Source: Desulforhabdus amnigena (GTDB lineage: Bacteria > Desulfobacterota > Syntrophobacteria > Syntrophobacterales > Syntrophobacteraceae). From it: 64,000 nt of DNA. Position 1 is the first letter of the stretch, and every line of letters begins with the position of its first letter. Of the stretch, positions 1-64,000 are shown in pieces. The stretch is from positions 3,800,501 through 3,864,500 of the forward strand of contig NZ_BSDR01000001.1 in NCBI RefSeq assembly GCF_027925305.1, written 5' to 3'. Below the pieces are notes generated by a model. The model ran no database searches. It was not told where the DNA came from and was given only the letters and a program-made list of their open reading frames with translations. The position numbers and the translations under genes were made by a program.

Positions 1-106
1 AGATCTGGCCCTTGCCCTCCTGGGAAAGGGCTATACGGAGGTGCGGGTCCTTCTCAATGGCTGGTCCCTCTGGAAGGAATCCCATCTGCCCACGGGTGAA
101 GAATAG
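1..106 (+). CDS. C-terminal end of a rhodanese-like domain protein (partial, cut by window edge)
   Basis: The frame starting at base 2 is open from the window edge to the TAG at 104-106. It encodes about 34 residues containing LGKGYTEVRVLLNGWSLW and ending LPTGEE. This matches the end of a rhodanese domain, where a G-Y-x-x-V-x-x-L-x-G-G-x-x-x-W helix and strand close the fold. The catalytic Cys loop lies upstream, outside the window, so activity cannot be judged. A strong terminator follows about 90 bases later, so this is probably the last gene of its transcript. The call rests on a short stretch. Confidence 0.5.
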   Translation, partial: DLALALLGKGYTEVRVLLNGWSLWKESHLPTGEE

Positions 107-196
107 AGATAAGGCTCATCGCGGGCCAGTGAGGAAAGTTCCTTTTAAGAATCCAAGAAATCCGCCTCGATGTGCAGGAAAGAAGACGAAATAGTA

Positions 197-246
197 GAGC
201 CCCTGCCTTCTCCTTTTTGAGGGAGGAAGCAGGGGCTCTTTTTATT
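197..246 (+). terminator. Rho-independent terminator after the rhodanese-like gene
   Basis: A GC-rich hairpin (GAGCCCCTGC paired with GCAGGGGCTC, plus a partly paired upper stem) is followed by TTTTTATTTT on the plus strand. It ends the plus-strand transcript before the convergent minus-strand DUF1573 gene. There is no T run on the minus side, so it looks one-directional. Confidence 0.85.
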
Positions 247-297
247 TTGCACGAATTTCCATGACCAGGTGCAACATGCACAGATAGGGATTCCGTA

Positions 298-1422
298 CTA
301 CTTGAGAACTCTCCCGGGATCGTCTGGGTTCGCCGGTTGGCTTGAGCCGGAAGCGTTTCCCTCGGCAGGAGGCGTCTGCGCCGCGTTGATCAGGTGGATC
401 TGAACTTCCTGTGCATCGCCGGGAGCCGCGTCCGTTTCCACTGAAAGAGATGTCCTTTGCTGGGAACCCGATGGTACATTTTCCATTTTGGGATTGATTT
501 CCAGGATGAATCCATTCTGTTTGTCGATCGGTTGTTGAGTAACCTCAATCATGCGTTGATCGTAGGTCAACTTTGAAATTTTGAAGGGTTTGTTACTGTT
601 GCTCATCACGATGATCTTTCCCATGCGTGTGGGTTGCTGTGCTGCGAGGTTTCCCACCAAAACCGTCTTGGGTTTGACCGCAATCTCCCCTTCTATGTAC
701 CCGCTCACCCGGATGAGAAAATCGGGCTTTTGCTCGAGGTCTGTAGAGCACTTAATGTATCCGGAATAACTTCCCTCTTTCAGCTTGTTGGAGACCTTGA
801 GCTGGTAGTGCTTGCCATCTTCCACCGTTTCCAGTTTATAGCCGATCTGTTCTTCCAAATTGCTTTCCGTTTTCAGGATGTGAAAAGGCTGGACATCCGA
901 TGCAATGTCGATAGTGCTCTCCGAAATCTGATCACTCATCCCCCGAAAGGAAATGTTGTCATTAGGACGAATGTCGATCAGAGTTTTGACCGTTCCCTGC
1001 AGAGCCAGTGTCAAACGGGGAGTCTGCGGGTCATTGCTGATAACGGTTGCATTTTTCTTTACTTTTCCTCGATAGCCTTTCAGGCTTACCTTCATTGTGA
1101 TTTTTCCCTCGCCGCCGGCAGGGATCGCCCTGTCAAACTGGGCAACAGCACAGCCTCACCCGGGGCGGACCTGCTCGATTTGCAGCACTGCCTTGCCAGT
1201 GTTTTTCACCACAAAATCGTGGACGATTTCGCTCCCCTCCATAACCTCGCCGAAGTCAAAAGTGGATTCAGGAACCTGTATGGAAGGAGTGTCCTGAACA
1301 TTGGCGGCAAGTGAAAGCCGGGGAGCCGTGGCTTTCACTGCCGGCAGGTTTCCGGCGCAAGCGATGCTCGTCCACAGGAAACAAAAGAGAATTACAAAAA
1401 AGGAATGAATGAATCGAAACAT
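298..1422 (-). CDS. DUF1573-domain exported protein with in-frame UGA: probable selenoprotein (Sec89)
   Basis: Read through the TGA at 1156-1158, this is one 374-residue protein. Residues 1-23 are a signal peptide (hydrophobic core, then SIACAG). Residues about 50-110 are a DUF1573 domain: FDFGEVMEGSEIVHDFVVKN, then VRPG-U-GCAVAQF, then IPAGGEGKI. In this family the segment after V-R-x-x is normally CGCT; here UGA stands for the first Cys and the second is kept (UGC). The domain runs on without a frame change on both sides of the UGA, so a frameshift or ordinary nonsense mutation is less likely. The C-terminal part has further beta-rich repeats and a Pro/Ser-rich tail. DUF1573 proteins are exported and their biochemical role is unsettled; a U-x-C pair suggests redox or metal chemistry. 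GGAGG lies upstream of the ATG, although spaced somewhat far. The gene stands alone. Confidence 0.82.
1124..1158 (-). promoter_or_regulatory. Candidate bacterial SECIS element next to the UGA of the DUF1573 gene
   Basis: On the minus strand the UGA (1158-1156) is followed after 9 nt by GTTGCCC (1146-1140), a 9-nt loop AGTTTGACA (1139-1131) and GGGCGAT (1130-1124), a 7-bp stem with one or two G-U pairs. The loop starts 16 nt after the UGA and has G in its second position. Bacterial SECIS hairpins recognised by SelB lie inside the coding region right after the UGA at about this distance, usually with a G early in the loop. The fold was drawn by eye; no energy was calculated. Confidence 0.6.
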
Positions 1423-1593
1423 ACCGTCAGCGTTCCTCCATATTCAAGTATTTGAATTAATACAAAATAGTTCTTGATTGTCTTGTCTCACTCAAAAAGT
1501 TCGTGATGATGGATAGCTTTTCAGGTTGGAAAGGTCAAGATCAAAATCCGTGCCTCTGCAGAGTTATGTCATGATTTTTTTGAAGGAACCTTC

Positions 1594-1722
1594 GTGACCC
1601 GCTGGGCTACACAACGAAAAATGAAACGACGGCAAAGAGATGCAAAGAGCCGGGGAAAGCGGGAATCGCTATGGAAAATTGCCATGAGCTATGAGCCATG
1701 AGCTTTTTCATATAAAGGAAAT
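1594..1722 (+). repeat. Degenerate copy of the ~145-bp heptamer-bearing intergenic repeat (copy A)
   Basis: This is a diverged copy of the element found at 37536-37680 (same strand) and 8625-8757 (opposite strand). Shared marks are ACAACGAAAAATGAAA, a GGCAA..GATGCAA stretch, GGGAAAGCGGGAA, heptamers GCCATGA/GCTATGA, and a GAGCTTTTTCATATAAAGGA end. It fills most of the 1423-1729 gap between the DUF1573 gene and the deacetylase gene. The rest of that gap is AT-rich upstream DNA of the DUF1573 gene, including the imperfect palindrome ATTCAA-N4-TTGAAT near 1442-1457. Confidence 0.7.
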
Positions 1723-1729
1723 ATCCCGC

Positions 1730-3295
1730 CTACTTTTCAGATGGCGAGGGGTGGTTCTTCATGAGTTCACCGGCGGGGACTACGGCAACAGCCTCCTTCT
1801 CAAACAGTTTCGAGGCCTCAAGAAGCACACGGAGAGTGGATTCATGGGGATGACCGATGGCGATGGCAGTGCCTTCGATTTTGGCTTTCCGAATGAGTTG
1901 GTTGATTTGGGAGCGCGTGAAATCCTCTGTCGTAACATGGTCCAGGAAAATGTCCCTCCGTGCGGTGGGAACACGGAAATCCCTGGCTATGGCCATTCCT
2001 ACACTTCGTGGACTGGTGTAACTATCAAGAAAGTACAGGTTTCGCCGGCTCAGCTCCCGGATGAGAATCTTCATGGAGTCCCTGTTTTCTGTGAACCGGG
2101 ATCCCATGTGGTTATTCACTCCAGAGATGTGGAAGCCGGAATCGATTGCAGATTCCAGGGCGTCCTGGATTTTTTTTTCGGACATGGAGAGGAGCAAGGC
2201 TCCCTCCCCTGGATTGGTTTTGGGGTATCCCTGCGGCTCCATGGGGAGGTGGAGGATCACCTCGCGATGGTGATCGTGCACGAGCTTCGCTATTTCCCGG
2301 CTATGGCGTTGATAGGGGAGAATGGAAAAGGTGAGGGGAAGGGGTACCTTGAGAAAATTTTTGGCCATTTCAAGGTTCTGACCAAAATCATCAATTACGA
2401 TCGCTACCTTGGCTACAGGTGCAGTGGGAGACTGCACGGGCGGAGCGGAAGGTTTCAACGCTGGTTTCTGACCGCCTTCGGGGAGGTGCAAGGCAAGGGA
2501 TAGACTCTCTTTGGGGGGGCGGGGCTCGTCCTGCCGTGTTCTGGGTGGGGAAACCGACACCGGGGGTTCCCCGGAAGGGGTAATTGGTTTGAAGGGGGGT
2601 AGAGAAGCGTCGTTTGTCAGGTTGGATTCGGACGAGCTCTTGCCAGGAATCTTCTCGGATGTTCCGGGTTTCGGATGCAGATCCGGCACATCGTCTTTGG
2701 CGGACACTCTGTCTGGCGTGGAGTCTGGTGGTGGCGAAATTTCGGATTCCTTTGTCTCCGCCTCGATGGAATTTCGTATTTCGTTGTAAGATTTCTTCTG
2801 CGCCGGCTGGTCTTCCTTCGGCGGAACCGAAGTCCTGGCCGAAGGCGTCGCCCCTCCGTCTCTTTCCTCCTCGGGCTTCATTGGTTTCAGAGTTTTCGCC
2901 GGTTCTTCCCGGAAAGGAAAAGAATGTGCGGAGGAAGAAGCCTTTGGATCAACAAGTGTGGTAGGGCTTTTGGAATCCGGATTTTGCCGGGAGGATGACG
3001 GGCCTTTTTCTCGAACGGGGGAAGAAGAAGGTTGAATGGATTCCTGCTTTGGAGAAATTTTTTCGGGACCTTCTCCCCAGTAAACCAAACCGGACAGAAC
3101 AACAATGGCGAGCAGCCATAAAGTCAGCAGGGGAAGGAAGAAAGACCTGCGTGTCGCGGTCGAAGGGGATTTGTATCCCCCCCGACCGACTTTACCTGGA
3201 ATCTTCTTTGCGGGGCGTTTTCCTCCTTTGGAAGTGGAAGAACTGCGCCCCGCCGAAGCTTTTTGGGTTTTTTTGGGCGTTGCAGAAGAAGACAT
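1730..3295 (-). CDS. YibQ-like divergent polysaccharide deacetylase (DUF610 family)
   Basis: The protein has 521 residues. A Ser/Lys/Pro-rich cytoplasmic start is followed by one membrane segment (about residues 50-70), a long disordered Pro/Ser/Lys/Glu linker to about residue 290, and a C-terminal domain with KVAIVIDDFGQN, FSILPYQRHS, EVILHLPMEP, GVNNHMGSRFTE and YFLDSYTSPRS. That order is typical of the divergent polysaccharide deacetylase family (YibQ), thought to act on periplasmic glycan; the true substrate is not established. The family often follows envC and ctp genes, as here, 18 bases after ctpA. The linker would let the catalytic domain span the periplasm. No strong ribosome site is visible, so translation is probably coupled to ctpA. 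Confidence 0.85.
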   Translation of the reverse strand: MSSSATPKKTQKASAGRSSSTSKGGKRPAKKIPGKVGRGGYKSPSTATRRSFFLPLLTLWLLAIVVLSGLVYWGEGPEKISPKQESIQPSSSPVREKGPSSSRQNPDSKSPTTLVDPKASSSAHSFPFREEPAKTLKPMKPEEERDGGATPSARTSVPPKEDQPAQKKSYNEIRNSIEAETKESEISPPPDSTPDRVSAKDDVPDLHPKPGTSEKIPGKSSSESNLTNDASLPPFKPITPSGEPPVSVSPPRTRQDEPRPPKESLSLALHLPEGGQKPALKPSAPPVQSPTAPVAKVAIVIDDFGQNLEMAKNFLKVPLPLTFSILPYQRHSREIAKLVHDHHREVILHLPMEPQGYPKTNPGEGALLLSMSEKKIQDALESAIDSGFHISGVNNHMGSRFTENRDSMKILIRELSRRNLYFLDSYTSPRSVGMAIARDFRVPTARRDIFLDHVTTEDFTRSQINQLIRKAKIEGTAIAIGHPHESTLRVLLEASKLFEKEAVAVVPAGELMKNHPSPSEK

Positions 3296-3313
3296 GGCAA
3301 CCGCGGGATGTGA

Positions 3314-4630
3314 CTACTTATTCGAGATGGTTTGGTTCATGATCTTGTAGCCTTTGAGCAGGTCCAGGGCTCTCCGAAGCTGATTGTCTTCCGTCAGCAT
3401 TTTTTGCGTTTCCGCCTGCGTCTCATTCACTTCCGAAGGGGTCTCCTGTTTTTGATTTTCCATATGCCTGGGGAGGTCTTTCTCTCGAATGCGGCGTACT
3501 TCTTCTGTGCTCTCCTCGTCTTCCTTCTGGGGCATTTCACGCTTCACTAAAATATCCGGCTCGATGCCTTTTGCCTGTATGGACCGGCCCGAGGGGGTGT
3601 AATAGAGAGACGTGGTGAGGCGGAGAGCGGAGCCGTCGCTCAAGGGAATTACCGTCTGGACCGATCCCTTGCCGAAGGTGGGTTCTCCTAAAATGAGAGC
3701 TCTCTTGTGATCCTGCAACGCACCGGCCACGATTTCCGAGGCGCTGGCGCTGCCTGAATTGACCAGTACGATAATGGGGTAATCCCGCGGTTTGGAATTC
3801 TTGTGAGCTTCAAACCGCATTTTCTGGCTTTCCAGCCTTCCACCCGTATAAACGATCAACCCCTTGTCCAGGAATTCATCGCTGACCTCGACCGCCTGGT
3901 CCAAAAGCCCGCCGGGATCGTTTCTCAAATCGAGAACCAAACCGTTCAAGGGCCGGTTTTCCTCTTCCAGTTTGTCCAACGCCTTGCGAAGATCGCTGGT
4001 GGTGCCGCTTTGGAAACTGGAGATACGCAGGTATCCATAACCGGGGTCAAGCGTTCTGAACTTAATGCTCTGGATGGCGATAATATCCCGTGTCAATTCA
4101 AATTCCAGGGGCTTGCGCTCTCCCTTCCGAATGATGGTCAGTTTGACCTTGGTACCCTTGGGGCCCCGCATCTTCTGGACGGCATCCATCAAAGACATGT
4201 CCTGAGTCGGCTGGTCGTCGATCTTGATGATTTGATCATTGGCCTGGATGCCTGCCTTGTCCGCCGGGGTGTCCTCAAGAGGCGAGACCACCGTCAGGAC
4301 TCCGTCACGAATAGAGATTTCTATACCGAGCCCTCCGAACTTTCCTTTGGTCTCGATTTGCAGTTCTTTATAGTCTTCAGGTTTCAAGAAGGAAGAGTGA
4401 GGATCCAATTCACGAAGCATTCCGGTAACGGCCCCGTAGATGAGCTTCTTGGATTCCACTTTCTCCACATAGTTGTCCTGGACAATGTTCAGAACATCGC
4501 TGAAGAGTTTTAGATATTGATAAATATCTGAATTCTCAGAGTTTGTTTTGGCTTTGAGGCCTGACCAACCCATGAGCAGGAAAGTGACTCCAGCAATCAG
4601 AATTATTGCCTTTTTTCTTTTTTTCAACAT
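3314..4630 (-). CDS. ctpA: C-terminal processing protease (S41 family, PDZ domain)
   Basis: The protein has 438 residues with an N-terminal membrane anchor or signal (residues 8-24). A PDZ domain (about 90-170, GGLGIEISIRDG and AGIQANDQIIKID) is followed by the S41 catalytic core. The motif NSGSASASEI (291-300) holds the nucleophile, most likely Ser296. Lys321 and Gln325 in FGKGSVQTV complete the Ser-Lys-Gln arrangement, with the same 25-residue Ser-Lys spacing as E. coli Prc. SLYYTPSGRSIQAKGIEPDI is also typical. It should trim C termini of periplasmic substrates such as peptidoglycan enzymes. The charged C-terminal extension (from about 365) is variable in the family. GAGGAAG lies just upstream of the ATG. 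It sits 10 bases after the envC-like gene in one operon. Confidence 0.95.
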   Translation of the reverse strand: MLKKRKKAIILIAGVTFLLMGWSGLKAKTNSENSDIYQYLKLFSDVLNIVQDNYVEKVESKKLIYGAVTGMLRELDPHSSFLKPEDYKELQIETKGKFGGLGIEISIRDGVLTVVSPLEDTPADKAGIQANDQIIKIDDQPTQDMSLMDAVQKMRGPKGTKVKLTIIRKGERKPLEFELTRDIIAIQSIKFRTLDPGYGYLRISSFQSGTTSDLRKALDKLEEENRPLNGLVLDLRNDPGGLLDQAVEVSDEFLDKGLIVYTGGRLESQKMRFEAHKNSKPRDYPIIVLVNSGSASASEIVAGALQDHKRALILGEPTFGKGSVQTVIPLSDGSALRLTTSLYYTPSGRSIQAKGIEPDILVKREMPQKEDEESTEEVRRIREKDLPRHMENQKQETPSEVNETQAETQKMLTEDNQLRRALDLLKGYKIMNQTISNK

Positions 4631-4640
4631 AAGGACTTCC

Positions 4641-5810
4641 TCACTCTTTCGAAAAATTATGAACCGCCAACCATTCCATGGGATTAACCGCTTTTCCGTA
4701 ATGCCTCAATTCAAAATAGAGCTTCGCTCCATCGGGAGAACCGGAATTTCCAACACACGCAATTTTCTCGCCTGCTTCTACACTATCTCCCACTTGTTTA
4801 TGGAGCTGGTCAGCATGGGCAATCAGGCTGTAGTAATGATCTCCGTGATCGATAATCATCACTTTTCCGTATTCTTTGAACCAGTCGGCATAGACCACGA
4901 TGCCGCCATGAATAGCCTGCACCGGTTGCCCTTTCGGGGCCAGGAGGACTATCCCGTTTTGATATAAGGAATGCGTGTAGGTTTCTGTCCCCGATTTATA
5001 AGTATGAATCACCTTCCCAGGAGTGGGAAGCGGCAACGTCCCCTGAAGTGTAGAAAAGGTCTTTGAACGAAAATCAAAGATGGGTTTTCGGTAAAAAGCT
5101 TTTTCGCCCAGTCTCTTCTGACTTTCAATAAATTTTGTATTATACTGTGCATAAAGGCCCTCCTCCAGACGAACCTGCTTCAGAAGTTCAGCCTTCTGCT
5201 CCTGTACGGCTAGAATTTCTCGCTCGTGAGCCTCCTTTTGAAACTTCAGCGCATTGAATCGGTCACCCATCTGAGAAAGTATTTTTTCGAAATTCTCGAT
5301 TTCAGCCTGCTTTTGTTGGTGGACTTTTAGGATTCGTTGGTCCTCCTCCATAATCCTTGCCGCAGTGTAGCCTCCCCTGATGGCGCCGTTTGATCCGGCG
5401 GCAGTGAGCAAAGAAATTGCATAGCCCATTTGCTTGAACTTGTAAAGAGTCACCAACCTGGCTTTCACCAAATCGCTCAACCGCTGGGTGTATCCCCGTA
5501 AATTGTTCAATGTGTCCAGAATATCCGCCTGTTCCACTTCCAGTCTTTTCATCTCGTTTGAAGCCTCTTCCTTTTGGGAGACAAGCTGGGGCAACCTTTC
5601 GTCCAATTGGTTGAGCTGATTCACCAGAGCCTCTTTTTTTTCCGGGGGCATGGGGATGTGCGCACTTTGATTCGTCTCCCCCGCCGAAAGGGGAGGGGAA
5701 GATGCCGGATTTTCCTGGGCGCTGCAAGTTCTTGTCGTAAAGACTGGATTCACTGATGCAAATGCCGACAGGTAAAGGAAAACAACCAATGTCGTTAACG
5801 GTGCAGTCAC
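4641..5810 (-). CDS. envC: EnvC-like murein hydrolase activator (degenerate M23/LytM domain)
   Basis: This 389-residue exported protein starts at a GTG three bases after ftsX, with a signal peptide in residues 1-31. Residues about 55-250 are a long coiled coil of the kind that docks on FtsX. Residues about 275-385 are a LytM (M23) domain. Active M23 enzymes need HxGxD and HxH; here the matching places read LYQNGIVLL and KLYFELR, so the zinc ligands are lost. That is expected for EnvC-type activators, which switch on amidases instead of cutting the wall themselves. Placement directly after ftsEX supports this role strongly. Confidence 0.9.
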   Translation of the reverse strand: MTAPLTTLVVFLYLSAFASVNPVFTTRTCSAQENPASSPPLSAGETNQSAHIPMPPEKKEALVNQLNQLDERLPQLVSQKEEASNEMKRLEVEQADILDTLNNLRGYTQRLSDLVKARLVTLYKFKQMGYAISLLTAAGSNGAIRGGYTAARIMEEDQRILKVHQQKQAEIENFEKILSQMGDRFNALKFQKEAHEREILAVQEQKAELLKQVRLEEGLYAQYNTKFIESQKRLGEKAFYRKPIFDFRSKTFSTLQGTLPLPTPGKVIHTYKSGTETYTHSLYQNGIVLLAPKGQPVQAIHGGIVVYADWFKEYGKVMIIDHGDHYYSLIAHADQLHKQVGDSVEAGEKIACVGNSGSPDGAKLYFELRHYGKAVNPMEWLAVHNFSKE

Positions 5811-5813
5811 TTT

Positions 5814-6707
5814 TCAAAATCTCACACTCTTTTTCAGAGCAAGCCATGAGCCGGTCCAACCGACCACGATACCGGAAGTCAAAAGCACCAAAGCGATCAG
5901 TGCCATTTGGGAGGACTTCATAGGGATGGCCGACACGAGCAAATCGGGCAGGGCCGGTCTGAATTGAAAGAAGAAAAAGATCAAACCGCCGGTTGCAAGA
6001 AACGAACTCGTCATTCCCAGAAGAATGCCTGCCATATAGAAGGGCAATTTATTGTAAATAGGGGGCGCTCCCACCAGGTTGTATATCACCACCGTGTCAT
6101 GACAAACACAAACAGTCGTTCTGCCGATGCCAAAGATAATGAGGATGGAGACAAGAGTGATGAAGCCCATCCCCCCGAACTCTATATATTTCAACAAATT
6201 TATAAATAATTTTACCTCTTTTGACTGCCCTTTTCCATAGAGGACTTCGTCAACTTGCGGATATTGTCTGATTTTTTCTATAAGGGCGTCGGTTCCTTCC
6301 GCCGCCGCTATTTTGGAATGGAATTCAATGTCCAGGGAGGAGGGAAGGAAGTTGTCGCCAAGGTCTTGCAAAATCCCTTTCATTTGCCCCAGCAGGCTTT
6401 CCATTTCCTTTCGCGCATCTTCTTTCGATTTGAGGGAAACCGTTTTGATTTCAGGCCAGGATTTCAGTTCCTGGGCAAGGCGATCCTGTTCCTGGGCAGA
6501 TGCTCCGGGACGAAAATAGATTGTCGCTCTGTCGTTCTCCATCCATGAAGGAGCCACGATCTCCGAGGTCATGAAAGCCAGACATAGAAGGCCCTGGACA
6601 AAGAAACAGAGTGAGAGAGCAAGGAAGCCTGCGGTCCAGGAAATAGCGTCTGAACAAAGACTGTCCCAAGTGCGTTCCAGAAGAAGAGTGAAGATTTTTT
6701 TGTTCAT
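5814..6707 (-). CDS. ftsX: Cell-division ABC transporter membrane subunit FtsX
   Basis: From the ATG encoding MNKKIFTL the protein has 297 residues; an in-frame ATG at 6758 would add 17. There is one membrane segment near the N terminus, an extracytoplasmic domain of about 120 residues (containing ATIYFRPGASAQEQDRLAQ), and three C-terminal membrane segments, the standard FtsX topology. The extracytoplasmic domain normally binds the EnvC coiled coil, and that partner is the next gene. The gap to the end of ftsE is about 125 bases, which is wide for a pair that usually overlaps, so the longer start at 6758 stays possible. Neither start has a clear ribosome site. Confidence 0.9.
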   Translation of the reverse strand: MNKKIFTLLLERTWDSLCSDAISWTAGFLALSLCFFVQGLLCLAFMTSEIVAPSWMENDRATIYFRPGASAQEQDRLAQELKSWPEIKTVSLKSKEDARKEMESLLGQMKGILQDLGDNFLPSSLDIEFHSKIAAAEGTDALIEKIRQYPQVDEVLYGKGQSKEVKLFINLLKYIEFGGMGFITLVSILIIFGIGRTTVCVCHDTVVIYNLVGAPPIYNKLPFYMAGILLGMTSSFLATGGLIFFFFQFRPALPDLLVSAIPMKSSQMALIALVLLTSGIVVGWTGSWLALKKSVRF

Positions 6708-6831
6708 CGAGTGTTCTAGTTTTGGAAAACCCTGGAAGGCCGGTGTAGGCCTTTCCATCCGGTTGGTTTCACTGGGCTGAGAGGGGTTGGTGTCAGCCGA
6801 GCCGCTTCGTTGTGGAAATCATCGGAAACGT

Positions 6832-7521
6832 TCATGAAGATGGAGACGAAGCGGTTTGTTCTATGAGTCTCCCCTGGTGAAGGACCACTACGCGGCTTTG
6901 GGGAACCATGGCCGGTAGCGATGCATTGTGTGTAGTCAAAACCACCGTTGTGCCGATGATCCGCATATCGTCCAACAATCTCAATACCTGCCGCACTTCC
7001 TGGGCATCCAGGCTTGCCGTCGGTTCATCACCCAAAAAGATCACCGGATCGTTTACGACCGCCCGTGCAATAGCGACCCTCTGTTGCTCCGCTGCCGATA
7101 GATGTCCGCATGGAACGTCAGCTTTTTGATCCAGGTTCAAATCGCTGAGGATCGTGTGCACCCTCTTTTGGATGAAAAGATCGTCTCTGCCGACAATTTC
7201 GAGGGGTAGAGCAACGTTTTTGAAAACACTCTTGTGTGTCAGGAGTTTGAAATCCTGAAAAACGGTTCCCACCTCTCTCCTGAAATAGGGTACTTCCCTG
7301 GGCGTGAGTTGGGAAATGTCTTTTCCCTCGATAAAGATGTGGCCGCGATCAAGGGGCGTCAGGCCGAAAAGCGCCTTCAGAAAGGTACTCTTGCCGGACC
7401 CGCTTTTTCCCAGCAGAAAGACGAAGTCCCCCTGAAAGATTTCCAGGTTGATATCCTGTAAAACAGGGTTTGGAGAGTCATACGTTTTGAAAACATGAAG
7501 GCACTGAATCAAACACATCAT
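6832..7521 (-). CDS. ftsE: Cell-division ATP-binding protein FtsE with altered signature motif
   Basis: From MMCLIQCLHVFK (starts at 7521 or 7518) the protein is about 229 residues, the usual FtsE length; the frame is open further up to 7650 but that extension does not look like FtsE. The Walker A motif is GKSGSGKST, the Q-loop VFQDFKLL, Walker B VIFLGDEPTASLD, and the H-loop TTHN. The ABC signature reads LSAAEQQR instead of the normal LSGGEQQR: both glycines have become alanines. The signature glycines contact the ATP gamma-phosphate, so hydrolysis may be slow or impaired. FtsE drives FtsX to activate wall hydrolysis through EnvC at the septum. Confidence 0.93.
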   Translation of the reverse strand: MMCLIQCLHVFKTYDSPNPVLQDINLEIFQGDFVFLLGKSGSGKSTFLKALFGLTPLDRGHIFIEGKDISQLTPREVPYFRREVGTVFQDFKLLTHKSVFKNVALPLEIVGRDDLFIQKRVHTILSDLNLDQKADVPCGHLSAAEQQRVAIARAVVNDPVIFLGDEPTASLDAQEVRQVLRLLDDMRIIGTTVVLTTHNASLPAMVPQSRVVVLHQGRLIEQTASSPSS

Positions 7522-7650
7522 ATGCTGATCGAGACCATCGTGAACAGGGCAGTGCGCTTGAGGCAAAGGTGAATTTTTTGCATTCTTCCAAGGGCTAAAG
7601 TTTTGACATTCTTCATCGGGGATCCGGACGAGCGAAGGCTCCCAATGCAA

Positions 7651-8538
7651 TCAGGATATCTTTCTCTCACCACTGAGAAAATCTCTAAAGCAATGCCTCA
7701 AGTTGCTATATATTCCTTTTCTGCTATTGATCAAATAAATAGCATGACGAATCTGAAATATTTCATTGACGAGTCTCTTTGCCTTCCATTCCTCGGGGTT
7801 TCGGTGTTCTCTTTCAAAGGCTTCTTCAAAAAGAGGCACCATTTTATCCTTCATGCGCAGTTCGGTATCCACGAGGAAAATGGCCATGTGTGGCTGAAGA
7901 TCTCGAATCCGGTTGAGGAAAGCTATAACGGCCGGACTTTCCACTCCACGTGGGGGGGATGATTTTACTTCCACGTACACCAGATATCCCGCAACGATGC
8001 TGATCACATCGTAATCCCCGCCGAAGCGCGTCTGCCGAAGTCGAATATTGAAGAGTGCCGGGGCAAGGAATTCCCGTCGGAAGATCTCGCACACATACCA
8101 TTCCAAAGTGGGGCCGAAACTCGGAATAGGACTGCTGCGCAGCCGGTAGCCAAAATCCGGCAGAAGTTCCACTATGTTCATGTGGGAGAGTTCCTTCATA
8201 TAGGAACGAACGGTCTTGAGGGAACAATAACGGTTGAGAGCACGCCAATCGCTTCCTTCCGGGGCCTGGATGAGTTCCCGGAGAAAAAGGCGAAAGGAAT
8301 AGCGCCGCATCAGTCGATAGAAGCGTTCTTTCTGTAAGGATGAAAAATCGGGAGGAAAAATGATCTGAGACTGGTCTCCATGGAAGAAAACCGGCAATCC
8401 CCTCTGTCCAAGAGCCTCCTCGACGGGATGTGCCCTCAGAGCCTGTTCCTGGCGCAAGGCCTGAATTTCCTGCTGCAATTGGGCCACCGAGGCTTTTAGA
8501 GCTTCCACTTCCTGTTCCAGTCGCCGGAGTTGGTCCAT
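7651..8538 (-). CDS. Hypothetical protein: coiled coil plus PD-(D/E)XK nuclease-like domain
   Basis: I do not recognise a named family. The 295-residue protein starts with a heptad coiled coil (residues 1-33), followed by a helical middle with winged-helix character (FYRLMRRYSFRLFLREL, then SLKTVRSYMKELSHMNIVEL). It then has GGDYDVISIVAGYLVYVEVKSS, which fits a PD-(D/E)XK nuclease core (D, about 15 residues, E-x-K). No signal peptide is seen, so it is cytoplasmic. Coiled coil plus this fold occurs in orphan nuclease-like proteins of unknown role. It lies upstream of ftsE on the same strand with a gap of about 130 bases, so the link to division may be accidental. The start ATG is 16 bases from a dispersed repeat. 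Confidence 0.7.
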   Translation of the reverse strand: MDQLRRLEQEVEALKASVAQLQQEIQALRQEQALRAHPVEEALGQRGLPVFFHGDQSQIIFPPDFSSLQKERFYRLMRRYSFRLFLRELIQAPEGSDWRALNRYCSLKTVRSYMKELSHMNIVELLPDFGYRLRSSPIPSFGPTLEWYVCEIFRREFLAPALFNIRLRQTRFGGDYDVISIVAGYLVYVEVKSSPPRGVESPAVIAFLNRIRDLQPHMAIFLVDTELRMKDKMVPLFEEAFEREHRNPEEWKAKRLVNEIFQIRHAIYLINSRKGIYSNLRHCFRDFLSGERKIS

Positions 8539-8553
8539 CGTGCCCTTCTATTG

Positions 8554-8628
8554 AACCACGGAGACACGAAGGGCACGGGGAAAGAATTTCAAATGAAATC
8601 CCTGTCCCCCGTGTCTCTGTGGTTTATA
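8554..8628. repeat. Palindromic dispersed repeat, copy 1 (CCACGGAGACAC type)
   Basis: The arms CCACGGAGACACGAAGGGCACGGGG and CCCCCGTGTCTCTGTGG are inverted copies around an A/T-rich centre that contains TTTCAAATGAAA. The same element occurs at 9515-9632, 25997-26104 and 30711-30793, always between genes. It could form a long hairpin in DNA or RNA. It has no coding capacity. Confidence 0.85.
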
Positions 8629-8757
8629 TGAAAAAAGGCTCATGGTTCATAGCTCATGATAATATCGCTTCTCAAGAGTGCTTCCCGCCTTCCCTGTCGC
8701 CTTGCATTGCATTGCCTTTTTTCATTCTTCATTGTGACCGTCCCGTCATGGGGGTAA
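8625..8757 (-). repeat. ~145-bp heptamer-bearing repeat, copy B (minus orientation)
   Basis: Read on the minus strand it runs CCCCCATGACGGGACGGTCA, AATGAAAAAAGGCAATGC, AAGGCGACAGGGAAGGCGGG, heptamers, GAGCCTTTTTTCATATA. It matches 37536-37680 closely. It appears to sit inside the palindromic element: the element's usual tail (TTTATATGACAATGTCGCATTAA) is split here, the first half at 8622-8630 and the second half (GTGACAGTGTGTCGCATTAA) at 8758-8778. Confidence 0.75.
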
Positions 8758-8774
8758 TGTGACAGTGTGTCGCA

Positions 8775-9497
8775 TTAAGAACCGGTTGGAAAGGGCAGAA
8801 GCCCCATTTTTCGCTTCAAATCTTCCAAAGAACGCTTTGAGTCCATCGACGGGCTGGCCAAAGCCTCATTGACACGCACTTCGATGCTCGCATTCTGTGC
8901 AGCGATATCACCATAGGCTGTGGCCAGGGATTCCTCTTCTGAGACCTTCTGCTTCATCTTTTCGAGCATGGCGATGGTGCTGGAAGAGTCTATTCGGGAG
9001 AGCTGCTGATTGATCTTCTTCATGGAACTCGCCGTCTTGGCCCGGGCCCGCAGGGTAACCAGTTCATTTTCATAGGTGGAAATCGTCTTGCGGAGCTCAT
9101 CAACCTTGTGCTGCAGTTGCTGAGACATCCCATTTTGTGCCTGGTATTCCGTCTGAAGCTGCAGGGCGCGCTTCTCGAAGGATTGCTTTTCATTGAGCAC
9201 TTCCATGGCCAGTTGCTCCGCCTTCTGAGCATCAATTTCGCCATTCTGGGCCCGCTGTATCAGCAGCATCGCCTTGCGTTCATAATCCTGGGAAAGCTTT
9301 AAGGCGTCATCGGATTCCTTCTTGAGGCGGATCGCGAGCCCCTTGATTTGCGCCAGGCTCTGCATGGCTTCCGCCAAGTCCTTCTTCAAGTCCCGAATCC
9401 CCTGTTCGGTCATTTTGATGGGATCTTCCAGTTGATCCACCACGGCATGGACTTCCGACTGACCGATTTTGAACAATCGACTAAAAATACCTGCCAT
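8775..9497 (-). CDS. pspA: PspA/IM30-family membrane-stress protein
   Basis: The protein has 240 residues and is almost wholly alpha-helical with long coiled coils, beginning with the amphipathic helix MAGIFSRLFKIGQSEVHAVVDQLEDPIKM. Residues D-P-I-K-M at the end of the first helix and the conserved Q-A-A-Q-type helices are characteristic. These proteins assemble into ESCRT-III-like rods on the inner face of the cytoplasmic membrane and keep it from leaking. AAGGAGGT lies 6 bases before the ATG. It is the last gene of a module with a YbjN-like protein, a DUF350 membrane protein, a lipoprotein and a DUF4178 protein, similar in content to the E. coli yjf cluster. No PspF-type regulator is present in the window. 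Confidence 0.93.
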   Translation of the reverse strand: MAGIFSRLFKIGQSEVHAVVDQLEDPIKMTEQGIRDLKKDLAEAMQSLAQIKGLAIRLKKESDDALKLSQDYERKAMLLIQRAQNGEIDAQKAEQLAMEVLNEKQSFEKRALQLQTEYQAQNGMSQQLQHKVDELRKTISTYENELVTLRARAKTASSMKKINQQLSRIDSSSTIAMLEKMKQKVSEEESLATAYGDIAAQNASIEVRVNEALASPSMDSKRSLEDLKRKMGLLPFPTGS

Positions 9498-9514
9498 TTT
9501 TCGACCTCCTTAAC

Positions 9515-9632
9515 TTGACATTGTCAGATTTCATCGGAACCACGGAGACACACTGATGGCATAGAGAAAGACTTTCAAATGAAATCTTTGTATTCTCCGT
9601 GTTTTTGTGGTTGATGTGACAATGTCGCATTA
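9515..9632. repeat. Palindromic dispersed repeat, copy 2 (longest form)
   Basis: This copy keeps the outer arms TTGACATTGTCAGATTTCATC and GATGTGACAATGTC around the CCACGGAGACAC and GTGTTTTTGTGG inner arms. It lies between the YbjN-like gene and pspA, and its last bases supply the TAA stop codon of the YbjN-like gene. A hairpin here could lower or raise pspA relative to the upstream genes. Confidence 0.85.
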
Positions 9633-10031
9633 ACCTTCAGTACTGAACCGGATCAGTTCATTGCCGTGTTCCGCAAGGGCGAACGCCAGAGCCCGAATGG
9701 AACCTTCCAACTCATTCTTGTCCAGATTTTCCAACTGTAAAGTGTCTCGAAAAAAAACGTACCGGGCTTCCTCATCCAGTATGAAAGCTCCATGCACCAG
9801 GGTTGCATTCATCTGCAGAAGTCTTCGAAAGAAGTCCAGCTGGTTCGCCGGCGGTACGGGCATGATCAGCTGCTCCACAATGAGAATGGGATCTTCACAA
9901 TCGAGGATGAGGTTTTTGATGCCGTTTTCCTCGTCTTCCACTATGAGTAGTTCTTCTGCTGGATCTTCTTCAGTAATGACCATATCGAGGTCTATCAAAA
10001 AGCTTTTGACCTTTTCCATGTTGTCCGACAT
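9630..10031 (-). CDS. YbjN-like small acidic protein of the PspA module
   Basis: The 133-residue acidic protein has the run MPVPPANQLDFFRRLLQMN, then LVHGAFILD and RDTLQLENLDKNELEGS. This matches the YbjN/CesT-type fold (type III secretion chaperone-like), which binds partner proteins. In E. coli-type yjf clusters a DUF2170 protein takes this place beside the PspA homologue; I cannot tell by eye whether this protein is related to it. AGGAGGAGAAGAAG precedes the ATG, a strong ribosome site. A role as a partner or regulator of the adjacent PspA is inferred from position only. Confidence 0.75.
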   Translation of the reverse strand: MSDNMEKVKSFLIDLDMVITEEDPAEELLIVEDEENGIKNLILDCEDPILIVEQLIMPVPPANQLDFFRRLLQMNATLVHGAFILDEEARYVFFRDTLQLENLDKNELEGSIRALAFALAEHGNELIRFSTEG

Positions 10032-10096
10032 CTTCTTCTCCTCCTGTTTCCCGGTCTGTATACCGGGTTTCTTGCTTTGCTACCCCGCGGCCGGAC

Positions 10097-10942
10097 TCAG
10101 GCGAAACACCATCCGATCAGGAAGGACATGGCAATGTAGACCACCCCTTCGATCACTCCAGCCCCGATGTTGGGATTTTCCTGGTGAATCAGCTCATCCG
10201 TTAGGCGCTGTCCCGGAAGAACCAGCTTGTCCGTGGCTTTTCTGACCAAAGGAAGCGCAATCAAACCAAACACTACGACTGTCGCAAAAAAACCGAGATT
10301 TTGGGCCCAGGAAACAAAAGTTCCCGATACTGCAAAGCGTATGAGGTTTCCCACAGCCAGAAGCATTCCGGCAAAAGCGGTTCCCACCGCCACATTGTCC
10401 TTTTCGATGGCATCGAGAACATTGAAGCCCGTTATTTTACAATAGACCCATGAAGCAACGACAAGCGTGAGCTGGCCCAAAATCCAGAAGACAAGGACCG
10501 TTTTGATGTCCCCTCCGCTTGCGACGGCGCCGTTTATGATCATCCCCATGGCCACATGGTTGCCCGCTTCAATGATTCCAACGCCGCAATTCTTGTCTTG
10601 AATGATTTCTTTTTCACTGCTGAACCGATAGAGAATCAGCCAGTCATTGATGCGCACAGAGAGATGGAGCAGCAAGATGGCTATGATTCCATAAAGAAAG
10701 ATATCGATCAAGTCCATGGTGATGGAAACGGAAGGGCCGGCCAATCCTCCCCCCACGGCCAGTGTCAATCCGATGAAATACCCCCCCATGGAGAGGGCCA
10801 AAGCCAGATTGTCGCGCTCGACGAGCTCCTCCTTGAGGTTGATTTTACGGTGCGTGAGATCAAAAAAATACTTGCCGAGCATAAACAAAATGAAGACGGC
10901 TATCAGATAAACTACGCCCAGTGACAATGCGCCCATAAACAT
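10097..10942 (-). CDS. DUF350-family integral membrane protein (YjfL-like, duplicated)
   Basis: The 281-residue protein has about eight membrane segments arranged as two similar halves. Each half contains the DUF350 pattern: an N-A-x-A or N-V-A-V-G segment followed by a G-rich helix (DNLALALSMGGYFIGLTLAVGG in the first half, DNVAVGTAFAGMLLAVGN in the second). DUF350 proteins (E. coli YjfL type) are of unknown activity and recur next to PspA homologues. The tandem duplication is normal for the long form. The ATG follows GGGGGGAT. It lies in the middle of the PspA module, 21 bases after the lipoprotein gene. Confidence 0.88.
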   Translation of the reverse strand: MFMGALSLGVVYLIAVFILFMLGKYFFDLTHRKINLKEELVERDNLALALSMGGYFIGLTLAVGGGLAGPSVSITMDLIDIFLYGIIAILLLHLSVRINDWLILYRFSSEKEIIQDKNCGVGIIEAGNHVAMGMIINGAVASGGDIKTVLVFWILGQLTLVVASWVYCKITGFNVLDAIEKDNVAVGTAFAGMLLAVGNLIRFAVSGTFVSWAQNLGFFATVVVFGLIALPLVRKATDKLVLPGQRLTDELIHQENPNIGAGVIEGVVYIAMSFLIGWCFA

Positions 10943-10963
10943 TTTTCTATCCCCCCTTTTCGA

Positions 10964-11734
10964 CTACCTTTTCAGTCGGCTGGAACTGCGCGGAGTGAAC
11001 CCGGAAACCCTGGTGCGCCCCATTCGGGACTCGACTTTTTGGGAAAAAGTGGCTTTTCGGTCGGCCATGCGTGCCTGCTGACGTTCGAAAAAGCCGGTGT
11101 TCCGTTCTTGAGTGACGGTTCCCTGAGTGCCGAACTGGGGTCTCCCCGCTTCATTCTTTTTGCCATAGTAAGGTGTTCTTTGTTGGGTCGATCTCCGGTA
11201 GTCCTGGTAGTCTCCATAGTCGATGGGATAATGGCCCTTTCTCTGAGCGTCTCCTATCGCGTCCACTACCTCGGAGAGGATCAAGGCCGTGGCGAGCCAG
11301 GACCAGGAGCGCTTGCCCTGGTCGTCGGTTTTCCACTGGCCGAACCGGGAATCGCCCACGTACTTGAAATCCACTGGATGGGGGACATCGTTGATGGTAC
11401 CGTCCTTTTCCTTGGAGAGGATGACCATCCCCAGGTAAGGCTTGAAGTGTTCAAAGGTCGATTGATCCACCCGGATCCAATCCGTCAAGGCCTGCTGCAG
11501 GTTGGGGGTTCCATCCTTTTGGGTTTGCTGAGTCGCGGGAAGGTAGATCAGCCGGTACCGGTGGAAATAGTCTTGAAAAAACAGTCCCTGAGAGTACATG
11601 TCCTGCAGGACGATACTGTACTCGGGATAGGATTCCAGGCTCCGGCGCAATCGCTCGATGGGTTGGCTGCTCCCGCAGCCCACCAGAAAACAGGGGAGCA
11701 ACACCCATAGGATCAGCATGCGGCGAAAGCTCAT
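10964..11734 (-). CDS. Predicted lipoprotein of the PspA module
   Basis: The start at 11734 is chosen because AAGGAGG lies 5 bases before it; an upstream ATG at 11752 has no such site. The 256-residue protein has a lipoprotein signal (MLILWVLLPCFLVGC, Cys about residue 20) and then a soluble domain with a Tyr-rich centre and an Arg/Gln/Ser-rich, probably disordered C terminus. I do not recognise a family for the mature part. Clusters of this kind (PspA, DUF350) often encode a short lipoprotein in the same position, E. coli YjfM (DUF1190) being one. It may sense or stabilise the envelope, but that is inference. Confidence 0.7.
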   Translation of the reverse strand: MSFRRMLILWVLLPCFLVGCGSSQPIERLRRSLESYPEYSIVLQDMYSQGLFFQDYFHRYRLIYLPATQQTQKDGTPNLQQALTDWIRVDQSTFEHFKPYLGMVILSKEKDGTINDVPHPVDFKYVGDSRFGQWKTDDQGKRSWSWLATALILSEVVDAIGDAQRKGHYPIDYGDYQDYRRSTQQRTPYYGKKNEAGRPQFGTQGTVTQERNTGFFERQQARMADRKATFSQKVESRMGRTRVSGFTPRSSSRLKR

Positions 11735-11777
11735 GGGGGCCTCCTTCTTCATCGTTTGTCTCTCGGTTTCTCAACGG

Positions 11778-12335
11778 CTATGACGAAAGTTTGCCGGGAA
11801 GTATGTTCGTGAATTGATATTCTTCGACATATTGCCCGAAATAGGCTTCAAATTCGATGTCTCCCCATTGTTCTATGGTGAGGATTTTTTCCCTCTTTTC
11901 GTCCTCGTAATCCCAATAGAGAAAGGGCTGAGGCGGTCCTTCTCCATTTCGGTAGAACTTGGCTCCCCCGTAACTGCACATACGAAAGTGGACTCCCTCG
12001 TAATCCAGGGTTTCAGGAGGATCGTTGTGTTCCCGAATATAGTTGCGAAGATTTCTGTCCACTGCATCCACAGGCACCTGGCGTGTCAAATGCCAGTACA
12101 CCCCCTCATCCTCCTCACGATTGAGAAAATAAATTTCCCCGTCACTGCGCAGTTCCCATTCCTCCCTTCGATAGCCGTCACCCATATCGTGGTAGTGCTG
12201 AGCGACTACCTGCCAGGTGCGCAGATCGTAATCCAATAAATAGCCGGGTTTCAACTTCTCCAACACCAGGTCCGCCAATGGATCCAGCGAAGGCTTTTCC
12301 TCTTTTTTCCCAAAAAGATTTTTCCAAAATGACAT
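11778..12335 (-). CDS. DUF4178-domain protein, first gene of the PspA module
   Basis: The 185-residue protein starts MSFWKNLFGKKEEKP, a basic amphipathic start common in this group. It has one DUF4178 domain: LKPGYLLDYDLRTWQVV, EEWELRSDGEIYFLNRE, and a C-terminal FLYWDYEDEKREKILTIEQWG. DUF4178 proteins are small beta-rich proteins of unknown function that are commonly encoded beside PspA and DUF350 genes. No signal peptide is present. It lies 43 bases before the lipoprotein gene on the same strand and seems to be the first gene of the operon. Confidence 0.8.
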   Translation of the reverse strand: MSFWKNLFGKKEEKPSLDPLADLVLEKLKPGYLLDYDLRTWQVVAQHYHDMGDGYRREEWELRSDGEIYFLNREEDEGVYWHLTRQVPVDAVDRNLRNYIREHNDPPETLDYEGVHFRMCSYGGAKFYRNGEGPPQPFLYWDYEDEKREKILTIEQWGDIEFEAYFGQYVEEYQFTNILPGKLSS

Positions 12336-12367
12336 ATTTTATCCCGCTTCTTCCTTTCGGCAGCAGA

Positions 12368-14299
12368 TCAATCCAGCAGGCAAATTTCAGCCGGCCGGTC
12401 AAAATACAGCCTGATTTCATAGGTGCCGTCCGTATAGGAACCTTCCACAACATATCCCAATTTTTGAAAGACTCCGAAAACCTTTTCATTTCCCGCCGTG
12501 ATGTAGGCTCTGAGAGTTCGAATTCCCTTGTGTTTTGCTATGTCCACAATGTCCTGTATGAGAAAGCTCGCGATACCTTTGCGGCCATAGTCGGGATGAA
12601 CGGCAAAATCAATTTCGGCATCCATCGTTTCATCATCCAAAACATAGCGGGCCACAGCGATAATGTGCTCCGCATCCATTTCGCCGGCTAACCCGATGAT
12701 GCACATCTCGCGATGATAGTCTATGTTCACCATGCGTTGGACATCGTAATGCGGAAAAACCTTCATGGTTGAAAGGAATCGAATGTAGGATTCGTCCTTG
12801 GGAAGAGAATAGAAGAACTCTTTGAGCGCCCGCTCATCCGTCGGCTTGGCGGGCCTGAAGAAGATGCGGGTATCGCCTTCGAATATCTGTGTCATTTCCC
12901 ATTCGGAAGGGTAAAGGGCTTTGGGGGTCGTAATGTAGACCAGTTCACGGCGCAGATAGTTGAGCTTTTGAGCTTCCTGCATCAATTCTTCACGGAAATC
13001 GGGATGTGCGATTCCGATCAGAGCCAGGGCGCGTTCGCGAATGCTCTTCCCATTGAGGCTTGCAATGCCGTATTCCGTCACCACGTACTGCACTCCGCCG
13101 CGAGTGGTCACCACGCCCGCGCCTTCGGACAGCACGGGGACAATGCGGGATTTACTCCCGTCGAAGGTGGTGGAGGGAACCACGATGATGGCCTTTCCCT
13201 TTTTGGAACTTCTGGCTCCGCGGAGGAAATCCACGGCGCCGCCCACGCCGCTGTAGATTTCATACCCCAGGGAATCGGAACAGACCTGTCCGGTCAGGTC
13301 CACTTCGAGCCCCGAGTTTATGGAAATCATTTTGTCGTTTTCAGAAATGACCAGGTAGTTGTTGGTGTACTCGATGGGAAACATCGCCACCATGGGGTTG
13401 TTGTTCACAAAATCGTAGAGTTCCCGTGTCCCCAGGCAGAAGCTGGTGACAATCTTTCCAGGATGGAGCGTTTTTCGGGAATTGGTGATGACCCCTTTCT
13501 TGACGAGATAGAGATAAGCGTCTGTCAGCATGTCCGCATGGACCCCGAGGTCTTTTTTATCTTCCAGAGCATAGAGGACCGCTGTGGACATGCTCCCCAC
13601 TCCGACACGTATGGTGGATCCATCTTCGATCAGTTTGGCGACGTGCTTGCCGATATCCTGGGCGATGGGGTTGAGTATGGGGCTTCCCACTTCAAGCAAA
13701 GGTTCGTCGTATTCCACCAGGGCATCGATATCCCGTACATGAATGAAGGTATCACCCAAAGTCATGGGCATTTGAGGATTGATCTGTGCGATGACATGGC
13801 GGGCGCTTTCAGTTGCCGCCTTCACGATGTCGACAGAGATGCCGTAGCTGCAAAAACCGTGTTCGTCGGGCGGGGAGACCTGAATGAGAGCCACGTCGAT
13901 AGGCATGGCCCCGCTTCGGAAGAGTCCCGGAATGTCTCCCAGGTTGATGGGGGTATAATCCGCACGCCCTTCCGCCACGGCCTCACGGGTAGCTGTGGCC
14001 ACGAAAAACGATTTCAGCCGGCATTTATCGAAAAGACCGGCCTCCGTGTAACGCGTTTTGCCGACGCTCAAAATGTGGAGAATTTCCAGATCCGAAAGCT
14101 GAGGAATGACCTCTTCCAGGCATTGGGCCAAATGTTGCGGTTCGCCGCAGCCGGACCCTATAAAAACGCGATGGCCTCGCTTGATGGCGCGCAGGGCCTT
14201 TTCCGCGCTGGTCCTTTTCTCTTCGTAAAGGGAATACCATGGGCGGGGTGACAAATCCTGAAGCTTGAATATGGAACTTTCATTTATGGGCTGTGCCAT
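12368..14299 (-). CDS. Acetyl-CoA hydrolase/4-hydroxybutyrate CoA-transferase fused to a GNAT acetyltransferase
   Basis: The protein has 643 residues. Residues about 25-470 are a class I CoA-transferase of the acetyl-CoA hydrolase/4-hydroxybutyrate CoA-transferase type. The likely catalytic Glu332 is in INSGLEVDLTGQV, and glycine loops include GSGCGEPQHL. Residues about 478-643 are a GNAT domain with the acetyl-CoA loop HPDYGRKGIASFL (569-580) and the terminal helix GNEKVFGVFQKLGY. One half can move CoA between acids; the other could acetylate an amine or a lysine. A fused GNAT recalls protein acetyltransferases that control acyl-CoA enzymes, so self-regulation is possible but unproven. AAGGAGAAA precedes the ATG. 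Confidence 0.9.
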   Translation of the reverse strand: MAQPINESSIFKLQDLSPRPWYSLYEEKRTSAEKALRAIKRGHRVFIGSGCGEPQHLAQCLEEVIPQLSDLEILHILSVGKTRYTEAGLFDKCRLKSFFVATATREAVAEGRADYTPINLGDIPGLFRSGAMPIDVALIQVSPPDEHGFCSYGISVDIVKAATESARHVIAQINPQMPMTLGDTFIHVRDIDALVEYDEPLLEVGSPILNPIAQDIGKHVAKLIEDGSTIRVGVGSMSTAVLYALEDKKDLGVHADMLTDAYLYLVKKGVITNSRKTLHPGKIVTSFCLGTRELYDFVNNNPMVAMFPIEYTNNYLVISENDKMISINSGLEVDLTGQVCSDSLGYEIYSGVGGAVDFLRGARSSKKGKAIIVVPSTTFDGSKSRIVPVLSEGAGVVTTRGGVQYVVTEYGIASLNGKSIRERALALIGIAHPDFREELMQEAQKLNYLRRELVYITTPKALYPSEWEMTQIFEGDTRIFFRPAKPTDERALKEFFYSLPKDESYIRFLSTMKVFPHYDVQRMVNIDYHREMCIIGLAGEMDAEHIIAVARYVLDDETMDAEIDFAVHPDYGRKGIASFLIQDIVDIAKHKGIRTLRAYITAGNEKVFGVFQKLGYVVEGSYTDGTYEIRLYFDRPAEICLLD

Positions 14300-14332
14300 C
14301 GGGTTTCTCCTTGGATGCTCTAGTAACTGCGG

Positions 14333-15133
14333 CTATGCACTCTTTCCCGGCTTACCGTGCTGGATGGCATATGCCAGAATGGTCGCACCCAGAATCATGG
14401 CCAGACAAAGCAACTGTCCCATTGTAAAATAACCTGCCAGGAAACCCAATTGGGGATCGGGTTCTCGAAAGAACTCCAGAAAAAAGCGCACGATTCCGTA
14501 AAACAGAAGAAAGAATACAACCATCATTCCATCACGGAATGATCTTTGACGTAGCTTCCATAAAAGGATAAAAAGCAGAAAGCCCTCTCCCAGGGATTCG
14601 TAAAGCTGGGAGGGATGACGCGGAAGAGGACCTCCACCCGGAAAAATCATGGCCCAGGGGACATTCGTTGTGCGGCCCCAGAGTTCCCCGTTGATGAAGT
14701 TCCCGATCCTGCCCAGTCCGAGGCCGACAGGAACGGTGACAAACACGCAATCGGCCACGGCGGGGAAGGGCAGCTTTTTGCGGCGGCAGAAAAGCCAGCC
14801 GGCCAGGGCTGCACCCAGCAGCCCACCGTGAAAAGACATGCCTCCGTGCCATGTGGCGATGATTTCCAGGGGATTTTTGAGATAGGTGACATAATCGTGA
14901 TACTGGTAGAAGAGAACATATCCGAGGCGCGCTCCGATAACGAGTCCAATGGCCAGGTAGAAAACGAGATCCTGTGCAATCACGCCCACCAGCCCTATTT
15001 CCCGGGCGCGTTTCTGCTTTTGAATGAGGAAATAAGCTGCGAAAAAACCTAAAACATACATGAAGCCATACCAACGAATGTGGATGGGGCCGATACTGAT
15101 CAAATTGGGATCAATTTCAGGATAGGGAATCAT
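14333..15133 (-). CDS. lgt: Prolipoprotein diacylglyceryl transferase
   Basis: The 266-residue membrane protein has about seven membrane segments. Family motifs are visible: IRWYGFMYVLGFFAAY, HGGMSFHGGLLGA, the Lgt signature GRIGNFINGELWGR, and RHPSQLYESLGEG. It transfers diacylglycerol from phosphatidylglycerol to the lipobox cysteine of prolipoproteins, the first step for lipoproteins such as the one encoded at 10964-11734. The length is normal. It lies 34 bases upstream of the CoA-transferase gene and is divergent from the His-rich gene, sharing an 85-base promoter region. Confidence 0.97.
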   Translation of the reverse strand: MIPYPEIDPNLISIGPIHIRWYGFMYVLGFFAAYFLIQKQKRAREIGLVGVIAQDLVFYLAIGLVIGARLGYVLFYQYHDYVTYLKNPLEIIATWHGGMSFHGGLLGAALAGWLFCRRKKLPFPAVADCVFVTVPVGLGLGRIGNFINGELWGRTTNVPWAMIFPGGGPLPRHPSQLYESLGEGFLLFILLWKLRQRSFRDGMMVVFFLLFYGIVRFFLEFFREPDPQLGFLAGYFTMGQLLCLAMILGATILAYAIQHGKPGKSA

Positions 15134-15218
15134 ATTTTACCTTTTATTGTGCCTCTTCGAGAGGGAAGCTAACATAGGCGGCTCACTGGGTCAATCCGCA
15201 ACAAGAGAGGAGAAATGT

Positions 15219-15512
15219 ATGAGTCATCACCATCATCATGACGATCATCATCATTACCACCATCACGCAGAACACGAAAACGAAAAAGCTCCGGAAAGCC
15301 TTTCACAACGAGATAAACTGACTAAAATAGTTTCCCACTGGATTCAGCACAATGAAGATCATGCCAGGTCTTACAGGGAATGGGCTCATCGCGCTCATGA
15401 AATGGGGCTTGGAGATGTGCATCATCTTCTTGAAGATGTGGCGGAGCAAACGGATCTCCAGAATCGCAATCTGGAAAAGGTCTTGTCCGCTTTGGGTGAG
15501 AAAACGTCGTAA
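15219..15512 (+). CDS. Small His-rich probable metal-binding protein
   Basis: The start at 15219 follows GAGAGGAG. The 97-residue protein opens with MSHHHHHDDHHHYHHHAEHE, ten His in the first 16 residues. Residues about 30-90 form a helical domain (KIVSHWIQHNEDHARSYREW, then EMGLGDVHHLLEDVAEQ) with further His and acidic residues. Such a helical domain with a poly-His arm is seen in nickel, zinc or cobalt handling proteins, where the arm buffers metal. No signal peptide is present, so it is probably cytoplasmic. It is divergent from lgt, and the aldehyde dehydrogenase follows 78 bases later on the same strand. The metal is unknown; nickel for hydrogenase or CO dehydrogenase is only a guess. 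Confidence 0.75.
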   Translation: MSHHHHHDDHHHYHHHAEHENEKAPESLSQRDKLTKIVSHWIQHNEDHARSYREWAHRAHEMGLGDVHHLLEDVAEQTDLQNRNLEKVLSALGEKTS

Positions 15513-15590
15513 GATTGACAGGTTGAAGAGCGTGTGCCATATTGCCAGATTCGAGGGACAGGGATTTTGTTGATTGCGGAGAATGAGAGA

Positions 15591-17033
15591 GTGGAGAATC
15601 ACCGGGTGGTTTCTTACGCATGCTGGGTGCAAGGCGAGGAGAGAGAAGGGAAGAGACGGTACCCCCTTGTCAATCCTTCGACGGGGAAAGTGTTTGCTCA
15701 AGTTTCCATTGCTGATCGGCAACTGGTGGATTCCGCCTTGACCGGCGCCCGGGAAGCTTTAAAGGAATGGCGCCGGGTGCCGGCGCCTCAACGCTCGGCT
15801 CTTCTCCACGATCTTGCGGCACTCATTCGCCAGGATCGGAATGCTCTGGCATCCCTTCTCAGCGAAGAGGCCGGTAAGCCTTTGAAGGCCGCTTTGGACG
15901 AAGTACTCAATACCGCCTTCCTCATGGATTACTTTGCCGAAGAAAATCTTCGTCTCACGGGACAGATCCCCCTTCTGGGCTATCCTCGCGAACAGGTCCT
16001 CATCGTACGGGAGCCCGTGGGAGTGGTTGTGGCTATCACGCCCTTCAACTATCCACTCAGTACGCTTGCGGTCAAGATGGCTCCGGCATTGGCGGTGGGA
16101 TGCACCCTGGTGGCCAAGCCCGATGAACACACCCCCCTTAGCACTTTGAAGGTGGCTCAAATGGCGGTTCGGGCGGGACTGCCGCCGGGAGTATTCAACG
16201 TGCTCACGGGACCTGGACCGGAAACGGGGCGCTTTCTGGTGGAACATCCCATTCCGCGGCTCATCACTTTTACCGGGAGCACCGAGGTGGGCAAAGAGAT
16301 CCAGGCTGCCGGTGCCAGATGGGTGCGGAAGGCCATATTGGAGCTGGGAGGGCATTGTCCGGCCATCGTTTGTCACGATGCCTCCTGGCGGGAGCTGCTG
16401 CCGCAGCTTGTCTCACAGAGCATGAAAAACTGTGGTCAGTATTGTTACCGCATCAGTCGCATCTATGTGGAACGGAAAATCTACGATGAATTTCTGACGG
16501 CCTTTGTAGAGAGAGTGGCCGCACTGCGGATCGGTCCCGCTACGGATCCCTTTGTGGAACTGGGTCCTCTCAACAATGCCGACATTCTCACCAAAGTCCG
16601 CCAACAGGTCGATACGGCAGTAAAGGAAGGCGCCCGTATCCAAGTTGGGGGGAGTTCCCCGCCCGTTGCAGGGGGGGGATTCTATTTTTCCCCTACTGTC
16701 CTCACGGGAGTGACTTCCGAAATGTCCATCACGAAGGAGGAAGTTTTCGGGCCCGTAGTCATCGTCACTCCTTTTGAGGAATTTTCTGAAGCTATACGGG
16801 AAGCCAATGCCACCCCTTATGGTTTGGCCGCTTATCTTTTTTCAAAAGATCTTGCTAAAGTTCTCGAAGGGATGGAGCGGTTGGAAGTAGGCAGCGTCTG
16901 GGTCAACCGCATCCATCAGGCCTATCCTCAGGCTCCCTTTGGCGGAATGAAGGAAAGTGGGCTTGGGCGGGAAAAGTCCCGTTATGGGATGGAAGAATTC
17001 ACGGAATTGAAGACAGTCTACCTGTCTTATTGA
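15591..17033 (+). CDS. NAD(P)-dependent aldehyde dehydrogenase family protein
   Basis: I chose the GTG at 15591 because GGAG lies 9 bases before it and the homologous part begins soon after; an upstream in-frame ATG is at 15534. The protein is then 480 residues, usual for the family. Visible motifs are ITPFNYPLSTLAVKMAPAL, the nucleotide-binding FTGSTEVGKEI, the catalytic Glu in LELGGHC, and the catalytic Cys in NCGQYCYRISR. The C-terminal KEEVFGPVVIV is also typical. It oxidises an aldehyde to an acid, or to an acyl-enzyme intermediate; the substrate cannot be read from the sequence. It lies upstream of the molybdenum-cofactor genes on the same strand. Confidence 0.93.
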   Translation: MENHRVVSYACWVQGEEREGKRRYPLVNPSTGKVFAQVSIADRQLVDSALTGAREALKEWRRVPAPQRSALLHDLAALIRQDRNALASLLSEEAGKPLKAALDEVLNTAFLMDYFAEENLRLTGQIPLLGYPREQVLIVREPVGVVVAITPFNYPLSTLAVKMAPALAVGCTLVAKPDEHTPLSTLKVAQMAVRAGLPPGVFNVLTGPGPETGRFLVEHPIPRLITFTGSTEVGKEIQAAGARWVRKAILELGGHCPAIVCHDASWRELLPQLVSQSMKNCGQYCYRISRIYVERKIYDEFLTAFVERVAALRIGPATDPFVELGPLNNADILTKVRQQVDTAVKEGARIQVGGSSPPVAGGGFYFSPTVLTGVTSEMSITKEEVFGPVVIVTPFEEFSEAIREANATPYGLAAYLFSKDLAKVLEGMERLEVGSVWVNRIHQAYPQAPFGGMKESGLGREKSRYGMEEFTELKTVYLSY

Positions 17034-17120
17034 AGCATCTCGGGCCCTTTGGTTTGGCCGGTCCACGTCCGCTTGAGCGTTTTGCGGCGACATATTTCAA
17101 AAAAGCGAGGTAAGACCACC

Positions 17121-17774
17121 ATGATTCCCATCGTATGCATCGTCGGCGCTTCAGATTCGGGAAAAACCACCTTCCTGGAAAAGCTGATTCCCGAACTGTC
17201 TCAAAGAGGATACCGTATTGGAACAGTAAAGCATGACGCACATGGCTTCGAGATGGACCGGGAGGGAAAGGACACCTGGAAGCATCGCAAGGCGGGAGCT
17301 CAAACCATAGCCATATCGTCACCCGTTCAGATCGCATCCATTCGCACGGTTGAAGCGGAAATGGATCTGGGAGAGATCGCAGGGCGCTATTTTTGGCAGG
17401 AAGATCTCCTCATCACGGAGGGGTACAAACGTTCTCATTATCCGAAAATCGAGGTGTTCCGGAAAGTCGTCGAGGCCGCACCCATATGCGGGGCCTCGGA
17501 CAACCTCATAGCCATGGTGACGGATGATGCCGTGGATGTGGAGGTCCCGGTCTTTCGATTTTCCCAGGTCAGCGGCGTCGCGGATTTTATCGAAGAACGT
17601 TTTCTCAAGAACAGGAGGAAACGCCGTATTCTAGTGAATCTGGACGGCAGGAGGCTTCCTCTCAAGGATTTTGTGGAAGACTTCGTGGCCGGAGGGATTG
17701 TGGGAATGCTCTCGACGTTGAGAGGTTGGAAGTCTCCGAAAAAAATCGATATTTTCATCCGGCAGGAGGATTGA
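17121..17774 (+). CDS. mobB: Molybdopterin-guanine dinucleotide biosynthesis adaptor MobB
   Basis: The start at 17121 (MIPIVCIVGASDSGKTTF) puts the Walker A loop at residues 9-17, as in MobB; GAGG lies upstream. The 217-residue protein has VKHDAHGFEMDREGKDTW and the LITEGYKRSHYPKIEVFR motif typical of the family. It binds GTP and assists MobA in attaching GMP to molybdopterin. The C-terminal extension after about residue 160 (NLDGRRLPLKDFVEDFVAGG) is longer than in E. coli MobB and is seen in anaerobe versions. The stop touches the mobA start, so the two are translationally coupled. Confidence 0.93.
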   Translation: MIPIVCIVGASDSGKTTFLEKLIPELSQRGYRIGTVKHDAHGFEMDREGKDTWKHRKAGAQTIAISSPVQIASIRTVEAEMDLGEIAGRYFWQEDLLITEGYKRSHYPKIEVFRKVVEAAPICGASDNLIAMVTDDAVDVEVPVFRFSQVSGVADFIEERFLKNRRKRRILVNLDGRRLPLKDFVEDFVAGGIVGMLSTLRGWKSPKKIDIFIRQED

Positions 17775-18341
17775 GTGCTCACAGGTGCCATCCTCGCCGG
17801 CGGCAGAAGCTCCCGTTTTGGAAGGAACAAGGCGATTGAAATCTTTCGAGGCAAACGCCTCATCGATTGGGGGATCGATTCCATTCGACCGTTCTGTGAT
17901 CCCATCCTGGTCGTAGCCAATGATCTGAGCCTCTATTTCGATGTCCACGCCACCCTTGTTCGAGACATTCTCTCAGACCAGGGGCCCTTGGGTGGAATCT
18001 ATACAGCGTTGCTCTTCAGCCCTCACGATTGGGTTTTCGCGCGAGCGACGGATATGCCCTTTCTGGTTCCCGAGCTTTTGACCACGATGCTGGGAATGAG
18101 GGGAAACTTCGATGCGGTTGTCCCTCTTTTGGACGGCTGGTATGAGCCTCTTTTCGCCCTGTACCACCGCCGCTGCTTTCCGTTGATTGCTGATGTGCTG
18201 GAAACGGATGAACGCAAGATCATCAGCTTTTACAAGAAAATCAAAGTGAGAGAAGTCACGGAAAGAAGATGGCGTACAGTAGATCCCCAAGGGTTGAGTT
18301 TCAAAAATGTAAATACACCTGAAGACCTGGATAGCCTTTGA
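17775..18341 (+). CDS. mobA: Molybdenum cofactor guanylyltransferase MobA
   Basis: The GTG start lies directly after the mobB stop and behind AGGAGG. The 188-residue protein begins with the nucleotidyltransferase signature GAILAGGRSSRFGRNKA. It continues with the DQGPLGGIYTAL segment and the metal-binding RATDMPFL motif. It transfers GMP from GTP to molybdopterin to form the bis-MGD cofactor used by formate dehydrogenases and other DMSO-reductase-family enzymes. Its TGA overlaps the moeA ATG by one base. The order mobB-mobA-moeA is a compact cofactor operon. Confidence 0.95.
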   Translation: MLTGAILAGGRSSRFGRNKAIEIFRGKRLIDWGIDSIRPFCDPILVVANDLSLYFDVHATLVRDILSDQGPLGGIYTALLFSPHDWVFARATDMPFLVPELLTTMLGMRGNFDAVVPLLDGWYEPLFALYHRRCFPLIADVLETDERKIISFYKKIKVREVTERRWRTVDPQGLSFKNVNTPEDLDSL

Positions 18342-19579
18342 TGGAATTTTCCGAAGCCAGGACGCTGGCTATGGATCTTGTGGTTCCCGGAGGATGGGAA
18401 TGGGTTTCGCTTCAGGATGCCCTGGGACGCATACTGGCTGAAACGATTGTCTCGGACAGGGACCTTCCAGGCGAGCCCCGTTCGCGTTTTGACGGATTTG
18501 CAGTGTGCAGTTCCGATATTGTCGATACGGAGGCGCAGGGACCGGTCTCATTGAGAATTCTTTCCGGACTGCTTGCGGCTGGCCATTCCTCCAAACAGGA
18601 CGTGCAACCGGGTGAATGTCTTCGCATTCTGACCGGTGCACCCCTCCCTCTTCATGCAGACACGGTTGTTCCTCAAGAGGAAGCCCTGCAAGAAGCGAAT
18701 CGTTTGATTCTGAACCGTGCTTATTCCAGGGGAAGCGGAGTGACTTCACCCGGAGAAGAGATCAAAAGAGGGGAGAGTCTCCTTTTTGCGGGAGAAATTC
18801 TCTCTCCTACCCGGTGTGCTCTCGTTGCCGCCCTGGGAAGGGAGCGAATCAAGGTGCATCGCCGGCCTCGAGTCGCTCTCCTGGCTACAGGGGATGAAGT
18901 GATCGAGCTGGGGGATTCAACCCAGGGGCCGTACACCTACTGCAACAATCGCTACTTGCTGGCATGGCTGGTCGCTTTGCAGGGAGCGGACCCCGTTAGC
19001 CTCGGGCGGGCAAAGGACGATCCGCTGGATATTGTTCAAAGACTTCAGGATGTGAAAGCCGATTTTGTCATTACTACCGGCGGCGTGGGCCGCGGCAATC
19101 GGGATTTTGTCCTGGATGTATGGCGGAGGCTGGGGGTTCAAGAGCATTTTCGCCAAATCAATCTTTCCCCCGGAAAAAACAGTGCTCTGGGGTCGAGGGG
19201 CCGACAGGTTTTTTGGGGACTTCCTGGAAACCCCTGGGGAGCGCAAGTGGTTTTCCAGGAAGTGGTAGCTCCCGCTCTCAGGCGTTTGGCCGGCTGTGGA
19301 AATCCGGAAGCTCCTTCCTTTCAGGCCGTGCTGAAGACTCCGCTGAAGAAAAAGAAGGGAATTGTAAAAGTGTTTCGCGGCGTTTTGGACACGAGAACGA
19401 TTCCCCCTTCTTTTTCTGTTTATGGGGGAAGACGCCGGTCTCTTTTCGCCGATCTCAAGAGCGGTTTTGCCTATATGCTTTTGGATGCTCCTGTGGTAGA
19501 AGTAGCGGCAGGGGAAGAGGTCCGGGTTTTTTTACACGATTTTCCCTTACTGGCTCATCCCCTGATCGGAACAGTTTGA
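18341..19579 (+). CDS. moeA: Molybdopterin molybdenumtransferase MoeA
   Basis: The start is the ATG overlapping the mobA stop. The 412-residue protein has the four-domain MoeA layout: DRDLPGEPRSRFDGFAV near the N terminus, the ILTGAPLP segment, the molybdate/adenylate domain with LLATGDEVIELGD and TTGGVGRGNRDFV, and the LPGNPWGAQVVF motif. The C-terminal beta domain ends near AHPLIG. It inserts molybdate into adenylated molybdopterin. Normal MoeA has PGNPV here; PGNPW is a small departure. It ends the Mo-cofactor operon. Confidence 0.95.
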   Translation: MEFSEARTLAMDLVVPGGWEWVSLQDALGRILAETIVSDRDLPGEPRSRFDGFAVCSSDIVDTEAQGPVSLRILSGLLAAGHSSKQDVQPGECLRILTGAPLPLHADTVVPQEEALQEANRLILNRAYSRGSGVTSPGEEIKRGESLLFAGEILSPTRCALVAALGRERIKVHRRPRVALLATGDEVIELGDSTQGPYTYCNNRYLLAWLVALQGADPVSLGRAKDDPLDIVQRLQDVKADFVITTGGVGRGNRDFVLDVWRRLGVQEHFRQINLSPGKNSALGSRGRQVFWGLPGNPWGAQVVFQEVVAPALRRLAGCGNPEAPSFQAVLKTPLKKKKGIVKVFRGVLDTRTIPPSFSVYGGRRRSLFADLKSGFAYMLLDAPVVEVAAGEEVRVFLHDFPLLAHPLIGTV

Positions 19580-19749
19580 TTTTTGGGTTGATGTTCTTTC
19601 AGTGTTCGTTTTTGAGTCGATGCCGGTTTTTATCTGCGGGAAATTCCCGACGGAAGGCTTTGTGGGCTTTAAGCGGCCTTTTATACTGTGTAATATTTCC
19701 TTGCCATATCCCATGGGTTCAGCGACGTTCTGCCGATCGAGAGGTTTTT

Positions 19750-20391
19750 ATGCTAAAAGGGACACCCATTGAAACGGGCTACTATCACTTACTGGAACGG
19801 TATCTTGTCCCCGGTCTCATTCATTTAAAGCTCAAACCCAACCATATCTCCCTTACCGGTTTTGTGATGAGCATGCTGGCGGGCATCGCTTTTGTGTTCT
19901 CTCCCGTCTGGGGAGGCCTCTTGACGCTTCTCACCGGATTGCTGGATACTCTGGATGGCTCTCTTGCGAGATCCCTGGGACAGACCCGGAAATTCGGGGC
20001 TTTCCTGGATTCCGTGTTGGACCGTTATACCGAGCTGATCATCTATTTGGGAATCTGGTGCTATTTTTACCGGCAGGGAGAAACCACTCCGTTCTTTTCG
20101 ATCACTATTCTGCTCATTCTCTTTGGTTCGCTCATGGTCAGTTATACGAGGGCGCGGGCCGAAGGCCTTGGCGTCCGATGCCTGGTCGGTTTTTTCCAAA
20201 GGGGAGAACGCATCATCCTCATCGGCCTTGCCGGTGTTTTCAATTCGCTGTTCAACTGGCTCACCGGTTTTCCCACCGCTCACTGGGCCAGGGACATCGT
20301 TCTGGTCGTAGCTCTCCTTTTGCTGGCCGTGGGTACCAACTTGACCGCCTTGTGGCGATTCCTGCATGTGCTCAACAGCCTGCGCAGCTGA
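19750..20391 (+). CDS. CDP-alcohol phosphatidyltransferase family protein
   Basis: The ATG at 19750 follows GAGAGG; the frame is open further upstream but without family similarity. The 213-residue membrane protein has the complete signature D-x2-D-G-x2-A-R-x8-G-x3-D-x3-D in DTLDGSLARSLGQTRKFG followed by AFLDSVLD. About five membrane segments follow. It joins CDP-diacylglycerol with an alcohol (glycerol phosphate, inositol phosphate or similar); the family member cannot be fixed by eye, though the N terminus PIETGYYHLLERYLVPGLI resembles archaetidyl- or phosphatidylinositol phosphate synthase-like forms. A possible -10 box TATACT lies about 65 bases upstream. Confidence 0.88.
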   Translation: MLKGTPIETGYYHLLERYLVPGLIHLKLKPNHISLTGFVMSMLAGIAFVFSPVWGGLLTLLTGLLDTLDGSLARSLGQTRKFGAFLDSVLDRYTELIIYLGIWCYFYRQGETTPFFSITILLILFGSLMVSYTRARAEGLGVRCLVGFFQRGERIILIGLAGVFNSLFNWLTGFPTAHWARDIVLVVALLLLAVGTNLTALWRFLHVLNSLRS

Positions 20392-20606
20392 GTCGTTCCG
20401 TCACTCGCCCGCTTTTCCCGGGCCGATTGTCGCTCACCCAGTCTTTTCGGATTTATTCGGTAATCTATGGAGAGAAGCTTTCTTATAGCGAACCGGTTTC
20501 GTGCGTGTATGCGAGAGAAACTATGAAAAGGGCAGGTAAACGGTTGCGTGTCGGATTTCTGCGTTCTTTCATGGTCGGTTCTCAGATTTTCTCCAATGAA
20601 GCATGA

Positions 20607-21074
20607 CTATTGTACAGGATTTGCGGTCTTCTTGAGGACAACCCGGTCATCTTCTCTGAAAATTTCAAAAGAATCCCCCACCGCAAAACCCAGTTGTTCG
20701 ATCAAAAGCGCCTTGTTCAAGGTGATACTGCCGCTCTGACCTATCGTCCTGAAATTGTCGGTCTTGATCACTGTAGGCGGTTTGGAAACAACCTTCTCAC
20801 GGCGGCGCACCATGGGCCGATCGTGAACAGTCGCCACGGCAGGACGATCCGGAACTGCAGCTACGGGAGGCTTATATTTTACGGGGGCCGGCTTATTGAA
20901 GCCTACCCTCGGAATTTCTCCCAATTCCATGAGCCCCTGCAAATACAGGTCCTGCACTTCGCTTTTAAACTTGATTCCAAAAAGCTTCTGTACCGACTCC
21001 AAAGAGCGACCGTTTCGTATTTCATTAACGACCAGCTTGGCGTCGATGTTCTTGTACTCCACTTGCGTTGACAT
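20607..21074 (-). CDS. Hypothetical DNA-binding-like protein with C-terminal AbrB/SpoVT-like fold
   Basis: I do not recognise a named family. Of the 155 residues, the first 60 are helical (KLVVNEIRNGRSLESVQKLF then KSEVQDLYLQGLMELGEI) and could be a helix-turn-helix. Residues 60-110 are a Pro/Val/Arg-rich linker. The last 45 (GQSGSITLNKALLIEQLGF, then VGDSFEIFREDDRVVLKK) have the strand-loop-strand pattern of an AbrB swapped-hairpin domain. A transcription regulator that acts as a dimer is the likeliest reading. AAGGAGAAAGC lies upstream of the ATG. It stands alone, convergent with the phosphatidyltransferase gene. Confidence 0.65.
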   Translation of the reverse strand: MSTQVEYKNIDAKLVVNEIRNGRSLESVQKLFGIKFKSEVQDLYLQGLMELGEIPRVGFNKPAPVKYKPPVAAVPDRPAVATVHDRPMVRRREKVVSKPPTVIKTDNFRTIGQSGSITLNKALLIEQLGFAVGDSFEIFREDDRVVLKKTANPVQ

Positions 21075-21104
21075 GATGCTTTCTCCTTTAAGATATTTTG
21101 TATC

Positions 21105-21296
21105 TTATTGAATTGATGTACGTTGTTGAATCGGATGTCTCGACTTGAACCGCCCGGGCTTCCGAAAACGGTTTGAGGATTCTCTCTTTTGCCTCATTGA
21201 ATTGAATCGAGAATTTTTTGTACTTCCAAGGTGGTACGACCATCTTCGCTTTTCATCGTACTCCATGCAGTCCACACAGTACGACCTTCGCACCAT
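21105..21296 (-). CDS. Possible small basic protein with CxxC
   Basis: A 63-residue frame starts MVRRSYCVDCMEYDEKRRW and is rich in Arg, Lys and Ser. The C-x2-C could bind zinc but there is no second pair. CCGGAG lies four bases before the ATG, which is close. It sits just upstream of the AbrB-like gene on the same strand. I could not recognise a family, and it may be a chance frame. Otherwise the 21075-21642 interval shows no gene. Confidence 0.25.
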   Translation of the reverse strand: MVRRSYCVDCMEYDEKRRWSYHLGSTKNSRFNSMRQKRESSNRFRKPGRFKSRHPIQQRTSIQ

Positions 21297-21642
21297 AAAC
21301 TCCGGCGGGAAAAGTAAGGCGGATAGACCCCAGCTATACCCCAGCGACTCTTCTTTCCGGTTGATGGGAAGGGAAAAAAGAAACTAAATCTCTGACCTCG
21401 AATTTGAAATCACCTTTTAGGGAGTGAATCTAAACTTTCAGGGAGATGTTTTTTAGTCTTTCGATAAGCTTTAAGACACACCACTAAGTAAATAATCATA
21501 TCATTCTTGTCAAGAGATGAATGCACGCTAAAATCCTTCGGATGCACTTTTCCTCACGAAGTCATCTCTTCCGAGCCCGTTCCTTCCACCGGGGGAAACA
21601 GGAACTGCTACGGTGATGTGAAAAGAAATTATATCTCAGGTA

Positions 21643-22713
21643 TTACAACTGGCTTTTCATGATTGTACTCAATTCCCGTGTGAGCTGCACCACTCTCTCG
21701 GCCATCGGTTCCGGAAGGCTTCCACAGCCACAGCTGGGTGTGAAAAGAGACTGAGAGAGAATTTTCTGAAGAGATACCTCCGGTGAGACGAGCTGCTCCA
21801 GCTCTTTGAGCCAACGATCTGCGAGGTTTTGAGCCGTCTCCCTTTCAATCGCGGCAATGTCTGAAGTCGGAACCATCCCCCAGGCAACGGTGCGTCCCTC
21901 CTTCATGAACTTCAAGAAGTTCTCCCGGTAGAGAGCGAACTTTTCAAAATAATTGTAGCTATCAAAATTGATGATATCCATATCGGCATCAAAGGCCAGG
22001 AGCCAGTCGGTGTTGGCGCATACGTGCACGCCGGCCAGGGCTCCTTCCTGGTGAATGACGTCCACGACCTCTTTGAGCAGTTGCTGAATGAGCTCACAGG
22101 AAACGCTGATGAAAGCGGAGGACCCGAATCCGGCCAGGGCGGGTTCATCCAAAAAAATGATCACCGGGCATCCAAACGCATTCAGACGCCGGATTTGCCA
22201 TTTGGCTTTCATGGCCAGGTGTTTGGCGACCGCATCCTGCAGGCGATCATCATAAAGCGTGGGGCGGTCCTGCTGGTCCTTGAGAGAAGTGAGCAGTGTA
22301 AACGGCCCGACTACCTGGCCTTTTACCGCCCGCAGCCGTGATCTCTTTGCAGCAAGAGCTTCAAGAAACCGGAAGAACGTCTTTCCTGTTTCCGGTCCCA
22401 ATTGGAACCGGGAATCGTCCAGACTTCGGGTTTCTCCTTCCACCTCCAGGTATTCTTCATAGAACGCATACAACTGCTCTTCGAATTCCGGAGCGTCCGT
22501 TTGTATACAGGTTCGTCCTTCCAGAGTGGAAAGGCCGGGAAGTCCTTCCAGATATTGAATCATCATCTGTTCGGCCTGGAATGCAGGGAGCTGCGGCCAT
22601 ACGGGAATTTCAGGAATTTCCCTGAGAATCAGATCTATGACTTTTGAACGGTCTGTGTGGGGCATGCTCCCCACCAGGGTTGCGGAAGCGGATGCCAGCC
22701 AGTCTTGCCTCAC
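21643..22713 (-). CDS. Short methionine synthase-like protein (core-MetE/UROD-MetE superfamily)
   Basis: The 356-residue protein corresponds to the C-terminal catalytic half of MetE and lacks the N-terminal folate-handling half. It has LVGSMPHTD, GQVVGPFTLLTSL, IFLDEPALAGFG, the zinc-ligand region GVHVCANTDW (His, Cys) and the second Cys in FTPSCGCGSLPEP. Family knowledge: core-MetE proteins in anaerobes take the methyl group from methylcobalamin or a corrinoid protein instead of methyl-tetrahydrofolate. A role in methionine synthesis is therefore likely. The extra C-G-C near the C terminus is noteworthy. It is transcribed away from the AICAR transformylase gene. Confidence 0.82.
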   Translation of the reverse strand: MRQDWLASASATLVGSMPHTDRSKVIDLILREIPEIPVWPQLPAFQAEQMMIQYLEGLPGLSTLEGRTCIQTDAPEFEEQLYAFYEEYLEVEGETRSLDDSRFQLGPETGKTFFRFLEALAAKRSRLRAVKGQVVGPFTLLTSLKDQQDRPTLYDDRLQDAVAKHLAMKAKWQIRRLNAFGCPVIIFLDEPALAGFGSSAFISVSCELIQQLLKEVVDVIHQEGALAGVHVCANTDWLLAFDADMDIINFDSYNYFEKFALYRENFLKFMKEGRTVAWGMVPTSDIAAIERETAQNLADRWLKELEQLVSPEVSLQKILSQSLFTPSCGCGSLPEPMAERVVQLTRELSTIMKSQL

Positions 22714-22854
22714 TCTGTCTCTCCTCGTTCAAGTTTTTTGAGTGCTCTACAGACATCAAGAGATGATGTTTCAAAAAGGATATCACCAATATCATAGCAG
22801 TCTTGGGAGGTCAATTGTTACGACAACGACGCAGGAATTCTCATTTTGAAAAAT

Positions 22855-22893
22855 CTACACCCCCCTTTCCCCCTCGAGGGGGGAATTTTTAAG
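22855..22893. repeat. C/G-rich palindromic repeat (CCCCCTC/GAGGGGG type)
   Basis: ACACCCCCCTTTCCCCCTCG is followed by AGGGGGGAATTTTT. Related copies are at 26210-26241, 26165-26195, 31648-31700 and 38808-38842. All are between genes. On one strand the hairpin plus T run could also act as a weak terminator. Confidence 0.65.
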
Positions 22894-22944
22894 ATAAAAT
22901 TCCCCTTTTTTGATTTGATTTCCCTGGTGTTCATGACTTACAAG

Positions 22945-22971
22945 AAGCCTGGAGCATACCCCGGGCTTTTT
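22945..22971 (+). terminator. Terminator-like hairpin in the leader of the AICAR transformylase gene
   Basis: AGCCTGG pairs with CCGGGCT (7 bp, one G-U) over an 8-nt loop and is followed by four T's. It lies 21 bases before the ATG at 22992. No plus-strand gene lies upstream, since the core-MetE gene points the other way. A terminator in this place would act on the leader of this gene itself, which suggests attenuation. No known riboswitch core (purine, ZTP, THF) could be recognised in 22714-22944. Confidence 0.5.
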
Positions 22972-22991
22972 GCATTTTAAGAGGAGAACAT

Positions 22992-24281
22992 ATGGCTGAA
23001 GATCTCAAAAAAATGTACCGCACCATTATGGAAGACCATTTTCCAGACTCTCTTTGCATCCGTTTTGGCGACCAGGAATTGAAGTATAGAAAGCGCTCCT
23101 GGAAGTTTCCCGATCCCAAAACCGGCGAACTCATAGAAAAAGGGCTTCGCTACGGGGAAAACCCCGGACAGGAAGCGGCTCTTTATGAGTTGATCGGGGG
23201 CAACCTCACTCTGGGAGATTGCCGGTTCATCGATCCCAACAGCGGCCTCGTGAGCGCTATTCGCGAGGAAGACATGCTGCAGGAAGGCAAGCACCCCGGG
23301 AAGACCAATCTCACGGACCTGGACAATGGCCTCAATATCCTAAAATACCTCATGGGAAAGCCCGCCGCGGTCATTTTGAAGCATAACAATCCCTGTGGGG
23401 CGGCATATGGGAAGACCCTGGCGGACGCCTATTACCGGGCCAATCGGGCCGACCGCATTGCCGCCTTCGGCGGATGCCTGGTGCTCAACCGCCCGTTGGA
23501 CAAAGAAACCGCGGAACTCGTTTCCCAAAACTATCTCGAAGTCGTGGCGGCGCCCGACTACGAGGAAGGCGCCTTGGATCTTCTTAAAAAACGGGCCAAT
23601 CTGCGGATCATTCAAGTCAGGAAGATCGACCGTTTGACGGATTTCCTTTCCCGTCGGTTTGTAGACTTCAAGTCTTTGATCGATGGCGGTTTGATCGTGC
23701 AGCAATCCCCACTGAACCGGGTCCTGGAGGCGAAAGATCTGAAACTCGCCGAAACCGTTTCCAGTGGAAAAACCTATAAAATCCGGAGGGAACCCACGCC
23801 GGGGGAAATGGAGGACCTTCTTTTCGGGTGGTTCATCGAACAAGGGGTGACATCCAATTCCGTGCTCTATGTGAAAGATGGATGCACTGTCGGAATCGGC
23901 ACCGGAGAACAGGACCGTGTAGGAGTTGCAGAGATTGCGGTATACAAGGCATATCAAAAATACGCGGATGCTCTCTGTCACGAGCGCTATCAAATGTCGT
24001 ACAAGGAACTGGAACTGGCTATCGAAAAAGGGAATCGCCCTAGGGAACAGCAGGAAGAAATCGATGCTGAAACCAGGGCGGTAAATGGAGGGTTAAAGGG
24101 TGCAGCCATGGTTTCCGATGCCTTCTTTCCCTTCAGAGATGGTGTCGACGTGGGGCTCCGTCAGGGCATATCCGCAGTGGTACAACCGGGAGGTTCCATG
24201 AGGGATTGGGAAGTCATCGAAGCCTGCAACGAAGCCAATGCGACGATGGTTTTTACGGGGCAGCGGGCCTTTAAACACTGA
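22992..24281 (+). CDS. purH: Stand-alone AICAR transformylase (PurH transformylase domain)
   Basis: The 429-residue protein matches only the transformylase part of PurH, without the ~200-residue IMP cyclohydrolase domain. Markers are GLRYGENPGQEAALYE, the catalytic ILKHNNPCGAA (Lys-His pair), AAFGGCLVLNRPLD, and the C-terminal MVSDAFFPFRDGVD and IRQG-like VQPGGS. It formylates AICAR with 10-formyl-tetrahydrofolate in purine synthesis; the cyclohydrolase must be encoded elsewhere. AGAGGAGAA precedes the ATG. The leader contains a terminator-like hairpin. Confidence 0.9.
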   Translation: MAEDLKKMYRTIMEDHFPDSLCIRFGDQELKYRKRSWKFPDPKTGELIEKGLRYGENPGQEAALYELIGGNLTLGDCRFIDPNSGLVSAIREEDMLQEGKHPGKTNLTDLDNGLNILKYLMGKPAAVILKHNNPCGAAYGKTLADAYYRANRADRIAAFGGCLVLNRPLDKETAELVSQNYLEVVAAPDYEEGALDLLKKRANLRIIQVRKIDRLTDFLSRRFVDFKSLIDGGLIVQQSPLNRVLEAKDLKLAETVSSGKTYKIRREPTPGEMEDLLFGWFIEQGVTSNSVLYVKDGCTVGIGTGEQDRVGVAEIAVYKAYQKYADALCHERYQMSYKELELAIEKGNRPREQQEEIDAETRAVNGGLKGAAMVSDAFFPFRDGVDVGLRQGISAVVQPGGSMRDWEVIEACNEANATMVFTGQRAFKH

Positions 24282-24290
24282 AAGATGCAG

Positions 24291-24549
24291 CTTGGTTCAT
24301 GGTTCATAGTTCATAGCTCATAGCTCATGGTTTGTGGTTCATGGTTTGTGGCAATCCGAAGGAAAACGATGACATGACGCCTCAAGGGCTTTAGAGCTCT
24401 TTTGAAAATTCATGCTCGTAGGGTGTGGGCCAAAAGCAAATCGTGCCCAACAAGCCACAAGCCACAAGCCACAAGCCACAAGCCACAAGCCATGAGCCAT
24501 GAGCCATGAGCCATGAGCCACAAACTATGAGCCACAAACTATGAACCAC
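24291..24549. repeat. Heptanucleotide repeat array arranged as a large inverted repeat
   Basis: From about 24294 to 24357 the plus strand reads degenerate heptamers TGGTTCA, TAGTTCA, TAGCTCA, TGGTTTG. From about 24453 to 24549 it reads AGCCACA (six in a row), AGCCATG (four in a row), AACTATG, which are the reverse complements of the same units. The arms are separated by about 95 bases. Similar heptamers occur inside the 145-bp repeat. The last three codons and the stop of ubiX lie in this array. It is not a CRISPR: there are no spacers. Confidence 0.85.
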
Positions 24550-25111
24550 CGGGATCCCATGGGGTGACCAGATTTTGAGGTATCTGAAACTGTTCCATAA
24601 TGCGCGCAACGACAAAGTGAACCAGTTCATCGATGGTTTTGGGGCGATGATAGAAGCCTGGCATGGGGGGAAGTATGATCCCTCCCGCTTCGGAGACGCG
24701 AAGCATATTGGTCAGGTGGATGCGGTTCAGAGGAGTTTCCCGCGGCACGATCACCAGTTTCCGGCTCTCTTTCAGGCACACATCCGCCGCGCGGTGGATC
24801 AGGTTCTGTGAAATGCCGCCGGCAATGGCCGCCAGGGTTCCCATGGAGCATGGAACGATGATCATGCCCGCCGATGGAAAAGATCCACTGGCAAAGGGGG
24901 CCGTGAAATCCTTTTCATCATAGAGACGAACGCCTGTGGGAAGATCTTCTTCCAGCGGCCTTTCCATCTCCAGTCCATAAACAAGCTTTCCGGCGCTTGA
25001 AGCCACGAGATGGATTTGAATTTCATCCATGGGGAGCGCACGAAGAAGGGCATGAGCGTATGGCGAACCGCTCGCTCCCGTGATGGCCACGATCAGGTTT
25101 TTTTTCTTCAA
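24539..25111 (-). CDS. ubiX: Flavin prenyltransferase UbiX
   Basis: The TTG at 25111 is preferred: AAAGGAAAGAG precedes it and the family similarity starts at once (KKKNLIVAITGASGSPYA). A longer frame reaches 25261 but is unlike UbiX. The resulting 190 residues are the normal length. FMN-binding residues are in GASGS and VPCSMGTLAAIAGG; PRETPLNRIHLTNML and the C-terminal PPMPGFYHRPKT are diagnostic. It makes prenylated FMN for UbiD-type decarboxylases. Since the neighbouring genes make menaquinone by the futalosine route, it may serve the UbiD-like decarboxylase of that pathway. The C terminus (GGS) runs into the heptamer repeat. Confidence 0.93.
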   Translation of the reverse strand: MKKKNLIVAITGASGSPYAHALLRALPMDEIQIHLVASSAGKLVYGLEMERPLEEDLPTGVRLYDEKDFTAPFASGSFPSAGMIIVPCSMGTLAAIAGGISQNLIHRAADVCLKESRKLVIVPRETPLNRIHLTNMLRVSEAGGIILPPMPGFYHRPKTIDELVHFVVARIMEQFQIPQNLVTPWDPGGS

Positions 25112-25154
25112 CCACTCTTTCCTTTGGGTTCCGGTACTGCTCGAATTACCTGCC

Positions 25155-25952
25155 TTATTTCTGAGAAAATTGATCCAACGCCTGTGCGGCGGTGAAACCG
25201 TGGTGCACCATGTTCCGAATGGCGATGAGAAGCGCTTCGGGGCGATCGTGTTGAAAGACATTCCTGCCGATGGCGACTCCGCGTACCCCCGATCCCAGGG
25301 CTTTTTGCAGGTGTTCCAGAAAGAGCCGCGTATCGGCGTACTTGCTGCCCCCTGCCACCACTACGGGGACGGGGAGGCTTTCGGTGATTTGAGCCAGCAC
25401 ATCGTAGTCGCGGGGGGCTGGGATTTTGATGATGTCCGCACCGAGTTCGGCCGCCACCCTGGCTGCATGGGCAATGGTGTCGTCCGGAACCGGTGAAGGG
25501 GTTTGTTCCCCGCGAACATAAATCATCACGAGGAGAGGAATCTGCCATTTGGCGCAGTCCGTTCCCACCTCTCCCAAATCCCGGAGCATATCGGGCTCGC
25601 GGCTGCCTCCCAGATTCACATGAACGGATACGCCGTCGGCTCCACGGCGAATGGCCTCCTGGACAGTTCCCACGAGAACCTTATGATGGGGCGCCTCCCC
25701 GAGTTGCGTGCTGGCGGAAAGGTGCATGAAAATTCCGGGCAGGGGCTGAGTGACAGTTTCCAGCAGGGGCAGCATTCCTTTATGCATGACAATGGCGTCC
25801 ACTCCCCCGCGAATTCCCATTCGCATGACCTTGCCCATTTGACGAAGCCCTGAAGCCGGACCGCAGGTGACCCCATGATCCAAGGGAAAGATGACCAGCC
25901 GACCATTCAGTGGTGTCAGAAAACGTTTCAACCTCAATGTTTTTCCGCTCAT
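25155..25952 (-). CDS. DhnA-type class I aldolase (ADH synthase/fructose-bisphosphate aldolase family)
   Basis: The 265-residue TIM-barrel protein has RLVIFPLDHGVTCGP, AIVMHKGML, GADGVSVHVNLG, the Schiff-base Lys in GADIIKIPAP, PVVVAGGSKY and GVAIGRNVFQHD. The pattern fits both archaeal-type fructose-1,6-bisphosphate aldolase and 2-amino-3,7-dideoxy-D-threo-hept-6-ulosonate synthase. The second makes the precursor for the alternative route to dehydroquinate and chorismate. Because the cluster nearby turns chorismate into menaquinone, the second is attractive, but sequence alone does not decide. It ends 43 bases before the ubiX start. Confidence 0.85.
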   Translation of the reverse strand: MSGKTLRLKRFLTPLNGRLVIFPLDHGVTCGPASGLRQMGKVMRMGIRGGVDAIVMHKGMLPLLETVTQPLPGIFMHLSASTQLGEAPHHKVLVGTVQEAIRRGADGVSVHVNLGGSREPDMLRDLGEVGTDCAKWQIPLLVMIYVRGEQTPSPVPDDTIAHAARVAAELGADIIKIPAPRDYDVLAQITESLPVPVVVAGGSKYADTRLFLEHLQKALGSGVRGVAIGRNVFQHDRPEALLIAIRNMVHHGFTAAQALDQFSQK

Positions 25953-25996
25953 CGCTTCTATCCCTTCTCAGTTGACCCATTCCGGCCCGAATAACA

Positions 25997-26104
25997 CGAC
26001 ATTGTCAGATTTCATCTGAGCCACCGAGACACGGAGATTTCATTTGAAGGTTTTTCTCCGTGCCCTCTGTATCTCGCTGGTTTATATGACAATACTGCAA
26101 TAAG
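25997..26104. repeat. Palindromic dispersed repeat, copy 3
   Basis: It starts CGACATTGTCAGATTTCATC, has inner arms CCACCGAGACACGG and CTCGCTGG, and ends TTTATATGACAATACTGCAA. It lies in the 336-base gap between mqnA and the aldolase gene. The gap otherwise holds only the C/G-rich and tandem repeats described next. Confidence 0.8.
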
Positions 26105-26164
26105 TACTTGAGCAAATATTTTCCTGGCGTTTTGCACCGCTGCGACTTGCCCTTGTTATCTTGA

Positions 26165-26345
26165 AGTCCCCCTTTAGAGGGGGATTTAGGGGGATGTTTT
26201 CTGAGCTTTGCACCCCCCTGCCCCCTCAAGGGGGGGAATCAACCGGTTTGATTCAACTGCATTGCCGCTTACTCTCTCAAGAGGTGAATCAATTGGTTTG
26301 ATTGAACAACATTGCCCCATTGAGAGGGAAATTGAATCGTTCAAT
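26165..26345. repeat. C/G-rich palindromes with ~55-bp imperfect tandem repeats at the end of mqnA
   Basis: Two or three diverged units follow each other: CCCTCAAGG..GAATCAACCGGTTTGATTCAACTGCATTGCC, then CTCTCAAGAGGTGAATCAATTGGTTTG..ACATTGCC, then a TTGAGAGGGAAATTGAATCG stretch. The last unit lies in the mqnA frame and gives that protein an unrelated tail of about 20 residues. Confidence 0.6.
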
Positions 26346-27224
26346 GGGCTGAAAACTCCCGCCGCTATGTTCCGAAATGGAATAGATTTCCAGGCCCGGG
26401 ACTTCGCCGATCTCTTCAATCCGGTGCAGGCAGCGGTAAAAAAGCTCCAGTCCCCTTTGTTCATCGCTATCCAAATTGTATCCCAGACAATCATAATAGG
26501 CGTGAAGCTCTTCTATATCGAGAATGTTCTCTCCGGTAGCCTGCAGGCATATTTCATTCAGGTGAGTGCGCCCCCATTTCTTGGCGGAAGAAAGCGAGCG
26601 GATGGCGGGGGCCAGACGCCCGTTCCATCTTTCGACTGCCTGTCTTTGAATGACCCAAAGGGCGAAAACAAAGGGGAGTCCCGTCCATTCGCGCCAGACT
26701 TGTCCTAGATCCCATTGGTACGGATATTCGGGGTGGTGCCTCAGCCGCAGGGCCTCATCTCCTATGGCGAGGAAAGCCACGGGCTGTTTGCCTCTCTCCA
26801 AAGCCTCGGTACATGAAGCGGGTTCGAAAACGGCTTTCTTCCCGAGAAAGAGGGAAAGCAGGATCTTGAGCAGGGCCACGGAGGTATGGGACTGGCTGCT
26901 CACCAGTATCGTTTCGCCGTCCAGTTGGTCGATGGGATTCCGGCTCAAAAGAAGAACGCTCTTGACAGCTCCGCGGCAGCTGATGGAAAGGTCCGGGAGG
27001 ATAAAGTAACGTTCGGGATGGCGAGCATATTCGATGGAAGAAACGACGCTCAGGTCCAGGTCTCCTCTGGCCATAAGGCCGTTCAAAAAGGAAGGGGTGC
27101 CCGAAACAATCTCAAAGTTATGAGACACGATGCCCGATTCCAACGGATAATAGATCGGCAGCACATTGAGATAGCCGATTCTTCCCAACCTCAGCTGTTC
27201 CTGAGACAGTGGGCCCATTGCCAT
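26289..27224 (-). CDS. mqnA: Chorismate dehydratase MqnA
   Basis: The 311-residue protein has the type 2 periplasmic-binding-like fold: RIGYLNVLPIYYPLESG, ARGDLDLSVVSSIEYA, VSSQSHTSVALLKILL and FLAIGDEALRL. MqnA removes water from chorismate to give 3-enolpyruvyl-benzoate, the first step of the futalosine route. An ATG two codons in (27218) is an alternative start. The start overlaps the deaminase gene by 34 bases, so the genes are coupled. The last ~20 residues (after SISEHSG) derive from a repeat and are unlikely to be part of the ancestral protein. Confidence 0.92.
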   Translation of the reverse strand: MAMGPLSQEQLRLGRIGYLNVLPIYYPLESGIVSHNFEIVSGTPSFLNGLMARGDLDLSVVSSIEYARHPERYFILPDLSISCRGAVKSVLLLSRNPIDQLDGETILVSSQSHTSVALLKILLSLFLGKKAVFEPASCTEALERGKQPVAFLAIGDEALRLRHHPEYPYQWDLGQVWREWTGLPFVFALWVIQRQAVERWNGRLAPAIRSLSSAKKWGRTHLNEICLQATGENILDIEELHAYYDCLGYNLDSDEQRGLELFYRCLHRIEEIGEVPGLEIYSISEHSGGSFQPIERFNFPLNGAMLFNQTN

Positions 27225-28465
27225 GCTCCTTTTTTTCCTTGATCGATGATCGTCTCGAAGAGTTGCGGGAGTCTCGTGGATTCAGGGAGAAATACGGCAA
27301 GAAACGCCAGTCTCTTGCCGGGTTCGAGGCTTCCGAATGTGTTGTCGTGCCGAAGTGCCTTGGCTCCGCCCAAAGTCATCATGGTCAGAAGATCCGTGGG
27401 GGGAACCTCCGGGTAGTGATCCAGAACAAATGCCGCTTCGGCGAAAAGATTCAAATCCTTGTTGCTGGCGAGACTGTCCGTGCCGAGAGCGCTCACCAGC
27501 CCGTATTTCAAAGCGGAACCGATATCGGCGCGCCCAGTGTTCAAATGGCGGTTGCTTCGCGGGCAGAAGCAGACGGGGCAATGATTTTCCGCCAGAATCT
27601 TCCAGTCGGACGGTGTCATATGCACTGCGTGAACCAGCAGTGTTCCGGCATCGAGGACTCCCAGCCGCTTCAGATATTGAACGGGACTTGTTTGCGGAGG
27701 TTCCCATTCCGGGACCCAGCGGCCCAGGTTTTCCAGCAACTGCCGGCAAAAGCCGTTGCCCGTCTGCAGGAATTCCATTTCCTCCTGATGCTCGGCCACG
27801 TGCATGCTGAAAGGCCGCTGCCGCACGCGCGCCCACTCTTTGGCCTTCTGAATGACCCCGGCTGAAGTCGAATAGCAGGCATGAGCCGCAATGCTCAGGG
27901 AAGCATCCGTTTCGGCTTCATCAAGGAACTTCCGAAGCAGGTCCGGATCGGGCGTTTCCATTTCTTTGCGGTCGAAACCGAGCAATTCCAGGAAAGTCAC
28001 GCCTTCAGGAGTTTGGCTGTCTTCTTCATGCTTCAGCTCCGGAGTGTTCGCGATATCCCCGTAGAGGCCGGTTCCGCTTTCAAAGAGTTGCCTTCTTCCC
28101 TTTCCGATGCTCGCCGCGGCAGGTTCCGGTGAAAGGGTCGATTTCCTGGAAAAGAGCTCCTGCACCCAGGTCCCGAAACTGCTTTGAGGCAATGGGATTG
28201 CGCCTTGCATGGCCGAAAGCTCCAGGTGTGTGTGAGCATTCACCAGAGCGGGGATGATGGCTGCATTTCCATGGTCCACCTGCGTCGCCCCCCTAGGGGA
28301 TCGTTCGCCGAGGGTCTTGAAATTTCCCACCGCAACGATCTTTTCCCCGTCGGTCAGAACGGCACCATTGGAAATAGGGGGCGAGGAAACGGGTAGAACC
28401 CATGCAGCCCGGTGAAATTCAAACCTCTTTGCGGATGGCTTCCTAACTACGTTCGACCCGTTCAT
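27191..28465 (-). CDS. Amidohydrolase, probable aminodeoxyfutalosine deaminase
   Basis: The 424-residue metal-dependent hydrolase has NAHTHLELSAM (HxH ligands), SMHVAEHQEEMEFL, LVHAVHMTPSDW, CFCPRSNRHLNTG and GTDSLASNKDLNLFAEA. These belong to the ATZ/TRZ-like amidohydrolases that include S-adenosylhomocysteine and aminodeoxyfutalosine deaminases. Between mqnC and mqnA, its likely reaction is deamination of 6-amino-6-deoxyfutalosine to futalosine. If MqnB (futalosine hydrolase) follows, it must be elsewhere. The gene overlaps mqnC by 23 bases and mqnA by 34. Confidence 0.87.
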   Translation of the reverse strand: MNGSNVVRKPSAKRFEFHRAAWVLPVSSPPISNGAVLTDGEKIVAVGNFKTLGERSPRGATQVDHGNAAIIPALVNAHTHLELSAMQGAIPLPQSSFGTWVQELFSRKSTLSPEPAAASIGKGRRQLFESGTGLYGDIANTPELKHEEDSQTPEGVTFLELLGFDRKEMETPDPDLLRKFLDEAETDASLSIAAHACYSTSAGVIQKAKEWARVRQRPFSMHVAEHQEEMEFLQTGNGFCRQLLENLGRWVPEWEPPQTSPVQYLKRLGVLDAGTLLVHAVHMTPSDWKILAENHCPVCFCPRSNRHLNTGRADIGSALKYGLVSALGTDSLASNKDLNLFAEAAFVLDHYPEVPPTDLLTMMTLGGAKALRHDNTFGSLEPGKRLAFLAVFLPESTRLPQLFETIIDQGKKGAWQWAHCLRNS

Positions 28466-29510
28466 AGGCCATCGTCCTCTGTTGGGGTTCGAATCCTGCA
28501 GCCCTGATGATCCTCTGGATCTCCTCTATGGAAAGGCGGAAGTAGACCCCCGTTGCCGCCACTACGTTTTCCTCGATCATGGTGGAACCGAAATCGTTGG
28601 CTCCGAAATGGAGCGCCAGTTGAGCCACTTTCGGGCCCATGGTGACCCAGGATGCCTGAACATTGTCGAAATTATCGAGCACCAGGCGCGAAACCGCCAG
28701 GAGCCTGAGATATGCGACGGGAGTTTCCGGATGAGAACGCTGGATGGCCGTGTTCTTGGGCTGAAAAGCCCAGGGGATGAATGCCGTGAACCCCCCCGTG
28801 CGATCTTGCAAGTCACGCAGGGCAAAAAGGTGCTCCAGCCTCTGCCTCGGTTCTTCCTCGTGGCCGAACATCATGGTAGCCGTCGTGCGGAGCCCCTGTT
28901 TATGAGCCTCTTCCATCACGCCGAGCCATTCCGCCGTGCTGCACTTGTTGGGGCTCACCCGCTTTCTGACCTCGTCCACAAGGATTTCGGCCCCTCCGCC
29001 GGGAATGGAATCCAGACCGGCGGCTTTCAAACGGGCAATGACGCTGGAGACATCCATTCCTTCCCGTTTGCTAAAATAGGCGATTTCCGGAGGCGAAAAT
29101 GCATGGATGTGAATGGGATAACGGCCCTTGATGAACTGGAGCATTTCTTCATAGAAAGAGAGGGGCAGGTCCGGATGATGCCCTCCCTGCATGAGGATTT
29201 GCGTTCCTCCAAGGCTCAGGGTTTCCTCAATTTTTTGGGCCAGCTCCTCCCGGGAAAGGACATATCCTTCGGGATGTCCCGGGGGGCGGAAAAAAGCGCA
29301 AAACCGGCATCCACAGGAACATATGTTGGAATAGTTGATGTTTCGGTCCACTACATAGGTGACTTCGAGTTCGGGATGTTTTTCGAGGCGTTTCGTGTGA
29401 GCCAGATGTCCCAGTTGATGGAAGTCTGCCTCTTGATAGAGATCCCAGGCGTCATCCATATCGATGCGTTCGTGGGAAGCGATCTTGGAAATAACGTTTT
29501 TCAATGCCAT
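28443..29510 (-). CDS. mqnC: Cyclic dehypoxanthinyl futalosine synthase MqnC (radical SAM)
   Basis: The 355-residue radical SAM enzyme has the cluster motif C-x3-C-x2-C in CSCGCRFCAF, then GGTQILMQGGHHPDLPL, GLDSIPGGGAEIL and the C-terminal FGANDFGSTMIEENVV. It cyclises dehypoxanthine futalosine by radical chemistry. The NYSNICSCGCRFCAFFRP segment and Q-G-G-H-H-P separate it from MqnE. It lies 39 bases after mqnE and overlaps the deaminase gene. Confidence 0.95.
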   Translation of the reverse strand: MALKNVISKIASHERIDMDDAWDLYQEADFHQLGHLAHTKRLEKHPELEVTYVVDRNINYSNICSCGCRFCAFFRPPGHPEGYVLSREELAQKIEETLSLGGTQILMQGGHHPDLPLSFYEEMLQFIKGRYPIHIHAFSPPEIAYFSKREGMDVSSVIARLKAAGLDSIPGGGAEILVDEVRKRVSPNKCSTAEWLGVMEEAHKQGLRTTATMMFGHEEEPRQRLEHLFALRDLQDRTGGFTAFIPWAFQPKNTAIQRSHPETPVAYLRLLAVSRLVLDNFDNVQASWVTMGPKVAQLALHFGANDFGSTMIEENVVAATGVYFRLSIEEIQRIIRAAGFEPQQRTMAYERVERS

Positions 29511-29549
29511 AGCGATTTTATCCCTGGTTTCGAGTTTCTGGCTTCCGGA

Positions 29550-30641
29550 TTAGACCCTTTCGAAAAAGCAGTTGCGTTCGACGGGTTCGAAGCCCCCTTC
29601 GCGGATGATCTGTTCCAGCTCCCCACGGGTGAGCGCCTGGTCCGAATCGGCTCCGGCCATATGCCCTATTTTTTCCTCGATGATCGTCCCGTCGAAATCG
29701 TCTGCGCCGAAATAGAGGGCCACCTGGGCGAGCTTGACGGTGAGCATGACCCAGTAGGCTTTCATGTGAGGCACGTTGTCCAGCATGAGCCGGCTCACGG
29801 CCATGGTCTTCAGGTCCTCCACACCGGTACATCCTGAAACTCCCTGCACCTGGTTGTTGGCGGTCTGGAAGGAAAGGGGAATGAAACAGACAAACCCCTG
29901 GGTTTCGTCTTGAAGCTCTCGCAAAGCCACGAGATGTTCCAATCGCTCGCGAACCGTTTCGATGTGGCCGTAGAGCATGGTAGCGTTCGACTTGATGCCG
30001 AGCCGGTGTGCTTCGCGTGAAACGTTCAGCCAGCCTTCTCCGCTCAATTTTTCAGGGCAGAGAAGAGTCCGGACGCGAGGACTGAAGACCTCCGCTCCCC
30101 CTCCGGGCAGCATATCGAGCCCAGCGGACTTCAGCCGCAGAAGGACCTCCCGGGTGGAAATGCCCTCGTTTTTTGCAAAATGAGCGATCTCCACAGCTGT
30201 AAAAGCCTTGATGAAAGCCTTCGGTCGGAATTTTTTGACTTCGCGAAGGATGGTTTCAAAATAGGAAAGGGGGAGGTCGGGATGACATCCCCCCACGATA
30301 TGCACTTCGGTAATGGGGTCGTGCTCGCGTTCCTTGAGTTTATCGAGAACGTCGGTTTCGGTGAGCTGGAAAGCCCCCTTCTGACCCTTCTTTCGGTGAA
30401 AGGCGCAAAAGCGGCAGCCGTTGACGCAGATGTTGGAGTAGTTGATGTGCTGGTTGATGACATAATAGGCCGCATTCCCGTGGAGCCTGGTGCGCACGTG
30501 GTGTGCCAGCGACCCGACGGCTACGACATCGGGACAGGCAAAAAGCCGCTCGCCGTCCTCCATGTCCAGGCGTTGCCCTTCCAGAACCTTTTCGCAGATG
30601 CTTCCCATGCCGAGCTTTTCATACCACTTGATATCCAACAT
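29550..30641 (-). CDS. mqnE: Aminofutalosine synthase MqnE (radical SAM)
   Basis: The 363-residue radical SAM enzyme has C-x3-C-x2-C in CVNGCRFCAF, the MqnE-type HIVGGCHPDLPLSYFE, GLDMLPGGGAEVFSPRVR and the C-terminal FGADDFDGTIIEEKIGH. It joins the MqnA product to SAM to form aminofutalosine. This implies that the amino version of the pathway is used and fits the deaminase two genes away. It is the first gene of mqnE-mqnC-deaminase-mqnA. Confidence 0.95.
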   Translation of the reverse strand: MLDIKWYEKLGMGSICEKVLEGQRLDMEDGERLFACPDVVAVGSLAHHVRTRLHGNAAYYVINQHINYSNICVNGCRFCAFHRKKGQKGAFQLTETDVLDKLKEREHDPITEVHIVGGCHPDLPLSYFETILREVKKFRPKAFIKAFTAVEIAHFAKNEGISTREVLLRLKSAGLDMLPGGGAEVFSPRVRTLLCPEKLSGEGWLNVSREAHRLGIKSNATMLYGHIETVRERLEHLVALRELQDETQGFVCFIPLSFQTANNQVQGVSGCTGVEDLKTMAVSRLMLDNVPHMKAYWVMLTVKLAQVALYFGADDFDGTIIEEKIGHMAGADSDQALTRGELEQIIREGGFEPVERNCFFERV

Positions 30642-30710
30642 CTCGATTTCGTTCTCCTCGATTTAGGGACTTCGGAGTTAGGAAGTTGGCGGATTCCAAT
30701 ATCCCGTTAT

Positions 30711-30793
30711 TTACCACGGAGACACGGAGGGCACGGAGAAGATTTTGGAATTCTTATGGAATTCCTCTGTGATCTCTGTGCCTCCGTGGTAAA
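30711..30793. repeat. Palindromic dispersed repeat, copy 4
   Basis: TTACCACGGAGACACGGAGG is mirrored by GCCTCCGTGGTAA, with a central GGAATTCTTATGGAATTCC palindrome. It lies between mqnE and the TetR-family gene and could end the tetR-type transcript by forming a hairpin, though no T run follows. Confidence 0.85.
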
Positions 30794-30812
30794 TGGGGAT
30801 TTCAAGAGCGAC

Positions 30813-31487
30813 TCACTCCCTTAATAATTGGCCAAATTCGCCTTCCGGCTTTCCCATGCCGGCTCGAAGCAGGCGGATGAATTCATTCACTTTCTGCTGA
30901 ATCTGTTCTTCGGGCGCCTGGTACAATCCCGCTCCTGCATCCAGGAACGAGACGCAGTAGGCCTGGAGGAAACGGTCCATGAGGGCGTCGAGAAAGAAGA
31001 CCGTCATGTCCACATTGAGGTCCGGCCTCAGTTCCCCCCTGGCAAGCCCTGTTTCCACCAACGGCTTCAGGTATTCCCCGGAAAAAAGGTGCACCTGCTG
31101 AAGAAATTCCGTTCGCAGCGGGAAGTCCTCCTGAAAAATCATCTTGAGATAGATGCGATAGACCCTCGGGTGTTTCTCGATGAACCGAATTCCCGCTAAA
31201 AGGCTTTGCTCGATGCGTTGGAAAAAATCGGTATCCGCCGTTTCCTGTTTGACCTGCCGCAGTGAATGCCTCACAAGTTCCACCGCATGGTTGAATATGA
31301 AATGGAAAAGCCCTTCTTTGTTTCCGAAATACTGAAAGATGGAACCCTTGGCGATGCCGATCTTCTGTACCATCCGGTTCACGCTGGCCTGCTTGAACCC
31401 ATGGTCTGCGAATTCATCGATGGCGGCGTCCATGATTCTCAGCTGTTTGTCGTCTTCAAGTTTTTTGAACGTATCGCGAGGCGCCAT
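30813..31487 (-). CDS. TetR/AcrR-family transcriptional regulator
   Basis: The start at 31487 (MAPRDTFKKLEDD) is used because the upstream promoter places transcription start near 31520; an upstream ATG at 31529 lies inside the promoter. The 224-residue protein has the TetR helix-turn-helix: IMDAAIDEFADHGFKQASVN, then IGIAKGSIFQYFGNKEGLFHFIFN. The C-terminal ligand domain is helical and variable, so the ligand is unknown. A perfect 18-bp palindrome overlaps its own -10 box, so it very probably represses itself. Confidence 0.93.
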   Translation of the reverse strand: MAPRDTFKKLEDDKQLRIMDAAIDEFADHGFKQASVNRMVQKIGIAKGSIFQYFGNKEGLFHFIFNHAVELVRHSLRQVKQETADTDFFQRIEQSLLAGIRFIEKHPRVYRIYLKMIFQEDFPLRTEFLQQVHLFSGEYLKPLVETGLARGELRPDLNVDMTVFFLDALMDRFLQAYCVSFLDAGAGLYQAPEEQIQQKVNEFIRLLRAGMGKPEGEFGQLLRE

Positions 31488-31512
31488 ATCCCACTCATTG
31501 CTGTTTTTTGAA

Positions 31513-31555
31513 AATGACCACGTGGTCATTATAGGAAAGTGAAACGGAAAGTCAA
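31513..31555 (-). promoter_or_regulatory. Near-consensus sigma70 promoter overlapped by a perfect 18-bp TetR operator
   Basis: On the minus strand TTGACT (31555-31550), a 16-base spacer and TATAAT (31533-31528) form a strong promoter for the TetR-family gene. The perfect palindrome AATGACCACGTGGTCATT (31513-31530) overlaps the -10 box, an ideal position for repression by the gene product. The plus-strand ATP-grasp gene starts about 290 bases away and may be under the same control. Confidence 0.85.
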
Positions 31556-31647
31556 TAAATGAGAAGGGTTCATTTCTCGGAATTGGAAAGACGTCGAAGG
31601 CGGGCCGCAGGGGATAATACCTATCGGGAAACCTCCTGTGGACTTTG

Positions 31648-31700
31648 GAACACCCCCCTTAGTCCCCCCCCTCGCGGGGAGGAATTGAAGGGGGGGGCGC
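31648..31700. repeat. C/G-rich palindromic repeat
   Basis: AACACCCCCCTTAGTCCCCC pairs with GGGGAGG and AAGGGGGGGGCGC in the space between the TetR-family gene and the ATP-grasp gene. It belongs to the same family as 22855-22893. Confidence 0.6.
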
Positions 31701-31821
31701 TGCGAAGGAAGATTTTCGGATAGGCATTAAGTGCAGTTCGAAGGGTTTGATGCTATCTTTGCAAAAGAAGAGTGTGGAAAACCGATAAAAGAGGGTTAGC
31801 CCCTCATGAGGTTTGCAAAAC

Positions 31822-32604
31822 ATGGAAGAAAAAAAACTTCGCATTTCTTTGGGAAAAAGACTGCGTTCGTGTCCTTCTTTCCGTTCTTTTGGGGTCATGT
31901 CCAACTGGGAGGATTATGATTTCCATGTGAAGGAACTGATTCAATCCGCAGACGAAATCTTTTATCCCAGCCCGTTGTACGACCCTCTTTTCCGCTCCCT
32001 GGGGAAAAGGGTTTTTCCTCGAAGTTATTATTATTTCATGGGAAACAAGATTCGGCAGACCGATCTCTTTCGTCTTTTGGAGATTTCCCATCCCCGCACC
32101 CGTGTCTACTATGGTCGTCACCGCCAAAAGCGGGTCCTCGAGGATTTCTCCTTTCCCTTCGTGGCCAAAACGCCTGTGGGTTCCTCTCAGGGGAAGGGAG
32201 TCTTCTTCATCCAAAACGAAGAGGCGCTGATGAGTTATCTCAATGCCCACAATCCCGCCTATATCCAGGAATATTTGCCCATCGATCGGGATCTGCGGGT
32301 TGTTTTGATCCAGGGACACGTGGTTCACGCCTACTGGAGGATTCATTCTCCGGGAAATTTTCGAAACAATGTCGCGCAGGGAGCTCGGATTTCATTCGAT
32401 GACATCCCGGAAGAGGGGTTGGCGTTTGCGCGGAACGTGGCTTGCCGGTGCCGTTTTGACGACGTGGGATTGGATGTGTGTTATGCGCATGGCAGATATT
32501 ATGTGATCGAGGCGAACATGGTATTCGGCTTCGAGGGATTTCGCCGGGCGGGCATGGACTTTTATGACATTCTGAAGCAAATGGATATCGAGGGGCTTTT
32601 GTGA
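31822..32604 (+). CDS. RimK-like ATP-grasp protein of unknown substrate
   Basis: The ATG at 31822 is preferred over a TTG at 31813. The 260-residue protein has an ATP-grasp core: FPFVAKTPVGSSQGKGVFFI (glycine loop and nucleotide Lys), AYIQEYLPIDRDLRVVLIQG, VVHAYWRIHSPGNFRNNVAQ and a metal-binding FDDVGLDVCY..YYVIEANMVFGF. This resembles RimK and related amino-acid ligases, which form amide bonds using ATP. The N-terminal domain (SPLYDPLFRSLGKRVFP) does not resemble RimK closely. The substrate is unknown. It is convergent with recN and divergent from the TetR gene. Confidence 0.82.
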   Translation: MEEKKLRISLGKRLRSCPSFRSFGVMSNWEDYDFHVKELIQSADEIFYPSPLYDPLFRSLGKRVFPRSYYYFMGNKIRQTDLFRLLEISHPRTRVYYGRHRQKRVLEDFSFPFVAKTPVGSSQGKGVFFIQNEEALMSYLNAHNPAYIQEYLPIDRDLRVVLIQGHVVHAYWRIHSPGNFRNNVAQGARISFDDIPEEGLAFARNVACRCRFDDVGLDVCYAHGRYYVIEANMVFGFEGFRRAGMDFYDILKQMDIEGLL

Positions 32605-32608
32605 AAGG

Positions 32609-34303
32609 TCACCGGCTTTCCCGGGCTCGCTGACGCAGTTCCTCGGCATGTGCGCGGGTCTTTTCCGATATGGCGATCCCCCCCAGCATGCGAGCCAGTT
32701 CTTCGATGCGGTCTTCAGGAGAAAGGAGCCTGATGTCGGTCACGGTTTCGTCATCCACTGTCTGCTTCATCACCTTATAATGATGTTCGCCGTAGCAGGC
32801 GATTTGCGGAAGATGGGTGATACAGATCACCTGGTGCCGGGCGGCCAGACGTTCAAGTTGCAGCCCCACCAGTTCGGCCGTTCGGCCCCCGATTCCCGTA
32901 TCCACCTCGTCGAATATGAGTGTTTCCGCCTCTCCCCGGCGGCTCAAAAGGCTTTTGAGCGCCAGCAGGATGCGCGAAAGTTCCCCGCCTGAGGCCACTC
33001 GAACCAGGGGTTTCAAGTCTTCGCCCGGATTGGCGGAGAGGAGGAATTCCACGCGATCGATGCCCGTTGGAGTGAAGGGGGGCTTGGAATCCTTTTGAGA
33101 GGAGTCCTCTTCGTAAAAACCCACGGCGAAGCGTGCCTTTGGCATGTCCAGGGCCGCAAGAGTCTTTTCCACTTCCTCCGAAAGCCGTAGTGCCGCTTCG
33201 CGGCGCCGGCGCGAAAGTTCTTTCGCTTCCTGGAGGTATTCCCGGCTCAGTTTTTCCAGTTCCTTTTCCAGCTGCTCTTCCTGGAATTCCACGTCTTCTT
33301 CCAGGGAAAGAGATTTTTTCAGTTCCTCCAGGCGCTGCAGCATGGCTTCCACGGTTCCCCCGTACTTCTTGCCCAGTTTCTGCAAAACCGCCAACCGTTC
33401 TTCCACGGCGGACATACGCTGAGGATCGAAGGAAATTTTATGAGCGTACTGCTGCAGGGAATGGGAAAGCTCTTCGAGATGGATGCGGACCTGTTCCAGG
33501 TGATTCGTCAGAGGAGCCTGGCTCGGGTCGATGGATTGGAGCGTTTCAACGTTTTTCTCGACGGCGGCCAGCTGTTCCAGCATGGCTCCACGGCCTGCAT
33601 AGATTATTTGATGCGCACCCTGCGCGGCATCCCGGATCGTAGCGGCATGCTTCAGGAGATTCCTTTCCTGCTCCAGCTCCTTGTCTTCATTGGGTTCGAG
33701 CTTTGCGGATTCCAGTTCCTGGAGCTGAAAACGCATCCAGTCCATCTGGGAGGCCTGATCCTGCTTGAATTTTCGAAGCTTATGAAGTTCTTCCCAGGTC
33801 TTGGACCACCCGGCGTAAATCTTTCCCACGGCCTCGGAGGCGGATTCCAGGTTCCCGAAGGCATCCAGAAGCCCCAGGTGGATTTCCGAGTCCAACAGCA
33901 GTTGATGTTCGTGCTGACCTGAAACGGAGATGAGCCCCTTGGCCAGTTGCTGGAGTTGTTGAAGAGTGAGCAATTGATGGTTCACATGCACCCGGTTGCG
34001 ACCGCTGCGGCTGATGGTTCGCCGAATCAATATTTCATCGGTCGCTTCCAGCCCCCACTCATGAAGTCGTTCACGCAGCCCGGCCCGGTCGGACAAAAGA
34101 AAAACGGCTTCGACGGTCGCTTCGTTTGTCCCGGTGCGAATCATTTCCTGCGAAGCGCGGCTTCCCAATATGAGGTTGACCGCTCCCACCAGAATGGATT
34201 TTCCGGCCCCTGTTTCACCCGAAAGGATATTCAGTCCCGGCTGAAAGGAAACGTCCAGGTGTCGAATGATTGCAAAATTGTGTACGACCAGCTCGCTCAG
34301 CAC
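32609..34303 (-). CDS. recN: DNA repair protein RecN
   Basis: The 564-residue SMC-like ATPase begins with a GTG behind GAGGAGAG. Motifs are Walker A GETGAGKSIL, the RecN-typical VSGQHEHQLLLD, a long central coiled coil (about residues 150-390), the signature VASGGELSRILLALK, and Walker B LIFDEVDTGIGGRTAE. RecN gathers broken DNA ends in double-strand break repair. The length is normal. No clear LexA-type box was recognised upstream. It stands alone, convergent with the ATP-grasp gene. Confidence 0.96.
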   Translation of the reverse strand: MLSELVVHNFAIIRHLDVSFQPGLNILSGETGAGKSILVGAVNLILGSRASQEMIRTGTNEATVEAVFLLSDRAGLRERLHEWGLEATDEILIRRTISRSGRNRVHVNHQLLTLQQLQQLAKGLISVSGQHEHQLLLDSEIHLGLLDAFGNLESASEAVGKIYAGWSKTWEELHKLRKFKQDQASQMDWMRFQLQELESAKLEPNEDKELEQERNLLKHAATIRDAAQGAHQIIYAGRGAMLEQLAAVEKNVETLQSIDPSQAPLTNHLEQVRIHLEELSHSLQQYAHKISFDPQRMSAVEERLAVLQKLGKKYGGTVEAMLQRLEELKKSLSLEEDVEFQEEQLEKELEKLSREYLQEAKELSRRRREAALRLSEEVEKTLAALDMPKARFAVGFYEEDSSQKDSKPPFTPTGIDRVEFLLSANPGEDLKPLVRVASGGELSRILLALKSLLSRRGEAETLIFDEVDTGIGGRTAELVGLQLERLAARHQVICITHLPQIACYGEHHYKVMKQTVDDETVTDIRLLSPEDRIEELARMLGGIAISEKTRAHAEELRQRARESR

Positions 34304-34364
34304 TCCGTCTCTCCTCGCGGACCTTCATGTCGGCAAAAGCCCGGTGTGATAAAAATCGGGCTAA

Positions 34365-34458
34365 ATTGATCCGCAGATTACGCAGATTTGCACAGATGAA
34401 ATAAATCCCACCAGCAAAGATAAAAGGCTTCTTAATCCGCGAAAATCTGAGCAATCTG
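34365..34458. repeat. Dispersed repeat of the ATCCGCAGATTACGCAGAT type
   Basis: TTGATCCGCAGATTACGCAG and later CTTAATCCGCGAAAATCTGA are inverted relatives, with the second ending CAATCTGCCG. This resembles the common short palindromic repeats of many bacterial genomes. It lies just upstream of recN. Confidence 0.6.
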
Positions 34459-34581
34459 CCGATAAAAACAGAATGAAAAGGTCTCTGATTGCCATTCTCC
34501 GATTTTCATTGCAAAAGCCTTTCCAAAACTTCCCTCATCCCTTAAAAAACTCTCCTTTTTATCTAATATCATGATTTCATT

Positions 34582-34617
34582 AAAAACGGTAGCGCCGCCT
34601 TCCACGGCGGCGCTACC
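34582..34617 (-). terminator. Strong minus-strand terminator with no assigned gene
   Basis: GGTAGCGCCGCC (34588-34599) and GGCGGCGCTACC (34606-34617) form a perfect 12-bp stem with a 6-nt loop. On the minus strand it is followed by GTTTTT. On the plus strand no T run follows. No minus-strand gene lies between it and the plsB start at 34799, so it may end a small RNA transcribed divergently from plsB. The rest of the 34304-34798 interval holds the repeat above and the plsB promoter region. Confidence 0.7.
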
Positions 34618-34798
34618 CGGGAATCCTTTCATCGATTTTTCCCCCCGCTGAAGGAACGGTGCAGGCTAGACTTCCCCCCGGCTTTCGTGAGAATAAAAAA
34701 GTTTGGTCTCTCTTCGGCTTTTTTGTTAAGTTAGCGCTCTTTGTATTATCTATAGCCCTTTTGTTTTGCATAGGCAGAATGAGGAAGGTAGACAAGCC

Positions 34799-37465
34799 AT
34801 GAGCCAGTGGTGGCAGAAATTTAGAAAAAATCTGAATCTTTCAGTTGATGAAGACCGTTATGGGTATAGTGTGCAGCGGAAACCCCGCTTCCTGATGCAG
34901 GGATGGTTCGAGCGTTTGATCTCCAGGATCTCCATGCCCGAGGATCAGCAGCGTCTGCTTGAGGAGCTCGCCAAACGCGGGACCGTGGTGTACGCTATCA
35001 AGTATCGTTCCCAGTTTGACTATGTCTATGCGGCGCTGCGCCTCTATCAACTGGGGTTGCCTCCCGCGTCCTTTGTGTTTGACCAGCATCCCTATCTTTG
35101 GCAACCCCGGTGGTATGCCGCCAAAATACTGGTGTACCACTTCTGGCACTTGATACGTCACGGGTGCCTTCCCGATCCCTATGACGATGGCTACTACCGG
35201 GAAAAAATTCAGGCCGGGCAGTCGGGGTTGTTCTTTCTTCTGGGAAAGAAAGGCTATTACAAGCGTACCGTTCTGGTGGGAAACGATCCTATAGAGCACC
35301 TTTTCGAAATTCAAAAAGAGAGAGAGCGTCCCATTTTCGTCGTTCCTCTCATGCTGCTTTACACTCGCCACCCCAGTCGTGAACGCCGCGGTTTCCTGGA
35401 TCTCTTTCAGGGACAAAAGGACTGTCCCGGGCCTCTTCGAAAGCTCATTTCCTTTCTTCAAGGCTATTCGAACGCCGTGCTGGAGGCAGGTGAAGCCCTG
35501 AACCTTCAGGAGATCCTGCCCGAGCTTTCCGAGGAAATCTCCGAACGGCGCAAGCAGATCTTTCAAGTGCGGCGGGGACTCATCGATTCTGTGGATGAGA
35601 TCCGGCGGGCCATCGTGGGGCCCACCATGAAGAGCAATCTCGAACTAAAGGAAATCATTTTGCATCACCCGAGGCTGGAGGCCTTCATGCAGCGGCGGGC
35701 CCGTTCGAGCAGCCTGGAGATCTGGAAGGTCCGAATGGAGGCGGATGGATATCTCGATGAGATCGCCGCAAGCTACAGCTATCCCCTGGTGGAGCTGGGG
35801 GCAAAGATCCTGACCTGGGTCTGGAACAATCTTTTCGACGGCATCGATCTGGATATGGACAGCCTTCAAAGAGTCAAACGTGCGGCCCGCCACAATACGA
35901 TTGTCTACATTCCTTGCCACAAGAGTCATATCGACTACCTGATTCTGTCGTACCTCCTCTTCAAGAACAACCTGTTCGCTCCCTTTGTGGCTGCAGGGAA
36001 AAATCTCGCCTTCTGGCCCCTGGGCCCCATCTTCAGGCGTTGCGGCGCGTTCTTCATTCGGCGCAGCTTCAAGGGGCTCCGGTTCTATGCGGAAGTCTTT
36101 TCCCTCTATGTGAAAACCATGGTGCAACTCGGACACAACATCGAGTTCTTCATAGAGGGCGGCCGAAGCCGGACCGGCAAAATGGTTTTGCCCAAAATGG
36201 GGCTGCTCGCCATCCTCATCCAGGCCGTGGAGGAGGGGTTCTGCGACGATCTAGTCTTCGTTCCGACATCCATCTGTTACGACCGCATCCCCGAGGAAGA
36301 ATCCTACCTGAAGGAAATTTCGGGAGGAGCCAAGGTGCAGGAAAATATCGGCCAACTGGTTCGTGCGAGGCGTTTTCTCAAGAAACGATATGGAAGAGTC
36401 TATGTACAGTTTGCCGAACCGCTCTCCTTGCAGAACCATCTGGAACGCTACCGAACCGGTTCCCATGTAATGCGTCCCAAGGAGCGGCATGCCATGTACA
36501 GGGACTTTGCCTACCGCATCATCAACAGCATCAACAAGGCCTCCATGGTGACCCCTCATGCCCTGACCGCTTCCGCCCTTCTTACCTCTTCCCGGCATGG
36601 TGTTTCCCTGGCCGAAGTGCAGGAGATTTCCAGGGCTTTTTATGACTATCTCTCCATTTGCGGCGTAAGATTCTCCAAGACCTTCAAAAGTTATGACAAG
36701 TGCATGGAAGAGACACTCTGGGATCTCGAACGCAGCAAGCTCGTGGGGAAGCTCAAAGACGAGGATGACGATCTGGAAGAAGAAGTATTTACCATGGAAG
36801 ACAGTAAGCGTTTGACATTGGAATACTACAAGAACAATATCATTCACTTCCTGCTCCCCGCCGCTTTCGTTTCCACTTCCATTCTGGCCCAGGATTCCTT
36901 CCGCTTCAGTCTGGCCGAGGTTCTGGAAGATGTGGATTTCATGAACAACTTTTTCAAATTCGAGTTCGTTTACGACAACGAAGTCAGCACTGAAAAGCTG
37001 GTTTCAGAAGTTTTGTCCACATTTGAAGCGATGGGCTGGGTGCAACGGGTGGGGGAAGACGACAAGCCGTATATACTGACCCACAAAGGACTCCGCTTCG
37101 CGCACTGTTTCCACGGATTGCTCCGCAACTATTTTGAAGGCTATTGGCTGGTTTTGCGCGCTTTCAGGTACCTTCAGAAAAATCCTTACAGTGAAAAGGA
37201 TTTCATGAAAAAAGTGTTGAGCCTCGGCCAGAAAGCTCTCAAGCTGGAATTGGTCGAACGTCCCGAATCCGTTTCAAAGATCATATTCAATAACGCCCTG
37301 AAATTTTATGTCGAAAAAGGGATTGTCGAAAAGAAGATAGAGGAGGAAAAGGGCAAGGACAAGGAAGCCGAATGCTATGCCGATACGGGGAACCGGCTTC
37401 TTGTGCAGCACTACAGCAAACAGATCAGTCGATTCCTGCGGTCGCCACATTTTGCCTTGCAGTAA
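34799..37465 (+). CDS. plsB: Glycerol-3-phosphate 1-O-acyltransferase PlsB
   Basis: The ATG at 34799 follows GAGGAAGG; the 888-residue protein is slightly longer than E. coli PlsB (about 807). The acyltransferase core at about 375-560 has CHKSHIDYL (HX4D), RRCGAFFIRRSF, FFIEGGRSRTGK and DLVFVPTSICYDR, the four conserved blocks. The N-terminal part contains a degenerate second copy-like stretch (VVYAIKYRSQFDYVYAALRL), also normal for PlsB. It attaches the first acyl chain to glycerol-3-phosphate at the membrane. It is a single gene. Many Desulfobacterota use PlsX/PlsY instead, so the presence of PlsB is worth noting. Confidence 0.94.
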   Translation: MSQWWQKFRKNLNLSVDEDRYGYSVQRKPRFLMQGWFERLISRISMPEDQQRLLEELAKRGTVVYAIKYRSQFDYVYAALRLYQLGLPPASFVFDQHPYLWQPRWYAAKILVYHFWHLIRHGCLPDPYDDGYYREKIQAGQSGLFFLLGKKGYYKRTVLVGNDPIEHLFEIQKERERPIFVVPLMLLYTRHPSRERRGFLDLFQGQKDCPGPLRKLISFLQGYSNAVLEAGEALNLQEILPELSEEISERRKQIFQVRRGLIDSVDEIRRAIVGPTMKSNLELKEIILHHPRLEAFMQRRARSSSLEIWKVRMEADGYLDEIAASYSYPLVELGAKILTWVWNNLFDGIDLDMDSLQRVKRAARHNTIVYIPCHKSHIDYLILSYLLFKNNLFAPFVAAGKNLAFWPLGPIFRRCGAFFIRRSFKGLRFYAEVFSLYVKTMVQLGHNIEFFIEGGRSRTGKMVLPKMGLLAILIQAVEEGFCDDLVFVPTSICYDRIPEEESYLKEISGGAKVQENIGQLVRARRFLKKRYGRVYVQFAEPLSLQNHLERYRTGSHVMRPKERHAMYRDFAYRIINSINKASMVTPHALTASALLTSSRHGVSLAEVQEISRAFYDYLSICGVRFSKTFKSYDKCMEETLWDLERSKLVGKLKDEDDDLEEEVFTMEDSKRLTLEYYKNNIIHFLLPAAFVSTSILAQDSFRFSLAEVLEDVDFMNNFFKFEFVYDNEVSTEKLVSEVLSTFEAMGWVQRVGEDDKPYILTHKGLRFAHCFHGLLRNYFEGYWLVLRAFRYLQKNPYSEKDFMKKVLSLGQKALKLELVERPESVSKIIFNNALKFYVEKGIVEKKIEEEKGKDKEAECYADTGNRLLVQHYSKQISRFLRSPHFALQ

Positions 37466-37535
37466 TGGTTGGAGAGGTCTACACTCGGTGCCGGTTCTCG
37501 ATAGAGGCCATATTTTTATCTATAAATTTATATTA

Positions 37536-37680
37536 ACCCCCATGACGGGGCGGTCACAACGAAAAATGAAAAAAGGCAATGCGATGCAAGGCGACAGGGA
37601 AGGCGGGAAGTGTTCTTGAAAAACGATATTATCATGAGCCATAAGCTATGAACCACGAGCCTTTTTTTCATATCAAGGAG
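37536..37680 (+). repeat. ~145-bp heptamer-bearing repeat, copy C (best preserved)
   Basis: It runs CCCCCATGACGGGGCGGTCA, CAACGAAAAATGAAAAAAGG, CAATGCGATGCAAGGCGACA, GGGAAGGCGGGAAG, four heptamers (ATGAGCC, ATAAGCT, ATGAACC, ACGAGCC), and CTTTTTTTCATATCAAGGA. Copies at 8625-8757 and 1594-1722 share all blocks. It fills the gap between plsB and ilvE. Confidence 0.8.
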
Positions 37681-37711
37681 TGTGATGATCCTTTTTTAGG
37701 GAGGTGCTTAG

Positions 37712-38788
37712 ATGAAGATTAAGATTCAACCGGTAGACCCTGCCAAACGACGTCCCAAACCGGCAGATGAAAGCAAACTCGTTTTTGGTAAAACATTCAG
37801 TGACCACATGTTCCTCATGGATTACAAGGCCGAGGCCGGTTGGCAAGATCCGCGCGTCGTACCTTATCAAGCGCTCGAAATGGACCCCTCAGCCATGGTT
37901 TTGCACTATGGTCAGGGCATTTTCGAAGGGTTGAAAGGATATCGATGCCGGGATGGGAGAATTCATCTGTTCCGCCCCCAAAAAAACTGGGAAAGGCTTA
38001 ACCGTTCCGCACGCAAGCTCTGCATGCCTGAAATCGATGTGGCATTCCAGTTCGAAGCCCTTCATGAACTCCTGAAAATCGATAAGGACTGGATTCCCCA
38101 CAGCATCGGTTCTTCCCTCTATATCCGTCCCACGATGATCGCCAGCGAACCCCACTTGGGAGTGCGGCCGGCTCATGAGTACCTCTACTACATCATCACG
38201 GGTCCCGTGGCGGCCTACTACCCCGAAGGGTTCAATCCGGTGACCATCTATGTTTCGGATGAGTTCGTGCGGACCGTGCGTGGGGGACTCGGAGAAGCCA
38301 AGACCATGGCCAACTACGCATCCAGCCTTTATGCCGCCGAAGTTGCGAAGAAAAAGGGATTCACTCAGGTCCTGTGGCTCGATGGTGTGGAACGCCGCTT
38401 TGTAGAAGAAGTGGGCACCATGAACATTTTCTTCCGCATCAAGGACGAGCTGGTGACACCTCCTCTGACCGGTTCCATACTGCCGGGAATCACTAGGGAT
38501 TCGGTCATCCAGCTGGCCGCCCATTGGGGCATTCAAGTTCACGAACGTCCCATCGAAATTGCCGAGGTGGTGGACGCCATCAGGTCCGGGGACATGAAGG
38601 AAGTCTTCGGTACGGGAACCGCCGCCGTTATTTCTCCCGTGGCCGAGATGTCTTACAAGGAGAAGTCCTACAGGGTTCAGAAGGGCGAAGTCGGTGAGTG
38701 GTCTCAGAGATTCTACGATGAAATCGTAGGCATTCAGTATGGTGAAAAAGAAGACCCCTTCGGTTGGATCTACGAAGTGAAATTTTAG
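37712..38788 (+). CDS. ilvE: Branched-chain amino acid aminotransferase
   Basis: The 358-residue class IV PLP aminotransferase is of the longer BCAT type (about 350-360 residues). GGGAGGTGC precedes the ATG. Family features include VLHYGQGIFEGLKGYR, YIRPTMIASEPHLGVRP, EAKTMANYASSLYAAEVAKK (the PLP Lys is in ...GGLGEAKTMANYA), VWLDG-like QVLWLDGVERRFVEEVGTMN, and the C-terminal GTGTAAVISPV. It interconverts leucine, isoleucine and valine with their keto acids. A clear terminator follows at 38951-38995. Confidence 0.96.
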   Translation: MKIKIQPVDPAKRRPKPADESKLVFGKTFSDHMFLMDYKAEAGWQDPRVVPYQALEMDPSAMVLHYGQGIFEGLKGYRCRDGRIHLFRPQKNWERLNRSARKLCMPEIDVAFQFEALHELLKIDKDWIPHSIGSSLYIRPTMIASEPHLGVRPAHEYLYYIITGPVAAYYPEGFNPVTIYVSDEFVRTVRGGLGEAKTMANYASSLYAAEVAKKKGFTQVLWLDGVERRFVEEVGTMNIFFRIKDELVTPPLTGSILPGITRDSVIQLAAHWGIQVHERPIEIAEVVDAIRSGDMKEVFGTGTAAVISPVAEMSYKEKSYRVQKGEVGEWSQRFYDEIVGIQYGEKEDPFGWIYEVKF

Positions 38789-38950
38789 AGCGGGACTTTG
38801 TCCTGAAAATTCCTCCCTTTGAGGGGAGTAGGGGAGTGTAGGTTTTTCAAAATGAAAATCGCTGGCAATAGAAGGGGGCTTGAATTCTTGTGATCAGGTG
38901 GTTACTATAAAGCCGAGGTTGACAACAAGTCGCCTTCTCCTAACCCCTCC

Positions 38951-38995
38951 GAACCCCGTTCGGCTTTTCCCCCTCCGGCTGAACGGGGTTTTTCA
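38951..38995 (+). terminator. Rho-independent terminator after ilvE
   Basis: GAACCCCGTTCGGC pairs with GCTGAACGGGGTT and is followed by TTTC. It lies about 160 bases after the ilvE stop, past a C/G-rich repeat at 38808-38842. Confidence 0.8.
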
Positions 38996-39017
38996 TGTCT
39001 TAACGTCTTCAGGCAGC

Positions 39018-39158
39018 TCAAGCTTTCGCCCTTTTGGCACGCAGGTACTGCAGATAACTGTTGAGGGCGGTTTCCCACTGTTTCATGAACTTCTCATAAA
39101 AACTTTCCGTATACCCGAGAACGAAGTCTTCGCCTTCGCCGCTCAGGGCCGTATACAT
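39018..39158 (-). pseudogene. 3' fragment of an unknown gene cut by the insertion-sequence cluster
   Basis: The minus-strand frame encodes 46 residues: MYTALSGEGEDFVLGY, YEKFMKQWETALNSY, LQYLRAKRAKA, stop. The ATG lies two bases from the IS982-type inverted repeat. The helical, Trp/Lys-rich end looks like the end of a longer protein, so I read it as a fragment rather than a whole gene. The 5' part is not found at the other side of the cluster (the glycosyltransferase there is different), so flanking DNA was lost. Confidence 0.5.
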
Positions 39159-39168
39159 ATAATGCGAA

Positions 39169-39770
39169 TTAAGGGTTGAGGCTCAGCAGCAGAAAACTTG
39201 CCGCAAGCCTTCCAAAAACATGAACCAAGAGCCCCTTGAAGGAGCGGACTTTCGAAGCGATCTCGATACCCGTTTTCTCCCCAATCCAGGAGAAGAGTGA
39301 CTCGAGAGGTTGCCTGATTGCACTGACCGCCTTAGAGAAGGCCCTCTGAGCAAGGGGTAGAATCTCTTGCCCCTTTTTCTTCTTAAAAGGAGCATAGATG
39401 TGAACCATTTGAGGGCAAAGTTGCTCGGAAAGCTGTGAATCGATATAGGCTTTGTCTACGAACAGATCGATGTCGTGTAACTCTGAGGCGATGCCTTCCA
39501 GAACGTTTAGATCGAACTCTGATGCCGGAGTGACCAGAGCTCGGTCAGGCTGTGGCAGGGTGCCGGGAGATCTGAGCCCAAGAACATGCACCTTCACTCC
39601 ATAGTAGTACATCTTCTTGGAAGAGCAGTAGCCCTTATTGGCAAAAAAGGATGCCACTCGCGCCTTGCCGCTCCTCTTCTCAGAAGCCATAATAACGGGA
39701 AAGGAGTCCAGCATGCCTATCTCTCTGAGGATGTTTGCAGATGGGAATTGTCTACTTTGTTGAAGTCGCA
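39169..39770 (-). pseudogene. IS982-family transposase, C-terminal fragment
   Basis: The frame encodes about 200 residues of the DDE part of an IS982-type transposase: MLDSFPVIMASEKRSGKARV, SSKKMYYYGVKVHVLG, the LFVDKAYIDSQLSEQL segment with a catalytic Asp, and a C-terminal RQPLESLFSWIGEKTGIE (Glu). The first ~90 residues are absent: upstream of about 39770 the sequence is IS701. It cannot be active. Confidence 0.75.
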
Positions 39771-40380
39771 TTGAGTAACCTGTGCTGGCCGGGAGAAGGT
39801 CCGGGAATTGAGACAAAGACCTACCGGTTTCGGGGGGAAGCCCGCTCGAAGAAAGTCGTATCCGAGGAGGAGAAAAAGCCTATGAGGCTCGATGCGCTTT
39901 CCCAGAAGATCCCCGATGCTTTCTGGTATCGAAGAACCGTCTCGGAAGGGACCAAAGGACCCATCACCTACGAATTCACCAAAAGACGGGTCACTCTTTG
40001 CAAAGACGGGCTTCCCGCCCGTACGGTTTGGCTGGTCATGAAGCGAAGCCTCGACCATACGAAATGCTGGTTTTTCATCAGCAATGCCCCTCTCAGCACA
40101 AGGCTTTCTACCTTTGTTTGGCTGAGCGGGATTCGGTGGGCGGTCGAACAGTGTTTTGAGGAGAGCAAAGGAGAGGTCGGGATGGATCACTACGAGGTGA
40201 GAAAATATCCGGCGTGGAACCGCCATATCCTCACCAGCATGCTCGCTCACTTCTTCCTTTGGCATCTTCGGATACGGTTGGGAAAAAAAAGCACCGCTCA
40301 TTACGCTCTCGCAGCTTAGAATTCTCATCATGGCCGTGCTCCCCATGAAGACCTTCGATGCTGAGGCCCTCATCCGCTTA
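39770..40380 (+). pseudogene. IS701-family transposase, fragment lacking both ends
   Basis: The plus frame encodes the second half of an IS701-type transposase: GIETKTYRFRGEARSKKVV, ITYEFTKRRVTLCKDGLPAR and the diagnostic GIRWAVEQCFEESKGEVGMD followed by HILTSMLAHFFLWHLR. The frame breaks in a run of eight A's (40283-40290); one base fewer would continue it as APLITLSQLRILIMAVLPMK. At 40380 it is split by the IS630 element and resumes at 42453. The N-terminal half is missing. Confidence 0.8.
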
Positions 40381-40424
40381 GTACTCCAGCGCGATAATTA
40401 CGCAACCAGATTTGTTCAACCCTA

Positions 40425-41233
40425 GGTTCTGTTGACATTTCACCTCAACCAGATGAGAGCTGCGACAAAGCCAAGAAAGCCCAAGAAGCTTCTGTCGAGC
40501 TTGTCGAATCTGGAGAAAATGCGTCTGAAATGTTTGATCTTGCTCATAAAGCACTCGATCAGATGTCGTTCGCGGTAGCGGCATTGGTCGTATTCGCGGG
40601 GCTCTTTGCGATTGGACCGGGGTGGAATCACAGCAGTAGCTCCAGATTGGGTGATCGCCTGGACGAAGGCATCCGAATCATAGCCCTTGTCTCCCAGTGC
40701 ATGAGCGAAGGTGAAGCCCTCGATAAGAGCCGGTCCCTGTTCGATGTCACTCTTCTGACCGGGAGTGAGAATGAACCTCAGGGGATTTCCCAAGCCATCT
40801 ACCGCTACGTGGATCTTGGTGGAAAAACCTCCTCGGCTGCGCCCGAGAGCCTGTGTCTCTTGTCCACCGGATCTTTTGAGGGCTCCGGCAGCACAGGGAT
40901 GGGCACGAACAATGGTGCTGTCAAACATGAAGTTCTCCATATCGGGATCATCTATGAAGTGCTCGTGCATTCTGGAGAAGATACCCTTGTTACACCAGCG
41001 GGCGAATCGTTTATAGACACTGTTCCAGTTACCGAATTTCTCCGGGAGCAGTCTCCACTGAGCACCACTTCGTGTAATCCAAAGGAGTGCCTCAATGAAA
41101 AGACGGCAATCACCTTCTTCTCCTACGTAAACATCCACACAGGAGCGAAGGAATTGGAGGATCTTCAACCATGTTTCATCTTGTAGTAGTGCTGTTGACA
41201 TCTATTAATTAGAACCCAAATGTCAACAGAACC
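40425..41233 (-). mobile_element. IS5-family insertion sequence, copy 1 (complete)
   Basis: The inverted ends GGTTCTGTTGACATTT and AAATGTCAACAGAACC enclose 809 bases, flanked by TA on both sides (40423-40424, 41234-41235). It interrupts the left part of the IS630 element, upstream of its transposase. It is nearly identical to copy 2 at 42585-43365 in the opposite direction. Confidence 0.92.
40440..41201 (-). CDS. IS5-family transposase (copy 1)
   Basis: The 253-residue DDE transposase has an N-terminal helical domain ([21 protein letters not shown]), the first Asp in [13 protein letters not shown], the G-x-x-x-K-I-H-V-A-V-D block, the second Asp in [13 protein letters not shown], and the [10 protein letters not shown]-x-S-K-I-K (YREK-type) block with the Glu. 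All catalytic residues are present, so it may be active. It differs from copy 2 in about two residues (Ile/Val in GIFSRM, His/Tyr in SKIKHF). Confidence 0.95.
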
Positions 41234-41295
41234 TAAGAGGTTCCAGGCATGTTAAAATTAAATAAGAAGGCAACAAACAGGAGAGGAGTACAACC

Positions 41296-42432
41296 ATGCC
41301 TGGACCTCAACACAAATACTGCATCTACATTCCTCCAGAGAAACGGAAAGTATTGAAACATCTGAGAGTGAGCTACACAAAACCCTATGCGGAGGTTGTA
41401 AGGGCTCGTATCCTCCTCCTATCGCATGAGCACCCGGAATGGAGCATCCGGCAGATCGCTGATGAAGTCGGATGCAGGCCATCCACCGTTAAGAAGTTCC
41501 GCAACAGATGGGTCAATGAAGGTAGCCTCAAAAACCACCCCCGACCCGGAGCCCCAAGAAAGCATCCTTCTGCCGTGAGGGCTCAGATCACCTTGTTGGC
41601 CTGTTCGAAACCGTGTGATCATGGCAAGCCATGGCAACGCTGGTCTGGAGAGAAGCTTTGTCAAGTCGCCAAAGAAAAAGGAATCGTCAGCCACATTGCC
41701 CCGAGCACTATTCGTCTTTGGCTGAAACAGGACAAGATCAAACCCTGGCAATATCATCTATGGCAAAAATCTCCTGATCCAAAATTCGTTGAGAAAGCGT
41801 CTCCAGTCCTGGATCTCTATGAGAACGCTCCCCAGTTGTTCCAGCAGGGTGAAGCTTCCGTTTGTATCGATGAGAAGACCTCCATTCAAGCAAGAAGACC
41901 TCTTCACGAGACCAAACCCGCCATAGCCGAACACCCCGTTCACGTGGCATCCCGATACAAACGGATGGGAGCATTACAGCTGTTTTGTGCTCTTATCGTC
42001 GCCAATGGAATCACCTTCGCCCGTACCTTCGCTCGCAAGCGCTTCGCGGAGTTCAAAACCTTTCTTCTGAGTTTCTTTTCTTCAGCCATTGTCAAGGGAT
42101 TCAAGGTTATTGATCTCATTCTGGACAATGGCTCTACGCATGCACCCAAACAACTGGGCAAATGGATTGCTTCTCTCAACCTTTCTTTTAATGTTCGTAT
42201 CTACTGGCTTCCCACATATGCCAGTTGGCTCGATCAGGTTGAGATCATCTTCAGTAAGGTTACAAGGGATGTACTCACTCCCAACGACTTCAACGACAAA
42301 AAGGAGCTTTCACAAATGCTTATGGGTTACTTTGATGAGCTCAACAGACATCCAAAACCCATAAAGTGGACCTATACGAAAACAAAGCTCGTGGCCAAGT
42401 TCGCTCCAAAATCCGTGCAAATGGCCGCGTAA
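41296..42432 (+). CDS. IS630-family transposase
   Basis: The 378-residue protein has an N-terminal helix-turn-helix pair (RQIADEVGCRPSTVKKFRNR) and a DDE catalytic part: CIDEKTSIQAR (Asp), LILDNGSTHAPKQ (Asp) and LPTYASWLDQVEIIFSKV (Glu). The normal IS630 motifs are D-E-x-x, D-N-x-x-x-H and Y-x-P-x-x-x-x-W-L-N-x-x-E. Its stop lies within the right inverted repeat. The reading frame is intact, but its promoter side is separated from the left end by the IS5 copy. Confidence 0.94.
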   Translation: MPGPQHKYCIYIPPEKRKVLKHLRVSYTKPYAEVVRARILLLSHEHPEWSIRQIADEVGCRPSTVKKFRNRWVNEGSLKNHPRPGAPRKHPSAVRAQITLLACSKPCDHGKPWQRWSGEKLCQVAKEKGIVSHIAPSTIRLWLKQDKIKPWQYHLWQKSPDPKFVEKASPVLDLYENAPQLFQQGEASVCIDEKTSIQARRPLHETKPAIAEHPVHVASRYKRMGALQLFCALIVANGITFARTFARKRFAEFKTFLLSFFSSAIVKGFKVIDLILDNGSTHAPKQLGKWIASLNLSFNVRIYWLPTYASWLDQVEIIFSKVTRDVLTPNDFNDKKELSQMLMGYFDELNRHPKPIKWTYTKTKLVAKFAPKSVQMAA

Positions 42433-42452
42433 TTAGTGCGTTGGGGTACTTA

Positions 42453-42524
42453 GTCCAGTGGATCGAGATCAGAAATCACCGCGCTTATCTCTCCCATAGA
42501 AAGAAGAAACTCGAAGGGGGCTGA
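42453..42524 (+). pseudogene. IS701-family transposase, C-terminal tail beyond the IS630 insertion
   Basis: The frame VQWIEIRNHRAYLSHRKKK then LEGG and a TGA at 42522-42524 is the usual end of IS701-type transposases. It continues the frame that stops at 40380. About 40 bases of presumed IS701 end follow before the IS982-type repeat. Confidence 0.8.
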
Positions 42525-42584
42525 GCCAGGGCGCGTTGTAGGGTTAACAGGGTGGGAAAGATCCTCAACCCTTAATTCGCATTA

Positions 42585-43365
42585 ACAGATGTCAACAGCA
42601 CTACTACAAGATGAAACATGGTTGAAGATCCTCCAATTCCTTCGCTCCTGTGTGGATGTTTACGTAGGAGAAGAAGGTGATTGCCGTCTTTTCATTGAGG
42701 CACTCCTTTGGATTACACGAAGTGGTGCTCAGTGGAGACTGCTCCCGGAGAAATTCGGTAACTGGAACAGTGTCTATAAACGATTCGCCCGCTGGTGTAA
42801 CAAGGGTGTCTTCTCCAGAATGCACGAGCACTTCATAGATGATCCCGATATGGAGAACTTCATGTTTGACAGCACCATTGTTCGTGCCCATCCCTGTGCT
42901 GCCGGAGCCCTCAAAAGATCCGGTGGACAAGAGACACAGGCTCTCGGGCGCAGCCGAGGAGGTTTTTCCACCAAGATCCACGTAGCGGTAGATGGCTTGG
43001 GAAATCCCCTGAGGTTCATTCTCACTCCCGGTCAGAAGAGTGACATCGAACAGGGACCGGCTCTTATCGAGGGTTTCACCTTCGCTCATGCACTGGGAGA
43101 CAAGGGCTATGATTCGGATGCCTTCGTCCAGGCGATCACCCAATCTGGAGCTACTGCTGTGATTCCACCCCGGTCCAATCGCAAAGAGCCCCGTGAATAC
43201 GACCAATGCCGCTACCGCGAACGACATCTGATCGAGTGCTTTATGAGCAAGATCAAATATTTCAGACGCATCTTCTCCAGATTCGACAAGCTCGACAGAA
43301 GCTTCTTGGGCTTTCTTGGCTTTGTCGCAGCTCTCATCTGGTTGAGGTGAAATGTCAACAGAACC
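42585..43365 (+). mobile_element. IS5-family insertion sequence, copy 2 (left end lost)
   Basis: The right end AATGTCAACAGAACC is intact at 43365, but the left ~25 bases (GGTTCTGTTGACATTTGGG...) are missing and replaced by the IS982-type repeat; similarity to copy 1 resumes at ACAGATGTCAACAGCAC. Without its left end it should not move alone. Confidence 0.88.
42589..43350 (+). CDS. IS5-family transposase (copy 2)
   Basis: The intact 253-residue DDE transposase is almost identical to copy 1, with the same catalytic blocks ([24 protein letters not shown] and the YRER..E block). It could still act on copy 1 even though its own left end is lost. Copies 1 and 2 face each other, and recombination between them could flip 41234-42584. 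Confidence 0.95.
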
Positions 43366-44528
43366 TAATGATTCGTATGGCGAGATATGATGCTATGGTA
43401 AAGGATTTCGATGTCTCTGGCCCATTGCTTGATCGAGAATTTGGTTTCAATGGTGTGCCTTGCGTTCTTTCCAAGCTCAGTCCTGAGTTTTGGCTGTTTA
43501 ATAAGATGCATGATGGCGTTTTCAAGGGCAAAGATACTGTCTGATTCTATCAAGAGCCCATCCTTTTCGTGTGTCATGATTTTGCTGACTCCACCGACAT
43601 CTGTTGCGATGCAAGGTAGTCCAACTGCCATGGCCTCAAGTAGGGATAAAGGTGTTCCCTCCATCCTGGAAGGCAGAACAAAAATGTCCATAAGATAAAG
43701 CCAAGGTTCTACGCTTTCTTGAAAGCCGGCAAAGATAACACTGTCAGCAAGACCTAATTCATCTACCATTTTTTTTAGCGACTTCCGAAGTGGTCCGTCA
43801 CCCACGAGCACCAGCTTTACGTGGGCATGCAAAGTTTGAACCCTTCTGAAAGCACTAATTAGGATGGGGAGCCCCTTTTCTTCGCTAAGTCGGCCCACAT
43901 AGCCTAAGAGGATGTCATTAGCGACAATATCCAATACATTGTGTTGAAGTCTATCTTGTGCTGGTCTAGGTTTGGGGGAGGGGATGGCTGGAGTGTTGGG
44001 AACTGTCACAATTCGCCCTGGATGAATGATGTGGCCGATAAGTTGTACCCTTAATGCTTCTGAAACAGCTATGATGCAGTCAAATCCATTGAGTAAAAGC
44101 ATATCGACTTTATTATAAAATCGCAATTTGGCGTCTGTCGAAATGAATCCATGGCAAGTGGAAATACATGGTATTTTTTGTGAGCAAGAAGCAAAAAAAG
44201 CAAGAAAATCAGCAAAATACCCATGCGAATGGATCAGCTGAACTGAGTCGTGCAATAGTTCTTGCAGAAACAATCGAAGTGCGCGCAAAAGGCGAAAGCG
44301 ATCTTTCTGTTGTTGAGACGGGGTCAATGCTACGGGTATTTCTAGCAGTCTATAATCCAGTTCGACAAGCCGTTTGGTGATGTGATTGTCTTTTTCCCAT
44401 GGTCTGACCAGAACCACTGGTTGGATGTTAAAGCTATCCCGTCTGACATGTTCCAGAAAATTCAAGTTGATCCGTTCAGCCCCGCCAAATGATATGGCTG
44501 GAAAAAGGTAAATAATCTTTGGCCTCAT
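43365..44528 (-). CDS. Glycosyltransferase family 4 protein, last residues altered by IS5
   Basis: The 387-residue GT-B enzyme has an N-terminal acceptor half (YLFPAISFGGAERINLNFLE, LIHSHGYFADFLAFF) and a C-terminal donor half (LLGYVGRLSEEKGLPILI, KLVLVGDGPLRKSLK, VLPSRMEGTPLSLLEAMAVG with the E-x7-E-type segment, CIATDVGG). It adds a sugar in the surface polysaccharide. Its stop codon TAG is made by TA plus the first G of IS5 copy 2, so the original C terminus has been cut a little, though the fold is complete. Its ATG overlaps the preceding gene by 4 bases. Confidence 0.92.
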   Translation of the reverse strand: MRPKIIYLFPAISFGGAERINLNFLEHVRRDSFNIQPVVLVRPWEKDNHITKRLVELDYRLLEIPVALTPSQQQKDRFRLLRALRLFLQELLHDSVQLIHSHGYFADFLAFFASCSQKIPCISTCHGFISTDAKLRFYNKVDMLLLNGFDCIIAVSEALRVQLIGHIIHPGRIVTVPNTPAIPSPKPRPAQDRLQHNVLDIVANDILLGYVGRLSEEKGLPILISAFRRVQTLHAHVKLVLVGDGPLRKSLKKMVDELGLADSVIFAGFQESVEPWLYLMDIFVLPSRMEGTPLSLLEAMAVGLPCIATDVGGVSKIMTHEKDGLLIESDSIFALENAIMHLIKQPKLRTELGKNARHTIETKFSIKQWARDIEILYHSIISRHTNH

Positions 44529-45715
44529 GTCCAGATATCTTTCAATGAGTCAGTGTCCGGACTGTTCACCCTAAGTTTTCTAAAGGATTTCGTGAAGTGC
44601 CCCCAGAGCCAAGCGAAGAATGGAGCCGGATCTTGATAACAAAAATCATCCGATCTGTAATTGGCTAAAAGTGACCTTATGTATTCCAATGGACTTCTTT
44701 CACCATCTTTGTTGCGAATCTCTGTGAGAAGTGCGGCGATTTCTCCACCCAACCAATGTGTTTGGACCCCTTCCACGAAATGGAGAATAGGAGATACATC
44801 ACCATGTTGGGCGATTTGAAAGATCAAATGGGGGATGTTCACGCCCGATTGTATAGCCTGAAAGAGAGATCCCCAAAGGCGAGGATTAATGTCGATAAGA
44901 TATGGCCTGTTTGTTTTCTCTTCCACTATGAAATCGGCCTGACAAACACCATGCCACGAGAGATCTTCCAGAAGGAGTCGAAGATAGTGTTCGGCGGCTT
45001 CGTGATGATTGCTTATGCGCCAAGTTGCTTGCCCCCTGGAGCGTGGATAGCAACGAAGTTGCTTATAAGATACCATAGCTCGCAAGGAACCTCGATTGAA
45101 AAGCATCGCCACGCAATGGACTCTACCAATAATTTTCTTTTGGATAATAAACCTTTCCCATGGGTGGCCGCAAAATAAAGAATGATGAAGGTGTTCTTTC
45201 AGTGCTGCAGCAGAATCGACCTGAGTTACTGCCCACCCTCCCCCCCCTTGACGTGGCTTGATAAGCATTGGGAAATCCGCTCCACTGAGTTCAGGGAGTT
45301 TCCGGCGCAATTCAACCGGTGAATAAATAGGTGGAACAAGTATATTGAGGTGCAGTGCGTGGTTATGCCATCTTTGCTTATCATGTGCAAAGAGCAGCTG
45401 GTCATAAGATGGAAGGATGATTTTGATGCGAGCAGGAAGCTGATCCCGGTATTTTGCAATAAGCAAAGTTTCCTCGTGGCAGGGGATGAATAACTCGATT
45501 TTGTTACGTCCACTGAATTCAACAATATGATCCAGGAATGCCTGTGGTTGACTGTACGGAGAAGGGCAAACCGTATGGTCCCGAACAAAACGCGAATATC
45601 GGCACATGGCGTAGGGACGCCAATCGGTTGTGTAAACGGGAATACAGTTAGCAGCTAGACTCCGCGTTACGACATAAGCAACACGGCTGGCGGCGTTGGT
45701 TACAAGCACTCTCAT
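44525..45715 (-). CDS. ATP-grasp enzyme in the polysaccharide operon
   Basis: The ATG at 45715 overlaps the ligase stop (ATGA), so the 396-residue product starts MRVLVTNAASRVAYVVTRSL. The N-terminal domain is Rossmann-like. The ATP-grasp core follows: DFPMLIKPRQGGGGWAVTQV (glycine loop), ERFIIQKKIIGRVHCVAMLF, ADFIVEEK and the metal-binding YLIDINPRLWGSL. It resembles carbamoyl-phosphate-synthase-like ligases. Such enzymes in glycan operons may attach amino acids or other groups to the sugar through an amide; the substrate is unknown. Confidence 0.85.
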   Translation of the reverse strand: MRVLVTNAASRVAYVVTRSLAANCIPVYTTDWRPYAMCRYSRFVRDHTVCPSPYSQPQAFLDHIVEFSGRNKIELFIPCHEETLLIAKYRDQLPARIKIILPSYDQLLFAHDKQRWHNHALHLNILVPPIYSPVELRRKLPELSGADFPMLIKPRQGGGGWAVTQVDSAAALKEHLHHSLFCGHPWERFIIQKKIIGRVHCVAMLFNRGSLRAMVSYKQLRCYPRSRGQATWRISNHHEAAEHYLRLLLEDLSWHGVCQADFIVEEKTNRPYLIDINPRLWGSLFQAIQSGVNIPHLIFQIAQHGDVSPILHFVEGVQTHWLGGEIAALLTEIRNKDGERSPLEYIRSLLANYRSDDFCYQDPAPFFAWLWGHFTKSFRKLRVNSPDTDSLKDIWT

Positions 45716-47043
45716 AGGCGCCTTGAAGTTATTTTTGGGTCGACTTGCATTGGCTTTCTCTGGTTTTGGCGAACGAGAACGCCTGAAAGCCAGCAAAATT
45801 CGTAAATCAAACCATTATAGCTTTGGGACAGAAAAATCCCGCAAATCGCAAAACCAGTCAGGGAACCGGAAAGCGCTGCTGCGTAAATTTGAGCATTGTT
45901 GGGACTTTTGGAAAAAGGTAATGATGCAGAAAGAGTGTGTCTCAAGTTAGAATAGGTTCGGAGTAAGATCATAAAAAAGATCAAGAAGCCCACAAACCCT
46001 AACTCTACAAGTATAAGCAAATAGGTGTTGTGAGCGGTCTGCCATTTACCCCCGCTAACTTCTGCAGAGAGTTCAGCATCAAAGCGGTCGTTATTAAGAT
46101 AGTCACCATATGCAGTCATGTAAGCCGCAGGGCCTACCCCTAGCAAAGGATGGTCAAATGCGATTTTCAAGGATCTCTTCCAAATAAGCAGACGGCCTGC
46201 ACCATCTTGACTTTCTTCAGTAATCGTTTGCATTCTATCCATATATTGTTCTGTGGCCATGCTTACAAAAAGTATTGTAACCACACTTAAAATCACGGTC
46301 AGCTTTATCCGTGAAATTCGAGGAATACCTATGCATCCGTACCATGCTCCGACTGTAATGAGGCCAATAAATCCTCCTCTCGACTGGGTCGCAAGAAGAG
46401 CTGCCAGCATTAACGTGCTAGCTATTCCCGCGAATGCTTTTCCATACCATTTACGGCTGGCCAAAAAGGGTATCAGACATAAAGGAAGCAAGGTCACCAT
46501 GAGCATGGCGAGATCATTTGGGTCGTACATTCCTCCAATACTTACTCTATGCTGACTGCCGGAAAACAAAAGCGCAGATGTACCGATTAAGAGGCCAGAA
46601 AAGAGAAGGGTGTACAGAAAAGCTGCGATACGCTGCGGAGTGTTGATTAGTTTTACAAACAAAAAAAAATACAGCCCGAACTTCCAAATAAATGCTTTCA
46701 TGAACTCTAAACTCAAACTGGGATAATAGCTGAAAGGCGTGGTCAGCACCATCACTGCAGACAGATATAGAAATAAACGGGCTTCCATGTGGCTGAATGG
46801 GGATGCATTTGTTTTTACAGAGGGTTCAGGAAACATGAAGTAGGAACCAGCACTAATTGCTGCAACCACTTGCCCGGGATAAATCTGTGCAACAAAAGGG
46901 AAGATATCTTGTGGCCGCCCAACGTTAATGACAGTCCATACGTACAGCATGGCGACGGGCAGTGTCAGAGTCGTTGGCGGAGGTTCACAATCGATGACGG
47001 CGTTCGACGTTGTTTGTTTATTAAACATACCGGCCTCTGCCAT
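45712..47043 (-). CDS. O-antigen ligase/polymerase family protein (Wzy_C domain)
   Basis: The 443-residue membrane protein has about eleven membrane segments and a large outer loop. The Wzy_C signature is visible: GRLLIWKRSLKIAFDHPLLG, VGPAAYMTAYGDY and HNTYLLILVELGFVGFLIFF. SMATEQYMDRMQTITEES is the start of the loop. It either joins O-antigen to lipid A core or polymerises repeat units. It overlaps the upstream glycosyltransferase by 23 bases and the ATP-grasp gene by 4. MFNKQ at 47028 is an alternative start. Confidence 0.9.
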   Translation of the reverse strand: MAEAGMFNKQTTSNAVIDCEPPPTTLTLPVAMLYVWTVINVGRPQDIFPFVAQIYPGQVVAAISAGSYFMFPEPSVKTNASPFSHMEARLFLYLSAVMVLTTPFSYYPSLSLEFMKAFIWKFGLYFFLFVKLINTPQRIAAFLYTLLFSGLLIGTSALLFSGSQHRVSIGGMYDPNDLAMLMVTLLPLCLIPFLASRKWYGKAFAGIASTLMLAALLATQSRGGFIGLITVGAWYGCIGIPRISRIKLTVILSVVTILFVSMATEQYMDRMQTITEESQDGAGRLLIWKRSLKIAFDHPLLGVGPAAYMTAYGDYLNNDRFDAELSAEVSGGKWQTAHNTYLLILVELGFVGFLIFFMILLRTYSNLRHTLSASLPFSKSPNNAQIYAAALSGSLTGFAICGIFLSQSYNGLIYEFCWLSGVLVRQNQRKPMQVDPKITSRRL

Positions 47044-48322
47044 TCGAACAAGTTACCGTGTCGAGAACCTCTGCCAATCGCTTTGTCCTGGTTTTCCAGG
47101 AATACTCCTCCAAAAACTCTGTGGAAATAGTATCAATGAGGATCCCATCTTCCCATTTCCTGTATAAAGCGCAAATTGCCTGCACGATTCCTTCGATATC
47201 CGTTGGTGAAACCACTATGGACTGTGGTGAATAAGATTTAATGATTGTTTCGACCTCTCGAGATTCGACCGTTGCGAGTAAAGGTTTACCCATCGCAATC
47301 CCTTCATAAAGCTTGGTGCTGATGCAAGGAGTGTAGTTACGCAACAATACTGCGTTCGAAGCTTTGAGATAATGCCTCAGTTGTTCTCGTGGCACCGGAT
47401 CATCAATGCGGACATAATCCGTTAAATCCCGTTCCTGGACAAGTTTCTTGATCCAGTGCGAGGATGCGCCCACGTAGTGGAAAAAAATGCGGTCTCCCGG
47501 AAGCAGCTGTTCCTTCACGATGTGTTTGAGTGCGTCAAAAAAAGGTTCGGAAGGTACCATTCCATGATAGAAGTTGCCGGAATAAATCATGCGAAACTGC
47601 TTACGCGAGCCTTCATGGGCTGAGCCCCGGAATTTAAAGAAATCATGATATCCATTTCTTAGTACTGTAACACGCCCTTTCAGAAAAGGATAGGCAGTCA
47701 AATAGCGTTGTCTGGTTTCCTCCGTCACAAGAATGAGTTCATCACAATATTGCAAGAGCTGCTTTTCAAGTCGATAGCGTGCTAGATCGGAGAAAGTTTC
47801 ATCGCCTCTCAATACACGGCGGGACATTGGATCTCTGAAGTCCAAAATTAGGGGGAGTCCTGAGCGTTTTTTGATCCAGGCGGCAGCTACCGCTCCGCTC
47901 AGAGGAGAGCAAGAAGCATATATTGCATCAAAGCGATTCAACGGAAGCCTTTGAGCTGCTCGTGCAGCACCAGGTATCCAGAACATGAATGGATCAGGAA
48001 TCCATAATTGTGTCAGCCACACGAAAAATGCGTATGACTCACGCAAACCAAGAAATCTTCGAGTTGCTGCATACAATGCATTGGAGAGGTGAATCAACGG
48101 CATAGGGTTGAAGGCGCTTGGCGCCTTGACGATGGGCATGCCAGGAAGCAGATCGCCTTTTGTTTCGCAATAACCCTTCATAGGGTTGGATACGGTGATT
48201 ACTGTGGGATTCCAGCCAAACCTAGGCAGATACTTTGAGAAATGTTCGCTACGTATGGCTCCCACATCACTGATCGGGGGGAAGTAATAACAAAACATCA
48301 ACAATTTTTTCATTTTGACCAT
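47021..48322 (-). CDS. Glycosyltransferase family 4-like protein
   Basis: The 433-residue GT-B protein has MFCYYFPPISDVGAIRSEHF at its start and ILDFRDPMSRR, LVTEETRQRYLTAYP, MIYSGNFYHGMVPSEPFFDA, and STKLYEGIAMGKPLLATVES in the donor half. The N terminus resembles the truncated gene at 54782-55116, so they are paralogues. MKKL at codon 4 is an alternative start. The ISKra4 insertion lies 55 bases upstream of its start and cuts it from the genes that used to precede it. Confidence 0.88.
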   Translation of the reverse strand: MVKMKKLLMFCYYFPPISDVGAIRSEHFSKYLPRFGWNPTVITVSNPMKGYCETKGDLLPGMPIVKAPSAFNPMPLIHLSNALYAATRRFLGLRESYAFFVWLTQLWIPDPFMFWIPGAARAAQRLPLNRFDAIYASCSPLSGAVAAAWIKKRSGLPLILDFRDPMSRRVLRGDETFSDLARYRLEKQLLQYCDELILVTEETRQRYLTAYPFLKGRVTVLRNGYHDFFKFRGSAHEGSRKQFRMIYSGNFYHGMVPSEPFFDALKHIVKEQLLPGDRIFFHYVGASSHWIKKLVQERDLTDYVRIDDPVPREQLRHYLKASNAVLLRNYTPCISTKLYEGIAMGKPLLATVESREVETIIKSYSPQSIVVSPTDIEGIVQAICALYRKWEDGILIDTISTEFLEEYSWKTRTKRLAEVLDTVTCSNGRGRYV

Positions 48323-48377
48323 TGTTCGAGTATACAGGAGAATACAATATATAAAAAAACTGTAGTGATTTACCTTT

Positions 48378-50087
48378 GGGTGCGGCTCTTTTGAAACGAC
48401 GTTTCAAGCCGCCTGTTGGAGGTCGCACTCTACAGCGGGCTCATTTTCCATCACGGCGGGCAATGCTCGCCCATCAACAGGGTATAAAAAGTAGTTCCGC
48501 TCCCGTTCCCGCTTGAGGTGATAGGACCAATAGCTCTCAAAATCCCCGCTGGATCTAAGAGAACGAATCCTGAGCACAGACTCTGCTCTTTGCATTCTCC
48601 ACCGTGTACCAGTCAGATCCATCCGATCTTTGATAAGATGGCGGCAGGCTCCCTCGATCACACCTGTTGCGATGGGAAAACCCTTTTTTAAGAAGATGTG
48701 GTAGTCGAGCAGGATGTCAATATTTTTCAAGGTAGTCGGCACACTTTTCCACCGCCTTTTGCTTCTCCTTGCCCAGTTCGATGGCGCTCCGGCGCATCTG
48801 GGCAGCAACGCTTTGGGCCTCTCCCCGAAGGATCTTAAAGGCCCTTTCGGCTACCCACTCCTCGGCCTCTTTGCTCCCAACGGCACAGAAGCTGTAGGCC
48901 GCCTTCCACACGTACTCGAGTACATGGATGAAATCGAGGATGATGGTCACATCGGAGCGGTACCCGAAGATAATGGAAAGGACCAGATCAAGCTGCTTTT
49001 CAGCTCCATCCAGCAGCACCACCCAGGGACGCTTCCTATCCGGATCACGCCTTATGGCCTCATCGAGCATGGCCTTGATGACTTCCTCCGGCTCCTTCTC
49101 CACACTGGCCCACACCCGCTTGTTCTCGGCTCGTGGTCGATCTGTCTTCTGCGGTTTCACTCCCATGATCATCTCAGGAGTGCGCTTATGGGACTCAACG
49201 CTGTAGACGGCTGCAACCGTTGCCATGCGCTTTCGGTTCGGCTTCTCTCCGGGAGAGAGGCGGGAGCCGCACCTCTCGTTAGCTTCTTCGGCCGCTTTGC
49301 GGGTGGCAGGGCGAAGATCCTCTTTTCGCATGACCACCCCCTTTTGATCCACACTCATCGCCAGGATGTTCGATGCTTGCTCTGGTCCATTTGTCTGCCG
49401 CCCTGAGTAGAAGGAGTCGAAATCCTGTGCCACGGATACGGCAATCTCTTCGGTCTGTCTCTTGGGCACCTTGCCTCCCGTGGTATTTTGGATGCTCTCA
49501 ACGGTTTGATCAAAAGAGCTGTTGGCCACCTCTTCGGCCACCCGCCGTCTGAGGCCATGGGAGTACTTGTCAGGAGGAAGATTGAGAGCGGCATTCAGTG
49601 GAAACTGACTGCTGACACCAGGTAAGCTGTAGCCCTTGCGTCTGACCGTTACTTGTCCGAAAAGACTCATAAGCTTCTCTTCACAATCTGTTCGGCAATG
49701 GGTGAGTATCCGTCCATCGGGTCCTGCAACATCGTCTCTCTTAGGCTCAACTGCTCCACGAATGTCGAAGTGACCCTGCAGCAGGCGCCTCTTGAGCTCC
49801 ATTCCCATGCGCATGATCAGGGTTTCCACCTGCCCATGCTCCATCTCCATGTTCTCCTCGCTTGAGAGCTTACCGAGCATGGATTCAAACTGCTCACAGG
49901 ACGCATCGAATGCTTCACAAATCCTCTCGATCTGGTATGCTGGTGTCATGGAGGGGGCCTCCTTTAGCTAAAGGTTCTTACAATCCAATCCCTTAGCTAC
50001 TGTCGAGTGCCCCTTCCATCAAGATGGTATCAATATCAAAAACTTGTCTCTATCTGACCGGAACGTCGTTTCAAAAGAGCCGCACCC
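48378..50087 (-). mobile_element. ISKra4-family insertion sequence with perfect 9-bp target duplication
   Basis: Inverted ends of about 26 bp begin GGGTGCGGCTCTTTTGAA. The target TTTACCTTT is repeated exactly at 48369-48377 and 50088-50096. The element is 1710 bp. Ends starting GGG and 8-9 bp duplications are usual for this family. The insertion lies between two glycosyltransferase genes; the stop codon of the 50089-51015 gene lies in the right target copy. Confidence 0.93.
48404..49949 (-). pseudogene. ISKra4-family transposase in two frames (frameshift near 48720)
   Basis: The first frame (49949 to 48717, 410 residues) contains LAMSVDQKGVVMRKEDLRP, PWVVLLDGAEKQLDLVLSII and ILDFIHVLEYVWKAAYSFC, the family's catalytic blocks. 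It stops at TGA just after CTTGAAAAATAT. The +1 frame continues as LLDYHIFLKKGFPIATGVIE, GACRHLIKDRMDLTGTRW to 48404, which is the conserved C terminus with a catalytic Glu. Either one extra A in the AAAAA run broke the gene, or the frames are joined by programmed shifting, reported for some relatives. The intact target duplication suggests recent activity. Confidence 0.8.
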
Positions 50088-50088
50088 T

Positions 50089-51015
50089 TTACCTTTTCTT
50101 GCTGGTTGTGCGGACAGCATTTTTGACCAATGCACCAAACCGTGCCAATATATAAACTGAGGCAATCAGAGTATTGCCGGGGATATGACCGAGTGTCTGA
50201 CTACGTTTGAACGACATCGCAAGAGATGGAAATATAATCGCCAAAAAACCAGCTATAAAAAGAGATGGTGCAGTAAACCAAATACCCAATACAAGACATA
50301 GGATGCAACAAGAGATGCTGACGAGAGCAAGCATGGCAGGTCTGGAATGAATGATTTTTTGCCAACTGCCGCTGTCGCCTAATCCATGCCATATCTCTCG
50401 TTTTATAAACTGTGTCAATGATTTAGGAAATCCATAATGATAAGTTTTGAATTTGGGATCGATGACCAGTTTTGAGCCGAATCGAGTAGCGCGCTGACAA
50501 AATTCCCAATCTTCACCGGTTATGAGCTTCTCGTCAAATCCTGAAAGGCGCGTAAAGAGAGCCCGTGGCACTACCATGTTGCCACTGTTGATGTGTTTTT
50601 GACTGAACTCACTTCCTACAAACCAGTGGTTCTCCAGCCAAGAAGCATTTGATGGTTTGAGGTAGGGAGCACCGGTGATAATCGATGCGTTCGACGGATA
50701 ATTTGCAGCAAATGCTTGGATCGCATGCACCCATTCCTTGGTGATCTCAACGTCAGCATCGAGGAAAGCTAGTATGGTGCCGCTCGAATGAGTCACACCT
50801 AGGTTTCTTAATGCGGCAATGGTGATGGAAGGCGCCAACAGAGTTTTGATACCGTATTCTTGGCCGATTTGCAGAGACCCATCGGTTGAGCCATTGTCGA
50901 CAATGATGATCTCAAAGCTTCCTTTGAAGTCCAACATGTATCGGCCGATTGCCCCAAGGGTCTGACGCAATATGGCAGCTTCATTAAAGCATGGAATGAT
51001 GATACTTATGTCCAA
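50089..51015 (-). CDS. Glycosyltransferase family 2 protein with C-terminal membrane segments
   Basis: The 308-residue GT-A enzyme begins with a TTG (MDISIIIPCFNEAAILRQTL). The D-x-D-type block is ILAFLDADVEI, followed by FDEKLITGEDWEFCQRATRFG (ED motif) and two membrane segments near residues 235-270. It adds a sugar to a membrane-linked carrier. Only 32 bases separate its start from the IS66 element, so its normal upstream region is lost. The stop lies in the ISKra4 target duplication and the frame is complete. Confidence 0.9.
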   Translation of the reverse strand: MDISIIIPCFNEAAILRQTLGAIGRYMLDFKGSFEIIIVDNGSTDGSLQIGQEYGIKTLLAPSITIAALRNLGVTHSSGTILAFLDADVEITKEWVHAIQAFAANYPSNASIITGAPYLKPSNASWLENHWFVGSEFSQKHINSGNMVVPRALFTRLSGFDEKLITGEDWEFCQRATRFGSKLVIDPKFKTYHYGFPKSLTQFIKREIWHGLGDSGSWQKIIHSRPAMLALVSISCCILCLVLGIWFTAPSLFIAGFLAIIFPSLAMSFKRSQTLGHIPGNTLIASVYILARFGALVKNAVRTTSKKR

Positions 51016-51128
51016 TATGGCTCACGGGGGTTGTAGTTATCTAATTCGTAAGCGATCAGGGAACCCCATCTTTCGGGTAAACCAATAGTGTACCAAGATC
51101 GCCTCACACTTTATGAAGGAGGCGATCA

Positions 51129-51443
51129 ATGAAGAAGACCCAATCGACTGACAATGAAGTAAGGCAGAAATTCTGGGAGCACCACCTGGCTCAATGGCAA
51201 GCAGGTGGTCTGTCGCAGGCCGAATACTGTCGAAGGCATGGACTGAGCGTCAAGACCTTCGGCTATCACAAACGCACGAAAGGAACAGACTCGCTCTGCC
51301 TTGTGGAGGTCCCCCTGGCAGCTCCGGTTTGCTCTCTCCCCAAGCCCCTCAGTCTCACCGTGGGCTCCCGGTACACCATCCGGATCGAAGCAGGCTTTGA
51401 TGCAGACACTCTGCGCGATCTCCTCGAGGTGCTCGACCGATGA
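51129..51443 (+). CDS. tnpA: IS66 accessory protein TnpA
   Basis: The 104-residue protein has FWEHHLAQWQAGGLSQAEYCRRHGLSVKTFGYHKR, written here as one conserved helix-turn-helix stretch at residues 15-48, followed by LVEVPLAAP and a C-terminal IRIEAGFDADTLRDLLEVL. This is the typical IS66 OrfA. Its last codons overlap the tnpB start by 4 bases (ATGA). Confidence 0.92.
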   Translation: MKKTQSTDNEVRQKFWEHHLAQWQAGGLSQAEYCRRHGLSVKTFGYHKRTKGTDSLCLVEVPLAAPVCSLPKPLSLTVGSRYTIRIEAGFDADTLRDLLEVLDR

Positions 51444-51793
51444 TCGCCCTGCCGCAGCACACCCGGGTCTATCTTGCTTTGGGCAGTACCGACATGCGCA
51501 AGGAGATCAACGGACTCTCGATTCTTGCGGAAGGGACGCTCTCGCTCGATCCTTTCTCAGGACATCTTTTCGTCTTCTGCAATAGAAGTCGATCGACCGT
51601 AAAGATCCTCTATTGGCAAAGGAACGGGTTCTGCCTTTTTCAAAAGAGGTTGGAGAAGGAACGGTTCCGCTGGCCTGAAACCAGAGAGCAGGTGATGGAG
51701 ATCGGGCTGAGGGACCTGTCTTTCCTTCTCGAGGGGCTCGATTTCACCGCCCTCCATCCCCACCGGGATTTGCACTACTCCACCCTTCTCTAA
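51440..51793 (+). CDS. tnpB: IS66 accessory protein TnpB
   Basis: The 117-residue protein has RVYLALGSTDMRKEINGLSI, the SGHLFVFCNRSRSTVKILYW stretch (start of the classic F-x-x-x-x-x-x-K-x-L-x-W-x-x-x-G motif) and KRLEKERFRWP. It is the normal OrfB of IS66 elements (PF05717). Its exact role in transposition is not settled. It overlaps tnpA. Confidence 0.94.
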   Translation: MIALPQHTRVYLALGSTDMRKEINGLSILAEGTLSLDPFSGHLFVFCNRSRSTVKILYWQRNGFCLFQKRLEKERFRWPETREQVMEIGLRDLSFLLEGLDFTALHPHRDLHYSTLL

Positions 51794-51865
51794 AAGCGGT
51801 TTATTCTCCGGAATCATTACAAAAGGAACTGTTAAAGAAGGCCTTTTTATGGTAGTATATTTTTT

Positions 51866-53452
51866 ATAAATGAGGCCCTTTTACCCAATAATTTTGAACT
51901 GCTCAAAACGATCATCCGAGATCAGGAAGCGGCGTTTCTCGACCAGAAGCAACGGTATGAATCCCGCATCGAATTCCTGGAGGAACGGTTGAGGCTCCTT
52001 CAAAACGAGCTCTTCCGGCGCAGTTCTGAAAAACGCCCTGTGGAGGAGGACCCTCGCCAGCTCCATCTTTTCAACGAAGCTGAAGTGAGTGCGGAAGAAA
52101 AGCCGGTGACCGAAGAGATCGAAGTCCCCGCCCACACCCGGCAAAAACCCAGGAGAAAGCCTCTTCCCGAACATCTGCCTCGCGTGGAAGTGATCCACGA
52201 TATTGTCGAGGAAGAGAAGATCTGTGCCTGTGGAGCGACACTTTCGCGGATCGGCGAGGAAGTATCGGAGAAGCTCGACATCATCCCCGCCAGGGTTCAA
52301 GTCATTCGCACCATTCGCCCCAAGTACGCGTGCAAAGGCTGCGAGGGAGTGGAAAGCGAAGGGGGAGCGGTCAGAATCGCCGAGCCTCCTCCAGAGATGA
52401 TCCCCAAGGGGATTGCCACGGCAGGGACCCTTGCTTATGTGGCTACCGCAAAATACGCCGACGGCACCCCGCTCTACCGGCTCTCAAAGATCCTTGAGCG
52501 TTACGGAATCGAGATCCCCCGATCCACTATGGCCTCCTGGATGGTGATGGCAGGCGATCGGTGCCGCTTGATCATGGAGATGCTTCAGAGGGAGCTCAAA
52601 TCGGGGGCCCTCATCAATTGCGACGAGACTCCCGTGCAGGTCCTCTTTGAGCCGGGACGTGCCAACACCACGGATTCCTACATGTGGGTCTTCAGGGGAG
52701 GAGACCCGCAAAAACCTGTTGTCCTCTTCCACTATGCCCCTACAAGATCGGGGGATGTTCCCAGGGAGATCCTCGAGGGGTACCAGGGGTATCTGCAAAC
52801 CGATGCTTTCTCGGCCTATGATCAGTTCGACAGGCCGGGGTCCAGGATTGTGCTCATCGGGTGCATGGCGCATGTGAGAAGAAACTTCGTCAAAGTCATC
52901 GATGCCCGGGGAAAGGGGGCGAAGAAGACCGGGAGTGCCGAGGTCGCCCTCGAATACATCCGAAAGCTCTACGCCATTGAAAAGGTGGCTCGGGAGCGCA
53001 AGCTTACTCCTGACGAAATCCGTGCTCTCAGGAAAAAAGAAGCCGAGCCGATCCTCAAGGAGTTTAAAGCCTGGATGAAGGGGCGCCTGCCGCAGACCCC
53101 ACCCAAGGGGCTTCTGGGCAAAGCCCTGAGCTATGCCCTCAACCACTGGCACAAACTCATCCGCTATCTGGAGGACGGCCGCATTCCCATAGACAACAAC
53201 ATGGCGGAGAATGCCATCCGACCCTTTGTGGTCGGTCGAAAAAACTGGCTGTTCAACGGGCACCCCAACGGAGCCAAGGCTGCCGCCACCCTCTACAGCC
53301 TGATTGAGACAGCCAGAGCCTGCGGCCTGGAACCTTACCAGTATCTGCGCTATCTCTTTGAGAGGCTTCCCTTTGCCCGCAGTGAGGAAGATCACCTGGC
53401 TTTGCTTCCTCAGATGCTCACCCCGGAGCAGTTGACTCGCTCTCTCCAGTAG
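51866..53452 (+). CDS. tnpC: IS66 transposase TnpC, start codon unclear (ATA in place of ATG)
   Basis: The transposase frame carries an N-terminal leucine zipper (DQKQRYESRIEFLEERLRLL), a zinc-finger-like CACGATLSRIGEEV...CKGCEG, and the DDE part NCDETPVQVLFEPG, YLQTDAFSAYDQF, ...NNMAENAIRPFVVGRKNWLF. Family members begin M-N-E-A-L-L-P-N; here the same place reads ATA AAT GAG GCC CTT TTA, so the initiator is ATA. No ATG, GTG or TTG lies between the upstream stop and a TTG at 51989. The ATA start or a shorter product from 51989 is therefore likely, which would remove the zipper. Confidence 0.85.
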   Translation: MNEALLPNNFELLKTIIRDQEAAFLDQKQRYESRIEFLEERLRLLQNELFRRSSEKRPVEEDPRQLHLFNEAEVSAEEKPVTEEIEVPAHTRQKPRRKPLPEHLPRVEVIHDIVEEEKICACGATLSRIGEEVSEKLDIIPARVQVIRTIRPKYACKGCEGVESEGGAVRIAEPPPEMIPKGIATAGTLAYVATAKYADGTPLYRLSKILERYGIEIPRSTMASWMVMAGDRCRLIMEMLQRELKSGALINCDETPVQVLFEPGRANTTDSYMWVFRGGDPQKPVVLFHYAPTRSGDVPREILEGYQGYLQTDAFSAYDQFDRPGSRIVLIGCMAHVRRNFVKVIDARGKGAKKTGSAEVALEYIRKLYAIEKVARERKLTPDEIRALRKKEAEPILKEFKAWMKGRLPQTPPKGLLGKALSYALNHWHKLIRYLEDGRIPIDNNMAENAIRPFVVGRKNWLFNGHPNGAKAAATLYSLIETARACGLEPYQYLRYLFERLPFARSEEDHLALLPQMLTPEQLTRSLQ

Positions 53453-53550
53453 GTTACCCCTGCCTTCCAGTACGCGCTCGTCCGTCATCTTCAAGGACTC
53501 ATCCTGCCATGGCAGCCTTCAGCTTGGAAGGTGTACTTGCCAAGACGCTT

Positions 53551-54781
53551 ACACTTTTCAGGGGGAGCGGCCATGAGATGGCCGCTTAGCCCAAGTTGAA
53601 GGCAACAGGGATGGCCCTACCTTTTTCGATCAGGTACTCAAGTGCATTGAGTCCAATCTGAAAGAGACTCAGATCACACCGATGCTTTCGGTGAAAGATC
53701 GTGTGCCAGCCTTGGCGCACGGCCTCGACTCCCAAACAGATGATCCAGTAGTAGGCCAGGCACGCTGCGATCATCAGACGGCCCAAGCGGGCTGGATCGG
53801 ATAAATGGCTCTTGTGCAGGTAGAAACCACGGCTTTTCTGATCGGAAAAGAACGTTTCGATTTTAAATCGCTTTTTGTAAACGCTACAGGCGTCTTCGAC
53901 GGATTCCATGTTGGTGACGAGAAAGATGGGCTCCTTGTAGCCATTTCCCCACCAGGCGATGGCCGTAACAGGGCCATATTCTTCCCTGGAAAAAGAGACT
54001 TGGGGAGCAACGAGCGTTTCTCCCGCCTGGAGGTTGCAGGCCATGTCCTCAAAGGAGAACTCGTGATCCTCCGTGCTGAGCATGATGGTTGAAGCTGTAC
54101 GTGATACATACTGCCAGCCCCATTGGTTGACAGTCTTTTGGTAGTCAACACCATCAAATTCCCCGTCCCCTACCAGGATGATTTGAGCCTCGGCGGGAAG
54201 GAGGGAGTGAACACGATCGAGAAGTTCAAGATGGATTTCTTCAGGGAAATGCCCCTTCTTACCTTCTCTGACGATCCACGCCAGGGGAAACAGTCTCTTT
54301 TTGTAGACAATGCCGATGACCAGGGCTGTGCATCCCATGCCGACAGCACTCCCGTCGATGGCCAGAACGAGAGACATGCTCGCCAAAGCTGCAATCAGGA
54401 TCTGAGCAAAGGGCATGAAGTAGATTTCCTGGCTGATGCGCTCATTGTCTATCCAGCGGGAAAACCGTTTGACACGGCTCTCCCGGTTGGCGCGCTTCTT
54501 GTTGGCGTATGGCTCGACCGTCGCTTTCCTGGCCACGTCGGGAAGATTCGTACTTTGGCTGCCAACGATCCCACCGATCATGGAGGCCAAGGTGTTCAGG
54601 TGTCGGGCCAGATTACCCTTGGGGTCTCCCGGGTACATTCTTTTCAAAGCATTTCTCACTGCACGGTGGCGTTTCTGGGTATCACTCATGGGGAGGCTTC
54701 CTCTTTGATTCTGAAATTCTCCTTCAAAATCAAAGCTTATCCTGTCAGGCAAGCCCTCCTTCGGATCGCCTGAAAAAGTGT
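53551..54781 (-). mobile_element. IS4-family insertion sequence
   Basis: The ends ACACTTTTCAGG (left) and ACACTTTTTCAGG (right, on the minus strand) are imperfect inverted repeats. The element shares its first bases with the last bases of IS66. No target duplication is visible. On the right it has cut a glycosyltransferase gene. Confidence 0.8.
53586..54689 (-). CDS. IS4-family transposase
   Basis: The ATG at 54689 follows GAGGAAG; a longer frame from 54752 is unlikely. The 367-residue DDE protein has MSLVLAIDGSAVGMG (Asp), IILVGDGEFDGVDY (Asp) and the YKKRFKIETFFSDQKSRGFY block (the Y-x2-R-x3-E-x6-K motif of IS4 elements). All three catalytic residues are present, so the protein could be functional. 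Confidence 0.92.
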   Translation of the reverse strand: MSDTQKRHRAVRNALKRMYPGDPKGNLARHLNTLASMIGGIVGSQSTNLPDVARKATVEPYANKKRANRESRVKRFSRWIDNERISQEIYFMPFAQILIAALASMSLVLAIDGSAVGMGCTALVIGIVYKKRLFPLAWIVREGKKGHFPEEIHLELLDRVHSLLPAEAQIILVGDGEFDGVDYQKTVNQWGWQYVSRTASTIMLSTEDHEFSFEDMACNLQAGETLVAPQVSFSREEYGPVTAIAWWGNGYKEPIFLVTNMESVEDACSVYKKRFKIETFFSDQKSRGFYLHKSHLSDPARLGRLMIAACLAYYWIICLGVEAVRQGWHTIFHRKHRCDLSLFQIGLNALEYLIEKGRAIPVAFNLG

Positions 54782-55116
54782 CCGGTAGTCAAATCTAATT
54801 GAGGGTTGGTCATAATTGGCTCAACCCGTTCTAATAAAGGGTTAGAGGCAAACAATGTCAGACTTTTTCCAGCGTAGCGAATTCGCTCGAGTAATTCCAG
54901 AGGGCTGGGGACCAACTGAACCCTCCTGATGATCATGCCTGACAGTGATGAATCCATCCTGCTTGTATCGATTCGCTCGTAGGCGCTTTGGTCCACGGTG
55001 AGAACATAAGGTTCCCAACCAAATTCCGGCAGGTATTTGGCAAACTTCGCCGGCCGCACCCCTCCCACTGCGGCGTCAGGGGGGAAATGAAAGGCGATGA
55101 TGAGGATTCGTTTCAT
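54782..55116 (-). pseudogene. Glycosyltransferase family 4, 5' fragment truncated by IS4
   Basis: About 111 residues of the acceptor half remain: MKRILIIAFHFPPDAAVGGV, RPAKFAKYLPEFGWEPYVLT, ending near NPQLDL at the IS4 boundary. The frame runs on for about 12 IS-derived codons. The remaining two thirds of the enzyme is not found on the other side of IS4 and IS66. It is a paralogue of the protein encoded at 47021-48322. Confidence 0.85.
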
Positions 55117-55246
55117 ATTCGTTTTGTTTTACCTGCAAATGTTTGCCCACTCGTTGAACCCCCTGTGACATTTGGGAGGGCAAGGCCGAAATCTTCAAAG
55201 GCATCCCCGCACGGGAATCGAGTTGGTTTGGGGCGTACAGGGAAAT

Positions 55247-56332
55247 TCAGGGACTGCAGGTTCTTCGGTAAATTAAATGGGCTTTTTGCATGGAGACATT
55301 CTGCGAGGCTCTCTGTTCTACAACTCGCAGATTATGAACAACCATCTCCCTGCCGAGGGACTCCTCGTTGAACAGTCTCTTCATCGCCTGAAACAACCCG
55401 TCTGAGTCTCCAGCCGGGACAACCAGTCCATTCCGGCCGGCTTCAATCCATTCCAACACAGACGGGACCGAAGAAACTACTGGAGGAACACCGCACGCCA
55501 TCCCTTCCAGTAGCGCCATGGGGGTTCCATCGCTGTGAGGCACTGTCACCATGATATCCGCCAGATTGTAAAGAGCCGGCAAGTCTTCATAGGCCACCTC
55601 ACCGACCCATTTTACCCGATCAACGATCTCCAGTCTTGCTGCCAATTCCTGGAGTTTTTGCAAGCGGGCAGGATCTGCATTGTAATACTTCTGAATCAGC
55701 ACCGTGTCAGGCCTAAAATATGTGAGCCGAGCAAAAGCTTCCAACACTTTGTCGATATTATAAATTTCATTTACACTCCGTGGGGAATAGACGACTCTCG
55801 TCGCGCCGTGGATGCCGATTCGCTCACGCCAGGCGGTAGTGTCCAGGCCGGGACGAAACAAGTCCGTGTCCACTCCCCACTGCACTACATGCACGTGGTC
55901 CTGTCGGCCGGAGATTTCAGCGATTCTAGACTTAAGATCGTACGAATCGCAGGTAACGAACCTGGCGAATTTCAAGGCGTTCCGGATGGATTGCTGTACT
56001 TGTTCAGAATAGCTTGGATATTTGTATATATCAGATCCCCAGGCGGTAATGCCTGTGGGACAGTGCCCAATCCCCGCCGCCAGCGGAGCAAATCCGGCCC
56101 AGTGAACATGGAAGATGTCGGCGCGGAGCAATCGCAGCCAAAGTCTGATTTCGGCTTTGAGCAAAGCCTCACGGCGTCGAGCACAAACCAGGGGGATCAT
56201 TCGTACTTTCGGCAACTCGCTCCCCGGTGGGGTCAATGAGAGCACAGTAACACGCTCTCCCCTTTTGGCAAAATATTCAGCCCACCTCCTGAGATGGATA
56301 TGATGGCCCCAACCGAGATAAACGATGTTCAC
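55247..56332 (-). CDS. Glycosyltransferase family 4 protein
   Basis: The 361-residue GT-B enzyme starts MNIVYLGWGHHIHLRRWAEY and has IFHVHWAGFAPLAAGIGHCP, ITAWGSDIYKYPSY, VVYSPRSVNEIYNIDKVLEA, DIMVTVPHSDGTPMALLEGM (the donor-binding E-x7-E-type helix) and VVPAGDSDGLFQAM. It probably adds a sugar to the growing repeat unit. It lies 3 bases after the aminotransferase gene. Confidence 0.92.
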   Translation of the reverse strand: MNIVYLGWGHHIHLRRWAEYFAKRGERVTVLSLTPPGSELPKVRMIPLVCARRREALLKAEIRLWLRLLRADIFHVHWAGFAPLAAGIGHCPTGITAWGSDIYKYPSYSEQVQQSIRNALKFARFVTCDSYDLKSRIAEISGRQDHVHVVQWGVDTDLFRPGLDTTAWRERIGIHGATRVVYSPRSVNEIYNIDKVLEAFARLTYFRPDTVLIQKYYNADPARLQKLQELAARLEIVDRVKWVGEVAYEDLPALYNLADIMVTVPHSDGTPMALLEGMACGVPPVVSSVPSVLEWIEAGRNGLVVPAGDSDGLFQAMKRLFNEESLGREMVVHNLRVVEQRASQNVSMQKAHLIYRRTCSP

Positions 56333-56335
56333 GGA

Positions 56336-57475
56336 TCAGGCCTCGATAAGCTGCGCGAGGGTTTTGACGCAGCGGTCGACGTCCTCGATGATCATCTGTG
56401 GATACAGGGGGAGTGTCAGACAGTGGGCTCCGATGAGTTCCGTGTGTGGCAGTGATCTGCTGGGACACAGTCCGGCATAGGCCTGAAAGGTGTGAATGGG
56501 GGGATAATGGATGCTGCTTTGAATACCCTCCTGACGCAGTCCTTCCATCACATGTCGGCGTTCGGTTTGAGGTGGCAGTAAAACGGGCATGATATGGCAT
56601 GCGCTGAATTCCAAAGGATAGGAGCCGAATGGCACCGACAGGGCAGGCGTCTCCTTGGCCAGCTGGTTCCGATACGCCGTCACGAGAGTCCGACGTTGCT
56701 CGTTTTTTCCTTCCAGCTTTTCTAATTGCACCAGCCCCAAGGCGGCAGTGATCTCAGTGGGTCGGTAATTGAAGCCGACTGCGACCACATCGTAGCTGAA
56801 AGCATGCCCTTGATGGCGATCCAGGGTGAGGGTCGTCATGCCGTGGGAGCGCAACAGGCGGAGACGGGATGCAATCTCGTCGTCGTCAGTGACGAGCATG
56901 CCGCCTTCACCGGTGCTCAAGTTCTTGTTGGAAAAAAAGGAGAAACAGCCGATGTCTCCCCAAGTGCCCAAAGCTTTCCCCTTGTATAATGTGAGGGGCG
57001 CGTGGGCGCAGTCCTCGATCACCTTGAGTCCCCGCGCTCTGGCATAGGCGCTGATCTCATCCATTGCGCACGGGTATCCTGCGTAATGGACCGCACACAC
57101 CCCTTTGGTGCGCGGCGATTCGACAGTCTGGATCTGCTCCACTCCGATAACCCACTCATCCCGGCTTTTCACATCTGCGAAAACCGGCCGGGCTCCCACA
57201 TAGCGGATGGCGTTGGCCGTGGCCACAAAGGTCAGGGCCGGGCAGATCACTTCATCTTCCGGTCCCATTTCCAATGCCAGTTGTGCCAGATGGAGAGCTG
57301 CCGTGCAACTGCTGACGGCGATGGCATGTCGACACCCGACGCGGGCGGCGAAGGCTTCCTCAAATTTGCGCACGAGTGTTCCCATGGTGAGCCAGCCCGA
57401 GCGAATCACTTGTTCCACGGCCTTCACTTCCGCTTCACCGAAATCACATTCAAAAAGGGGCAGCGTCCAGTTCAA
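56336..57475 (-). CDS. DegT/DnrJ/EryC1/StrS sugar aminotransferase
   Basis: The 379-residue PLP enzyme has the normal length. The Schiff-base Lys lies in FSFFSNKNLSTGEGGMLVTD; PLP phosphate contacts are in VSSCTAALHLAQLAL; the Asp-x-x-His is VIEDCAHA. It transaminates a keto sugar nucleotide. Its neighbours are a nucleotidyltransferase and an SDR dehydratase, the usual company for making a 4-amino-sugar (for example the first steps toward legionaminic-acid-type sugars). The start overlaps the preceding stop (ATGA). Confidence 0.93.
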   Translation of the reverse strand: MNWTLPLFECDFGEAEVKAVEQVIRSGWLTMGTLVRKFEEAFAARVGCRHAIAVSSCTAALHLAQLALEMGPEDEVICPALTFVATANAIRYVGARPVFADVKSRDEWVIGVEQIQTVESPRTKGVCAVHYAGYPCAMDEISAYARARGLKVIEDCAHAPLTLYKGKALGTWGDIGCFSFFSNKNLSTGEGGMLVTDDDEIASRLRLLRSHGMTTLTLDRHQGHAFSYDVVAVGFNYRPTEITAALGLVQLEKLEGKNEQRRTLVTAYRNQLAKETPALSVPFGSYPLEFSACHIMPVLLPPQTERRHVMEGLRQEGIQSSIHYPPIHTFQAYAGLCPSRSLPHTELIGAHCLTLPLYPQMIIEDVDRCVKTLAQLIEA

Positions 57476-58191
57476 GAGCTTTGTCCTCCAGGTAGGAAGA
57501 GACTGCGTCTGGTTTCGAATTCCTCGACCGCCAGAGCATAGTCGTCAGGGCGGCCAATATCCAGCCAGTAACCATCGAAAGGATAGAGGCTGATTTTTTG
57601 CCCGGCGGCGAGCAGGGCCTTGACCAGGTCCGGCAGGTCGAAATAGCGGTTCTCCGGGATGTAAGCAAGGGCATCGGCCCGCAAAGCATAAATCCCCATG
57701 CTGACCCGATAGTCGAGAGGAGGTTTTTCAATATATTTCTCCACGCAGCCGTTGGAGTCCGCCTCGATGACCCCAAAATCGATCTTTACCGTACGCCGGT
57801 AACTGGCGATGGTCATGATGGTGTTACGGTTGAGGTGAAAATCCATGAAATCCCGAAAATTCAAGGTGGTCAGGATGTCGCCGTTCATCATCAAGAAATG
57901 GTCGGGAAGGTCCCCGATAAGCTTTAGAGGTGCGGCCGTGCCCAGGGGAGTGTCTTCCAGGGAGTAGCGGATCTGGAGGCCCAGGCGGGCACCGTCCTGG
58001 AAGAAAGCCTGCAGGAGTTCCGCCAGGTAACCGATTGCCACAGTAACCTTTTCGAATCCTCTGGCCTTGAGCTGGCGCAAGACGACTTCCAGGATGGGCA
58101 GATCACCGATGGGCATCAGGGGCTTGGGAAGAATGGTGGTGTAGGGTTTCAGCCGGGTGCCTTTGCCTCCGGCCAGAATGACAGCGTGCAT
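57472..58191 (-). CDS. Sugar-1-phosphate nucleotidyltransferase
   Basis: The ATG at 58191 gives MHAVILAGGKGTRLKPYT at once; a longer frame from 58224 adds an unrelated stretch. The 239-residue protein has the NTP-transferase signature, KPLMPIGDLPILEVVLRQL, MNGDILTTLNF (metal-binding Asp) and a C-terminal FDGYWLDIGRPDDYALAVEE. It activates a sugar-1-phosphate with NTP. No hexapeptide or CBS domain is attached. It lies in the nucleotide-sugar block with the SDR and DegT genes. Confidence 0.92.
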   Translation of the reverse strand: MHAVILAGGKGTRLKPYTTILPKPLMPIGDLPILEVVLRQLKARGFEKVTVAIGYLAELLQAFFQDGARLGLQIRYSLEDTPLGTAAPLKLIGDLPDHFLMMNGDILTTLNFRDFMDFHLNRNTIMTIASYRRTVKIDFGVIEADSNGCVEKYIEKPPLDYRVSMGIYALRADALAYIPENRYFDLPDLVKALLAAGQKISLYPFDGYWLDIGRPDDYALAVEEFETRRSLFLPGGQSS

Positions 58192-58271
58192 GGTGTGACC
58201 TTTAGCGCTTGAAGGGGCGAACATTTATGGGTGAATTCATTCGTCTAAAATGTACGGCAAGAGTTATTATT

Positions 58272-59273
58272 TTATGTTGCGTAAAGATCCGGTTTGTAAG
58301 CGCCAGGATGGGCAAGCACCCAGCGGATGGTCTTAGTAAGGCCCTCCTCGATCGTGGTCTTTGGGCGCCAATTTGTCAGTCGAAGGGCCTTACGATTATC
58401 ACACAACAACCGCTCCACCTCGCTGGCTTCCGGGCGAATGCGCTGTAGATCGGTTTCGATAGGAACCGTTTTATCCATGAGTTTCATGATGGTTTGCGCC
58501 AGCTCTCCAATGGAGATTTCACGACCGCTTCCTATGTTGGTGACCTGGCCGACAGTTTCATCGGAGATGGCAACTTCGATGAAACCTTCCACGGTGTCAC
58601 TCACGTAATTGAGATCTCTGGTTGGATGAAGGCTGCCAAGACGCAGATTGCTACCTGCGGCAACCTGCGAAATGATAGTGGGGATGACTGCCCGTGCCGA
58701 CTGGCGCGGACCGAACGTGTTGAAGGGGCGGATAATGGCCACCGGAAGATCGAAGGAACGGAAATAGCTTTCGGCGAGCATGTCCGCTCCGATCTTGGAG
58801 GCCGAATAGGGTGACTGGCCCTGTAAAGGGTGGATTTCGTCGATGGGGGCGTAGCGTGCGGTGCCGTAGCACTCGCTGGTGGACGTATGCACCACCTTCT
58901 TCACCCTATGCTTGCGGCAGGCCTCGAGCACATTCAGAGTTCCAAGCACATTGGTCGCGACATAACTCTGAGGAGCCGCATAGGAATAGGGGATGGCGAT
59001 CAGCGCAGCCAGGTGAAAGACCGTTTCGCATCCTTCCACGGCGCGCTCCATGGAGAAGGGGTCGGTCACATCCCCGGCCATGATTTCCACTTTGGCGAGA
59101 ACCTCCGCTGGGAGCCATTCCAGATTTCCCCAGTGGTTGCGGGCATTGTAGTGTACGAGTGCACGCACCTTTGCCCCTTCTTCCACCAGTCGTTCCACCA
59201 AGTGACTGCCAATGAATCCTCCGGCACCGGTTACGAGTACTGTGCTCTCATGAAATGATGCTGTTTTTATCAT
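58272..59273 (-). CDS. NAD-dependent sugar-nucleotide dehydratase/epimerase (SDR, LegB-like)
   Basis: The ATG at 59273 overlaps the preceding stop by 4 bases (ATGA). The 333-residue extended SDR has VLVTGAGGFIGSHLVERLV (Rossmann glycines), GDVTDPFSMERAVEGCETVF, the Ser/Thr in TSTSECYG, the Y-x3-K in SPYSASKIGADML, and IRPFNTFGPRQSARAVIPTI. NSR-type ALVHYNARNHWGNLEWL resembles LegB and GDP-mannose 4,6-dehydratase relatives. It probably makes a 4-keto-6-deoxy sugar nucleotide for the aminotransferase. Confidence 0.92.
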   Translation of the reverse strand: MIKTASFHESTVLVTGAGGFIGSHLVERLVEEGAKVRALVHYNARNHWGNLEWLPAEVLAKVEIMAGDVTDPFSMERAVEGCETVFHLAALIAIPYSYAAPQSYVATNVLGTLNVLEACRKHRVKKVVHTSTSECYGTARYAPIDEIHPLQGQSPYSASKIGADMLAESYFRSFDLPVAIIRPFNTFGPRQSARAVIPTIISQVAAGSNLRLGSLHPTRDLNYVSDTVEGFIEVAISDETVGQVTNIGSGREISIGELAQTIMKLMDKTVPIETDLQRIRPEASEVERLLCDNRKALRLTNWRPKTTIEEGLTKTIRWVLAHPGAYKPDLYAT

Positions 59274-59953
59274 TTGGTGCAAGATTCCTTGAAACGGTTC
59301 TTCACAAATACTGCAGGATTTCCTGCTACAATTTGATTTTGTAAGACACGATGCCTGACAACTGACCCTATACTCACAAAGCTTTGTTCTTCAATAGTGA
59401 CTCCGGGAAGTATGATAGAGTTCGCTCCAATACCTACATTGTTTTCTATTACTATCGGGCCTCGGACAAGGCACTGCAAATTTAGCGGAGCACCTGAGCC
59501 AAAACAAAAATCTCTATTCTTTGGGTTGGAAAAACTTCTATAGTGGTGAGATAGAGAATAAACCTTTGAAGCCGCAGAAATTGTAACTTGATCTCCAACG
59601 ACTAAGCCTCCAATTCCCGATAGAATACACTGTGGAGCAATGTGACAGCACCGACCTATTATAAGTTTTCCTAGGGGCTCTTGAAAATTTGGATTCTCAA
59701 TATCTTTCAATTCACGATTGTCGTTATTTTTTGGGGACCCTCCGATCAAAATGCAGTATCTATCGATGTGTGTATTTTCCCCAATGGAAATGGATTGTGG
59801 GTTTATAATTTGTACTCCCACATCTAAAATTGTTGTTGGGTGAATAAATGCCAAACGCTTCCGATAATAAAGATAACGCAAACGATTGCCAAAAGGGCCC
59901 ATCATGTGCGTTACGATCGTAAGAAGTAAATCTCGTGCGATCTCAGAAATCAT
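59270..59953 (-). CDS. Left-handed beta-helix acyltransferase (hexapeptide repeat)
   Basis: The 227-residue protein has a helical N terminus (residues 1-30), then hexapeptide repeats: ILDVGVQIINPQSISIGENT, IIGRCCHIAPQCILSGIGGL, VVGDQVTISAASKVYSLSHH, VIENNVGIGANSIILPGVTI. The YSLSHHYRS His is in the catalytic place of sugar O- or N-acetyltransferases. It could acetylate the amino sugar made by the adjacent DegT enzyme. TAATG links it to that gene. Confidence 0.88.
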   Translation of the reverse strand: MISEIARDLLLTIVTHMMGPFGNRLRYLYYRKRLAFIHPTTILDVGVQIINPQSISIGENTHIDRYCILIGGSPKNNDNRELKDIENPNFQEPLGKLIIGRCCHIAPQCILSGIGGLVVGDQVTISAASKVYSLSHHYRSFSNPKNRDFCFGSGAPLNLQCLVRGPIVIENNVGIGANSIILPGVTIEEQSFVSIGSVVRHRVLQNQIVAGNPAVFVKNRFKESCTK

Positions 59954-61224
59954 TACATGTATCCTGTTATCCTTTTAGCCACTCGATCAATTATATAGCG
60001 TGCTCGTCTCAGAGATATACCGGGGTGGGTTGGTAAGTTTACAATGTGTGCTGATAGCCATTCTGCATTTGGACATTGTCCCTTTCTATAACCTAATTTT
60101 TCAATATTACATGCTGCTGGATGTATGCATGATTCAAACCAACGTCCAAGAGTGATCCCCTCACTTGCACAAGCCTGGATTAGTTCATCTCTCTTGTGGA
60201 AAATGAAAGGATAACGGAGTAATGGTTTATTATTTAATCCTTTTAAAGTAGCATAGCCACGACGCTTCATTTCCCTATCGTAATAAGATGAAAGTATTCT
60301 TCGGTGATTAAGTATTGAAGAGAGCCTTCGAAATTGAGAAAGGCTAATAGCCGCTTGCGAAGCTGAAAGGAGCCTATCATATCCATCCGCTTTAATTGAT
60401 CTCAGGGCTGCTTGGTCATTGAGTGGCTTCCATCTCATAGCACGGCTGGCGTAATACCCCAGGATGGGGAATCGGATGCCTAAACTTGGCCATATTGCAA
60501 GGTTATTTGCAATAAACTCGGTGAGCAAAGATTGAATGTGATTCTTATCTGGAGGAAAAAATTCTCTGGAGACAATTTCTGCTATACGCTGAGAAAGGTG
60601 AGGGGTGTTTGCGAGGGTAATACCTCCATAAATGCTCGAGATCATCTTCGATCTTTCAGTGCTAAAAAATGCTGCATCCCCATATGTGCCCAGAAGCTTT
60701 CCATTGTATGAGATTCCAAGAGCATGGCAGCAGTCTTCTATGAGCGCAATTCCCTGCTCTCGACAGAGTGCCAGGATTTGATCAATATCTGCAACTGGGG
60801 CGCCAAATGTGTGCTGTACTATAATTGCTTTTGTATTTTTAGATATGCATGGTTCAATCGTTGCCAAAGAAACATTCACGCTATTCTGTTCAATGTCTGC
60901 GAATACAGGCTTCCCTCCGGTGAAAACAACTGCATTGGGAACTGGAATACATGTGAAGCCAGGAACGATAACCTCGTCACCATTAGTAATGCCAAGAGCG
61001 CGAAGAACAGCAAAAAGACCACTCCGCCCTCGGAAAAACAGGAAAACCATTTGACTACTTGAATAATATCGTCTGATGGAATGAAAATACTTGCTTAATT
61101 CCAGTTCTTGTGTACTGCCCCTGTAGCGAAGAAGTGAGTAAAAGTAGGAAAAACATGCGATGGCAAGCTCCTTGACGCCTGCTGTACCGTAACCTTCAGT
61201 GTATTTTTGTATTATAAAAGCCAT
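59953..61224 (-). CDS. DegT/DnrJ-type aminotransferase, divergent form
   Basis: The ATG at 61224 lies after the flippase stop; the frame extends to 61275 but that would overlap. The 423-residue protein is longer than usual, with about 60 extra N-terminal residues. It has VIVPGFTCIPVPNAVVFTGG, KPVFADIEQNSVNVSLATIE, ALIEDCCHALGISYNGKLLG and the PLP Lys in FFSTERSKMISSIYGGITLA, where common members have F-Q-x-x-K-x-L-x-x-G-E-G-G. The loss of G-E-G and the extra N terminus point to an uncommon subgroup. Codon use is AT-richer here than in region 2. The acetyltransferase next to it may use its product. Confidence 0.85.
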   Translation of the reverse strand: MAFIIQKYTEGYGTAGVKELAIACFSYFYSLLRYRGSTQELELSKYFHSIRRYYSSSQMVFLFFRGRSGLFAVLRALGITNGDEVIVPGFTCIPVPNAVVFTGGKPVFADIEQNSVNVSLATIEPCISKNTKAIIVQHTFGAPVADIDQILALCREQGIALIEDCCHALGISYNGKLLGTYGDAAFFSTERSKMISSIYGGITLANTPHLSQRIAEIVSREFFPPDKNHIQSLLTEFIANNLAIWPSLGIRFPILGYYASRAMRWKPLNDQAALRSIKADGYDRLLSASQAAISLSQFRRLSSILNHRRILSSYYDREMKRRGYATLKGLNNKPLLRYPFIFHKRDELIQACASEGITLGRWFESCIHPAACNIEKLGYRKGQCPNAEWLSAHIVNLPTHPGISLRRARYIIDRVAKRITGYM

Positions 61225-61228
61225 TTCT

Positions 61229-62698
61229 TTACTTTCTAGCAAGAGCCAATTTGGCAGAGAGACCATGAAAAGCAATTGAAAGCTGGCGACGATGCATTAT
61301 TGAAGCCACTGAGCAGTACACAAAAGCTCCGAGACTTATCTTTGCACCCAACAGAAGCGGTAATTCGTTGAGGCCCATCTGCCCGTCAATATATATGCTA
61401 GCATATTTCACCACCACCATCATAATGGCGGAAGCACAAGCAGGACTTGCCAGTTGGAGAAGAAATGACTTCATGGAAAGATCGATAATACGATTTGTGA
61501 GAGAATGGCTGACCAGCCACCAACAAAGAGAAACAATGGCATAGGCCTTAGCCACCCCGACTATTCCCCATGGGAGGCCTGCCAGGAACGCGAACCAGAC
61601 AAAAGGTGACACAAAAATCGTCATTTTGAATGCAAGATCCGAGCGGTCCTGCGACAGCAACACGGTTCCAACTGTGGTACCCACCGATTGAAGTGCGCCA
61701 ACTAAGCAAAGGATTTGAAAAACAGGCACTGCTGACAACCATTTTTCCCCGAAAACCAAGGGAATAACATTGGGTGAGATGGTCCACATCCCTCCCATCA
61801 TAGGGAAGGTGATCAAGGAAATAACCTTTATGGATTTTAAATAGATATCGCGTACTTGAGCCTTATCGGTTTGAATTTGCGAGAGGGCCGGGAAGAGAGA
61901 GCGACCCACCGTGAAAGAAATGTACTGGAGGGGCTTTAACATCAGGTTGTAGGCGAAATCGTAGATACCGAGTGCCGATGCCCCCAAAAATTTTCCAATG
62001 ATCAGGTTGTCGCCATTGCGGTTAAAAAAATTCACCAGATTGGACCCCAGAACGTACATGGAAAAGCTGAAGAGGTCTTTGAACCGCCGACGACAGAAGC
62101 GGAATCGTGGTACCCAGCGAGCGACACCCCAGAGGAACGGGAGGCTCAAAAGACTCGCACTTATTTCCCGCCCTACCAGGCTCCAGTAACCGTACCCCTG
62201 GGCTGCTGCCGCAATTCCTACCAACGATGCTCCCAATTGCACAAAGAGGTCGATGAACGACAGGGACCGAAAGGCCATGCGCCGTTCGAGCAAAGCGTGA
62301 TGGGTAGTGGTCAAGCCGCCAAAAGCAAAAGTAAGGGACGAAACTGCAACAATCCCGGATAGTTCAGATCTTTGAAAAAACCAAGCCATAGCCGGGCCTA
62401 AAGCCGCGACTGTAACAGTAACCGCAATGCCCGCTCCCAGAGATGCCCAAAAAGCCGTGGACAGGTAAAGCGCATCGATCTCCTTTTTTTGTATGATTGC
62501 CGCAGATAAGCCTAAATTCGCAAAGACAAAGGCCAAGCCTTTTAGCACAACACACATGGCGATGAGGCCGAAGTCGTCAGGGCTGAGCCAGCGGACTAAA
62601 AACATCATGCTGACCAGAGAAATGACTTGACTGCTCACTTGGGCGCCGATATTCCACGCTGCACCGGAGATTATCTGCCGGATCAAAGACATTGGCAC
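61229..62698 (-). CDS. Wzx-like lipopolysaccharide/polysaccharide flippase (MOP superfamily)
   Basis: The 489-residue protein has 13-14 predicted membrane segments. FLVRWLSPDDFGLIAMCVVL, LGLSAAIIQKKEIDALYLST, NGDNLIIGKFLGASALGIYD and YNLMLKPLQYISFTVGRSLF, PALSQIQTDKAQVRDIYLKS are typical of the WzxC/TuaB-type exporters. It would move lipid-linked repeat units across the membrane. MSLIRQ at codon 3 is an alternative start. It is the second gene of the visible operon. Confidence 0.94.
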   Translation of the reverse strand: MPMSLIRQIISGAAWNIGAQVSSQVISLVSMMFLVRWLSPDDFGLIAMCVVLKGLAFVFANLGLSAAIIQKKEIDALYLSTAFWASLGAGIAVTVTVAALGPAMAWFFQRSELSGIVAVSSLTFAFGGLTTTHHALLERRMAFRSLSFIDLFVQLGASLVGIAAAAQGYGYWSLVGREISASLLSLPFLWGVARWVPRFRFCRRRFKDLFSFSMYVLGSNLVNFFNRNGDNLIIGKFLGASALGIYDFAYNLMLKPLQYISFTVGRSLFPALSQIQTDKAQVRDIYLKSIKVISLITFPMMGGMWTISPNVIPLVFGEKWLSAVPVFQILCLVGALQSVGTTVGTVLLSQDRSDLAFKMTIFVSPFVWFAFLAGLPWGIVGVAKAYAIVSLCWWLVSHSLTNRIIDLSMKSFLLQLASPACASAIMMVVVKYASIYIDGQMGLNELPLLLGAKISLGAFVYCSVASIMHRRQLSIAFHGLSAKLALARK

Positions 62699-62746
62699 TC
62701 TGCAACAAAAAATACGTTTTCTCTCATAAGTCTTTGTGCTCTTTCT

Positions 62747-63781
62747 TTATTGGCAGGCCGGCACCGACAAGGAGGCCTGAGGTTGCCAAGAGGCCGCCAT
62801 GCCATCGTTTATATTAGAATGTGCCCCCGGAAACTGCTTGAGGTCTTGCTCCACTGCCTTCCCCAGAGAGCTGGAGGATGAGTTGATTTTATAGATGTAA
62901 AAGACATCACCCCTATTCACCCGCGAGTTTCTAACCGTGTGTATTAATTCTAAACGGGGGTCGTGATTCATCTGTTGATAAAAATTAGCAATTTTTGGAT
63001 TTGCTTCATGAAAAAAAGGTGATGTTCTACTCTTTTTAATCATGTCGGAAATAATAAAATAGCCAAAATTGTTGTCTACATAATAATCTATCGATTCGAC
63101 TTCAAGTCCAAACATGGTGGACGTAATGTCGTAAGAAATTGCTGGAACGGTCTTTAGGAGAAGTTCATAATAAATCAATGCGTTCGAATCGACCATACCA
63201 TGTTGAATTATTCCATTTTTTAGATTCTCTTGGACATTAACAATCGTTCTCTTCAATGAAATCTCATTCTCGGCAATTGGGGGTGCAAAAGAGTTGATAG
63301 ATTTTCCTGAATCCATAAGAATCTTCACACCTGAAGGAATGTTGTGCTCGATCCAATCTTTTGCAATATATCTGGTATTCTTGCCCATAAGCGATAATTC
63401 ATGATTAATCAAATTATGTAGAGGGGTAAATAAGCTCAATGATAGGAATAGAATAAGGGTGATATTATAGCAAATTGGATTAATGTGTTTGTATTTCAAT
63501 TCAATAACTTCAAGAGTGTTCGTCACAAATCTACCGATAATCAAATATAATGCTGGTAAAGCTGGTATAAGATAATATGGTGCGACGAGATTTCTTGTCG
63601 ATCCCATTATTAAATAAAAAAAGACAATAAATAAAATAAGTAAGTTGGAGCTTTGGGATGGTTTGCATATCGCGCCAACTAGGCCAGCTGCCGTTAATAA
63701 TGAAATCAAAACTCCCATAGAACGGTAGTAATATAATGGATAAGCAATAAAGCCAATCAAGTCGTTTGGGACTTCATTTAC
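62747..63781 (-). pseudogene. Membrane protein with periplasmic domain, 5' part missing (GT39/ArnT-like remnant)
   Basis: The frame is open from just after a TAA at 63784-63782. It encodes about 344 residues with no ATG near the start (the first usable codon is a TTG at 63760). Three or four membrane segments (PLYYYRSMGVLISLLTAAGL, LLILFIVFFYLIMGSTRNL, PYYLIPALPALYLIIGRF, ITLILFLSLSLFTPL) are followed by a 220-residue periplasmic part with AKDWIEHNIPSGVKILMDSG. This resembles the second half of GT39-type glycosyltransferases, whose catalytic Asp residues lie in the missing first half. The neighbouring foreign sequence suggests truncation. AT content is high. Confidence 0.6.
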
Positions 63782-63847
63782 TTAAACCTTGCTTATAATT
63801 GGGTATATAAGCCATATGTCCTTATAAATTAATAAGTTATCAGACAC

Positions 63848-64000
63848 TCATGCTGCAAGAGCCTCTTTTAACTGGTTTTTCTGTTTCTCTACCCCGTTGA
63901 TCTGAGTCAACCGCTGAAGAAGATTGGCTTTTTCCTTATGCTCAACAACTCTCATAACATAGCTCTGCCTTTCGTGCAGGGTTCTTGCCGAGGATGGCAC
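63848..64000 (-). CDS. C-terminal end of an unidentified protein (partial, cut by window edge)
   Basis: The frame is open from the window edge to TGA at 63848-63850. It encodes 50 residues: SARTLHERQSYVMRVVEHKE, KANLLQRLTQINGVEKQKNQ, LKEALAA. I do not recognise it. Its higher GC than the neighbouring remnant, and its position at the broken end of a glycosyltransferase-like gene, suggest the end of another transposase, but this is a guess. Confidence 0.4.
   Translation of the reverse strand: MPSSARTLHERQSYVMRVVEHKEKANLLQRLTQINGVEKQKNQLKEALAA

Follow-up and report, generated by a model that had tools for sequence, protein, structure and literature searches.

Gene, product and locus

The gene at positions 298–1422 lies on the minus strand, and so reads from 1422 to 298, of a 64,000-nucleotide stretch of the Desulforhabdus amnigena genome (the window, part of a genome that forms one contig of 4.54 Mb). 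The original prediction did not give this strand. With TGA translated as selenocysteine (Sec), the minus strand yields a product of 374 residues that ends at a TAA codon (300–298) and holds a single internal TGA at codon 89 (1156–1158), and the predicted passage of the frame across this codon without shift is confirmed, as is the motif V-R-P-G-U-G-C-A around it. The Pfam family DUF1573 (PF07610) matches residues 49–145 with 74.8 bits against a gathering cut-off of 26.1, and this match spans the TGA; the codon falls on the first cysteine of the CGC motif with family sequence on both sides, as had been proposed. The second residue of the U-x-C pair is Cys91 (TGT, 1150–1152), assigned from the translation and from homologue comparison. 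The NCBIfam model for the OS_HP2 (seleno)protein, NF041425, is matched with 126.4 bits against a curated cut-off of 100, and the feature that marks this family, Sec or Cys at the first position of a U/C-G-C motif, is represented here by the TGA of codon 89. By eye, the N-terminus is a predicted signal peptide of the Sec export type with an AxA-like site (MFRFIHSFFVILFCFLWTSIACA/G; 1354–1422, minus strand), in which sequence inspection revealed no canonical lipobox.

Upstream on the same strand follow a divergent polysaccharide deacetylase of the YibQ type (1730–3295), an S41/PDZ carboxy-terminal protease of the CtpA type (3314–4630), and an M23 peptidase of the EnvC type with FtsX and FtsE (4641–7650). 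The synteny with yibQ and ctpA is kept in Syntrophobacteraceae: these two genes precede the OS_HP2 gene, ftsE, ftsX and envC are often present farther upstream, and a rhodanese gene lies opposite. In the window, the 3' end of this convergent rhodanese gene, whose product has an N-terminal membrane stretch, occupies 1–106 of the plus strand. The window gene is flanked by genes of the cell envelope and by this rhodanese gene, and neither CcdA nor thioredoxin is found among its neighbours. A plasmid search gave no match.

Conservation and decoding of the selenocysteine codon

Among 95 domain matches from 56 genomes of the same class, 80 contain exactly one TGA by hand count, and the equivalent of codon 89 is TGA in most relatives. 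Cysteine at this site, which the original prediction expected in homologues, is found in several of them (L005/L061, L018/L071, L101, L111, L114, L118, L124, L126 and L128). Sporadic exceptions also occur: one genus has Thr-Gly-Cys (L072/L020) and Ser-Gly-Trp (L023), and other losses have led to Cys-Gly-Thr (L156, L158) or Trp (L172). A sequencing error for TGC or TGT is ruled out by the same TGA being kept across many independent genomes. The decoding machinery anticipated in the earlier work is likewise present in the host genome, with profile matches above cut-off for selA (620 bits), selB (383 bits) and selD (404 bits), and a tRNA-Sec of 72.9 bits with anticodon TCA. A second match to the tRNA-Sec model (L039) was rejected, as ARAGORN assigns it as tRNA-Trp. 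The host selD (G000:C1:1265998-1266918, L055) has an in-frame TGA of its own, a familiar trait of selenophosphate synthetases. On comparative grounds, we regard the decoding of UGA 89 as Sec as shown.

Candidate SECIS hairpin

Directly downstream of the codon lies a candidate SECIS element (1121–1158, minus strand), defined by covariation and composed of the UGA, a stem of seven positions (1146–1140 with 1130–1124) that starts 9 nt past the TGA, a loop of 9 nt, and GG/CC pairs between 1155–1154 and 1122–1121. The GG directly after the TGA is present in 66 distinct Sec sequences. In 60 gap-free Sec homologues, the stem positions pair in 89.6% of cells, against 40–58% in slid controls, and double-sided changes number 26 cells, against 11.2 ± 2.7 in shuffles. 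Both partners of the pair between alignment columns 15 and 33 are third codon positions; this pair is formed in 54 of the 60 sequences (32.6 expected), with GC, UA, CG, GU, AU and UG each represented, a pattern that selection at the protein level would not easily explain. Pairing amounts to 59% overall in the Cys homologues, and columns 15 and 33 pair in 3 of 13 non-Sec sequences, which indicates that the stem-loop decays where Sec is replaced and that the Cys homologues have no SECIS-like covariation. In L072 the TGA has become ACA (Thr) and the stem is intact; we read this as a recent Sec loss with a fossil hairpin. The element is also seen in 26 short paralogs, which played no part in defining the stem and show 80.8% pairing against 31–50% in slid controls. 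An RNAalifold consensus did not recover the hairpin, perhaps because of a register shift in a few sequences, and direct pair counting was used in its place. The window hairpin by itself is not unusually stable (z of –1.52 and –0.35).

Fold and domain architecture

An AlphaFold2 model built with 47 homologues (mean pLDDT 91.7; model residue numbers plus 23 give the full-protein numbering used here) comprises three Ig-like domains. Domain 1 (residues 49–145; 988–1278) is the DUF1573 domain, supported by Pfam, model and fold comparison, and holds the UGC motif in a PapD/ASH-like Ig fold. Domain 2 (residues 147–244; 691–984) and domain 3 (residues 245–348; 379–690), all three being encoded on the minus strand, are Ig-like by model and fold comparison and carry no family name. 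Domain 1 resembles HYDIN (PDB code 2e6j, Z 10.7) and VesC (PDB code 6bqm, Z 11.5) in fold, in agreement with a Pfam match to PF22544 of 42.2 bits; a sequence search of the PDB returned no relative. Sec89 is modelled in a surface turn of domain 1 between strands 80–87 and 92–96, and the loop that joins strands 105–113 and 119–129 holds Tyr117. With the usual Ig topology, these two loops would share one end of the domain.

Short paralogs and a possible relocation of the partner cysteine

Short proteins with one DUF1573 domain occur in the class, and two are encoded by the host genome. These host OS_HP2 selenoproteins, one with UGS (G000:C1:1251306-1251782, L032) and one with UGC and a one-residue gap (G000:C1:92802-93191, L033), both carry an extra cysteine, and with 83 and 78 bits they score below the NF041425 cut-off. 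Most of the short forms fetched keep Sec and have Ser, Thr, Leu, Val or Ile, mostly Ser or Thr, in place of the cysteine at +2. A cysteine occupies the position of Tyr117 (1072–1074, minus strand), which lies 28 residues past Sec89, in 32 of the 35 aligned short forms. Among the Sec forms examined, 73 have the +2 cysteine only, 30 have Cys117 only (29 by pairwise alignment, and L163, in which MAFFT placed the cysteine), four have both and none has neither. Two short proteins with Cys for Sec (L156, L158) are also without Cys117. It is suggested by these distributions that the cysteine which probably pairs with Sec has moved to another loop in the short sisters. The tree accounts for the pattern with one to three changes at +2 and two at 117, and because these events are few, the relocation is suggestive rather than proven.

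Neighbourhoods of related loci

Ten related loci (L069, L070, L093, L103, L104, L106, L108, L113, L115 and L129) have neighbours of redox or arsenic type, in varying subsets of CcdA/DsbD, thioredoxin, Acr3, an ArsP-type permease, DGC, ArsR, an ArsC-like protein and rhodanese/DoxX. L070 has one gene set on each side, L069 has thioredoxin and CcdA only, and L108 has Acr3 only. At L103, L104, L106, L115, L093, L070 and L129, OS_HP2 selenoprotein genes lie near an Acr3 arsenite efflux gene, most of them together with CcdA and thioredoxin. The ten loci come from several parts of the tree and imply five changes, at least two of which are forced by strong branches. About 8 of 79 loci, again from several separate parts of the tree, encode CcdA within 5 kb, nearly always together with thioredoxin. 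Such proximity would be rare by chance, at an estimate of 3e-9 that treats the loci as independent and ignores their kinship. The host genome has the same CcdA/thioredoxin pair far from the window, where it adjoins a gene for a methyltransferase resembling ArsM by sequence.

Two further arrangements were observed. Mid-length forms from Desulfobacterales, at twelve loci among L091–L119, adjoin genes resembling, by sequence only, rex (redox-sensing repressor) and rnhA. At L137:3040-5085, some 7 kb away from the OS_HP2 gene, a YeeE-type sulfur transporter is fused to three rhodanese domains.

Proposed function and alternatives

We propose that the exported OS_HP2 selenoprotein is a periplasmic selenenylsulfide redox protein with a Sec89–Cys91 pair that is reduced by CcdA and thioredoxin, a role to which we assign a probability of roughly 0.55. 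On the comparative evidence, UGA 89 is read as Sec by means of the hairpin directly downstream and the SelA, SelB, SelD and tRNA-Sec of the genome. After export, Sec would be exposed in the surface turn of the PapD/ASH-like Ig domain, where Sec89 and Cys91 could form a reversible selenenylsulfide, and the protein would act as a periplasmic thiol/selenol oxidoreductase. Its reduced state may be kept by a membrane protein of the CcdA/DsbD type together with a periplasmic thioredoxin, and domains 2 and 3 may be spacers or partner-binding Ig domains. As to the substrate, arsenic- or sulfur-related thiol chemistry is a first guess.

For the family as a whole, a broader proposal can be made, to which we give slightly less than an even chance. 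OS_HP2 would be a redox protein of the periplasm that works through a selenenylsulfide and has an Ig-like scaffold in place of a thioredoxin-like one; in the short branch (UG[S/T]...C) the resolving cysteine would have moved from the turn (+2) to the facing loop (+28), and some lineages would have drawn the family into modules of CcdA, thioredoxin and arsenite efflux.

The main rival is metal(loid) binding, in which Sec89 and Cys91 (Cys117 in the short forms) would hold a soft metal(loid), for example As(III), Cu(I) or Hg(II), and the protein would be a periplasmic chaperone, sensor or scavenger. A U-x-C pair is well suited to soft metals, the shift of one ligand might be tolerated by a metal site as well, and several relatives are encoded beside Acr3 (TIGR00832, above cut-off), an ArsP-type permease, ArsR and an ArsC-like protein. 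However, the same clusters hold thioredoxin and CcdA, a pair with a redox function, L069 has this pair and no ars gene within its examined stretch, and the window gene is away from ars genes. We consider metal(loid) binding unlikely, and lean towards redox, to which the relocated cysteine of the short paralogs and the CcdA/thioredoxin neighbours would both point.

A role as sulfur or selenium carrier appears less probable still. In this reading, the rhodanese next door, which has a membrane stretch, would donate sulfane sulfur to Sec, and Sec would hand it on. Related rhodaneses adjoin or lie near OS_HP2 genes in the window and at L058, L059, L061, L063, L065, L070, L103, L104 and L082, three of the rhodanese-bearing loci have DoxX/MauE, and the transporter–rhodanese fusion some 7 kb away fits the same picture. 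On the other hand, the rhodanese gene is convergent in Syntrophobacteraceae and not co-transcribed, it is missing from many loci, and rhodaneses are common in this region. Finally, a reading of the TGA as a genuine stop or as a frame error, with a separate downstream gene from the ATG at 1095, is highly improbable, since, although the standard code gives two open reading frames (88 and 265 residues), a single DUF1573 domain crosses the TGA, the codon is kept in dozens of genomes, the hairpin covaries at silent sites and the sel machinery is complete.

Comparison with known systems

The TsoB-type rhodanese/DsbD selenoprotein (NF045694) by its family name also joins rhodanese, DsbD and selenium. 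This is a different protein, and the cluster rhodanese matches it weakly (33 bits against a cut-off of 805). For the Ig domains of the HYDIN/ASH/PapD-like group (PF22544; PDB codes 2e6j and, for VesC, 6bqm), the likeness concerns the fold of domain 1 only. The Cys proteins of DUF1573 (PF07610) have the same domain with C-G-C at the same place, but they have Cys for Sec and are without SECIS-like covariation.

The suspicion that a UGC-type selenoprotein of this kind might already be known proved right: it is OS_HP2 (NF041425), treated in papers from 2008 to 2026. The 2008 ocean survey lists OS_HP2 with pfam07610 and UxC (PMC2398784), reviews include DUF1573 with the motif UGC among the selenoproteins (PMC9312934; PMC13188914), and the latter cites Zhang and Gladyshev 2007, on an Olavius algarvensis symbiont, for the DUF1573 selenoprotein. 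Because the NCBIfam cut-off is passed and DUF1573 UGC selenoproteins have been published, the selenoprotein claim is not new, and the window gene is a well-supported further member of a known family, for which we found no assigned function. With OS_HP2 the long form shares the domain, the UGC motif and the Sec at the first Cys, without difference. Many short forms, in contrast, have UGS or UGT and the new cysteine, and fall outside the 'UGC' of the reviews. Genomes of this bacterial family each hold several such sisters, which can score below the NCBIfam cut-off, as both short proteins of the host do, so that selenoproteome counts may be too low. What looks new is the cysteine moved to another loop in the sister genes and the occurrence of relatives in arsenic and thiol-redox clusters. 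The comparative work leads to a testable mechanism, a Se–S pair with a subfamily-specific partner cysteine and CcdA/thioredoxin as its likely reductant.
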